Origin: a virus
Strand: one strand, 5' to 3'
Virus record (IMG/VR): IMGVR_UViG_3300042474_000331
Location: 1-33,340 of that record
Length of the DNA: 33,340 nucleotides
Part shown: positions 1 through 33,340 of the stretch, piece after piece
Layout: the number at the start of each line of letters is the position of its first letter
How positions within the stretch are numbered: position 1 is the stretch's first letter
Position numbers and translations under genes: made by a program
Notes under the pieces: model-generated
What the model was told of the DNA's origin: nothing
Seen by the model: the letters and a program-made list of their open reading frames with translations, nothing else
The model's database searches: none

Positions 1-127
1 ATTGTAAGAATTTAATAATTCTTTTGGGAAGTTATTGTCTTTGCCCCACTTAACAAATTCTCCAGCTGTATCTATTTTATAAGTAGGAAGTTGGTTAACA
101 TCCATCTTAATAGTAATTATGTCATTA
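1..127. repeat. Left copy of 127-bp terminal direct repeat
   Basis: These bases are identical to 33214-33340. An exact end overlap of 127 bases is typical of a circular or circularly permuted molecule assembled with a fixed k-mer (127 is a common maximum). It therefore marks a complete genome of about 33,213 bp. It is less likely to be a biological terminal repeat, because it lies inside the portal coding sequence. Confidence 0.95.
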
Positions 128-150
128 TATATTTCTAATTTTTTAGCCAT
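1..150 (-). CDS. Portal protein, N-terminal 50 codons (continues at the right end of the window)
   Basis: When the circle is closed, the portal frame at the right end continues upstream into this segment. It reaches an ATG at 150-148, giving an N-terminus MAKKLEIYNDIITIKMDVNQ. The methionine at 105 (MDVNQL) is therefore internal, and the full protein is about 711 residues. The start overlaps the stop of the preceding 128-residue gene by 8 bases (ATGGCTAA), an arrangement seen repeatedly in this genome, which supports this start. The rest of the gene is annotated at 31228-33340. Confidence 0.88.
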   Translation of the reverse strand, partial: MAKKLEIYNDIITIKMDVNQLPTYKIDTAGEFVKWGKDNNFPKELLNSYN

Positions 151-529
151 TGTAAACCTTGTTAGTTATTGCTCCACCTTGATATTCTTTAAATGTAATT
201 TTTGTTAAATCAAAACAAGTTGCATAACCCACCTCCACTACATTTAATCCAGTTGGATTAGTATTACTATTGCCTACTTGTTCGTAAATCGTATATTCGT
301 AATCGCCTACTGTTAATGAAATCTGAGCAGTTGTTGGTGTTGCTGTTTCAACTATTATAAATTCATTATATCTTTCTTTTTGTGTGCTTATGTCCGCTGG
401 TAAAAAATATTGTGATGTATTTGTTTGAACGTTTTTAAACTGAAATAAAAAATAAGGATTTGCTAATAAACATTTCTCCTGTAATGTTAAGATAACTGTA
501 TTACTATTATTCTTATTAATTGTTATCAT
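143..529 (-). CDS. Small virion-associated protein, hypothetical (128 aa)
   Basis: This 128-residue protein is rich in beta-strand-forming residues and has no signal peptide or membrane segment. It resembles a family of short proteins that I associate with structural modules of Bacteroidetes phages: an N-terminal I-x-I-N-K-x-x-x-N-T-V-x-L-T-L pattern, a central YxYxIYEQ strand (about residues 78-85), and a C-terminal F-x-x-Y...YNG. The function is unknown; a beta-sandwich decoration or tail-associated protein is an inference. It lies between the tail-tube-like gene and the portal. Its own terminator-separated leader carries an ACGTTAT box, and its stop codon is inside the first codons of the portal, which suggests translational coupling. 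Confidence 0.75.
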   Translation of the reverse strand: MITINKNNSNTVILTLQEKCLLANPYFLFQFKNVQTNTSQYFLPADISTQKERYNEFIIVETATPTTAQISLTVGDYEYTIYEQVGNSNTNPTGLNVVEVGYATCFDLTKITFKEYQGGAITNKVYNG

Positions 530-535
530 ACTTAT

Positions 536-542
536 ATAACGT
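536..542 (-). promoter_or_regulatory. ACGTTAT box, copy 4, six bases before the ATG
   Basis: On the minus strand ACGTTAT is followed by ATAAGT and then the ATG at 529. The same heptamer at the same distance precedes three other late genes (10931, 3417 and 2824). The fixed spacing to the start codon suggests a translation signal or a leaderless-promoter element. Its function is not established. Confidence 0.55.
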
Positions 543-543
543 A

Positions 544-574
544 CAAATATATCAATTTGTTATTTAAAAAAAAA
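544..574 (-). promoter_or_regulatory. Candidate promoter for the 128-aa gene and portal
   Basis: The minus-strand octamer TATATTTG (551-544) fits the Bacteroidetes -7 consensus TAnnTTTG exactly. Nineteen to twenty bases upstream there is only TTTT, from the terminator T-run, instead of TTTG. The -33 element is therefore weak. A start site near 535-539 would give a very short leader. The promoter would restart transcription just after the terminator. Confidence 0.4.
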
Positions 575-592
575 GCCCAAGCTTACGGGCCT
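566..592 (-). terminator. Rho-independent terminator after the tail tube gene
   Basis: The minus strand has a stem AGGCCC / GGGCTT (one G-U pair) around an 8-base loop, followed by nine Ts. It lies 26 bases after the stop of the 175-residue gene. It is the clearest intrinsic terminator in the late unit. It would reduce readthrough from the capsid and tail tube genes into the portal region. Confidence 0.8.
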
Positions 593-617
593 GAGCTGAA
601 ATTTAAAAAGTTATTGA

Positions 618-1145
618 TTAAGCTATTAAGTTAGCAATTAAAGTACTTGTTACTTTGTAAATTGGAGCTATCTCCTTACCTTTAAAAGAAAGTTTGTGTC
701 CATTCATGTCAGTAATTGCAGTTCCGCTTTCAGTACTCCAAGTTAATAAATCCATTCCTTGATCCTTACCAAATAACCAATAATCACCGTTAATATCTTC
801 AACCATCATTGTCAATACGTTTTGAGCAACTAATTGAATTTCTTGAATAACTGTAGTAGTTAATTTTTTAATAGTGAAATCGATTTGTGGTTCGTATGAA
901 ATAGTTCCTGAAGCTGGTGTATAAGTACCAGGACTTGTAAACATTCCCATCTCTTTATCCAAAGAATATACTCGATACTTCTTGCCTGTAGCTAAAGTAT
1001 AAGCTGTAACTAATCCAGCAGTTGATGTAAAAGTTGAACCAGTTCCTGAGTTGTTTTCAAATTCAGTTAGATAAACTTTCTTTATTCCTCCAGCTCCACC
1101 TTTACATCCGAGAAAGGTATAACCTGATGTTAATACGCATGCCAT
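618..1145 (-). CDS. Putative major tail tube protein
   Basis: This 175-residue protein begins MACVLTSGYTFLGCKGGAGG and continues GIKKVYLTEF. I recognise this opening from tail tube proteins of Bacteroidetes phages and prophages. The body is mostly beta-strand with many Thr, Ser and Gly residues and no membrane segment, as expected for a virion tube subunit. It directly follows the major capsid gene. A GNRA-loop hairpin precedes it and a strong intrinsic terminator follows it, which fits a highly expressed structural gene. The alternative is a capsid decoration protein. The assignment rests on family recognition, not on a catalytic motif. Confidence 0.65.
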   Translation of the reverse strand: MACVLTSGYTFLGCKGGAGGIKKVYLTEFENNSGTGSTFTSTAGLVTAYTLATGKKYRVYSLDKEMGMFTSPGTYTPASGTISYEPQIDFTIKKLTTTVIQEIQLVAQNVLTMMVEDINGDYWLFGKDQGMDLLTWSTESGTAITDMNGHKLSFKGKEIAPIYKVTSTLIANLIA

Positions 1146-1174
1146 ATTTTTATAATTTTAATTATTTATAATAA

Positions 1175-1190
1175 GGAGGGTTGCCCCTCC
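1175..1190 (-). promoter_or_regulatory. Perfect GC-rich hairpin between capsid and tail tube genes
   Basis: The minus strand reads GGAGGG-GCAA-CCCTCC: a perfect six-pair stem closed by a GCAA (GNRA) tetraloop, in otherwise very AT-rich DNA. The downstream bases are TTATTATAA and lack a long T-run, so it is a poor terminator. It may be an mRNA 3' stabiliser or an attenuator that adjusts capsid to tail-tube stoichiometry. Confidence 0.6.
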
Positions 1191-1197
1191 ATTAAAT

Positions 1198-2205
1198 TTA
1201 TCCTACGTAAAGAACATTCATTGCTTGATTCACAACGTGTGCGAAGATTGTCATGATATTCTTAACGAACATATCTTCACGATTGAAAGCAATTTTGTTA
1301 ACTTCAAACTTATTGATATCACTAACTAAATCAGTACACCAGTAAATATAATCAGGACGTGCTGCGATAACAACGTTTGCTGCTAAAGGCACGAATTGAA
1401 TTTGTATACCATTGTAAAAATAAGCTTCAGTTGGTTGACCTAAATTAGTTACTGCGAATAAATCACGGTAAGTAGCAGATACGTTATAAATATTTATAAA
1501 TTGTTTGTGAGAATAAGGAGCGTAAATAAATGGCTTAACTGCACCATTAATAACTCTTGCTGGGATAGCTGCATAAACCTTAGCATATTCAGTTTGGATG
1601 TTAGTTGCATCGATTGTAGTTCCTAAAACTTTAATACGAGTTCCTAAAGCACCACCATTATAAATCATTCTAGTTGCAACACCATCAAGTAATGAAGCTG
1701 AACCTGAAGCAACTAATGCTTGTTCAACTGAACTAACTTGATTCTGAGCAGTACCTGGAGTTAAAGCTGCAACTGCAGTACGTGTAGCACTTGTTGCACC
1801 ATTCCAAAACTTACTTTGTAAATCTTCAGCAATTAAATTACCATAAGACTTTAATACTACAGAACCAAATTCACTTGATTCAATTTCCCAAGCTCCTGGC
1901 TTCATAGTTCTGTTGAAACGTGAAGAACGTAAAGCGTTCGGGTCGAATTCTTGGTAGTACATTATTTTAACTGGAGTAATCAAAGTATCAGTTATTCCAA
2001 ATTGTCCTGATGAAGTTGGAGCACCACTTGCAAAAGCTTGAGCTGTTACGGTGTTATCATTCTCAGTAAAGATTGTGTCCGCTTTAATGTCGGTTGCTAA
2101 AGTTACTAAGTTTTTATTTACAGTATCATTTGCGAATAAAATCTCTTCAATGATCGGTTCTACGGATTTGCCGCGAATCTCAATTATACTTGCTGAAATT
2201 GCCAT
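1198..2205 (-). CDS. Major capsid protein
   Basis: This 335-residue protein has the size and composition of an HK97-fold capsid subunit. It opens with a helical region (residues about 7-45), has an extended Gly/Ser/Thr-rich loop (about 55-72), a basic-acidic spine-like segment (about 90-140), and a conserved-looking C-terminal domain with FIYAPYSHKQ and PDYIYWCTDL stretches. It follows a protease-like gene and a scaffold-like gene, the usual order protease-scaffold-capsid. No cleavage site is evident by eye. The start codon lies in an A/T leader (ATAAAATGGC) that also precedes the large tail fibre gene. The family assignment comes from context plus overall character. Confidence 0.75.
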   Translation of the reverse strand: MAISASIIEIRGKSVEPIIEEILFANDTVNKNLVTLATDIKADTIFTENDNTVTAQAFASGAPTSSGQFGITDTLITPVKIMYYQEFDPNALRSSRFNRTMKPGAWEIESSEFGSVVLKSYGNLIAEDLQSKFWNGATSATRTAVAALTPGTAQNQVSSVEQALVASGSASLLDGVATRMIYNGGALGTRIKVLGTTIDATNIQTEYAKVYAAIPARVINGAVKPFIYAPYSHKQFINIYNVSATYRDLFAVTNLGQPTEAYFYNGIQIQFVPLAANVVIAARPDYIYWCTDLVSDINKFEVNKIAFNREDMFVKNIMTIFAHVVNQAMNVLYVG

Positions 2206-2236
2206 TTTATATTTTTTTTAAATTGTTAGTTATTAA

Positions 2237-2824
2237 TTATTTTGTTAGTCTGTATTTTTCTAAAGGACTTAATTCTTCCCAATTTTTAGAAACCTTAGTT
2301 TCATTTTGTATTGGTGTGTTTAAAATTTCATTTACTACTTTGTTAAGCAATACCACTTGTTTTTTCAAACTAGATATTTGACTTTCTAAAGAAACTTGCA
2401 TTGCACTCATTTTAGTATCCATTTCTTTAGGATATTTTAATTCCGATTCAACTACTTCAGGAGCTTCAACTTCTTCAACTTTTTTGCTTTCAATTTCAGC
2501 AATTACTCCGCTTAAAATTTTAACTACATTACCATCTTCCATTGTGTATTCACCATCCATTACTGGACTAGCTGTGCCACTTGTAATATCCATAATTGCA
2601 GTTCCGATAGTTAGTTCACCATCATAAGCAAATACTAAACCATCAACTGTTTTAGCTTCTTTTAATTTAACTTCAGGTGTTTGCTCGGTACTTGGTTTTT
2701 TTTCTTCAGTTGGCATTGTAGATGGTGCAGCAACTGGAATAAGACCTTCTAAGGCCACACGTTCATCAACACTAAGTTTAGTTATGATAAAGTCTTTAAT
2801 TTTTGAGATAACATTTGTTTCCAT
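2237..2824 (-). CDS. Putative scaffolding protein
   Basis: This is a 195-residue, acidic, Glu/Lys/Val-rich protein. Residues about 30-55 are a Pro/Glu-rich linker. Residues about 58-115 hold repeated D-G turns (a small beta domain with DGxxFAYDGE and DGEYTMEDG). Residues about 130-170 form a predicted coiled coil (QVSLESQISSLKKQVVLLNK). A coiled-coil C-terminus immediately before the capsid gene fits a scaffold. The D-G-rich middle part is unusual for a pure scaffold and may be a decoration or lipoyl-like fold. The gene follows the protease-like gene and carries an ACGTTAT box in its leader. Confidence 0.6.
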   Translation of the reverse strand: METNVISKIKDFIITKLSVDERVALEGLIPVAAPSTMPTEEKKPSTEQTPEVKLKEAKTVDGLVFAYDGELTIGTAIMDITSGTASPVMDGEYTMEDGNVVKILSGVIAEIESKKVEEVEAPEVVESELKYPKEMDTKMSAMQVSLESQISSLKKQVVLLNKVVNEILNTPIQNETKVSKNWEELSPLEKYRLTK

Positions 2825-2826
2825 GC

Positions 2827-3417
2827 TTATATAACGTTTAAAGTTTTTAAATTGTTTATTATTTTTATTACTTGTTCATCTGACATAGTTACTTTATTGA
2901 CTTCAGCTGTTTTAAAAAGGCCATCAATCGAAACACCGTTAACTTCACCCGACTTGATTTTTGTCCATACATCATCCGATTCAACTTTGCCAGTTAAAAA
3001 CCAAGTTCCCTCTGGCAATCCTTCGAAGCCTTTAGCTGTTGCAAATCTTTCATTATTTAATAATACTGATTCAAAAAATGTAACCCCTTCTATTAATTTA
3101 CTTGAGTGTTCAATATCTACAGCACTGCTTAAATTATCTTTAACCCATTTTTGTTCTACTAGTTCAATCGTTTCCTTATCGAACATCAAGTTAAATTCCT
3201 CACCAGCTATATTCCGATATATTAATTGATTCGGTATAAGTACAGGAGTGAATATAATTCTTTTGTCTTCGTTTTGAATTGCTAACTTAATTTCAGATTG
3301 TTTGTTGAACTTAATCCAATTTATTTGAATTGCTGGATCGCTAACTAAACTAACTGTTTTTAATCCCATCTCGGAATCTTCGACATCTATTATTGCTTTC
3401 TTAATTGGTAATTCCAT
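2827..3417 (-). CDS. XkdF-like prohead protease
   Basis: This 196-residue protein matches the XkdF / phage serine protease pattern. It has an N-terminal VSLVSDPAIQ segment (residues 22-31), a histidine in DIEHSS (H104), and a candidate nucleophile serine in GEVNGVSIDGLF (S163). These proteases mature the capsid by removing scaffold and capsid propeptides. The position immediately upstream of scaffold and capsid agrees. The length is normal for the family. The catalytic assignment is by motif resemblance only. The leader carries an ACGTTAT box. Confidence 0.75.
   Translation of the reverse strand: MELPIKKAIIDVEDSEMGLKTVSLVSDPAIQINWIKFNKQSEIKLAIQNEDKRIIFTPVLIPNQLIYRNIAGEEFNLMFDKETIELVEQKWVKDNLSSAVDIEHSSKLIEGVTFFESVLLNNERFATAKGFEGLPEGTWFLTGKVESDDVWTKIKSGEVNGVSIDGLFKTAEVNKVTMSDEQVIKIINNLKTLNVI
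2831..2837 (-). promoter_or_regulatory. ACGTTAT box, copy 3, before the scaffold gene
   Basis: The minus strand reads CTTTAAACGTTATATAAGC followed directly by ATG. The heptamer lies exactly six bases before the start, as in the other three copies. Here the flanks also match (TTTAA upstream, ATAAG downstream). Confidence 0.55.
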
Positions 3418-3423
3418 ATTGTA

Positions 3424-3430
3424 ATAACGT
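3424..3430 (-). promoter_or_regulatory. ACGTTAT box, copy 2, before the protease gene
   Basis: The minus strand reads ATTTAAACGTTATTACAAT followed directly by ATG. The upstream TTTAA and the six-base spacing are kept, while the spacer sequence differs. This suggests that the heptamer and its distance matter more than the spacer. Confidence 0.5.
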
Positions 3431-3436
3431 TTAAAT

Positions 3437-5449
3437 TTATCCGTATGTTGATTCCGATACTAATTTGTTTACTCTATTTGTTGTACTTCGGTTTTCAGTT
3501 TCTACAACGTATGCTTTAACAGGAGCAAAGTTATTATTTTGATTTCCACTGAATGTAGTTGACTGACCTTGACCTGGTCCATATATTGCTGGGGCTTGAC
3601 TTGTTGTTGGTGATGCATCTGCTGCTGCTGGTATTGCACCCGCTGAACTTCCACCTTCATCAAATTGTGTAGCATTTATCTGAGCAACGTTTGCGGCTGT
3701 TGTTGCAACTAAAGCGACTGCCCTTATTGCAGAAAGTATTCCTAATGTTGGGTCGGGAATTGCAAAGATAGCACCTAATCCTAAGATACCATTTAATATA
3801 GCACTTGCTCTATTGAATTTCTTTTGTGTTTCAAATTGTTTACGAGCTAAGTCTTTTTCATCAACTGCCTTTTGTTCTAATATTGCTTTTTCTTCTTTAG
3901 AGCCTTGTCTTACATTTTTTAATTTATCAGCATAAAGTTTATTTACTTTTTGAGTTTCCTTCATGTAATAAGTATCCGATAAAGTTTTTTGAACTGATAA
4001 AGCTGTTTGAGCTGCAATGTTTACCGATTCAAGTATATCTCTTTGTAATTGTTGTTCTTTTTCTAATTTTAATTTTCTTGCATCATCTTCTTCATCTGAT
4101 TTTTTCTTTGCAGCTGCATCAAGTAATGCTTTAGCAGCATCGGCATCATCTTGTTTTTTTTGTTTAAATTTTTTATCTTTTTCTTCTTCTATTTCTAAAT
4201 ATTTATCAGTTATATCACCTTTTTGTTTTAAATATAATTCATCTAAAGCACTTAATAATTCATTATTTGCACCTTTAGATACTAAAGATTTACGTTCTGC
4301 TACATATTTATTTTCTAATATTTTTTCTTCTTTTTCTTGTTCATCGTAAATTAATTCGGTTAGTAATTCTTTTAATCGACCTTGTAATTCTAATTGATTT
4401 TGAAATTCTTTATCCGCAGCATCTTTAGCATTTTTTAGTTTATCTTCGTTTGCTTTTTTATTATCTTCTACTGCCTTAGTATCTATTGCATTAATTGATA
4501 ATTGTAATCCAGCTCTATCATTTTTTAATTTAGCATTTACAGCTTTTGCTTCTGCAATTACTTTATCACCTTCAGATGCTACTTCATCAGGATTAAATAC
4601 CATTTTTGCTAAACCTCCTGTAAAACCTTGTGCTAATCCAAAGTCTTTACCAAATGCTTTACCAGCTAAATCAATACCAGCTAATAAAAGAGTTATTGGT
4701 CCAGATACTACAGCTATTAAACCTTGTAGAATATCTTTATTTCTTTTTGACGCTTCAACTTGTGCAATTTTAGTTTGTTCTGCTTGTGCTATTGCTAAAT
4801 CCGATGCTATAATAGCTTCATCAGTTTGCTTCATTTTTAATTGCAATATTTCTTTTTCAGTTTTGCCTTGTAATTTTAATATATTTTCTTGGCCACTTAT
4901 TGCACTTAATTTATCTTGCTGTGTTTTTAAATTTTCATTTGCTAAATCATTTTGTTTTTTTAACTCAGGTGTCAACCCATCAACCACCCCTTTAATATCT
5001 TCCCAATAAGCATAAATAGTTCCTAATGCAATAACTAACAATCCTATTCCTGTTGCTGCAATAGCTCCCTTAATACCTTGTAAAGATGCTATAGCGGCTT
5101 TGCCCATAGACACAAACCCCGAACTCATTGCTGTTAATCCTGTTTTTACTTTATCAAAATCTAAATTCATCAAACCCTCACGAACTTGACCGAATCCTTG
5201 TTTTAACATTTCAAATCCTGTACCCTTTAAACTTTTACTAGAATCATTTAAGTCATCAACTTTATCTTTTAATTCCGATAATTTTTTAGTTGCATTAATA
5301 GCTTCAGTTGAAGTAGTACCAAACTTCTCAGTCATTGCTATCTGCTCATCCTTGGCTGCCTTAATCGCTGTTTTTAAATCTTTAAAAGAACTGATTGATT
5401 TTTCAGCTCCCTTAACCTCGACTTCTATTCCTATTTTCTCCGTTGCCAT
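3437..5449 (-). CDS. Tail tape measure protein
   Basis: This 670-residue protein is dominated by Lys/Glu/Ala helices. Coiled coil is likely over residues about 15-75 and 330-480. A hydrophobic segment lies around 120-150 (GIGLLVIALGTIYAYW), with further glycine-rich hydrophobic stretches around 240-265 and 548-590. This alternation is typical of tape measure proteins, which fix tail length and are ejected with the DNA. By the usual 0.15 nm per residue rule the tail would be about 100 nm, which supports a siphovirus of moderate tail length. The C-terminus (about 600-670) is low-complexity Ala/Ser/Gln/Asn. It lies between a large tail protein and the capsid module. Confidence 0.85.
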   Translation of the reverse strand: MATEKIGIEVEVKGAEKSISSFKDLKTAIKAAKDEQIAMTEKFGTTSTEAINATKKLSELKDKVDDLNDSSKSLKGTGFEMLKQGFGQVREGLMNLDFDKVKTGLTAMSSGFVSMGKAAIASLQGIKGAIAATGIGLLVIALGTIYAYWEDIKGVVDGLTPELKKQNDLANENLKTQQDKLSAISGQENILKLQGKTEKEILQLKMKQTDEAIIASDLAIAQAEQTKIAQVEASKRNKDILQGLIAVVSGPITLLLAGIDLAGKAFGKDFGLAQGFTGGLAKMVFNPDEVASEGDKVIAEAKAVNAKLKNDRAGLQLSINAIDTKAVEDNKKANEDKLKNAKDAADKEFQNQLELQGRLKELLTELIYDEQEKEEKILENKYVAERKSLVSKGANNELLSALDELYLKQKGDITDKYLEIEEEKDKKFKQKKQDDADAAKALLDAAAKKKSDEEDDARKLKLEKEQQLQRDILESVNIAAQTALSVQKTLSDTYYMKETQKVNKLYADKLKNVRQGSKEEKAILEQKAVDEKDLARKQFETQKKFNRASAILNGILGLGAIFAIPDPTLGILSAIRAVALVATTAANVAQINATQFDEGGSSAGAIPAAADASPTTSQAPAIYGPGQGQSTTFSGNQNNNFAPVKAYVVETENRSTTNRVNKLVSESTYG

Positions 5450-5451
5450 AA

Positions 5452-8358
5452 TTATATTATAAAGATGTTAGTTGCATTTGATTTAATTGTTATTATTGAA
5501 TATTGACCTGTTATTATTGTTTGTGGTAATGCCACCCCGTTTAATGTTTCTGCTCCAGCTCCGTATAACTTTACTAGGTTAGCAGTTGCATCAGTTCTAA
5601 AGAATGTAAACTCGTAATCAATAAATAAAGTAGCATCAATAGTTATATTTATATTTCCATCAATAGCATTTACCCAAAAAAATGAACAAGTTCCATCAAT
5701 GGTATAATCCGCTGTTATTGTTATTGACTTTTTTACTACTTGACTTGTATTTATTTTAGCCAAATAACTTCCACTTGAATTATCTATTGTAATGGCATCC
5801 GATAAGTTAATCCCTCCACTTGTTATTGTGCTATTGGCTGTTAAATTAACGCCTGTAAAATTACTTACTGATGATTCTATAACTACATTGTTTGAGTTCG
5901 TTAAAGTAACGCTATTTGCTCCTGAAGCTACAAAGTTATTATCACCCCCTACTATATTACTATTATAACCTAAATTAATATTACTTCCATTTGCAGAACT
6001 TAAATTTTGTAATTGACTTATATTACCTATTCTATTTGCACCAGGAACTTGAATATCATTATCAGGAATAAATACAGTATAATCAGTTAACTTTAATAAC
6101 TCAACCATTGTTGATTGTGGCTTCATAAAGTTGTAATCCTTTATCGCATTTACTATATAATACCCATCATCCCAAACTACATTCCTAAAATCAAAGTTCT
6201 TAATATCGTAAGCACTTAAATTATAATATCGCCTTTCAATCTTTGAGTTCTTATCAGTTAATTGATTTATCATTTTAGAATAAAACCTATTAAACAAATT
6301 GTTATCGGTATAAGTAGCTTGTTGATAAGTGTAATAAATTTCACGAGGTGTGTCCCAATTTAAAGTTAAAGTAGGGTTATAAGGATTATCGCAATCCCCA
6401 GCAAATGGATAAGTAGAATAAGTTGTTGATGAACTTCCACTTGAATACCATAAATTCCAGGTTCCAAAACTTAAATTAATTAAACCGCCATAATAAAGAG
6501 ATCGTATGTTAGCTCCTATAGAACCTATCACCCCGTTATCATTTTTTAAAATATAAGGTATTACTAATCCATTCACATAGTTACCAACTAATGGAGTTGC
6601 TGAATAAATTACACTTACATCTTTTGTTTGAGTAATAAAATCATTATCGACATACTCTATATGTTTTCCGAAAGTTTCTTTATAATCATTTTGATATTTA
6701 TCATTATAATAATCAGCATCTTCTTTATACGATAATTCGTATTTTAAAAAATCTAATTCTCCTATTGGCAATACTTCACGCTTCATAGAATAATCTCTTT
6801 TATCGGACCAGTCTATTGAGCCACTATAAAAGTTCTCCCTATCTTCAATAAAATAATTATATTCATTTGTTTTGTCTTGCACCATATAAAGATTATGCAA
6901 TTTAAACTCCGACATTAACCAGTCTATTTGCTTAATATTATTAGGTAAAACATTATTTAAGTCTACTAAATCGCCTTCAACTATTTGTTGATTTTCGTAA
7001 TTAGCATAAAACTCTGAGCCACTTTTTATATTTGCTGTTATTGTTGAAGTTCCTGTATTTACGGGAGTAACTGTATCTGAGCGATATAATTCATAAGATA
7101 TACTACTTAAATAAAATTGAACATATAATGGACCTCCAGGTGCAACCGTTGTTGATGGAGCTACAACTGCTATTTGTAAATTAGAAGTAGTACCAACTAA
7201 ATAATCAGTTACTGAACTACTAATTAAACTATAACTACCGTATGTTGGCGGTGCTCCTTCAATTACTATATTTAAAAATAATGAATTTAATTTTGCATAA
7301 ACTGCTGAAGGACTTGAAGCTGTAATCACTAAATCAAAAACAATAGTTGAGCCAGCTGTATAGTTAATAAAACTTGATTGTGTAAAAAAACCCGTTCCCG
7401 AACTATAATGGCTACCAGCATCGTTATATGGAGCTGTACTAGTATTATTAAATAATACTGTTTGAGGTGTTACTGAGTTAGAATACCAAGAACCAAAAAG
7501 ATTAGTTGTACTTATTACAGGAGTTGATAAAGTTGTTGTTAAACCAGCATAGAATTGATTTTGTGCTAATTGAGCTTGAGACTTATCATACTTATCATTT
7601 GTAGAAGGAATTATTTGACTTTTGTAAAAAGCTGAATTAAAAAAAGTTGATGTATAGGTATAACCAGCATCGGAGAATATCTTATCTAATATAGTTTTTT
7701 TATATAATGCGGGCCTAAAGAACTTTATATTGTAATCGGCTTCAGCTACTTGGTTATAAGGATTAGGAGCTACTACTGATGTCTTACCATAATTTATAAG
7801 AGGATAAACATAACCATTACCTAAAGCAAATGCAACAGGAGAACCAGCTACTTGTATTGATGTGGCCCAGCTATTAGTAACATTGTTAAAAGTTAGATTG
7901 TGATTATAAGTGCTAAAATTTAAACAATTAGTAAACGAGGTATCTTCAGGATTCGATAATAACTTATCTCCTATCTTTGTAAATACGTTTCCGATAGTTC
8001 CCTTACAGCTAGTTTCATAAACAACCTCACCAGTTGAATCATCAACATTTATTTTGATTAGTTGTAAATCTCCTTTAAACTGAAGTACCGAATTAACATA
8101 ATAATATATGTCGCATTTCTTATTAGGATTAAAATAATTTAAACTAATGTTTGACTTCCATATTAATTCAAAGAATTTATTAATATCCTTAGTTCCAGGG
8201 AATGTAATTGTCTTTGAAAAACTTGCATTCTTTTTATCAGGGTTTCTTATGTCCGATATTAAAAAGTTAAAGCTAATTGGAATCTCATCAATATAACTTA
8301 CATCGTATTCAATCGGAGTTGCATCTTGTGTATATAATAAAATCTTTATATCGTTCAT
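5452..8358 (-). CDS. Large tail protein, baseplate or central fibre type (968 aa)
   Basis: This is the largest product of the genome. Residues 1-150 (MNDIKILLYTQDATPIEYDV, then a KTITFPGTKDINKFF segment) resemble the N-terminal domain of a baseplate-hub protein family that I associate with Bacteroidetes siphophages. The middle is beta-rich with many aromatic and Asn residues. Residues about 780-870 are Asn/Ser/Val-rich with short repeated turns (IVGGDNNFVASGAN, NSNNVVIES), resembling a beta-helix. A compact C-terminal domain follows. It overlaps the next upstream gene by one base (TAATG) and precedes the tape measure. A role at the tail tip is inferred from position and size. Confidence 0.65.
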   Translation of the reverse strand: MNDIKILLYTQDATPIEYDVSYIDEIPISFNFLISDIRNPDKKNASFSKTITFPGTKDINKFFELIWKSNISLNYFNPNKKCDIYYYVNSVLQFKGDLQLIKINVDDSTGEVVYETSCKGTIGNVFTKIGDKLLSNPEDTSFTNCLNFSTYNHNLTFNNVTNSWATSIQVAGSPVAFALGNGYVYPLINYGKTSVVAPNPYNQVAEADYNIKFFRPALYKKTILDKIFSDAGYTYTSTFFNSAFYKSQIIPSTNDKYDKSQAQLAQNQFYAGLTTTLSTPVISTTNLFGSWYSNSVTPQTVLFNNTSTAPYNDAGSHYSSGTGFFTQSSFINYTAGSTIVFDLVITASSPSAVYAKLNSLFLNIVIEGAPPTYGSYSLISSSVTDYLVGTTSNLQIAVVAPSTTVAPGGPLYVQFYLSSISYELYRSDTVTPVNTGTSTITANIKSGSEFYANYENQQIVEGDLVDLNNVLPNNIKQIDWLMSEFKLHNLYMVQDKTNEYNYFIEDRENFYSGSIDWSDKRDYSMKREVLPIGELDFLKYELSYKEDADYYNDKYQNDYKETFGKHIEYVDNDFITQTKDVSVIYSATPLVGNYVNGLVIPYILKNDNGVIGSIGANIRSLYYGGLINLSFGTWNLWYSSGSSSTTYSTYPFAGDCDNPYNPTLTLNWDTPREIYYTYQQATYTDNNLFNRFYSKMINQLTDKNSKIERRYYNLSAYDIKNFDFRNVVWDDGYYIVNAIKDYNFMKPQSTMVELLKLTDYTVFIPDNDIQVPGANRIGNISQLQNLSSANGSNINLGYNSNIVGGDNNFVASGANSVTLTNSNNVVIESSVSNFTGVNLTANSTITSGGINLSDAITIDNSSGSYLAKINTSQVVKKSITITADYTIDGTCSFFWVNAIDGNINITIDATLFIDYEFTFFRTDATANLVKLYGAGAETLNGVALPQTIITGQYSIITIKSNATNIFII

Positions 8359-9569
8359 TATCCTTTTTGTCTTTGGTTATTGTGAGTAAATAATAAATCA
8401 AAAGTTAAATTTCTTAGCTTATCGTTATTCTTAGATACATAAGTTCCATTAGTTACTTTTACTGATGCGTAACCCTGAGCAGTTCCCAAATCTAATTTAA
8501 CATCGGGAGAAGAAAACAAATCTTTATACTTTAATAATTCTGCTCTAGTTACCCAATCGCTATTTAACTTTAATCCATTTTGAACGTTTACAATAGTTGG
8601 TTGTTCTACAGCTACCGAATAATCCAAAGTCATTACATTAGACACATTAGTCCAAGGTGAGCGTTTAAAAGTAGTACTTGTTTTTGTAGAGTTTAATTCC
8701 GAGACCTTGCTACAATGCAAAGTTTCATAAGCTCCTGTAGTTGATAAGTAGTGAAGTGTAAATACATCAAATCTTGGACTGCATTTTATTGTATATCTTT
8801 TAATTTTGAATGGTGCAGTTTCTGAATTTATCTCAGCCATTATATCGTAATATTCTACACCTACTAAGTAACTTGCATTAATCCCATCAATGCCCTTTTT
8901 ACCGACATCAATACATACCATATTAGTTCGATAAGTTCCTGTGCTTACACTATTTGTTATCGTATAAGTATTTAACACTGATCCCGCAGCATTATAAGTT
9001 CTTAAATAGATTTTAGGTAAATCAGTTTGTCCCTCAAGCATCATCCAATATAAAAAGTTACTTCTATTATTATACGTGTAGTCATCTGCTAAGTCCGATA
9101 ACAAAACAGGATAATTAAGATTAGGAGTTGTACTTAAATCCCAAGTATAATTTTTACTGTTGTATTGCGAAAATGTAAGCATTTCTAAACTACCATTCCA
9201 AACATTATAATCAATATCAGTTCCCGAATAAATAGTTCCTGGTAAAGTAGAGCCGTAAATCTCACCGATGTTAACTCGTATCTTACGAATACTTGTATTT
9301 TGTTGGAACCCATAAACATTAACAGGAATGTAATTAGTCATTAGTAGTTCACTAAACTTTGAAGCATCGAATTGAAGCTTGCCACTAGGATTAGGTAAGA
9401 ACTTCTCGGTTACACTATAACCACTTAATATGTCCGTTACTACTATGTAATATTTAAAGTTAGCTGAAGCTGTTTGTGAACTCGAAGCTACAAACCATTG
9501 ATTATTATAACAAGGTACATAACCGTAATATAATGCATCAGTTGGTTTACTAAGTATTGTTATCGCCAT
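8358..9569 (-). CDS. Tail tip or distal tail protein, putative (403 aa)
   Basis: This 403-residue protein is beta-strand-rich with many Tyr, Asn, Ser and Thr residues. It has no signal peptide, membrane helix or enzymatic motif. It lies directly upstream of the 968-residue tail protein and its stop overlaps the start of that gene by one base, so the two are probably made together and may assemble together. I recognise the general type from Bacteroidetes phage tail modules but cannot name a domain. A distal tail or baseplate role is inferred from the position. Confidence 0.55.
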   Translation of the reverse strand: MAITILSKPTDALYYGYVPCYNNQWFVASSSQTASANFKYYIVVTDILSGYSVTEKFLPNPSGKLQFDASKFSELLMTNYIPVNVYGFQQNTSIRKIRVNIGEIYGSTLPGTIYSGTDIDYNVWNGSLEMLTFSQYNSKNYTWDLSTTPNLNYPVLLSDLADDYTYNNRSNFLYWMMLEGQTDLPKIYLRTYNAAGSVLNTYTITNSVSTGTYRTNMVCIDVGKKGIDGINASYLVGVEYYDIMAEINSETAPFKIKRYTIKCSPRFDVFTLHYLSTTGAYETLHCSKVSELNSTKTSTTFKRSPWTNVSNVMTLDYSVAVEQPTIVNVQNGLKLNSDWVTRAELLKYKDLFSSPDVKLDLGTAQGYASVKVTNGTYVSKNNDKLRNLTFDLLFTHNNQRQKG

Positions 9570-9593
9570 ATCTATTTGTATTTATTATTATTT

Positions 9594-10190
9594 TTATGTC
9601 TCTTCATATCTATTAGTCTTAATTATTATCTCTATGTCTTTTTTCATAGCAGCTGCTATATCTTTAGTTAATTGTTGTTGCCTTCCATCTTCCATTACTT
9701 CGTTAAAAAAGTGAATGCCTTCATATCCTTTATTTTGTATTTTTCTTCGTACTAAATAATCCAATGATTTTAATGCTTCAGCAAAAGTTAATTTTTCTAA
9801 TACCTTTGTTTCACGATTAGTTTTATTTCTTCTATTTTGATTTTCAATTCTATCTTCTAAATTACTCTTTATAAAACTAGATAATATATTACGTTTCTTT
9901 ATCCATTTATCAATCTTTGCTTCTTTAAGAACCCCAGCTGGTTTACGACCAGTATCAACAGCTTCCCAATAATCATTTAATAAAACGTTTAACTTAATCC
10001 CATCAGATGAATCTACTATCCTATATTTAATTGAAGCACCCAAAGCACTTTCACCAGGGTTAGTAGAACCGCTATTATATTTACTTTGATACCTTGATGC
10101 TTTAGCCTGTAGTTTGTCCGATAAGCTTTTACGCAAATCAACTACTACCTTAGTTCCAAATGCTTCTAATATTTTTTCAACTTCATTCAT
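9594..10190 (-). CDS. Neck / tail completion protein, HK97 gp10-like
   Basis: This 198-residue basic protein has the pattern LLNDYWEAVDTGRKPAG (residues about 69-85), followed by I-x-K-W-I-x-x-R. This resembles the gp10-like minor tail or head-tail joining family (tyrosine-rich DYWxxVxxGRxP core). The C-terminal half is helical and charged. The start codon overlaps the end of the -1 frame of the upstream gene (ATGAATGA), which supports both calls. The exact virion position cannot be read from the sequence. Confidence 0.6.
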   Translation of the reverse strand: MNEVEKILEAFGTKVVVDLRKSLSDKLQAKASRYQSKYNSGSTNPGESALGASIKYRIVDSSDGIKLNVLLNDYWEAVDTGRKPAGVLKEAKIDKWIKKRNILSSFIKSNLEDRIENQNRRNKTNRETKVLEKLTFAEALKSLDYLVRRKIQNKGYEGIHFFNEVMEDGRQQQLTKDIAAAMKKDIEIIIKTNRYEET

Positions 10191-10931
10191 TTATACTTTG
10201 TGCAAATTGTTCACTCTCCGCTTTATGTTTCATGTATTGAATCCGATTTAAAAACCTTGCTATCGACCACTCCATTAGTTCATCTTCTTTAAAAGGATCG
10301 CCACCAGTAATTGAATCGATTATAAAGTACCAACCATATTCTCGCCTGAAGCTTTTAACTCCCTGTTCACTTCCTCCATGTGAATCGCTATCTCCTTCTG
10401 CACCTCCTCCAAAGAGTTCAACAAATCCGCTTTCAATTTTTCGGACCTGTTCGAGTAAAAAAAAAGTGTGCCATAGACATCACCCACCTTTCCATAATTA
10501 TAAATAACATCACTTATTTCTTCAACGTTATCGGAGTTAAATTTATACTTACTAAATACAGGACACTTAACATATATCAAAGCTAATATTTTATGCAAGT
10601 TATTAATGACATCGGTTTCATATTGCTTTAATGCAGTGTATTGATTTGTCTTAAAATCTTTTTCATCTTTACAAGCTTTGTATCTTGTCCCATCATGCCA
10701 AAACGTATTCTTTAACCTTGTGTTGGGTTTACTATTGATTAGTAGTAATACTTTACTCTTTACTTTTTCAAGTTCGTTAAAACTCATGTTTTCGTATTCC
10801 GATACCGAAATGTCAGTAAAGCTAGAAGCTATCTGAATAATTTTGTCAATGTTTTCTAAACTAGAAGTTCGAATGTTCTCGTATTCAATAAACTCCTTAA
10901 TAGTTAAATTGTTTACATTTGTTGGAATCAT
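10183..10931 (-). CDS. Tail chaperone-like protein, long form made by -1 frameshift (about 249 aa)
   Basis: Residues 1-158 are shared with the short form. At CTTTTTTTTTAC (T9 at 10465-10457) a -1 shift would continue as LLEQVRKIESGF and stay open for 91 residues to a TGA at 10185-10183. The extension has a Gly/Ser/His linker (VELFGGGAEGDSDSHGG) and then a well-formed domain (REYGWYFIIDSITGGDPFKE, MEWSIARFLNRIQYMKHKAE). It fills the 129-base gap before the next gene and ends 8 bases inside it. No ATG, GTG or TTG occurs in the -1 frame before its residue 62, so the extension has no start of its own. Siphophage tail assembly chaperones (lambda gpG/gpGT type) use this layout. An assembly indel in the T-run is the main alternative. 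Confidence 0.7.
10320..10931 (-). CDS. Tail chaperone-like protein, short form (203 aa)
   Basis: This is the zero-frame product, 203 residues, charged and mostly helical. After the slippery run (codons 156-158) it continues as YSNRSEKLKADLLNSLEEV, a coiled-coil-like tail, and ends GENMVGTL. The two alternative C-termini, one helical and one longer and mixed, are what a programmed frameshift gene produces. The gene follows TerL and precedes the gp10-like gene. This is not the usual chaperone position next to the tape measure, so the functional name is tentative. An ACGTTAT box lies six bases before the start. Confidence 0.7.
   Translation of the reverse strand: MIPTNVNNLTIKEFIEYENIRTSSLENIDKIIQIASSFTDISVSEYENMSFNELEKVKSKVLLLINSKPNTRLKNTFWHDGTRYKACKDEKDFKTNQYTALKQYETDVINNLHKILALIYVKCPVFSKYKFNSDNVEEISDVIYNYGKVGDVYGTLFFYSNRSEKLKADLLNSLEEVQKEIAIHMEEVNRELKASGENMVGTL
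10457..10466 (-). other. Slippery run C-T9-A for -1 frameshifting
   Basis: The minus strand reads ACA CTT TTT TTT TAC in the zero frame. Nine consecutive Ts let both P-site and A-site tRNAs re-pair after a one-base slip to TTA CTC. This run is the only link between the shared N-terminal part and the open -1 frame. It could also act by transcriptional slippage, since nine identical bases exceed the usual minimum for polymerase stuttering. Confidence 0.65.
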
Positions 10932-10937
10932 ATATAT

Positions 10938-10944
10938 ATAACGT
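10938..10944 (-). promoter_or_regulatory. ACGTTAT box, copy 1, before the frameshifted gene
   Basis: The minus strand reads TTTTAAACGTTATATATAT followed directly by ATG. It shares TTTAAACGTTAT with the boxes before the protease and scaffold genes, and keeps the exact six-base distance to the start codon. Confidence 0.5.
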
Positions 10945-10993
10945 TTAAAATTTTACTTTTGTTTTCCGAACCATTGGTTAGGATTTATATTAA

Positions 10994-12163
10994 TTATTCA
11001 AAGTCCATCCAGTCCGATAACGAACTTAACTTATTCATTGCCAAATATCTAATCGCATCAATAGCATGGTTATTGTCATCTACAGGATTTTGCATTTTAT
11101 TTCCATCACGATCTACATCCCAACAATAGTTCCTAAGTTCCTTAATTAAGTTAGTGCTATTCTCAGTTACCTTAAAATGAATTTCTTGCAATAAAGATAT
11201 TGAAGCACGTATACTATCAGGTCCTTTCTTAGCTGGACTTACTGAAAAACCTCTACGCCTTAAATCTTCAATAGACTTAGGTTCGGCACTATCAGCAATT
11301 ATATCTGAATATTCCGATACTCCGAGTTTAATTAGTTTGTCAATAATATCTGAGTTGGTTAGTTTAGTTTGATAAATCAATTCATCGAAGTAATATTGTT
11401 GGCCTGATTTATAACAAGCAACTAAAGCTGTAGGATCATTTGAATATCCCCAGTCTAAAGAATAAGCAATCAATTCAGCATCCTTAGGAATGGATGGAGC
11501 AATCGACCAATTCTCAAAGACCGTACCTTGTAACGTACCGATTTGCCCTAAGCCATAAACCTTATACCAGTTTTCCCAATATTTTGATGTTTTAGCTTTC
11601 TCTTTTGCTTTCTCAATTTCACGAACTATTGATTTATCAAGTGCTTCATTATCTAAGTAGGTAAGTATTACCATTTCGGAATCAACATCATTAATCAATT
11701 CTTTATCCACCCAAAATTCAGAAACAGGATTGTAATCTAAATAAATAAACTTTCGAGTTCGAATGGCTAATTGATAATAGGCCTCCCAAGTTATATTATT
11801 ACACTCGTTTACAAATAATACATCCCTCCGAGCACCCCTTAATTTGCTTTCACTATCCGCACTAAAGAACTCAATATAGCTACCATTTTGAAACGTATAA
11901 ATTAAACTTGACTTATTAAAACTTGCATCATTGTACAAACCGACTAAATCCATTATCTTTAAAAAGTCCCTTAAGGCCCCACGTTTTAAATGTGGAATGG
12001 TTTCAGCAACTATACTTATTTCGCTATTAGGTTCGTTGTAAGCGTGAGTAATTAGAAAGGGTATAATACTAAATGTCTTGGAAGCTGAAGTACCTCCACG
12101 AACAATTCTAACCCTTTTTTTGAGTTTAAATATCTTCCGCTGAGCTGTCGTCTTTATCAACAT
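10994..12163 (-). CDS. terL: Terminase large subunit
   Basis: This 389-residue packaging motor has both domains. The N-terminal ATPase has a Walker A-like GGTSASKT (residues 23-30), a Walker B DVLFVNE (114-120) and a YLDYNP coupling segment (141-146). The C-terminal RNase H-fold nuclease has acidic residues in SLDWGYSNDPTA (D237), IIADSAEP (D291) and DDNNHAIDAIRY (D362/D363, D369). This resembles the SPP1 / phage terminase_3 type, which is compatible with headful packaging, though the sequence does not prove it. It overlaps TerS by 38 bases. The start ATG is the first possible one and keeps the basic N-terminus before Walker A. Confidence 0.95.
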   Translation of the reverse strand: MLIKTTAQRKIFKLKKRVRIVRGGTSASKTFSIIPFLITHAYNEPNSEISIVAETIPHLKRGALRDFLKIMDLVGLYNDASFNKSSLIYTFQNGSYIEFFSADSESKLRGARRDVLFVNECNNITWEAYYQLAIRTRKFIYLDYNPVSEFWVDKELINDVDSEMVILTYLDNEALDKSIVREIEKAKEKAKTSKYWENWYKVYGLGQIGTLQGTVFENWSIAPSIPKDAELIAYSLDWGYSNDPTALVACYKSGQQYYFDELIYQTKLTNSDIIDKLIKLGVSEYSDIIADSAEPKSIEDLRRRGFSVSPAKKGPDSIRASISLLQEIHFKVTENSTNLIKELRNYCWDVDRDGNKMQNPVDDNNHAIDAIRYLAMNKLSSLSDWMDFE

Positions 12164-12482
12164 TCAAATCGATTCCAGGGAATATAGGATATTCAGTTAT
12201 TGTTTGATTTACTGTTTGAGCTGGTGAGCCATAACCACTATCCATTAAAGCATTGTAAGCGTTTACATTACCATCCCTTGCTCTTTTGATAATTGCCAAA
12301 GTAATTAAATCTTCTTGTGTTAAAAATTCATCTTGCCCTGTTAAAGGATTCTTTAAGTTTTGATTTACCTCTAACCATTTCTTAACTATTGTAGCTCGGT
12401 TTTTACTTCCCTTTGGTCTGCCATTTGGATTACCACTTTCGCCTTGTTGCCATTGTGGTTTTAAATTATCTTCTTTATTCAT
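12126..12482 (-). CDS. Terminase small subunit, putative (DUF5681-like)
   Basis: This 118-residue protein starts with a Gly/Asn/Pro-rich segment, GESGNPNGRPKGSKNR (residues 14-29), the hallmark of DUF5681-type proteins found next to phage terminases. A helical domain follows (about 30-95). The C-terminus is acidic (VDKDDSSAEDI). The 38-base overlap with TerL, in another frame, supports a terminase pair. DNA recognition at the packaging site is the known role of such subunits. No individual DNA-contacting residues can be named here. Confidence 0.75.
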   Translation of the reverse strand: MNKEDNLKPQWQQGESGNPNGRPKGSKNRATIVKKWLEVNQNLKNPLTGQDEFLTQEDLITLAIIKRARDGNVNAYNALMDSGYGSPAQTVNQTITEYPIFPGIDLNVDKDDSSAEDI

Positions 12483-12500
12483 TCGGTGTAGTTTCGGTGA

Positions 12501-13661
12501 TTACTTTAATTCAATTCCATTTCTTTTAATTTTAATCGTTGGGTCTAACTTCTTCATTCGGTCAATTATTACTTGACAATATTTCGGGTCTAATTCCATT
12601 CCATAACATTTACGTTTTAGTTGATGCGAAGCTACCATTGTTGAACCACTGCCTAAAAATACATCTAAAATTATATCACCTTGCTTTGATGAATTTTCTA
12701 ATGGTTTAGAACATAATGGTATTGGTTTCATTGTAGGATGTTCTTCGGAACGAGATGGTCTATCTATATCCCATACTGTTGTTTGTTTTCTATCTCCGTG
12801 CCAAGTATGTGATGCACCATCTAACCAACCATAAATACAAGGTTCGTGTTTCCAATGATAATCCGACCTTCCAAATGTTGAATTATTTTTATTCCAAACT
12901 ATGTATGATTTAAATAAAAATCCTGCATTTAAAAATTGTTGAATAAAGTTATGTGTTTCAGTAGATGCGTGCCATACATAAATTGCACCTCCCTTTTTTA
13001 ATGCAGTTGATATTGTTGTATAAACATCATATAAAAATTGTGGAAAATCATCTAATTTATCATTAGCTATTTTTTCTCTTTTTTTACTTCCACCTTCATA
13101 GTTTATATTATATGGAGGGTCTGTATGACACATATCTGCTAAATTTCCATTCATTAACTTTGCCACTTGGTCGCTATCTGTACTATCTCCACAAAGTAAA
13201 CGGTGTTCACCTATCTCAAACAAGTCGCCTAAAACAATATCGGTTTCAATTCCACCTTCAGGAACGTTAAAGTCATCTTCTTCAGCTTCTAATATTGTGG
13301 GTTCGAATCCAGGTATTTCTAATCCCCAGTCCGATAACAATTCGCTATCCCAATTATTTGCCAACTCATCCCAATCCCAACTTCCTGTATTAGCATTTAA
13401 TCTTATGTTTAATTCTTTTTCATCCGCTTCGTTTAAATCAACTATTACACATTCAATTTCTTTATAACCTAACTTTTTTAATTCTCTTATCCTAAAATGT
13501 CCGCCAACTATAAATCCTGTTTGTTTATTAAAGATAATAGGTTCGACAACTCCAAACTTTTCAAGTGAGCTTTTTAATTGCTTTTCCTGTTCGGCATTAC
13601 TTTGTCTTGGATTATATGGAGCTGGCTTTAAATCGCTTAGCTTTTTTAATTCTATTTTCAT
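12501..13661 (-). CDS. ParB-domain DNA methyltransferase fusion (N6-adenine / N4-cytosine, beta class)
   Basis: Residues 1-120 form a ParB/Srx-like domain: PAPYNPRQ, then GFIVGGHFRIRELKKLGY (about 49-66) with the GGHxRxRE core. Residues about 140-375 are an adenine or cytosine-N4 methyltransferase in beta order, with catalytic DPPYNINY (181-188) before the AdoMet-binding DVFLGSGST (333-341). DPPY favours N6-adenine over N4-cytosine. Such fusions are common beside phage terminases. They probably protect phage DNA from restriction or mark it for packaging, which is inference. No cognate restriction gene is visible. The start overlaps the stop of a 39-residue gene (ATGA). Confidence 0.9.
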   Translation of the reverse strand: MKIELKKLSDLKPAPYNPRQSNAEQEKQLKSSLEKFGVVEPIIFNKQTGFIVGGHFRIRELKKLGYKEIECVIVDLNEADEKELNIRLNANTGSWDWDELANNWDSELLSDWGLEIPGFEPTILEAEEDDFNVPEGGIETDIVLGDLFEIGEHRLLCGDSTDSDQVAKLMNGNLADMCHTDPPYNINYEGGSKKREKIANDKLDDFPQFLYDVYTTISTALKKGGAIYVWHASTETHNFIQQFLNAGFLFKSYIVWNKNNSTFGRSDYHWKHEPCIYGWLDGASHTWHGDRKQTTVWDIDRPSRSEEHPTMKPIPLCSKPLENSSKQGDIILDVFLGSGSTMVASHQLKRKCYGMELDPKYCQVIIDRMKKLDPTIKIKRNGIELK

Positions 13662-13777
13662 CCTTGTCCTTTGTTTGGTTTAGTTTTACGATCTCTTTTA
13701 CAAATTGATTTCTTTGCTTTACCAACCTTTCGTTTACCGAATGTTTTTTTGATTGTTAGTTCTTTAGTCTTTGCCAT
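13658..13777 (-). CDS. Tiny basic protein (39 aa)
   Basis: The ATG at 13777 opens a 39-residue frame starting MAKTKELTIKKTFGKRK and ending KTKPNKGQG. About a third of the residues are Lys or Arg and there is one cysteine. The stop overlaps the methyltransferase start by four bases (ATGA). The ATG immediately follows the TAA of an upstream 31-codon frame. Tight coupling on both sides supports real translation. A nucleic-acid-binding role is plausible from the charge alone. The family is not recognised. Confidence 0.6.
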   Translation of the reverse strand: MAKTKELTIKKTFGKRKVGKAKKSICKRDRKTKPNKGQG

Positions 13778-13873
13778 TTAATTCAGTATAATATAGAATG
13801 TTCCGATAAGTGAACTTGTATAGCAGTCAAATGTTGGAGGTAAAGTTGTGTAAGTAATATAGTTATATTTCAT
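13778..13873 (-). CDS. Possible micro-ORF (31 aa)
   Basis: The frame from ATG 13873 to TAA 13778 encodes 31 residues beginning MKYNYITYTTLPPTFDCYT, hydrophobic and aromatic. It starts inside the last codons of the 80-residue gene and ends directly against the next ATG, so it fills the gap exactly. That packing is the only evidence. It may be a leader or chance. Confidence 0.4.
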   Translation of the reverse strand: MKYNYITYTTLPPTFDCYTSSLIGTFYIILN

Positions 13874-14105
13874 TTTTTTTCTTTTTAACTTCTTCTTTAG
13901 TTAGCCCGATGGCCCAACGTAACATATCTAATAAACATTCCTTGCAGTTTGATAGTCCGATAGCTTGTTGTGGGAACTCCTCGTTGTAAACTTCAATAAC
14001 TGGTTGTAATACATCCATTGAGTTTTGTAAGTGTTCGTTGTTAGCTACCCACATTCTAAATAGTTCAACGTTTTCTTTAATGTGATTTAAGTTTTCTACT
14101 TTCAT
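13863..14105 (-). CDS. Hypothetical protein, 80 aa
   Basis: This 80-residue, mainly helical, acidic protein has a CKECLLDMLRWA segment (residues about 55-66) and a lysine-rich C-terminus (KKKKNEI). The CxxC pair is isolated, so a zinc site would need a partner chain. The start overlaps the stop of the sigma-like gene by four bases (ATGA), placing it second in the leftward operon. I do not recognise the family with confidence. Its position with a sigma-like gene suggests a regulatory or host-takeover role, but this is inference only. Confidence 0.65.
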   Translation of the reverse strand: MKVENLNHIKENVELFRMWVANNEHLQNSMDVLQPVIEVYNEEFPQQAIGLSNCKECLLDMLRWAIGLTKEEVKKKKNEI

Positions 14106-14626
14106 TTTAATTGGTTTTTAAGTTTAACTCTTGCATTCTCGTAAGCTTTCTTTAAGCTGCTACGATTTATTTTAGTTCGTTGCTCCATCCTGTAAAGCGG
14201 TTCTATTTGAGCCATTACAAATACTTCAATATCGTGATCCTGGTTTAGTAACCCATCAAATATACAATTTTTTATTCGTTCGATATTAATTTCATCAATA
14301 GGTAATAGTTCCATTGGTTCCTCAGCAAAGTCCCTTATTTCGTAATTAGACATTTCGTGAAGGCTTGATGTATTCCCGTCAATATGCTGGAGTGTTCGTG
14401 TGCGGTTTCTGAATAAGTCTCTTAATCGATATAGTCCGAGAATATAAAGTTTACCATCTTTATTATATTTATCTATACATTCAGGTTTCTCAGCTAATAA
14501 CTTAAAGTAAAGTTCGTGGAGCATATCTTCGGCTAAGTACCGGCCATTATAATACTTTTTACATATTCGTTTGTAGTACGAATAATAGTCCGCGAAGTGT
14601 TTATCGATTGTTGTTTTGATTGACAA
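14102..14626 (-). CDS. Sigma-70-like transcription factor, putative late regulator
   Basis: This 174-residue protein resembles a small sigma factor. Residues about 15-50 match region 2 (YKRICKKYYNGRYLAEDMLHELYFKLL, broken here into helices around AEDMLHELYF). Residues about 145-174 (TKINRSSLKKAYENARVKLK) resemble a region 4 helix-turn-helix. It is the first gene of the whole leftward unit, so control of late transcription is a natural inference. The only in-frame start before region 2 is TTG at 14626; the next methionine is residue 35. That TTG lies inside a -7 promoter match, so the start is uncertain. The region 2 match is moderate. Confidence 0.65.
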   Translation of the reverse strand: MSIKTTIDKHFADYYSYYKRICKKYYNGRYLAEDMLHELYFKLLAEKPECIDKYNKDGKLYILGLYRLRDLFRNRTRTLQHIDGNTSSLHEMSNYEIRDFAEEPMELLPIDEINIERIKNCIFDGLLNQDHDIEVFVMAQIEPLYRMEQRTKINRSSLKKAYENARVKLKNQLK

Positions 14627-14655
14627 ATGTAATTATATTAAATTTATTTTGCAAC
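14624..14655 (-). promoter_or_regulatory. Leftward promoter of the late unit
   Basis: On the minus strand GTTG (14655-14652) is followed after 20 bases by TACATTTG (14631-14624). This is a full match to TAnnTTTG and a near match to the -33 TTTG. The start site would be near 14615-14620, inside the present sigma-like frame. The -33 elements of the two divergent promoters are back to back. Confidence 0.6.
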
Positions 14656-14679
14656 TTATCATTTTATTTTGTAAATTTG
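14648..14679 (+). promoter_or_regulatory. Rightward promoter of the HTH gene
   Basis: TTTG (14648-14651), a 20-base spacer and TAAATTTG (14672-14679) match the Bacteroidetes consensus completely. The ATG begins at 14684, about where transcription should start, so the mRNA is probably leaderless or nearly so. Two TTGCAA palindromes (14649-14654 and 14677-14682) overlap the -33 and -7 elements and are candidate operators. Confidence 0.75.
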
Positions 14680-14683
14680 CAAT

Positions 14684-14893
14684 ATGAAAGATTTATTATC
14701 AGTTAGCGAGTTCGCAACCTTACATTCAGTAAGCCACCAAGCCATTTACTATAAAATTAAAACTAATCAAATTAAATATATTATGATTGGAAAAACAAAA
14801 TTTATAGACAAAGGATCTAAATATAAGCGTAGACAAAAAAATAATTGCACTGACAACCAACAAGTTAAGAATAAAATTAAAAATAAATGTTAA
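14684..14893 (+). CDS. Small helix-turn-helix protein, excisionase/MerR-like (69 aa)
   Basis: Residues about 3-40 (LLSVSEFATLHSVSHQAIYY, then KIKTNQIKYIMIGKTKFID) have the pattern of the winged HTH_17 / excisionase-type domain: first helix with SVSEFA, turn, recognition helix SHQAIYYKI, then a beta wing. The C-terminal 25 residues are Lys/Asn-rich and probably disordered. It is the first rightward gene, facing the sigma-like gene across a shared control region. A repressor or switch protein acting on these divergent promoters is likely but inferred. No integrase is visible, so an excisionase role is unlikely. Confidence 0.7.
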   Translation: MKDLLSVSEFATLHSVSHQAIYYKIKTNQIKYIMIGKTKFIDKGSKYKRRQKNNCTDNQQVKNKIKNKC

Positions 14894-14908
14894 AACCGAT
14901 AATATTAT

Positions 14909-14940
14909 TTTGCACATATTAAAAATAATGTTTATTTTTA
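14909..14940 (+). promoter_or_regulatory. Early promoter before the tiny-gene cluster
   Basis: TTTG (14909-14912), a 20-base spacer and TATTTTTA (14933-14940) match the consensus in all but the last base of the -7 box. The start site would be near 14945-14948, 25-30 bases before the ATG at 14974. It probably drives the main early operon. Confidence 0.6.
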
Positions 14941-14973
14941 CAGAATATTAATAACTTAAAACAAAAAGAAATC

Positions 14974-15132
14974 ATGAAAAAATTTAAAATTGAATTCCTT
15001 GATAGCGATAAATGTATTGCTTTCACAAAATTTACTAAATGGGAAACCATAGCCGATTGCAGACTATATGCTTATGTAGTTATGATGAACAAAGTTAAAA
15101 CTATTCAAACCTTTAATATTACTGCTGTATGA
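14974..15132 (+). CDS. Hypothetical protein, 52 aa
   Basis: The frame encodes 52 residues beginning MKKFKIEFLDSDKCIAFTKF and ending TFNITAV. It contains W24 and two cysteines. The leader ends AAAAAGAAATC-ATG, an A-rich start context repeated before other genes of this operon. The stop overlaps the next start by four bases (ATGA). No family is recognised. It is the first gene after the candidate early promoter, a position often occupied by host-takeover or anti-defence proteins. Confidence 0.65.
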   Translation: MKKFKIEFLDSDKCIAFTKFTKWETIADCRLYAYVVMMNKVKTIQTFNITAV

Positions 15133-15248
15133 ATATAGATATTAGAGCATCAAACGTTGTATATATTACAATAGGCGAATACACTTACTATATTGATGAT
15201 AGCACTGGAGAACAAATAATTGAAGTTTACCCAACTCACGACTTTTAA
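15129..15248 (+). CDS. Hypothetical protein, 39 aa
   Basis: The frame encodes 39 residues beginning MNIDIRASNVVYITIGEYTY, with Tyr and Ile in strands and an acidic C-terminal part (DDSTGEQIIEVYPTHDF). It overlaps the upstream gene by four bases (ATGA). A small beta-hairpin protein is likely. The family is not recognised. Confidence 0.6.
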   Translation: MNIDIRASNVVYITIGEYTYYIDDSTGEQIIEVYPTHDF

Positions 15249-15267
15249 CCCCTAAAAAAAACAAATC

Positions 15268-15537
15268 ATGAAAATCGAAATCAAATCCACAAAAGAATTT
15301 ATTGAGGTTGTAGACATCCAACTTCCTAAATTTAGAAAGTCTTTAGTTTTTTATTACAAAATCTTTAGCGAAGATAAATGTATCATGCTTGAAACTGGTA
15401 CAACCCCCTCAATTAGTGTATGCCCTATATCAAGAGCTTATTATTCCGATACGATACAAGATTGCTCAGAAGCTGATTATATGGCTGTTTATCACGATAC
15501 TTTAAAAACTATCCTAGATGAAAAACATGAACTATAA
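15268..15537 (+). CDS. Hypothetical protein, 89 aa
   Basis: This 89-residue protein has an N-terminal beta segment (IEIKSTKEFIEVVDIQLPKF), a central K-S-L-V-F-Y-Y-K strand, and a CIMLETGTTPSISVCPIS segment (residues about 38-55). The start is in the AACAAATC-ATG context used in this operon. It has three cysteines (C38, C52, C67) without an obvious metal motif. Similar small proteins occur in early regions of Bacteroidetes phages, but no function is known to me. Confidence 0.65.
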   Translation: MKIEIKSTKEFIEVVDIQLPKFRKSLVFYYKIFSEDKCIMLETGTTPSISVCPISRAYYSDTIQDCSEADYMAVYHDTLKTILDEKHEL

Positions 15538-15703
15538 TAACGAACAATATCTTTGCATCAAGAGTGCATTAAAAGAAGTTAATATTGATATTAATGATAT
15601 TCCTTTAGTTCGTGAAGTTATCCTTAATGCTTTAAACATTACTTATATGGATGGCAAAATAGATACTTTAAGAAACGAAATTAAATTTAGAGAAAATGGA
15701 TAA
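15518..15703 (+). CDS. Hypothetical protein, 58-61 aa
   Basis: The frame can start at 15518 (61 residues) or at 15527 (58 residues, MNYNNEQYLCIKSALKEVNI). The second start gives a shorter overlap with the upstream gene (11 bases instead of 20) and is slightly preferred. The protein is helical with an acidic middle. Its stop lies inside the next start (ATGGATAA). The family is not recognised. Confidence 0.55.
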   Translation: MKNMNYNNEQYLCIKSALKEVNIDINDIPLVREVILNALNITYMDGKIDTLRNEIKFRENG

Positions 15704-15818
15704 TCAACAATGGTGCATGGCCCGATATTGTCATGCCTTGAATTGGTGGCAAAGTAATGGTCGCTTTAATAAAGAATTATACGAACGTTTCTTAGCTATT
15801 CGATATGCCGACAAATGA
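15696..15818 (+). CDS. Hypothetical protein, 40 aa
   Basis: The frame encodes 40 residues rich in aromatic and basic residues: MDNQQWCMARYCHALNWWQS, then FNKELYERFLAIRYADK. The start overlaps the previous stop by eight bases (ATGGATAA), the same arrangement as the portal, exonuclease and initiator genes. It looks like a single amphipathic helical hairpin with four tryptophans or tyrosines on one face. The family is not recognised. Confidence 0.6.
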   Translation: MDNQQWCMARYCHALNWWQSNGRFNKELYERFLAIRYADK

Positions 15819-16014
15819 ACCCTTTATTAGCAAATCAATGATGTATATCGAATTAGACATAGACCAACTTAACCGACTACAAATGTTTAATAATCGCCTT
15901 AAATCACATATTGATAACCTACCAAGAAATTCTACAGGCAAACGTTCAAGGTACTTTGAACAGGTAAAAGTTATGGAATTATTTATTCAAGAAAACTTAA
16001 AAAAATTTATATGA
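15805..16014 (+). CDS. Hypothetical protein, 69 aa
   Basis: This 69-residue helical protein has the middle MMYIELDIDQLNRLQMFNNR and an R/K-rich turn (RNSTGKRSRYFEQV), ending in FIQENLKKFI. It starts inside the end of the previous gene (14-base overlap), and its stop overlaps the next start by four bases (ATGA). The amphipathic helices suggest a small dimeric or partner-binding protein. The family is not recognised. Confidence 0.6.
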   Translation: MPTNEPFISKSMMYIELDIDQLNRLQMFNNRLKSHIDNLPRNSTGKRSRYFEQVKVMELFIQENLKKFI

Positions 16015-16190
16015 AAAAAGAAATAGCAGAATCATACGAGAAAATATTTAAACTAGAAAGTTTGATATTAGAACAAGCAGCTCAGGGACAAATAACATGC
16101 GGACTTGAAATGCAAATGAGAATAGAAACAAGTAATTATTTACGTTTAACCAACTCAATTTTAAGATATGATGTACGACTTAGACCCTGA
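16011..16190 (+). CDS. Hypothetical protein, 59 aa
   Basis: The frame encodes 59 residues beginning MKKEIAESYEKIFKLESLIL and ending LRYDVRLRP. It is a predicted helical hairpin with a basic C-terminus. Both ends are overlapped by neighbouring genes: ATGA at the start, and 20-23 bases at the end. The family is not recognised. Confidence 0.55.
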   Translation: MKKEIAESYEKIFKLESLILEQAAQGQITCGLEMQMRIETSNYLRLTNSILRYDVRLRP

Positions 16191-16401
16191 AGATTACACC
16201 AGCGGAAGTTACAATCAATGCTGGCTAACCGAACACTGGTACCCAAACGAGTTATTAGTATTAGATATTAATTACCCGGAACATCGTTACATCTTTAAAG
16301 ATGAAGCTATTCGATATGTTGAGCTTATTGCTAAAGAGAATGATTTTACCGATGAGGAGAAATTAAACTATCTTTTAGACATTTTAGAACAAAAAATATA
16401 A
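16168..16401 (+). CDS. Hypothetical acidic protein, 76-77 aa
   Basis: The protein is acidic with an aromatic first half (YDLDPEDYTSGSYNQCWLTE, HWYPNELLVLDINYPEHRY) and a helical acidic second half (DEEKLNYLLDILEQKI). Starts at 16168 and 16171 are both possible. Acidic, aromatic, small early proteins are often DNA mimics or inhibitors, but nothing specific identifies this one. The family is not recognised. Confidence 0.6.
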   Translation: MMYDLDPEDYTSGSYNQCWLTEHWYPNELLVLDINYPEHRYIFKDEAIRYVELIAKENDFTDEEKLNYLLDILEQKI

Positions 16402-16422
16402 ACCAATAAACCCAAATAAATC

Positions 16423-16665
16423 ATGAGTAAAATTATCGCAGCATCAATTGATCTAACAAAGTTAGACAAAACAAGAATTAAACCAGGTAAAAATGGAGCC
16501 GAATACTATGACATTAGTATTATCCTAAACGACCAACCTAATCAGTATGGACAGGATGCATCCATAACTACAGGACAAACCAAAGAAGAACGAGCTGCTA
16601 AAGTAAAAGCAAGCTACATCGGTAACGGAAAAACCGTTTACGATTCTAACAACACACCATTCTAA
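16423..16665 (+). CDS. Conserved recombination-module protein, possible minimal SSB-like (80 aa)
   Basis: This 80-residue protein begins MSKIIAASIDLTKLDKTRI and continues KNGAEYYDISIILNDQP, then QTKEERAAKVKASYIGNGKT. I recall this small family beside ERF or SSB genes in Bacteroidetes phages, with no assigned function. The strand pattern around residues 24-60 could be an OB-like core, though it is shorter than a normal SSB (over 100 residues). The last residues, SNNTPF, end in Pro-Phe like the tip of bacterial SSB. It lies immediately before the ERF annealase, where an SSB would be expected, and no other SSB is visible. The SSB role is inference. Confidence 0.6.
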   Translation: MSKIIAASIDLTKLDKTRIKPGKNGAEYYDISIILNDQPNQYGQDASITTGQTKEERAAKVKASYIGNGKTVYDSNNTPF

Positions 16666-16682
16666 AACCCCAAAAAGAAATC

Positions 16683-17210
16683 ATGAAAACCCCAAACCTC
16701 AATTCAAAGTTATTACAATTTCAATCTAAAGTAAATGCTATTAAGAAGGATGGTAAAAATCCACACTTTAAAAGCTCATATACTACTTTAAACGACATCT
16801 TAGCAGAAGTTAAGCCATTACTATCAGAACTTGGTTTAATCATTCTACAGCCAATTAATCATGATCTAGTTACAACTGTTATTACTTGTGCCGAAACAGG
16901 TGAGTCCGTTAGCAGTTCGATAAGTATGCCTAGCGGTTTAAATCCACAACAACTTGGTTCTGCGGTTACTTACTTTAGACGATATAACATTAGTTCGTTA
17001 TTAGCACTAGAATCAACTGATGATGATGGGAATGATGCAAGCGTAAAACCTAAGCAAGAAAGTAAACCAATGCTAACACCCGAAACTTTAAAGAAAATGA
17101 TTACTGCCATACAGGAAGGTAAGTCCGATAAAGTTAAGGAAGCAATGGAAAACTATACAATTAGCGGTCCTCAGTCAAACGTTCTTAAACTTGCTTTAAT
17201 AAATGTTTAA
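16683..17210 (+). CDS. erf: ERF-family single-strand annealing protein
   Basis: This 175-residue recombinase matches the ERF superfamily. It has an N-terminal KDGKNPHFKSSYTTLNDIL segment (residues 22-40) and the diagnostic core GSAVTYFRRYNISSLLAL (92-109), followed by the acidic STDDDGNDA (111-119). ERF proteins anneal complementary single strands in phage recombination and genome circularisation. The C-terminal region is shorter and variable. It overlaps the exonuclease gene by eight bases (ATGTTTAA), so the two are probably translated together as an exonuclease-annealase pair. Confidence 0.92.
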   Translation: MKTPNLNSKLLQFQSKVNAIKKDGKNPHFKSSYTTLNDILAEVKPLLSELGLIILQPINHDLVTTVITCAETGESVSSSISMPSGLNPQQLGSAVTYFRRYNISSLLALESTDDDGNDASVKPKQESKPMLTPETLKKMITAIQEGKSDKVKEAMENYTISGPQSNVLKLALINV

Positions 17211-17877
17211 CGATTTAAAATTCAGAGCTTCAGCTATTGGTCAAATCATGACTAATGGCCGAGCCAAAAACGAGATGGGTGAGACCTGTAAATCGTATTT
17301 AAAGAATTTGTTTATCGAAAAAACTTATGGTATCAGAAAGGAATTTACTAATAAATATGTTGAGAAAGGACTTGAAGTTGAGGACATTGCAATTAGTACC
17401 TATTCAGTTTTTAAAGGTGGCTTTTACACAAAGAATGAGCAATGGTATACCAATGAGTTTTTAAGTGGTACTCCCGACATCGTATCGGACAATGTAATTG
17501 ACATAAAGAGTAGCTGGGACATTTATACATTCCCACATTTTGATACCGAGATACCGACTAAAGGTTACTTTTACCAACTACAAGCTTATATGGAATTAAC
17601 AGGATTAGAAGATGCATGTTTAGCTTATGTATTAATTGACACACCAACCCAATTAGTTGAGGATGAAAAAAGAAGATTAAGTTGGAAGATGGGAATGATT
17701 GATAGTGAGAATCCTGAATACTTATTAGCAGTTGAAGAAATTGAACGTAACCATAGTTACAATAATATTCCGATAGCAAAACGTATAAAGGAATTTCACA
17801 TCAAAAAAGATAACCAGGTAATCGAATCAATGTATGCGAGAATAAAAGAATGTAGAACTTACTTAAATAATTTATAA
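17203..17877 (+). CDS. YqaJ / lambda-exonuclease-like recombination nuclease
   Basis: This 224-residue protein carries the PD-(D/E)xK nuclease core of the YqaJ/lambda Exo group: E60 in GLEVED, D92 in SGTPDIV, D100-x-K102 in VIDIKSSWD, and Q125 with Y129 in YFYQLQAYMELTG. It probably degrades the 5' strand from DNA ends and loads the ERF annealase encoded just upstream. The start overlaps the ERF stop by eight bases. The gene ends directly against the ATG of the next one. All expected active-site residues are present. Confidence 0.9.
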   Translation: MFNDLKFRASAIGQIMTNGRAKNEMGETCKSYLKNLFIEKTYGIRKEFTNKYVEKGLEVEDIAISTYSVFKGGFYTKNEQWYTNEFLSGTPDIVSDNVIDIKSSWDIYTFPHFDTEIPTKGYFYQLQAYMELTGLEDACLAYVLIDTPTQLVEDEKRRLSWKMGMIDSENPEYLLAVEEIERNHSYNNIPIAKRIKEFHIKKDNQVIESMYARIKECRTYLNNL

Positions 17878-18297
17878 ATGAAATCAATAGACAAAGCAAC
17901 TGAATATGAATTAAAAGAATTAAATAATCAATTTGATTTTTTGTGTAAAAATTATATTATTGATTGGATTGATAATAATAAAGAACCTAAAAAAACAAAT
18001 CTTTATAATTGTAAAATTCAAAGTAAAGATTGGATTCATGAACAAACATTTGATTTAAATAATATAGATGATTTAAGAATGTATTATTTTTATTGTTCAG
18101 GTGTTCTTTTTCAAAATGGTTTTTATTATAATCATAAAGATACTGAATATGATTTTGTTAATCAAATTGATAGAATGTCGGAAGTATTAATAGAATTTAT
18201 GAGCCCTTGTGATTTTAAAAATGGATTAATAGAAGTTGCAAGTAATGCTATTGAGCATGATTATATAATGGAACAAGAACATAACGAACATAATTAA
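17878..18297 (+). CDS. Hypothetical protein, 139 aa, AT-rich insert gene
   Basis: This 139-residue acidic protein is rich in Asn, Asp, Tyr and Ile. It has segments DWIDNNKEPKK, an aromatic DDLRMYYFYCSGVLFQNGFYY (residues about 62-82) and a His/Glu-rich end (EQEHNEHN). Its codons are even more AT-rich than those of the exonuclease and NinG genes on either side. It separates two recombination genes that are often neighbours, so it may be a later insertion (moron). The family is not recognised. Confidence 0.65.
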   Translation: MKSIDKATEYELKELNNQFDFLCKNYIIDWIDNNKEPKKTNLYNCKIQSKDWIHEQTFDLNNIDDLRMYYFYCSGVLFQNGFYYNHKDTEYDFVNQIDRMSEVLIEFMSPCDFKNGLIEVASNAIEHDYIMEQEHNEHN

Positions 18298-18302
18298 TTA
18301 AT

Positions 18303-18821
18303 ATGAAAATTAAACTCAAACAGTGTAAGCAATGTGGAGAAATGTTTAAACCATTTAATACCTTGCAACCTGTTTGTTCGGCTATCTGCTCAATGGAATT
18401 TAACTCAGAAAAGGAAGTGAATAAGCGAGTTAAACAAATGAAAGTAGATAGCCAAAGTTTAATCCAGTTGCGAAATTTAGCAAGAGTAAGTTTTCAGATA
18501 TATATTAGACAAAGAGATAAAGACCTACCATGTATTAGCTGTAATAAGTCCGATGCTAAGTGGGATGCTGGTCACTATTTAAAAGCTGAAATATACACAA
18601 AACTAATATTTAACGAAGATAATGTGCATAAACAATGCAGTTACTGTAACCTACAATTAGCTGGTAATCTTATTGAGTACCGTAAAGGATTAGTAAAGAA
18701 AATAGGAATAAATAAAGTTCAGGATTTGGAAGATATGGCTGATTCGTCAAGAAGTTATAAATTTACCAAAGATGAATTAATTACTTTAGCAAAAAATTAT
18801 AAACTAAAAATAAAAAAATAA
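18303..18821 (+). CDS. ninG: NinG / Rap-like recombination protein
   Basis: This 172-residue protein matches the lambda NinG (Rap) family. It has an N-terminal zinc ribbon (C8, C11, C25, C29 in CKQCGEMF and VCSAICS), a basic helix, and a second cysteine/histidine module (C77, C80 in DLPCISC; H91 in WDAGHYLK; C112, C115 in HKQCSYCN) resembling an HNH-type core. Rap is a structure-specific endonuclease acting on branched recombination intermediates. The size is close to lambda NinG (about 200 residues). The stop overlaps the next start by one base (TAATG). Confidence 0.88.
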   Translation: MKIKLKQCKQCGEMFKPFNTLQPVCSAICSMEFNSEKEVNKRVKQMKVDSQSLIQLRNLARVSFQIYIRQRDKDLPCISCNKSDAKWDAGHYLKAEIYTKLIFNEDNVHKQCSYCNLQLAGNLIEYRKGLVKKIGINKVQDLEDMADSSRSYKFTKDELITLAKNYKLKIKK

Positions 18822-19804
18822 TGAGAAATGAATTTGTAAGTAATTTAATTAAATCTTATTTGACTAAGTTCCCGAAGCTACCATCTTTGACTTTGGCTAA
18901 AAAAATCTATGCAGAAAACAATAAAACTTTTAAAGATGTTGATGCTGTTAGAAGTTGCCTAAGATATTATCGTGGTAAAAAAGGCGAAAAACAAAAATCA
19001 CAATTAGGTACTAAAGACTTTTTAGATCAAAACATTGAGTTTGTAATGCCTGAATCCTATGCAGAAACTTTCGAACCTTACGAAATTAGTCAGTCAAGAA
19101 CCTTAATCATATCGGACTTACATATACCTTACCAAGATAACGACTCAATTCAAAAGGCAATAAATTATGGTAAAGAAAAAAAAGTAAATTGTATTTTAAT
19201 CAATGGTGATGTTTTAGACTTTGCTGGTATATCAAGACATGAGAAGGATTGGAGACAAAGACAAGTTCATCAAGAGTTTGAAGCTGCACGTATCTTTTTA
19301 AGTTCGTTACGTGAACACTTCCCAAAAGCTAAAATAGTTTTTAAGTTAGGCAATCACGATGAACGCTGGGAGAAATGGTTGTTTTTGAAAGCACCCGAAA
19401 TATTTGATGATCCTGAGTTTAAATTAGAAAGTAGATTAAAATTAGGTGAGTTAAAAATTGATATTGTAAAAGAAAAAAGACCTATTCGTATTGGTAAACT
19501 AACTGTATTACATGGGCATGAATTATTTGGTGGAAGCGGTGGAGTTAATCCAGCTAGAGGTACATTTTTAAAAACTTTAGAGAATGTAGTTGTTGGACAT
19601 TATCACAAAACATCAAGTAATACTGAAGCTTCTATGTATGGGGATGTATTTAGCGTTCATTCTGTTGGTTGTTTGTGTGGTAAAACTCCTTACTATATGC
19701 CTATCAACAAATGGAACACTGGCTTCGCCTACTGCGAACTTGAAATTAAAACAGGCAATTATACTTTTTACAATTTAAAAATTATTAACGGAAAAATATA
19801 TTAA
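18821..19804 (+). CDS. Calcineurin-like metallophosphoesterase with N-terminal HTH-like domain
   Basis: Residues about 92-310 form a complete metallophosphoesterase with all motifs: SDLHIPY (D99, H101), INGDVLDF (D130, D133), KLGNHDERW (N178, H179, D180), VLHGHELFG (H231, H233) and VVGHYHKTS (H260, H262). Residues 1-65 are basic and helical, possibly a DNA-binding domain. Such enzymes in phage replication modules are thought to be nucleases (SbcD-like) or phosphatases; the substrate is not readable here. All metal ligands are present, so it should be active. It is coupled to NinG by a one-base overlap. Confidence 0.88.
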   Translation: MRNEFVSNLIKSYLTKFPKLPSLTLAKKIYAENNKTFKDVDAVRSCLRYYRGKKGEKQKSQLGTKDFLDQNIEFVMPESYAETFEPYEISQSRTLIISDLHIPYQDNDSIQKAINYGKEKKVNCILINGDVLDFAGISRHEKDWRQRQVHQEFEAARIFLSSLREHFPKAKIVFKLGNHDERWEKWLFLKAPEIFDDPEFKLESRLKLGELKIDIVKEKRPIRIGKLTVLHGHELFGGSGGVNPARGTFLKTLENVVVGHYHKTSSNTEASMYGDVFSVHSVGCLCGKTPYYMPINKWNTGFAYCELEIKTGNYTFYNLKIINGKIY

Positions 19805-19847
19805 AACCTAATTTTAACACATTATTAAAACCTAATTTAAACACATG
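19800..19847 (+). repeat. Tandem 24-bp duplication over a translation start
   Basis: Two adjacent 24-base units (19800-19823 and 19824-19847) start with ATTAAAACCTAATTT and differ at only two positions. Unit 1 contains the stop of the phosphoesterase gene. Unit 2 ends with the ATG of the next gene (unit 1 has ATT there). A partial relative, GTTAAAACCTATAAAA, lies at 20046-20061. Confidence 0.8.
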
Positions 19848-20069
19848 AAAAAAACAGCAGTTCAAGAAGTATTTAGTGAATTAGAAAATTTACATCCACA
19901 TTTATTTAATATTTATTCATCGGAAGGCAAACAATTTGTTAATCACTTTCATAAGTATTTAGAAATAGAAAGAGAACAGATAGTTAAGGCTTACGAGAAA
20001 GGACAATTTAACGCAGGATGTAATGAAAGTTCTGAGCAGTATTATGTTAAAACCTATAAAAAAGACTAA
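19845..20069 (+). CDS. Conserved hypothetical phage protein, 74 aa
   Basis: This 74-residue helical protein has the pattern VQEVFSELENLHPHLFNIYS, then HKYLEIEREQIVKAYEKGQF, and ends SSEQYYVKTYKKD. I recognise the type (E-K-x-Q-I-x-x-A-Y-x-x-G ... E-Q-Y-Y) from Bacteroidetes phages, where it has no known function. The start codon is created by the second unit of a tandem repeat. It probably shares the mRNA of the phosphoesterase. Confidence 0.7.
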   Translation: MKKTAVQEVFSELENLHPHLFNIYSSEGKQFVNHFHKYLEIEREQIVKAYEKGQFNAGCNESSEQYYVKTYKKD

Positions 20070-20071
20070 TT

Positions 20072-20233
20072 ATGACAGGATTAAGACACGCCCTCAAAGA
20101 ATACTTTATGGTTCATCAGATAGCTGGTAGCAACCCTATTTTAGCATTCGATAACTTAAAACAACAATACGTTGTTTTTTGGTACTTCAAAAAAAATACT
20201 ATAATTAATCTTGGATATGAAATAATTTTGTAA
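20072..20233 (+). CDS. Hypothetical protein, 53 aa
   Basis: The frame encodes 53 residues beginning MTGLRHALKEYFMVHQIAGS and continuing FDNLKQQYVVFWYFKKN. It begins two bases after the previous stop. It has a mixed helix-strand character with aromatic residues. The last codons overlap the -33 element of the RNA promoter described next. The family is not recognised. Confidence 0.55.
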   Translation: MTGLRHALKEYFMVHQIAGSNPILAFDNLKQQYVVFWYFKKNTIINLGYEIIL

Positions 20234-20257
20234 TGTAAATAATTATTATTATATTTG
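20227..20257 (+). promoter_or_regulatory. Promoter of the structured RNA
   Basis: TTTG (20227-20230), a 19-base spacer and TATATTTG (20250-20257) match the Bacteroidetes promoter consensus at every fixed position. Transcription should start near 20261-20265, exactly where the first RNA hairpin begins. Confidence 0.75.
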
Positions 20258-20260
20258 CCT

Positions 20261-20386
20261 ATCGGATTAACTAACCGATTTAAGAAATACCTAAACATAA
20301 AAATCATTGAGCATTTAGTGATTCGGTGCAAGGAGTTTAGGACTTGCTAGTGTAGTACACAAACCGAATCGTTAAATGCTTTTTTT
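20261..20386 (+). ncRNA. Candidate structured small RNA with three-way junction and intrinsic terminator
   Basis: The transcript would begin with a 5' hairpin (ATCGG 20261-20265 with CCGAT 20275-20279). An 18-pair stem follows: AGCATTTAGTGATTCGGT (20310-20327) with ACCGAATCGTTAAATGCT (20363-20380), all Watson-Crick except two G-U pairs in RNA. Inside it are two hairpins: GCAAG/CTTGC (20328-20332 with 20343-20347; 10-base loop GAGTTTAGGA) and GTGT/ACAC (20350-20353 with 20357-20360; loop AGT). Linkers are 0, 2 and 2 bases, a compact three-way junction. Seven Ts follow the closing stem. It has no coding frame of its own. It could instead be only a terminator plus leader of the downstream replication genes, or part of an origin. 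Confidence 0.7.
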
Positions 20387-20398
20387 ATTGTATTAATT

Positions 20399-20566
20399 AT
20401 GGTAACACTATTAAAAATTAAAAACAAGATTTTATTCTATAAAGATGGAATTGAATTTTATGATGTCGATATTTATAATTATAATATTGATTTATTAAAA
20501 GAAAAAAGTTGGTTTATACCAATAGAAAAATCATTTATCAATTTAATTAAATTTCACAATGTCTAA
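20399..20566 (+). CDS. Hypothetical protein, 55 aa
   Basis: The frame encodes 55 residues beginning MVTLLKIKNKILFYKDGIEF and ending SFINLIKFHNV. It is rich in Ile, Lys, Tyr and Asn, probably a small beta-rich protein. The stop overlaps the initiator start by eight bases (ATGTCTAA), suggesting translational coupling to the replication gene. It begins 12 bases after the T-run of the RNA. The family is not recognised. Confidence 0.55.
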   Translation: MVTLLKIKNKILFYKDGIEFYDVDIYNYNIDLLKEKSWFIPIEKSFINLIKFHNV

Positions 20567-21113
20567 AGATCCTGCAGTTTTATTTTATACCAGCGACTTT
20601 TTAACTGGAACTTTAACATTATCTAATGAACAAAAAGGTAAATATATTACCCTACTTTGCTTACAACATCAAAAAAATTTTCTTACTGAAAATGATATGA
20701 TGATGATATGTGGATCATATGATAAAAGTATATTCGATAAATTCGTAAAAGAAGATGATATTTTCTACAATAAAAGAATGCGAGATGAACATAAAAAACG
20801 TAAAGAATTTAGTAAATCAAGGTCAGAAAATAGACTTAATGGTTTGAAAAACAAGAAGAAAGGAGGTAAAATCATATCTTCATCATATGTTCATCATATG
20901 GAAAATGAAAATGTAAATGTAATTATAGATTATTTTAATACTAATAATTATACTAAAGAAGCAGCTTTGAAATTTTATGAATATTATAAAGTTAATAATT
21001 TTAAAGACAGCAATAATAAAGTTGTTAAAAATTGGAAGCAGAAAGCTCGCTTGATTTGGTTTAAACCTGAAAACGAAATAAAAGATTTAACTAAAACTAA
21101 AATGGTTTACTAA
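20559..21113 (+). CDS. Replication initiator / replisome organiser, DUF1376-like
   Basis: This 184-residue protein has an N-terminal domain (residues about 3-85) starting DPAVLFYTSDFLTGTLTLSN. It resembles the DUF1376 / winged-helix replication domains of phages (D-x-A-x-x-F-Y-x-x-D-F-L pattern). A basic Ser/Lys/Asn-rich linker (about 85-115) follows. The C-terminal region has KFYEYYKVNNF and NWKQKARLIWF, like helicase-loader domains. It directly precedes the primase-helicase and is coupled to it by a one-base overlap. Roles in origin binding and helicase loading are inferred. The DNA encoding its linker carries iteron-like repeats, as in lambda O. Confidence 0.75.
   Translation: MSKDPAVLFYTSDFLTGTLTLSNEQKGKYITLLCLQHQKNFLTENDMMMICGSYDKSIFDKFVKEDDIFYNKRMRDEHKKRKEFSKSRSENRLNGLKNKKKGGKIISSSYVHHMENENVNVIIDYFNTNNYTKEAALKFYEYYKVNNFKDSNNKVVKNWKQKARLIWFKPENEIKDLTKTKMVY
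20869..20901. repeat. Three 11-bp iterons inside the initiator gene, candidate origin
   Basis: Three consecutive 11-base units (starts at 20869, 20880 and 20891) share the core TCATAT; the last two read TCATCATATGT and TCATCATATGG. A further TCATATG lies at 20715. The following 60 bases (20902-20960) are almost pure A/T. Iterons in helical phase next to an AT-rich stretch, within the linker-coding part of an initiator gene, copy the layout of the lambda origin. Confidence 0.45.
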
Positions 21114-22876
21114 TGGAAATCAAAGTAATTAACCTGGCAGACCGTAGCGAATATGTCATACAAGCTAACAAATTAGGAGAAAATATAATGCTTTGCCCTG
21201 TTTGTTCTCACCAAAGAAAAAAGAAAACCGATAAATGTTTTAGCTTCAATCTTACAAAAAATGCAGGAAGGTGCAACCATTGTCAAGTTGTTTTAGTAGA
21301 AAAAAAAGATAAATTTGAGAAACGCACACAAATTGAATATAAACGACCTTTATTTAAAAGTGGCACTAACTATTCACTTGATGCTCAAAAGTTCTTCACA
21401 GCCCGTAAAATTAGCGAAAAAACACTATTAGACTTTAAAGTTTCTGAAGGGATTGAATGGATGCCAAAAAATAAGGCAGAAATTAACACTATTCAATTTA
21501 ATTATTTTAGGAATGGAGAATTAATAAATATTAAATATCGAGGTAAAAGTAAAGATTTTAAATTATTTAAAGATGCTGAATTGATATTTTATAATTTAGA
21601 TTGCACTATTGATAATGAAACTATTATAATTGTTGAGGGTGAAATGGATTGCTTAACAATGGCTGAATCGGGTTATAAAAATTGTATTTCAGTACCCAAT
21701 GGAGCTGGAATTGGCAAAATTAATTTTCAATATTTAGATAACTGCATAGAATCATTTTCTGATAAAACACAATTTGTTCTTGCATTAGATAACGATGGGC
21801 CAGGTATAAATTTACAAAACGAATTAGCTCGAAGATTAGGGTTTGAAAACTGCACTTATGTTAGGTTTAAAGATTGTAAAGATGCTAACGAATGTTTAAT
21901 TAAATATGGTATTCAAGGCATAATTGAAGCCATGTCAGAACGTAAAGAATTCCCGATTGAAGGTGTTTTTAATGCAAATGATATTACTGATGACATTTAT
22001 AATTATTATAATAATGGTTTACCTAAAGGTGATGGTATTGGAATGGCTGAATTTGATATGTTTGTTAAATTTCAACCTGGATACTTAACTACAATTACAG
22101 GAATACCTGGTCATGGTAAATCTGAATTTTTGGACTTTATCTTAACAAGATTAAATATTAGTCATAATTGGAAGATAGCTTTATATTCTCCCGAAAACCA
22201 TCCACTTGAATTACATTTTAGTAAGTTTGCTGAAAAAATAAGTGGTAAAGCATTTGAGGGATTTAATAGAATATCAAGTGATGAATTAAAACAAATGATT
22301 GATTATCATGCTAATAACTTTTATTTTATTAATCCTTCAGAAAACTTTGAATTAGAAAGTATCTTAGCAGCTGTAAAATCTTTAGTAAGGAAAAAAGGAA
22401 TTAAAGCATTTGTTATTGATGCATGGAATAAATTAGATCATAAATATAATGGTAACGAAACTAAATATATAAGTGAGCAACTGGATAAGATAGTTATGTT
22501 TTGTGAAAAAAATAAAGTACATTGTTTTTTAGTGGCTCATCCAACAAAAATAACTAAGGATAAAAATACAGGATTATTTGAGATTCCAAATTTATATTCG
22601 ATAAGTGGTTCTGCTAATTTTTATAACAAGACATCAAATGGTATAACTGTTTATCGTAACTTTGAAACAAATCTAACTGAAGTTTATATACAAAAGGTTA
22701 AATTTAAACATTGGGGACAAACTGGATGCTGCATATTTTCTTGGGATCGTATTAATGGAAGATATTATAAAGGGATGCCAAATTATGATAATTGGATTAA
22801 ATCAAATAAAACTGAAAATAACGAAGAATTTTTAAATCAAGGAATAGTTATAAACAAAGATGAAGCACCTTTTTAA
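21113..22876 (+). CDS. T7 gp4-like primase-helicase
   Basis: This 587-residue bifunctional replication enzyme has three domains. The N-terminal zinc-binding domain has C28-x-x-C31 and C54-x-x-C57. The TOPRIM primase domain has VEGEMDC (E175, D179) and LALDNDGPG (D226, D228). The DnaB-type helicase domain has Walker A GIPGHGKS (330-337) and Walker B FVIDAW (433-438). It should unwind DNA and lay primers at the phage fork. The length fits T7 gp4 and Twinkle-like proteins. The C-terminus is acidic and ends KDEAPF, resembling the SSB tip. No phage DNA polymerase is visible, so host polymerase is probably recruited. Confidence 0.93.
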   Translation: MEIKVINLADRSEYVIQANKLGENIMLCPVCSHQRKKKTDKCFSFNLTKNAGRCNHCQVVLVEKKDKFEKRTQIEYKRPLFKSGTNYSLDAQKFFTARKISEKTLLDFKVSEGIEWMPKNKAEINTIQFNYFRNGELINIKYRGKSKDFKLFKDAELIFYNLDCTIDNETIIIVEGEMDCLTMAESGYKNCISVPNGAGIGKINFQYLDNCIESFSDKTQFVLALDNDGPGINLQNELARRLGFENCTYVRFKDCKDANECLIKYGIQGIIEAMSERKEFPIEGVFNANDITDDIYNYYNNGLPKGDGIGMAEFDMFVKFQPGYLTTITGIPGHGKSEFLDFILTRLNISHNWKIALYSPENHPLELHFSKFAEKISGKAFEGFNRISSDELKQMIDYHANNFYFINPSENFELESILAAVKSLVRKKGIKAFVIDAWNKLDHKYNGNETKYISEQLDKIVMFCEKNKVHCFLVAHPTKITKDKNTGLFEIPNLYSISGSANFYNKTSNGITVYRNFETNLTEVYIQKVKFKHWGQTGCCIFSWDRINGRYYKGMPNYDNWIKSNKTENNEEFLNQGIVINKDEAPF

Positions 22877-22878
22877 TT

Positions 22879-23157
22879 ATGAATAAGAAAATTAAAGTTA
22901 AATATTTAAAATTAGGCAGAGAGAATATTTGGGGCCTTGCTCATTGCGGACTTAATCTTATCGAACTTGATATACGTTTGAAAGGTAAAAAGCATTTAGA
23001 AATATTAACTCATGAAAGTTTACATATATTACTTCCTGAACTGGAAGAAGATGACATTGTGAAGCTCAGCGTAATATTAACAAAAACTTTATGGTCTGAA
23101 GGATATAGAAAAATAGATAACAATAATGATATGCAATTACAAGATGGAAGTAAGTAG
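22879..23157 (+). CDS. Small zincin-like metalloprotein (HExxH), 92 aa
   Basis: This 92-residue protein has a zincin motif, LTHESLHILLPELEED (residues 44-59): H45 and H49 as metal ligands, E46 as catalytic base, and possible third ligands E54, E56 or E57. Small phage proteins with an HExxH followed by L-x-P-x-L-E-E occur in Bacteroidetes phages without a proven substrate. A minimal metallopeptidase or metal-binding structural protein is possible. It starts two bases after the helicase stop. Confidence 0.65.
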   Translation: MNKKIKVKYLKLGRENIWGLAHCGLNLIELDIRLKGKKHLEILTHESLHILLPELEEDDIVKLSVILTKTLWSEGYRKIDNNNDMQLQDGSK

Positions 23158-23202
23158 TATATTATCCACAAAAACAAACTTAATGTAGAAACTAACCAAC
23201 AA

Positions 23203-23544
23203 ATGAATGTAACCGATTTTAACAAAGTAATTGAAAAAAGAATTGATTTGATTAAAACTATTATGTTATCGAAAGGCAAAGAATATTCAACCGATTCCGA
23301 TAAGTTCCATAATTTTAAACAGTCAGTAGGTATTAGCTTTCATACATGCCCCGAAAAAATAGCTTGGGAGTTTGCTGTTAAACACTTTCAATCTATTAAA
23401 GATACTTTGGATGCTGTTGATAATGGAGCTGTAAACTATACCGATAAATATATTGAGGAGAAAATAGGGGATGCAATTAATTATCTTATTCTTATTGAGG
23501 GTATGTTAAAAGAACGATTATATGACAAACATATCGATAATTGA
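23203..23544 (+). CDS. DUF1599-type nucleotide-modification-associated protein
   Basis: This 113-residue helical protein has the pattern VIEKRIDLIKTIMLSKGKEY and the C-terminal KIGDAINYLILIEGMLKERL (residues about 88-107). This matches the Nmad1 / DUF1599 family (MazG-like helical fold; E-K-x-x-D-A-x-N-Y motif). Comparative work links the family to modified nucleotide pathways. Here it may act in phage nucleotide metabolism together with the DNA methyltransferase, which is inference. It ends just before a GC-rich, foreign-looking segment. Confidence 0.8.
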   Translation: MNVTDFNKVIEKRIDLIKTIMLSKGKEYSTDSDKFHNFKQSVGISFHTCPEKIAWEFAVKHFQSIKDTLDAVDNGAVNYTDKYIEEKIGDAINYLILIEGMLKERLYDKHIDN

Positions 23545-23690
23545 TATATATCGCATACTAACGTTTTGCAGCTTGGCGTAGTTTGCGTTGGAATGTGGGT
23601 TGGGAATTGCGCTAAGGTGCTGTTATGTTGGTGCGGTGGCAAGTGTGTAAGGCAGTTTTATTTTATTAATTTTTAAAAAAGCGAAGGCAA
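23545..23690 (+). other. GC-rich, G-skewed intergenic segment, cassette-like
   Basis: Bases 23561-23660 are about 49% G+C by hand count, with roughly 38 G against 11 C, in a genome near 30%. It contains an imperfect inverted repeat, CAGCTTGGCG (23569-23578) with CGCTAAGGTGCTG (23610-23622), in which three bases (GGT) are extrahelical. The left edge is ATACTAACG (23555-23563), and a similar ATACTAAGTAACG occurs at the end of the following gene. No tRNA or coding frame was found in it. Confidence 0.6.
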
Positions 23691-24038
23691 ATGAAGATAA
23701 TTGAAAATGTTACATTATACAGTTGCGAACACTGTAAACGTAAAATGCAAAGAAAACACGCAATGATATTGCACGAGCAACATTGTGGTAAAAACCCTAA
23801 AAATTGGAGTGCTTGTAGTGGTTGTGCTTTTATGAAGGAAGGGCAAACAGAAGTTTATTACCAAGACCCTGACGGAGAAAGTAAAAGCTATGCAAAAACT
23901 TTTCATTGCGAAAAATTTAATAAGGACTTATATCCTTACAAAGTAGTAAGAAAAGGACTATTAGAAAAATACCCCGAAAGTTTTGATGGAATGGAACAAA
24001 TGCCAACCACTTGCGAAGGATGGAATTATACTAAGTAA
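23691..24038 (+). CDS. Cysteine/histidine-rich zinc-finger-like protein, 115 aa
   Basis: This 115-residue protein opens with a C2H2-like finger, LYSCEHCKRKMQRKHAMILH (C12, C15, H24, H28), followed by C32, then a CSGC pair (C42, C45), C73 and C108. It has a distinctive KTFHCEKFNKDLYPYKVV and a C-terminal MPTTCEGWNYTK. Several zinc sites are likely. Codon use is more G-rich than that of the neighbours, and the gene sits behind the GC-rich segment, so it was probably acquired separately. The function is unknown; DNA or RNA binding is possible. Confidence 0.65.
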   Translation: MKIIENVTLYSCEHCKRKMQRKHAMILHEQHCGKNPKNWSACSGCAFMKEGQTEVYYQDPDGESKSYAKTFHCEKFNKDLYPYKVVRKGLLEKYPESFDGMEQMPTTCEGWNYTK

Positions 24039-24116
24039 CGGTGCGTAGGCTTTTAAAAATTAATAAAATAAAATTGAACATAACTACTTGATAAAACTAA
24101 TAAATGTAACTCAAAT

Positions 24117-24296
24117 ATGAGACAACTAACTAAAATTAAAACAATTAGATTTACTGAACAGCAAATGAATAGTTTAAATATTTTACAAAATTATGGAGTT
24201 AATGTAAATCAATTTATCCGTTTGGCTATCAAAGAAAAATTACAAAAAGACTGGAAATCTATTAAAGAAAAAAAAGACAAATTTTGTCCTTTTTAA
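24117..24296 (+). CDS. Ribbon-helix-helix DNA-binding protein (59 aa)
   Basis: The frame encodes 59 residues. TKIKTIRFTEQQMNSLNILQ gives an N-terminal strand followed by a helix, then the turn NYGVNVN and the helix QFIRLAIKEKL. This is the ribbon-helix-helix pattern of Arc, MetJ and MobC-type proteins. The C-terminus is basic and ends KFCPF. It is the last rightward gene and converges with the spanin-like gene over only six bases. A transcription regulator is likely. The 78-base region before it has no clear promoter. Confidence 0.7.
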   Translation: MRQLTKIKTIRFTEQQMNSLNILQNYGVNVNQFIRLAIKEKLQKDWKSIKEKKDKFCPF

Positions 24297-24302
24297 AGCT
24301 AA

Positions 24303-24710
24303 CTACTTAATTAAAGCAAAAACTAAACAGGATACTCCGAAAATAATACTGATTCCTTTTAAACGCTTTTGTTTCTTTACCTCCAAACTCAAACCTTTCA
24401 TTTGAATAGTTAGTGATTTGTTTTCTTCATCTTTAAACTTGATTATACTTACTTGGTTTCCGATAATAGTTTGTAACTTATCTTCATTCTTTTTATATAA
24501 ATTAACTTGGCTAACTTTTAAAATTAGTTGTTGTTGGCATAATGAATCCGATAAATAGTAGGTTTCAGCTTTATGGTATTGTTTTGCTAAGAACTTAGCT
24601 TTATCGGAGCTAAAACAAATTAAAGTATCTTTGTTATTTATAATTAAACTTTGAGAATATGCTGTCAAATTCAGCAACAAGGTTATTATTATTAAGCGAA
24701 TAAATTTCAT
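24303..24710 (-). CDS. Spanin-like envelope protein, secreted with C-terminal anchor (135 aa)
   Basis: An N-terminal signal peptide (FIRLIIITLLLNLTAYSQS, residues 3-21) is followed by a charged helical region (about 35-110). A C-terminal hydrophobic segment, GISIIFGVSCLVFALIK (119-135), follows. The signal peptide has no lipobox cysteine, so it is not a classical outer-membrane spanin. It overlaps the upstream coiled-coil membrane protein by 77 bases in another frame, as Rz/Rz1 pairs often do. It is the last gene of the lysis cassette. Disruption of the outer envelope is an inference. Confidence 0.6.
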   Translation of the reverse strand: MKFIRLIIITLLLNLTAYSQSLIINNKDTLICFSSDKAKFLAKQYHKAETYYLSDSLCQQQLILKVSQVNLYKKNEDKLQTIIGNQVSIIKFKDEENKSLTIQMKGLSLEVKKQKRLKGISIIFGVSCLVFALIK

Positions 24711-24969
24711 TTACTTTGGTTTTATATTTAATTATTACAATTTGTTTTTTAACCTCCAATAAGTTTAGTTCCTGAGTGTATTTATCAATAATTAATTTAT
24801 TATTTTTAATATCGGAATATAAGCTATCATTAACTTTATTTAAACTATCTACTTCATTTCTAAAGTTTCTAATTATACCCAGTTCGTTGTAAGGAGAATA
24901 TAAAAACCACAATATCAATAAATGGACACATAATGTTATCAAGCATAAAATAACCGATTTATTGAACAT
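24634..24969 (-). CDS. Inner-membrane spanin-like protein (111 aa)
   Basis: This 111-residue protein has one N-terminal membrane segment (ILCLITLCVHLLILWFLY, residues 7-24) followed by a long coiled-coil-like helix (about 35-95; NEVDSLNKVNDSLYSDIKN). This is the layout of Rz-type i-spanins. It lies directly after the holin candidate, and its 3' end overlaps the next envelope gene by 77 bases. In Gram-negative hosts such pairs fuse the membranes at lysis. The assignment is by topology and context. Confidence 0.65.
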   Translation of the reverse strand: MFNKSVILCLITLCVHLLILWFLYSPYNELGIIRNFRNEVDSLNKVNDSLYSDIKNNKLIIDKYTQELNLLEVKKQIVIIKYKTKVNEIYSLNNNNLVAEFDSIFSKFNYK

Positions 24970-24974
24970 GACAA

Positions 24975-25199
24975 TTATTTTCTTGTACTAAATTTATCAA
25001 TAGTGGTTAATCCTAAACAACCAAATGCTAATGCAGTTACGCATTCAACTAATGTATCCGATGGCTTTATGTGTTCGGCTGTAAACTGATTAGCAAATAA
25101 AGTAGCACATAACATAACAGTGCATATTATTCCACATACTCGCTTGCTAGATACTACTCCGCTTTCATCTTGTAATATTTGTTTTATAAAATTTTTCAT
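24975..25199 (-). CDS. Holin candidate (74 aa)
   Basis: This 74-residue protein has two hydrophobic segments, VCGIICTVMLCATLFANQF (residues 21-39) and VECVTALAFGCLGLTTI (52-68), joined by a short polar loop. The N-terminus is charged (KQILQDESGVVSSKR) and the C-terminus basic. The pattern L-x-D-E-x-G-x-x-S-S-K-R before the first helix is familiar from Bacteroidetes phage holins. The start overlaps the previous stop by four bases (ATGA). It lies two genes after the cell-wall enzyme. Confidence 0.7.
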   Translation of the reverse strand: MKNFIKQILQDESGVVSSKRVCGIICTVMLCATLFANQFTAEHIKPSDTLVECVTALAFGCLGLTTIDKFSTRK

Positions 25200-25441
25200 T
25201 CTTTTTTACCTCTGCTTTTAGTGATTTTACTTTGTAGTTTCTCGATTAACATCTCAATCCTTTGCTCCAATAATTCTATTCTTTTTTTGAGTTCGTTGAT
25301 TTGTTCTTCGTATATTGTAATTACTTTGTTATTACCTGAAGCTTTTAGTTCGTTTCTACTTTTAAAGTAATCCCAAACATCTTTACCTTTGAGTACACCT
25401 ATTAAGGCGACTACTATGCCAACAATAGTAACCTGGTCCAT
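25196..25441 (-). CDS. Small membrane protein with coiled coil (81 aa)
   Basis: An N-terminal hydrophobic segment (VTIVGIVVALIGVLKG, residues 4-19) is followed by a strong coiled coil (about 43-75; EEQINELKKRIELLEQRIEM). It lies between the wall hydrolase and the holin candidate, so it probably belongs to lysis control (pinholin, antiholin or holin accessory). One membrane segment with a long cytoplasmic helix does not fit a classical holin by itself. Confidence 0.65.
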   Translation of the reverse strand: MDQVTIVGIVVALIGVLKGKDVWDYFKSRNELKASGNNKVITIYEEQINELKKRIELLEQRIEMLIEKLQSKITKSRGKKE

Positions 25442-25442
25442 T

Positions 25443-25991
25443 TTAAAATTCTTTTAATAAAGTATAAGTAAAATTTAATTTTTTTGATTCTTTTGCTAAA
25501 GTTAAAATCTTTTTAAAATCTGCAGGATTATTCAGCACTTGACAACCAGCACTCCATTTATCTATTATTGTAGATATTGATTTTTCATTTGCTCTGTGTA
25601 TATTGATACCAAACAACCCTGTATCTAAAGTTTGATTTTCTTCTGCCTTATCATTTAAGTTTTTATCACGATAAACAGTTACTGGCTTGACTTGACAAAA
25701 CGCTTCATATTTACCTTGATGCATTCCTATTTTCCAAGTATCAACATATTGATTTGGCTTTAGTAATGCTGCTCCTTTTGGATTTAATAAGTTTTTTAAC
25801 CAATGAACACCAGGATTAGTTGTACAAGTAAACCACTCTATTTTTTCATTATTAATTACTCCGAATAAGTCATCAAACTGATTAGGTAAATCCGCTTTTG
25901 AACGTATGCCAACAAAATTAATATCACTAAACCATTTGTAATTGTTTAATAAATATTGTCCTTTTATTTCTTCGATGCTATATTTTTTCAT
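25443..25991 (-). CDS. Cell-wall enzyme with YkuD-like (L,D-transpeptidase) catalytic motif
   Basis: This 182-residue protein carries FGINIHRAN (H132) and then KWSAGCQVL (S147, G149, C150), which fits the H...S-x-G-C signature of the YkuD fold. In cellular enzymes this cysteine catalyses L,D-transpeptidation. In phages the domain is thought to serve as the lysin or a peptidoglycan-cutting enzyme. No signal peptide is seen, so export would depend on the holin. It lies between two small membrane proteins and overlaps the upstream one by four bases (ATGA). The lysin role is inferred from context. Confidence 0.72.
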   Translation of the reverse strand: MKKYSIEEIKGQYLLNNYKWFSDINFVGIRSKADLPNQFDDLFGVINNEKIEWFTCTTNPGVHWLKNLLNPKGAALLKPNQYVDTWKIGMHQGKYEAFCQVKPVTVYRDKNLNDKAEENQTLDTGLFGINIHRANEKSISTIIDKWSAGCQVLNNPADFKKILTLAKESKKLNFTYTLLKEF

Positions 25992-26182
25992 TTCTTATAT
26001 TCTAATTGTTCAACTCTTCGTTCTAAACTATCATGCTTAACATCCTGGACCATTACCATAGTTTTAATGTCGTTAAGGTCTCTGCTCATCTTCATCAAAG
26101 CATTAACCCCTAATGCTCCGATGAAAGATAAGATGGCTATCAACCCCGATACAAGCCATAAAAGAATGTCAAATTGTGTCAT
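25988..26182 (-). CDS. Small membrane protein of the lysis cassette (64 aa)
   Basis: The preferred start is ATG 26182-26180, which overlaps the upstream stop by one base (TAATG). An upstream in-frame ATG at 26203 would give 71 residues but a 22-base overlap. The protein has one hydrophobic segment (ILLWLVSGLIAILSFIGAL, residues 6-24) and a charged helix ending SLERRVEQLEYKK. The topology fits a holin-like or antiholin-like protein. It immediately precedes the YkuD-like gene and overlaps it by four bases. Confidence 0.65.
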   Translation of the reverse strand: MTQFDILLWLVSGLIAILSFIGALGVNALMKMSRDLNDIKTMVMVQDVKHDSLERRVEQLEYKK

Positions 26183-26544
26183 TATATATTTATTAAGTTC
26201 CATTTATTATTATTCCAAAAATATTGCTTATTATCGCTAGGATAAGGTATTGGTGCTTCCCATTTATAGTTTACTAAAATCCAATCTTCGTATGGCTTAG
26301 GCGAAATAAAAACATCATTGATACTATCATAAGTAAATCCTATTCCAGCATAAGTATTTCTAAAATTAGAATTATAAGATGTTTGTTTTATCGTATCGTA
26401 ATCATAAATACTTTTAATATTTAAAGAATCTATAAAATCAATACCTAATTGTTCAACTTCAATTCCATTATTAGTAATAACTTCGTTATCAATAACTATT
26501 ACAGCTATTACAATACTTTCTTTTATAAGTGCAAAATTTGCCAT
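26182..26544 (-). CDS. Tail fibre assembly-like protein (120 aa)
   Basis: This 120-residue protein starts MANFALIKESIVIAVIVIDN and contains QTSYNSNFRNTYAGIGFTYD (residues about 54-73), then FISPKPYEDWILVNYKWEAP. I recognise this pattern (Q-T-S-Y-N-x-x-F-R-x-x-Y-A-G-I-G, P-P/K-P-x-x-x-W) from small proteins encoded beside fibres in aquatic phages. They may be fibre chaperones or tip components. It overlaps the adhesin gene by one base. The function is inferred from position and pattern. Confidence 0.7.
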   Translation of the reverse strand: MANFALIKESIVIAVIVIDNEVITNNGIEVEQLGIDFIDSLNIKSIYDYDTIKQTSYNSNFRNTYAGIGFTYDSINDVFISPKPYEDWILVNYKWEAPIPYPSDNKQYFWNNNKWNLINI

Positions 26545-27404
26545 TATTGAAATTTATATTTTATTATTACTATTCCACTTCCACCATTACCACCAAAAGG
26601 AAAACCAGTTGTATATGCTCCAGCACCGCCACCACCCGAACCTGTATTTATTGTTGCACTTGTTACTAAAATAGCAGTAGAAGCACCTGACCCGCCATTA
26701 CCAGCTCCACCAGTTCCACCATTACCACCAGCTAAATTATAACTTCCACCTCCACCACCGCCAGCATAAGTTACTGAAGTTCCTGTTATCGAACTTGCTA
26801 ATCCATTACCACCAGGTTGACCAGTCCAAGATGCAGATGAAGTACCAACAGTTCCAGCACCTCCACCACCTCCACCACCAAAAGATGAAGAAGAACCTCC
26901 ATTTTTACCTTGACCAACCGTACCTAAAGGAGTAGCAGGAGTTGAATCTTTTCCAGCACCACCACCACTACCATTAAGAGTAACAGTATTTGTAGTACCA
27001 AAACCTTGACCTTTACCACCCCCATAAGGAGCTATTGAATTAAAAGATGAAGACACTCCATTATTACCCGAAGTTCCACCAGTTCCACCATTACCTCCAC
27101 TACCAACAACAACTGGATAAGTTTGAGCTGTAATAGATAACCCTGTATTTGTTAAATAACCACCAGCTCCACCGCCACCATTACCAACTGCAGCGCATGG
27201 TCCACTTCCACCGCCACCACCAGATATAACTAAATATTCAACTACATTATTAGGAGCAGTACCTAATTGACTAACTACAAAATTAGCAGTTGATAAAAAA
27301 GTGTGAATCTTGTAATCTCCTACTGTTGTTATAGTTCCACCCGTTGCAACTGTAAATTGTATTGGTGGCACTTTATTCATTAAAGGTATTAAGTTGTAAT
27401 ACAT
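26544..27404 (-). CDS. Glycine-rich tail adhesin (286 aa)
   Basis: Residues about 65-275 hold at least ten glycine-rich motifs (GGGGGSGPC, GNGGGGAGGY, GGGGGGGAG, GGNGGTGGAGNGG) separated by short variable Ser/Thr/Asn segments. The protein ends with GGNGGSGIVIIKYKF. A polyglycine-sandwich tip with variable loops is the known design of gp38-type adhesins that set host range in T-even relatives. The N-terminal 60 residues would attach to the fibre. It is coupled by one-base overlaps to the large fibre gene and to the fibre-assembly-like gene. Confidence 0.75.
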   Translation of the reverse strand: MYYNLIPLMNKVPPIQFTVATGGTITTVGDYKIHTFLSTANFVVSQLGTAPNNVVEYLVISGGGGGSGPCAAVGNGGGGAGGYLTNTGLSITAQTYPVVVGSGGNGGTGGTSGNNGVSSSFNSIAPYGGGKGQGFGTTNTVTLNGSGGGAGKDSTPATPLGTVGQGKNGGSSSSFGGGGGGGAGTVGTSSASWTGQPGGNGLASSITGTSVTYAGGGGGGSYNLAGGNGGTGGAGNGGSGASTAILVTSATINTGSGGGGAGAYTTGFPFGGNGGSGIVIIKYKFQ

Positions 27405-29620
27405 TATGCTTGTGTGTTAATTCCTAAAACATCAAATTTAGTATCTGTATCATTCCAAACCAAACCAATATAAATAGTTTTACTAATAGTTGTTGTAGTT
27501 GGTAATGTTACTCCGATAGCCCGATAGTTAGTATCAAAGGCTATTGTTTGTGCTGTGCCATTATCTTTTATTCTTATTATCATTGCTTGTCCTTCCGACA
27601 TTGTGCCTGTTGGATTTGCTATTGTTAAGCCTGTAGCTTGAGCTGTTATCTTAACTAAATCATTTGTTGAGGTTGGTGTTACCGTTGCTGAACTTGTTAC
27701 ACTTTGAACTCTAGGAGCATATTCCGCTTTACCATTAAATGTAGTCCAATCTGTTGAACTTAAATAACCATTTACTGAAGTTGTTGCTACAGGAATTGAA
27801 ATAGTATTTGTTGCTCTACTTAATGGACTTGAAAATGTTAATGTTGATTCTTTACCACTAAATGAAGTCCAATCTGCTGAAGTTAAAGCACCCCTATTTG
27901 AAGCACTTGCATCAGGTAAATTAAAAGTATGAGTTGCAGTTGCTGAAGATATATTAAAATCAGTTCCTGTAGTACCCGTTGCTAATGATTGTATTTGTGC
28001 AGTTAATCCATTTAAAGCTGTTAAGCCACTTGTAAAAGTTGTTATGATTTGACCTAAATGGCTATTCTCAGTATGTAATGTAATTGTGCGACCACTATTT
28101 GTAACATAAAATCTAATTGCTAACCTATCAGTTAAAGTTAAAACAGTTTGTGGAACTGCTAATGCTGTTATATATAAATCAATAGCTGTACCTCCTGTAA
28201 TGTTTTCAGGTGTTGCTGAATTACTTGCAATTAAAGTTAAACTAGTCCCATCGTATTTATATAATTCTACATAAAAACTAGGAGTACCTCCAGCTGAAGA
28301 TGCACTAAAATATGTTTCAAAATTCCAATTACCACCTGGTATTAATAATTGATTAGGATCATTTGCATCGGTAATAAAACTTTCAATATAACCATTAGAT
28401 GAAATTGTAAAATCAGTTCCAGCTCCAATAATAGGTGTTTTACTTATTTCTTTAAAAGCCACTCCACCTAAAGTTCCTTGAGCTACCGAACCATTAAGAT
28501 AATAAGATACTGAAGAACCGCCACCGCTTGACATTGGAAAGTTAGCAAGTGAACCATCGCCCCTAACATATTGACTAACCACACCAGCTCCTGTTATTGC
28601 TATTGTGCCACTTGTTGTTATCGGACTACTAGCAACACTAAAAGCACTCGGCATTGATACGCCTACACTTGTAACTGTACCAGTTGTTATGTCACCGCTA
28701 CCTAATAAAGTTGTTGAATTAATAGTTTTAATATTAGTACCCGAAACTAAAGTATCTTGTTTTAAATTTAATGCTGTTTGAGTTGCTGTAGATACGGGTT
28801 TGTTTACATCGGAAGTATTATCAACATTGTTTAATCCAACCATTGATTTTGTTATTCCCGAAGTCGTTCCTGTAAAAGTTTTATCTCCAGCAATAGTTTG
28901 TGTACTTGTTGAAATCACACCCCTAGCTGTTGCACTTGCATCGGGTACGTTTAAAGTTATTACTGGAGTTGTAGTGCCGTTTGCTACCGATGAACTTAAA
29001 TCAGTTCCACTTGTTCCTAAAGTTAAAGCAGCTACACTTGTAACTGTTCCACTTCCACCGCCACCTGTTGAAGCAATAGTTATTATTCCATCCGCTGTAG
29101 TGCCTGTAGTTGTTAAAGTTATATTACTTCCCTCAACTAATTTTATACTTCCACCTGTAGCCGATAAAGTTGCTGTATGCGAAGTTGAATCTGAAGTATT
29201 TGCTAATGTTTGATTTCCGCTATTTGTACCGCTTGTATTTCCGATAATAGTTTGTTCTGCATCGGTTACATAATTTTTATTTGTACTTGCTGCTATATCC
29301 GCTGTTGTTGCATCTGCTCCAGCAGTTACTAAACCTTTTGAATCATAAGTGATTTTAGTTTTAGTTGCTCCAGTTATAGCTGTATTACCAGTTACTTTAG
29401 TTCCTAATGCTGTATTCAAATCGGTTTGACTTGCTAACGTTCCTGTTATAGCACCCCATGAAACAGCACCCGCTGCACTTGGTCCGATTAAAGTACCACC
29501 TAAAGTAGTACCGTCTCCGATATAAAACATTTTAGTATCAGTTGTATAAGCGACCTCGCCACTTTCTAATACAACCGTTATTCTATCGGCATTCGTGCCA
29601 CGTCTAATTCTTATTGCCAT
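27404..29620 (-). CDS. Large tail fibre protein (738 aa)
   Basis: The N-terminus IRIRRGTNADRITVVLESGE, then AYTTDTKMFYIGDGTTLGG (residues about 27-45), is a repeat found at the start of many phage fibres. The body is Ser/Thr/Gly-rich beta structure with repeated modules: PDASATARGVISTSTQTIAG, PDASASNRGALTSADWTSF and VATTSVNGYLSSTDWTTF. Residues about 370-530 form a separate beta domain. No C-terminal chaperone protease motif is visible. Receptor binding is its likely role, together with the adhesin encoded next. The start shares the ATAAAATGGC context with the capsid gene. Confidence 0.8.
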   Translation of the reverse strand: MAIRIRRGTNADRITVVLESGEVAYTTDTKMFYIGDGTTLGGTLIGPSAAGAVSWGAITGTLASQTDLNTALGTKVTGNTAITGATKTKITYDSKGLVTAGADATTADIAASTNKNYVTDAEQTIIGNTSGTNSGNQTLANTSDSTSHTATLSATGGSIKLVEGSNITLTTTGTTADGIITIASTGGGGSGTVTSVAALTLGTSGTDLSSSVANGTTTPVITLNVPDASATARGVISTSTQTIAGDKTFTGTTSGITKSMVGLNNVDNTSDVNKPVSTATQTALNLKQDTLVSGTNIKTINSTTLLGSGDITTGTVTSVGVSMPSAFSVASSPITTSGTIAITGAGVVSQYVRGDGSLANFPMSSGGGSSVSYYLNGSVAQGTLGGVAFKEISKTPIIGAGTDFTISSNGYIESFITDANDPNQLLIPGGNWNFETYFSASSAGGTPSFYVELYKYDGTSLTLIASNSATPENITGGTAIDLYITALAVPQTVLTLTDRLAIRFYVTNSGRTITLHTENSHLGQIITTFTSGLTALNGLTAQIQSLATGTTGTDFNISSATATHTFNLPDASASNRGALTSADWTSFSGKESTLTFSSPLSRATNTISIPVATTSVNGYLSSTDWTTFNGKAEYAPRVQSVTSSATVTPTSTNDLVKITAQATGLTIANPTGTMSEGQAMIIRIKDNGTAQTIAFDTNYRAIGVTLPTTTTISKTIYIGLVWNDTDTKFDVLGINTQA

Positions 29621-29631
29621 TTTATATATTA

Positions 29632-29979
29632 TTAAATAAAGTTACCGCCATCTATTAAAGTATATGAAGTTGCTGCTGCAAAAGTACCGCCATCAATTAA
29701 TACATTGAAATTAGTACCGCCACCACCACCACTATATATAGGAATATTTAAAACATTACTTACTAAAGTAGATGCTCCACTTGTCCCCGTTGTTGTTAAT
29801 GTTATTCCGCTTCCAGCTGGCAAAAAAGATAAAGCACTTAATTGAGTAGTACCATCACCTAACTTGAATTGACCTGTTGTACTTAAATACGCTGGCTCAC
29901 CAGCTTTTAAAACCATTGTTGGATTAGCTGAAAACCATGCTGAATCTTTTGGATCGTATCTTAATTCTACTACTGCCAT
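29632..29979 (-). CDS. Short tail fibre-like protein (115 aa)
   Basis: This 115-residue protein begins with a fibre repeat (MAVVELRYDPKDSAW; then GEPAYLSTTGQFKLGDGTTQ, residues about 27-46) like the N-terminus of the large fibre. It then has a Ser/Thr/Gly linker with a GGGGG run and two near-identical LIDGGTF / LIDGGNF turns at the C-terminus. It probably caps or links the fibre. It begins one base after the upstream stop and shares the fibre module. Confidence 0.65.
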   Translation of the reverse strand: MAVVELRYDPKDSAWFSANPTMVLKAGEPAYLSTTGQFKLGDGTTQLSALSFLPAGSGITLTTTGTSGASTLVSNVLNIPIYSGGGGGTNFNVLIDGGTFAAATSYTLIDGGNFI

Positions 29980-29980
29980 T

Positions 29981-30586
29981 TTATGTTAAAGTTTGTATTA
30001 TTGTAACTGGAGCCGGGTTAGTTAATGTTTGTATTAATTCTTGTAAAACTTCAATCGTATAATAAGAACCGCAAGGCACCACCGCAATAACATTCCCATC
30101 TTGATCTATTATTCTAACATCGTCAGGATTAATAACTGAAGGCGAACCTGTTATTGGTAGTGAACAAGCATCCCATTCAAAGATGGATTTAAACTCAATA
30201 TCAAAATACCAACCAGCAACCTCATCGTTAAAAGCATCTACAAAATCAGTTAAAGTTGCATTTTCGTTTACATCAATAAGTTCTGAGAAATTAAATTGTT
30301 TAAAATAAATTAAAGTATCTAAAGCTATTTGCTTACAATCCGATAAGACCTCTAATTGATTTCTTAAACCCTTCTTGCTTTTATCACAAATGTAAAATCT
30401 TATAACAGTAATATCACTAGTCCCTTCAACTCTGTTAGGTTGCAAAGTACCAAATAACATAGGATATTTAATTGACTGACCGCCATTTAATTGATCCCAA
30501 GGGTCACCAAAATACCAACTCTTAATTTGCTTGTGAGCAGTCGAGTACGTTGCTATTGTTGATATTAATTTGTTTAAGGTAAACAT
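29981..30586 (-). CDS. Tail completion / terminator-like protein, putative (201 aa)
   Basis: This 201-residue protein opens FTLNKLISTIATYSTAHKQI and has WYFGDPWDQLNG (residues about 24-35), YPMLFGTL, and a later VDAFNDEVAGWYFDIEFKS (about 115-133) before DACSLPI. I associate this pattern with neck or tail-terminator genes of Bacteroidetes phages, between connector and fibre genes. The last 40 residues are Pro/Thr/Val-rich and variable. No enzymatic motif is present. The role is inferred. Confidence 0.6.
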   Translation of the reverse strand: MFTLNKLISTIATYSTAHKQIKSWYFGDPWDQLNGGQSIKYPMLFGTLQPNRVEGTSDITVIRFYICDKSKKGLRNQLEVLSDCKQIALDTLIYFKQFNFSELIDVNENATLTDFVDAFNDEVAGWYFDIEFKSIFEWDACSLPITGSPSVINPDDVRIIDQDGNVIAVVPCGSYYTIEVLQELIQTLTNPAPVTIIQTLT

Positions 30587-30653
30587 CTATTAATTTCTTA
30601 TTTTTTTTAATGTACTTTTTAATTTCAATCTTTGTTTTTTTTCTTATTGCCAT
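30522..30653 (-). CDS. Possible small lysine-rich ORF overlapping two genes (43 aa)
   Basis: The frame from ATG 30653 to TAA 30522 encodes 43 residues beginning MAIRKKTKIEIKKYIKKNKK. It covers the only 57-base gap between the connector and tail-completion genes, overlapping the first by 10 bases and the second by 65. The gap is A-rich, so an open frame could arise by chance. There is no family support. Confidence 0.25.
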   Translation of the reverse strand: MAIRKKTKIEIKKYIKKNKKLIDVYLKQININNSNVLDCSQAN

Positions 30654-31225
30654 ATAGGGTTATCTCGGTTATCTTGAATATTACTATAATCTTTTTTACC
30701 TAAAATTCTAGTGCCTAAATAAATGTCTACATCGTAAGCATTTCGTTCAGGGAATATATCCGCTCCTGTATTTGTGTTATAAGTTGGATAAGTTGAGTTA
30801 TTATAGTTTAAATATTTTATCATTCTATCCCCGTACATCTCACCATTTGTTTTCCAAATATTCATTAAATATTCCATGTCATTAGTTGGTATCGGTTGCC
30901 CGTTATCACTACTATTTGTCATTATGCCTTTGTTCGCATATCGGAATTTAAACGTTGGTGAGCTTTCATACATAATATAATGCACCATCATTTTTAAAAT
31001 GTAGTTATCTATTATTAGTTTGTAAGCTGCAGGAATTGTAGTTGCTGAATTTATATAAGCTAAGATGTGAGTTTCAATCGTATTATATAAACTAGTTCCC
31101 AATAAAGGAAGTATGTATTTATCCTGTACCAATTCAATAACTGGTGTTATCTTATCGTACTCGGTATTATCGTCAATAACCGAATGTCTAATTAAATAAT
31201 CTTGTCCAATCCAAAGTGTTGCCAT
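30644..31225 (-). CDS. Head-tail connector, DUF6712-like (193 aa)
   Basis: This 193-residue protein begins MATLWIGQDYLIRHSVIDDN and continues with KITPVIELVQDKYILPLLGT (residues about 25-44). This is the pattern of small helical connector (gp6/adaptor-like) proteins in Bacteroidetes phages. The middle is helical (IIDNYILKMMVHYIMYESSP) and the C-terminus has NAYDVDIYLGTRILGKK. It follows the portal gene by two bases, where the adaptor ring is expected. The family name is from memory of the pattern. Confidence 0.65.
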   Translation of the reverse strand: MATLWIGQDYLIRHSVIDDNTEYDKITPVIELVQDKYILPLLGTSLYNTIETHILAYINSATTIPAAYKLIIDNYILKMMVHYIMYESSPTFKFRYANKGIMTNSSDNGQPIPTNDMEYLMNIWKTNGEMYGDRMIKYLNYNNSTYPTYNTNTGADIFPERNAYDVDIYLGTRILGKKDYSNIQDNRDNPIWQ

Positions 31226-31227
31226 GT

Positions 31228-33340
31228 TTATTTCTTTTTACGTTTTATCCTAGTTTCACCAACCCAAATATGGCGGCACCAAGGAGTTGTTTCAGTTCCG
31301 TTATTATAAAATCCTCCACGAAAATCCCAAGCTGATTCTCCAAACTCGTTGGTAAAAGCATCTATTTGTTCGTAGGTTAATCTTCTTGCTACATTTTTTC
31401 CATCAACAGTTTCTCGACCACTTGTTTCAATCATCATTTGTAAACAGAATTCCCTTGTTGTTGGTAATCTTTTAGGGCCACTTACATCAGGTCTTTTATC
31501 GTATTTATAAACAGTGTAAATTTCGGTATCGTAATCTTCAGTATCTTTATCTAATCCTTTTTGAGTTGGTGTAAATATCCCATCTAAAAAGCTACCTAGT
31601 TTTTTTTCTTTTAACCAAGTTATTTCATTATTTATTTTTTCAATATCTACATTTAATGACTTAGCAAGTTCTTCAGGTTTCGCAAATGGATTACCTTTAA
31701 ATTGATTAAGTATTGCATTTCGTAAATCAGTAACTGATAATTGTAATCTATTGGCTGTATATAATTTTTGTTTCGATAACTCGAATCTTAAAACTTGTTT
31801 TGAATCTTTAAAGTTTACATATTCAAGGTCTATAATTTCGTCATCATCATCTACATCTACAGCATTTGCTTTTACCCATTCAATAAATCTTTTTTCTTTA
31901 TCAGCAGATTGTTGAACTTTTACAACCTCATTATTTATTTCTTCTTGAGCTATTCCTAAGAACGTTAAAGCATCCGCATCACTTAATCCAAACCCTGTTT
32001 TAATCATTATCAAAGCCTGGTCTGCTGTATAATCACCCTTCTTTAACTTGTTGGCTATATTAAAAAGATTTTGTCTTTGTCTGCCTGTTAAGTTTTTAAG
32101 ATGTTCGTTTACTTGTATTTCTTCTTGTATTACAGTTGCACTCGGAGTGCCAATTTCTGCAGCTTCAATCTTTAAACCGTATTTTTCAATAATATAATTC
32201 GTTACGATATTAGGATCTCTAGCATTTAAAGCATTGATAACATTTTGATTTTCTAATGGAAGTTCTTTGCCTATTGGCTGAACTTGTTCTACTTCAAATT
32301 TAATATCTAAACCAGTCTTTAGTTTAAACATTTTATCAATAAACTTATTAAAAGCTACTTGTTCAATTTTAGCATATTCGTTAATAAATAATTCATGAGC
32401 TAAGTCTAATTCGTTACGATCTCCTAAAGTACCCTCAGTTTTGATTTTAAACAACACTCCTGGAACGTTATGTCCTGTGATTATCTTTTGTTGATTACGT
32501 TTATTTAAAGCTTCGTATTGGTCTGCTAATCCTGTAGGAGTTACATTTACAACTTCTGCTCCTTTGCCATCGGGATTAGTAAAACTTAATACTACCTTGC
32601 CAGCATTTTGTGTACCTTGATGTTTTTCTTGGAATCGTTCTTTGATATCTTCTTTAACTTCAGGTGTTAATTTACCACTAAAAAAAGTAATAATATGACC
32701 AGCACTAAATCCATTCTTTACTAAACTATGAAAAAAGTTACTAATCTCAATATCGGTATTAATGTCTAATAGAACGCTTGAATAATCGGGTGAAGGGTAT
32801 AAGCCATCTAATTCATTTAAAGACGGTGTAAAGTCCTTAGAATAGTAAATTGAGGCACCTATAAACCCATCTTTATAAAATGGAAAGTAAGTCTTTTTTA
32901 AATGGTAACTTTTAGCAGTCCAATCTTCACTATACCAAACTCCGCAATTATCTGCACTTAGTCTTATCTTACCCATATCTAAATGGTAAAACTCAATCGG
33001 TTGGCCTATTAAATTTGTAGTTACTTGACATGCAAAACCTCCGTATATAGCCTTGTCGGAATCACATTTTTTTCTTAATTCATACCATGAATCAAATCTA
33101 TTTGCCTTCGCTAAAAATTGTTGAACTTGTGGTAAATCTTGACTAGGTACTATTTTTAATCCGCTAAGATAACGTGCTTTACCTTTTAAAATAGCAGCAT
33201 GCTCAGGATGATTATTGTAAGAATTTAATAATTCTTTTGGGAAGTTATTGTCTTTGCCCCACTTAACAAATTCTCCAGCTGTATCTATTTTATAAGTAGG
33301 AAGTTGGTTAACATCCATCTTAATAGTAATTATGTCATTA
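31228..33340 (-). CDS. Portal protein, long form; N-terminus lies across the circle junction
   Basis: The visible frame encodes 696 residues from MDVNQL and stays open to the window edge. With the circle closed it starts at 150 and is about 711 residues. The portal core has FVKWGKDNNFPKELLNSYNN, GKARYLSGLKIV, NGFSAGHIITFFSGKL and a GTLGDRNELDLAHELFINEY helix near the middle, typical of phage portals. The last 200 residues are an extra domain (REFCLQMMIETSG, RRLTYEQIDAFTNEFG, RGGFYNNG, WCRHIWVGE) that I associate with a capsid-protein C-terminal extension in Bacteroidetes phages. The protein is much longer than the common 400-550. Confidence 0.85.
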   Translation of the reverse strand, partial: NDIITIKMDVNQLPTYKIDTAGEFVKWGKDNNFPKELLNSYNNHPEHAAILKGKARYLSGLKIVPSQDLPQVQQFLAKANRFDSWYELRKKCDSDKAIYGGFACQVTTNLIGQPIEFYHLDMGKIRLSADNCGVWYSEDWTAKSYHLKKTYFPFYKDGFIGASIYYSKDFTPSLNELDGLYPSPDYSSVLLDINTDIEISNFFHSLVKNGFSAGHIITFFSGKLTPEVKEDIKERFQEKHQGTQNAGKVVLSFTNPDGKGAEVVNVTPTGLADQYEALNKRNQQKIITGHNVPGVLFKIKTEGTLGDRNELDLAHELFINEYAKIEQVAFNKFIDKMFKLKTGLDIKFEVEQVQPIGKELPLENQNVINALNARDPNIVTNYIIEKYGLKIEAAEIGTPSATVIQEEIQVNEHLKNLTGRQRQNLFNIANKLKKGDYTADQALIMIKTGFGLSDADALTFLGIAQEEINNEVVKVQQSADKEKRFIEWVKANAVDVDDDDEIIDLEYVNFKDSKQVLRFELSKQKLYTANRLQLSVTDLRNAILNQFKGNPFAKPEELAKSLNVDIEKINNEITWLKEKKLGSFLDGIFTPTQKGLDKDTEDYDTEIYTVYKYDKRPDVSGPKRLPTTREFCLQMMIETSGRETVDGKNVARRLTYEQIDAFTNEFGESAWDFRGGFYNNGTETTPWCRHIWVGETRIKRKKK
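33214..33340. repeat. Right copy of 127-bp terminal direct repeat
   Basis: These bases are identical to positions 1-127. The repeat lies wholly inside the portal frame, and the frame runs through it without a break, which supports true circularity of the assembly. Confidence 0.95.

What the first reader, a model, noticed from the sequence alone, without database searches (positions are those of the whole stretch)
20227..20386. Structured RNA locus with own promoter, three-way junction and terminator
A full promoter match (TTTG-N19-TATATTTG) leads straight into a 5' hairpin. An 18-pair stem with two G-U pairs follows, enclosing two perfect hairpins with linkers of 0, 2 and 2 bases. Seven Ts come directly after the stem. 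Nothing in the segment codes for protein. It sits between the recombination and replication blocks, where a copy-control, antisense or host-directed sRNA would be useful. I know no named RNA family that it clearly fits.
Basis: partly seen in the sequence, partly recalled or inferred. Interest (0 to 1): 0.75.

Follow-up and report, generated by a model that had tools for sequence, protein, structure and literature searches.

The report
Kissing-loop terminator leader of phage operon
Just before its DNA-copying genes this flavobacterial phage makes a tightly folded RNA that ends in a stop signal held by long-range base pairing; many related phages have the same arrangement with different but always matching sequences, so it is probably an undescribed RNA switch that limits expression of those genes.

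Summary
In detail: promoter (20227-20257), 5' hairpin, 18-pair stem with two inner hairpins, T7. CCTAAAC (20290-20296) is complementary to the loop of inner hairpin 1 (20335-20341), and the 5' hairpin loop is complementary to the loop of hairpin 2.

Homologues in about 30 viral contigs exist; in 21 of them 99.2% of 42 pairs hold and 29 pairs carry double changes (0/500 shuffles). Nothing in Rfam reaches its threshold.

Homologues stand at the head of a gene group, mostly replication, usually with an ATG 10-15 nt after the T-run and no promoter element between, so operon transcripts must cross the terminator. Most relatives without this RNA carry, at the same place, a simpler RNA of the same plan (5' loop K complementary to loop K' inside the terminator), also in isolates 11b, phi10:1, JQ and sniff9-2. 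Some phages have two or three, each with a different K.

Best explanation: a leader whose terminator is partly or conditionally read through (attenuator), folded by K-K' pairing. The layout is shown by sequence; regulation and the direction of the K effect are inferred. It works like pT181/P4/IsrK leaders; membership is not shown.

The parts
20227..20257 (+). Bacteroidota promoter: TTTG (20227-20230), 19-nt spacer, TATATTTG (20250-20257); predicted transcript start ~20261/20262
   Evidence: read directly; -7 element present in 29 of 30 class I loci; consensus from PMC6847099 and PMC9723704
20261..20279 (+). stem 1 ATCGG/CCGAT with loop ATTAACTAA
   Evidence: 100% paired in 21 sequences, one pair with G-C/A-U double change
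20270..20273 (+). ACTA in stem 1 loop, complementary to TAGT 20353-20356 in hairpin 2 loop (loop-loop contact)
   Evidence: variable pair is G-C in 16 and U-A in 5 of 21 sequences, always paired
20290..20296 (+). K, CCTAAAC: 5' strand of pseudoknot
   Evidence: pairs with 20335-20341; 100% paired in 21 sequences, 5 of 7 pairs with double changes, up to 4 pair types
20302..20323 (+). alternative (antiterminator) hairpin AATCATTGA/TTAGTGATT: the linker pairs with the 5' arm of the terminator
   Evidence: predicted while the RNA is short; linker-arm matching beats permuted linkers (1/5000 with 14 representatives), weak in L047, L091, L094, L127
20310..20380 (+). terminator stem, 18 pairs (20310-20327 with 20363-20380), enclosing both inner hairpins
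   Evidence: 98.9% of cells paired, 15 of 18 pairs with double changes
20328..20347 (+). hairpin 1 GCAAG/CTTGC carrying K' (GTTTAGG, 20335-20341) in its loop
20350..20360 (+). hairpin 2 GTG/CAC with loop TAGTA, which contacts the stem 1 loop
20380..20386 (+). T-run, predicted 3' end of the terminated RNA
20399..20566 (+). first gene of the downstream operon (55 aa, no family match), ATG 12 nt after the T-run
20559..21113 (+). primosomal-type replication protein (184 aa)
   Evidence: phrog_9327, E 8.7e-6
21113..22876 (+). DNA primase/helicase (587 aa), operon gene used to find related phages
   Evidence: phrog_239, E 2e-85

Best explanation
It is the 5' leader of the phage replication operon. 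Host RNA polymerase starts at ~20261 and within 125 nt makes a compact RNA ending in an intrinsic terminator placed 12 nt before the first gene of the operon. Most transcripts end there as a ~125-nt RNA; a fraction, constant or regulated, reads through and expresses the primosomal protein and the primase/helicase. Two contacts from the 5' part to loops inside the terminator (K-K' and stem 1 loop-hairpin 2 loop) fold the leader as it emerges. In this subclass the linker before the terminator can instead pair with the 5' arm of the terminator as a competing antiterminator, so the leader can probably switch. Shown by sequence: structure, conservation, position, absence of another promoter element. 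Inferred: partial termination in cells, switching, the direction of the K effect, and any trans-acting regulator.
For: 42 pairs in 21 sequences: 99.2% paired, 29 with double changes, 0/500 shuffles; slid controls 28-42%. The homologues sit at the head of a gene group, usually with ATG 10-15 nt after the T-run, first genes differing. No -7 promoter element inside the RNA or within 60 nt after it in any of 30 loci. Relatives lacking it mostly carry at the same place a different RNA of the same plan (subclass IIa: 99.3% paired, 11 of 21 pairs with double changes). A promoter-anchored search gives 27 hits at score >=65 against 2 in shuffles. Antiterminator pairing beats permuted linkers.
Against: No expression data. 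Antiterminator pairing is weak in four members and I saw none in subclass IIa. An 18-pair stem with T7 may terminate so well that little reads through. No regulator is known.
Confidence: 0.6

Rival explanations
1. The terminated ~125-nt RNA acts in trans on nascent leaders of its own kind through K and K' (self-specific feedback, like P4 CI RNA or a plasmid antisense RNA but with both complementary parts in one transcript), limiting the operon or a superinfecting relative.
For: K pairs change more often than other helix pairs between close relatives, always compensated (10/45 vs 12/237, p 6e-4; subclass IIa 5/21 vs 1/42, p 0.013); two or three modules in one phage carry different K with at most 1-4 bp of cross-pairing; placement at phage replication genes as in P4 (PMC4825925).
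Against: K can pair with K' in the same molecule, which should outcompete pairing in trans; fast change could be relaxed constraint; phages with the simpler form are described as virulent (PMC7077304), so this is not lysogenic immunity.
Confidence: 0.2
2. A free-standing small RNA that acts on host or phage targets or binds a protein; the operon downstream is expressed only by leaky read-through.
For: Own promoter and terminator, very stable fold, conserved A-rich linker.
Against: Nearly fixed 10-15-nt spacing to the operon ATG with differing first genes; no conserved seed; the same plan recurs with unrelated sequences at several operon heads.
Confidence: 0.15
3. Only a strong terminator for the upstream operon; the promoter and contacts are incidental.
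For: The upstream gene ends at 20233, inside the promoter.
Against: Conserved promoter, conserved covarying long-range contacts and fixed distance to the next gene are not needed by a plain terminator.
Confidence: 0.05

Closest known systems
pT181-type transcription attenuator of a plasmid replication gene
   Same: leader with intrinsic terminator before a replication gene; an antiterminator sequesters the 5' arm of the terminator; kissing-hairpin pairing starts the regulation (PMC4878617)
   Different: there the partner is a separate antisense RNA; here no antisense promoter was found and the complementary loops lie in one transcript
Satellite phage P4 CI RNA immunity
   Same: untranslated leader of phage replication genes, premature termination, internally complementary segments (PMC4825925)
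   Different: CI RNA is processed out of the leader and acts in lysogeny; here no tyrosine integrase was found in ten records and the complement lies inside an intrinsic terminator
Gifsy-1 IsrK
   Same: promoter, short terminated RNA, then partial read-through into an operon (PMC4825925)
   Different: IsrK activates translation of the read-through mRNA in trans; no sequence or structural relation was tested
Rfam S15-Flavobacteria leader (RF03161)
   Same: only Rfam match in the segment, mostly the promoter and an AT-rich stretch (18.3 bits)
   Different: far below its gathering score of 46.5; no S15 gene directly downstream

Membership tests
Any Rfam 15 family, including 6S and Flavo-1 | score at or above the curated gathering threshold | tested here: not met
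   window and 13 related loci: 0 matches
S15-Flavobacteria leader RF03161 | gathering score 46.5 | tested here: not met
   18.3 bits, E 5.2
pT181-type attenuator | intrinsic terminator in the leader of a replication gene | tested here: met
   by sequence only
pT181-type attenuator | antiterminator pairing that excludes the terminator | tested here: inconclusive
   permutation 1/5000, but weak in 4 of 21 members
pT181-type attenuator | antisense RNA transcribed from the opposite strand | tested here: not met
   no CAAANNTA-N15-25-CAAA (an opposite-strand promoter) in any of 30 loci; a weak promoter without -33 element is not excluded
P4 CI-type immunity RNA | leader of phage replication genes with internally complementary segments | tested here: met
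P4 CI-type immunity RNA | temperate phage; RNA maintains lysogeny | tested here: not met
   no tyrosine integrase in window or 9 related records, which may be incomplete
P4 CI-type immunity RNA | processed RNA acts in trans on nascent transcripts | not testable with these tools
   needs RNA mapping and a reporter
The leader class described here (class I, model R1) | stem 1, K, terminator stem with K' hairpin and second hairpin, T-run, one copy per phage | tested here: met
   window 124.8 bits (part of the training set); one strong copy in each of 12 records

The most novel reading that the evidence does not exclude
Flavobacterial phages use a whole class of self-specific RNA switches: several early operons have a leader whose terminator is controlled by a fast-evolving pair of complementary loops, and the short terminated RNA of one module recognises only leaders with the same loop pair, giving several orthogonal RNA-only controls in one phage and recognition between co-infecting phages.
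Probability: 0.2. Interest if true: 0.87.

Novelty: new variant of a known kind. Interest (0 to 1): 0.72.

Why it matters
I found no description of this RNA class, although it stands at the head of replication operons in many flavobacterial phages, including isolates in culture. It offers a testable mechanism for how phages of Bacteroidota, whose gene control is poorly known, meter their replication genes. Natural sets of terminators with interchangeable loop pairs resemble the orthogonal attenuators that synthetic biologists build by hand (PMC3753616).

Tried and rejected
Rfam membership. Antisense RNA: no promoter on the other strand. Lysogenic immunity: no integrase, relatives described as virulent (PMC7077304). 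Repeated site within the phage, like nut/put: one class I copy per record. Host-genome RNA: model R1 gave one weak 40-bit match in 399 genomes of the family of G013 (Flavobacterium terrigena), which did not show the leader features; pattern hits in genome contigs reached at most 29 bits over short stretches that begin at the first hairpin. One viral scan was wasted on a gap range set too long. Literature searches gave no report of such an RNA, but the library holds only openly licensed papers. Earlier descriptors gave many chance hits, so they were replaced by a promoter-anchored one with shuffle controls.

Full report
WHAT IS THERE. The fold is better than all 200 dinucleotide shuffles (z -3.6). 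No Rfam family reaches its threshold in the window. The only sub-threshold hit in the segment is an S15 leader at 18.3 bits, which is mostly promoter similarity.

CCTAAAC (20290-20296, here K) is complementary to GTTTAGG (20335-20341, K') in the loop of hairpin 1. ACTA in the stem 1 loop (20270-20273) is complementary to TAGT in the hairpin 2 loop (20353-20356). Both were tested on homologues found with the primase protein and with a pattern for the first hairpin. On 21 distinct sequences, 42 pairs give 99.2% standard pairs, 29 pairs with double changes and a covariation score of 0.566 against 0.174 in shuffles (0/500). Sliding the partners by 1-3 columns drops pairing to 28-42%. K-K' is paired in every sequence, with up to four pair types per position. 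The stem 1 loop/hairpin 2 contact switches from G-C to U-A in five sequences and is never broken.

WHERE IT SITS. A covariance model of this class (R1) finds one strong copy per phage record. In the 30 class I loci examined the RNA stands before a gene group that often contains primosomal, primase, helicase or recombination proteins. Where the first ATG could be read it is usually 10-15 nt after the T-run; in L098 and L110 the nearest long ATG ORF lies at +244, but a GTG follows the T-run closely. The first genes differ: several kinds of small ORF, a helicase, a primosomal-like protein. No -7 promoter element lies inside the RNA or in the 60 nt after it in any of the 30 loci, so transcripts of the operon must cross the terminator. 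No antisense promoter was seen.

A WIDER CLASS. Phages with a related primase that lack this RNA mostly carry, at the same place, an RNA of the same plan with different sequence: a promoter, a 5' hairpin with loop K, a linker, a terminator stem enclosing a hairpin with loop K' complementary to K (6-9 bp), a T-run, and an ATG soon after. One subclass (13 sequences) is 99.3% paired, with double changes in 11 of 21 pairs. Isolates carry it too: Flavobacterium phages sniff9-2 and 11b, Cellulophaga phage phi10:1, Tenacibaculum phage JQ. In phi10:1, sniff9-2 and JQ the ATG of the replication gene group is some 40-50 nt after the T-run. A promoter-anchored search of 23 records gives 27 hits at score 65 or more against 2 in shuffled sequence, and 16 against 0 at 70 or more; a few hits at 65-70 are probably chance or the reverse strand of a real one. 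Several phages hold two or three modules with different K (record G004: CTCTAAC, GGTCTCA, GTAGAAG; G027: ACCGCCAAG, TGTGCG, CTGGAAG). Class I phages such as L086, L090 and L100 hold class II modules as well. Many linkers in both classes contain an ACATT-like motif (71 of 121 hits, a set that includes chance hits and has no control). That hints at common descent but does not show it.

HOW IT MOST LIKELY WORKS. A promoter whose transcript meets a terminator within 125 nt and an operon start 12 nt later is the layout of an attenuated leader. In class I the linker before the terminator can pair with the terminator's 5' arm (9 bp in the window, 20302-20310/20315-20323). This matching is better than with permuted linkers (1/5000 with 14 representatives, 0/2000 with all 21), although relatedness can inflate such a test and four members match poorly. 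RNAfold of growing 3' ends shows this hairpin first, then K-K' around it, then the terminator. A switch is therefore plausible. Whether K-K' favours termination or read-through cannot be told from sequence.

IS K A SPECIFICITY DETERMINANT? Between close, non-overlapping pairs of relatives, K pairs changed in 10 of 45 cases and other helix pairs in 12 of 237 (p 6e-4); in subclass IIa 5 of 21 against 1 of 42 (p 0.013). Over all pairs of sequences K is no more variable than hairpins 1 and 2 (0.45 against 0.48), so the excess is seen only at short distances. The numbers are small and relaxed constraint could do the same, but it fits selection for new, self-specific loop pairs. That leads to the trans-acting reading given as the first rival and the novel case.

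COMPARISON WITH KNOWN SYSTEMS. In function it resembles the pT181 attenuator (PMC4878617), the P4 immunity leader and Gifsy-1 IsrK (PMC4825925). Membership is not claimed: the antisense RNA of pT181 was not found, the lysogenic setting of P4 is missing (virulent relatives in PMC7077304), and no Rfam model matches.

LIMITS. No transcript data were available. The window is a metagenomic virus record of 33,340 bases with unknown host; flavobacterial hosts are inferred from promoter type and isolate relatives. Records may be incomplete.

Noticed in passing
L282 (sniff9-2) 12497 and ~13550; L324 (11b) 33628; L283 (phi10:1) 10246; L284 (JQ) 35915: Cultured phages carry unannotated class II leader RNAs in gaps before gene groups, so the class can be tested in the laboratory.
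   Followed up: partly
L292 (record G004) minus strand 13268 and 17158, with class I copy at G004:31808-31934: Three leader modules with three unrelated K sequences in one phage, each before a different gene.
   Followed up: partly
window 20223-20230: A second -7-like element TAATTTTG overlaps the -33 element of the promoter; if used it would add about 27 nt to the 5' end of the same RNA.
   Followed up: no
L066 443-546: A class II type RNA stands before a homologue of the gene (MKTKLIITN...) that follows the class I RNA in L087, as if leaders are exchanged as modules.
   Followed up: partly
L279 (phi10:1) and L278 (sniff9-2), after the T-run: An extra possible small hairpin (GGTAATC...AACC) lies between the T-run and the ATG in both, not seen in class I.
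   Followed up: no
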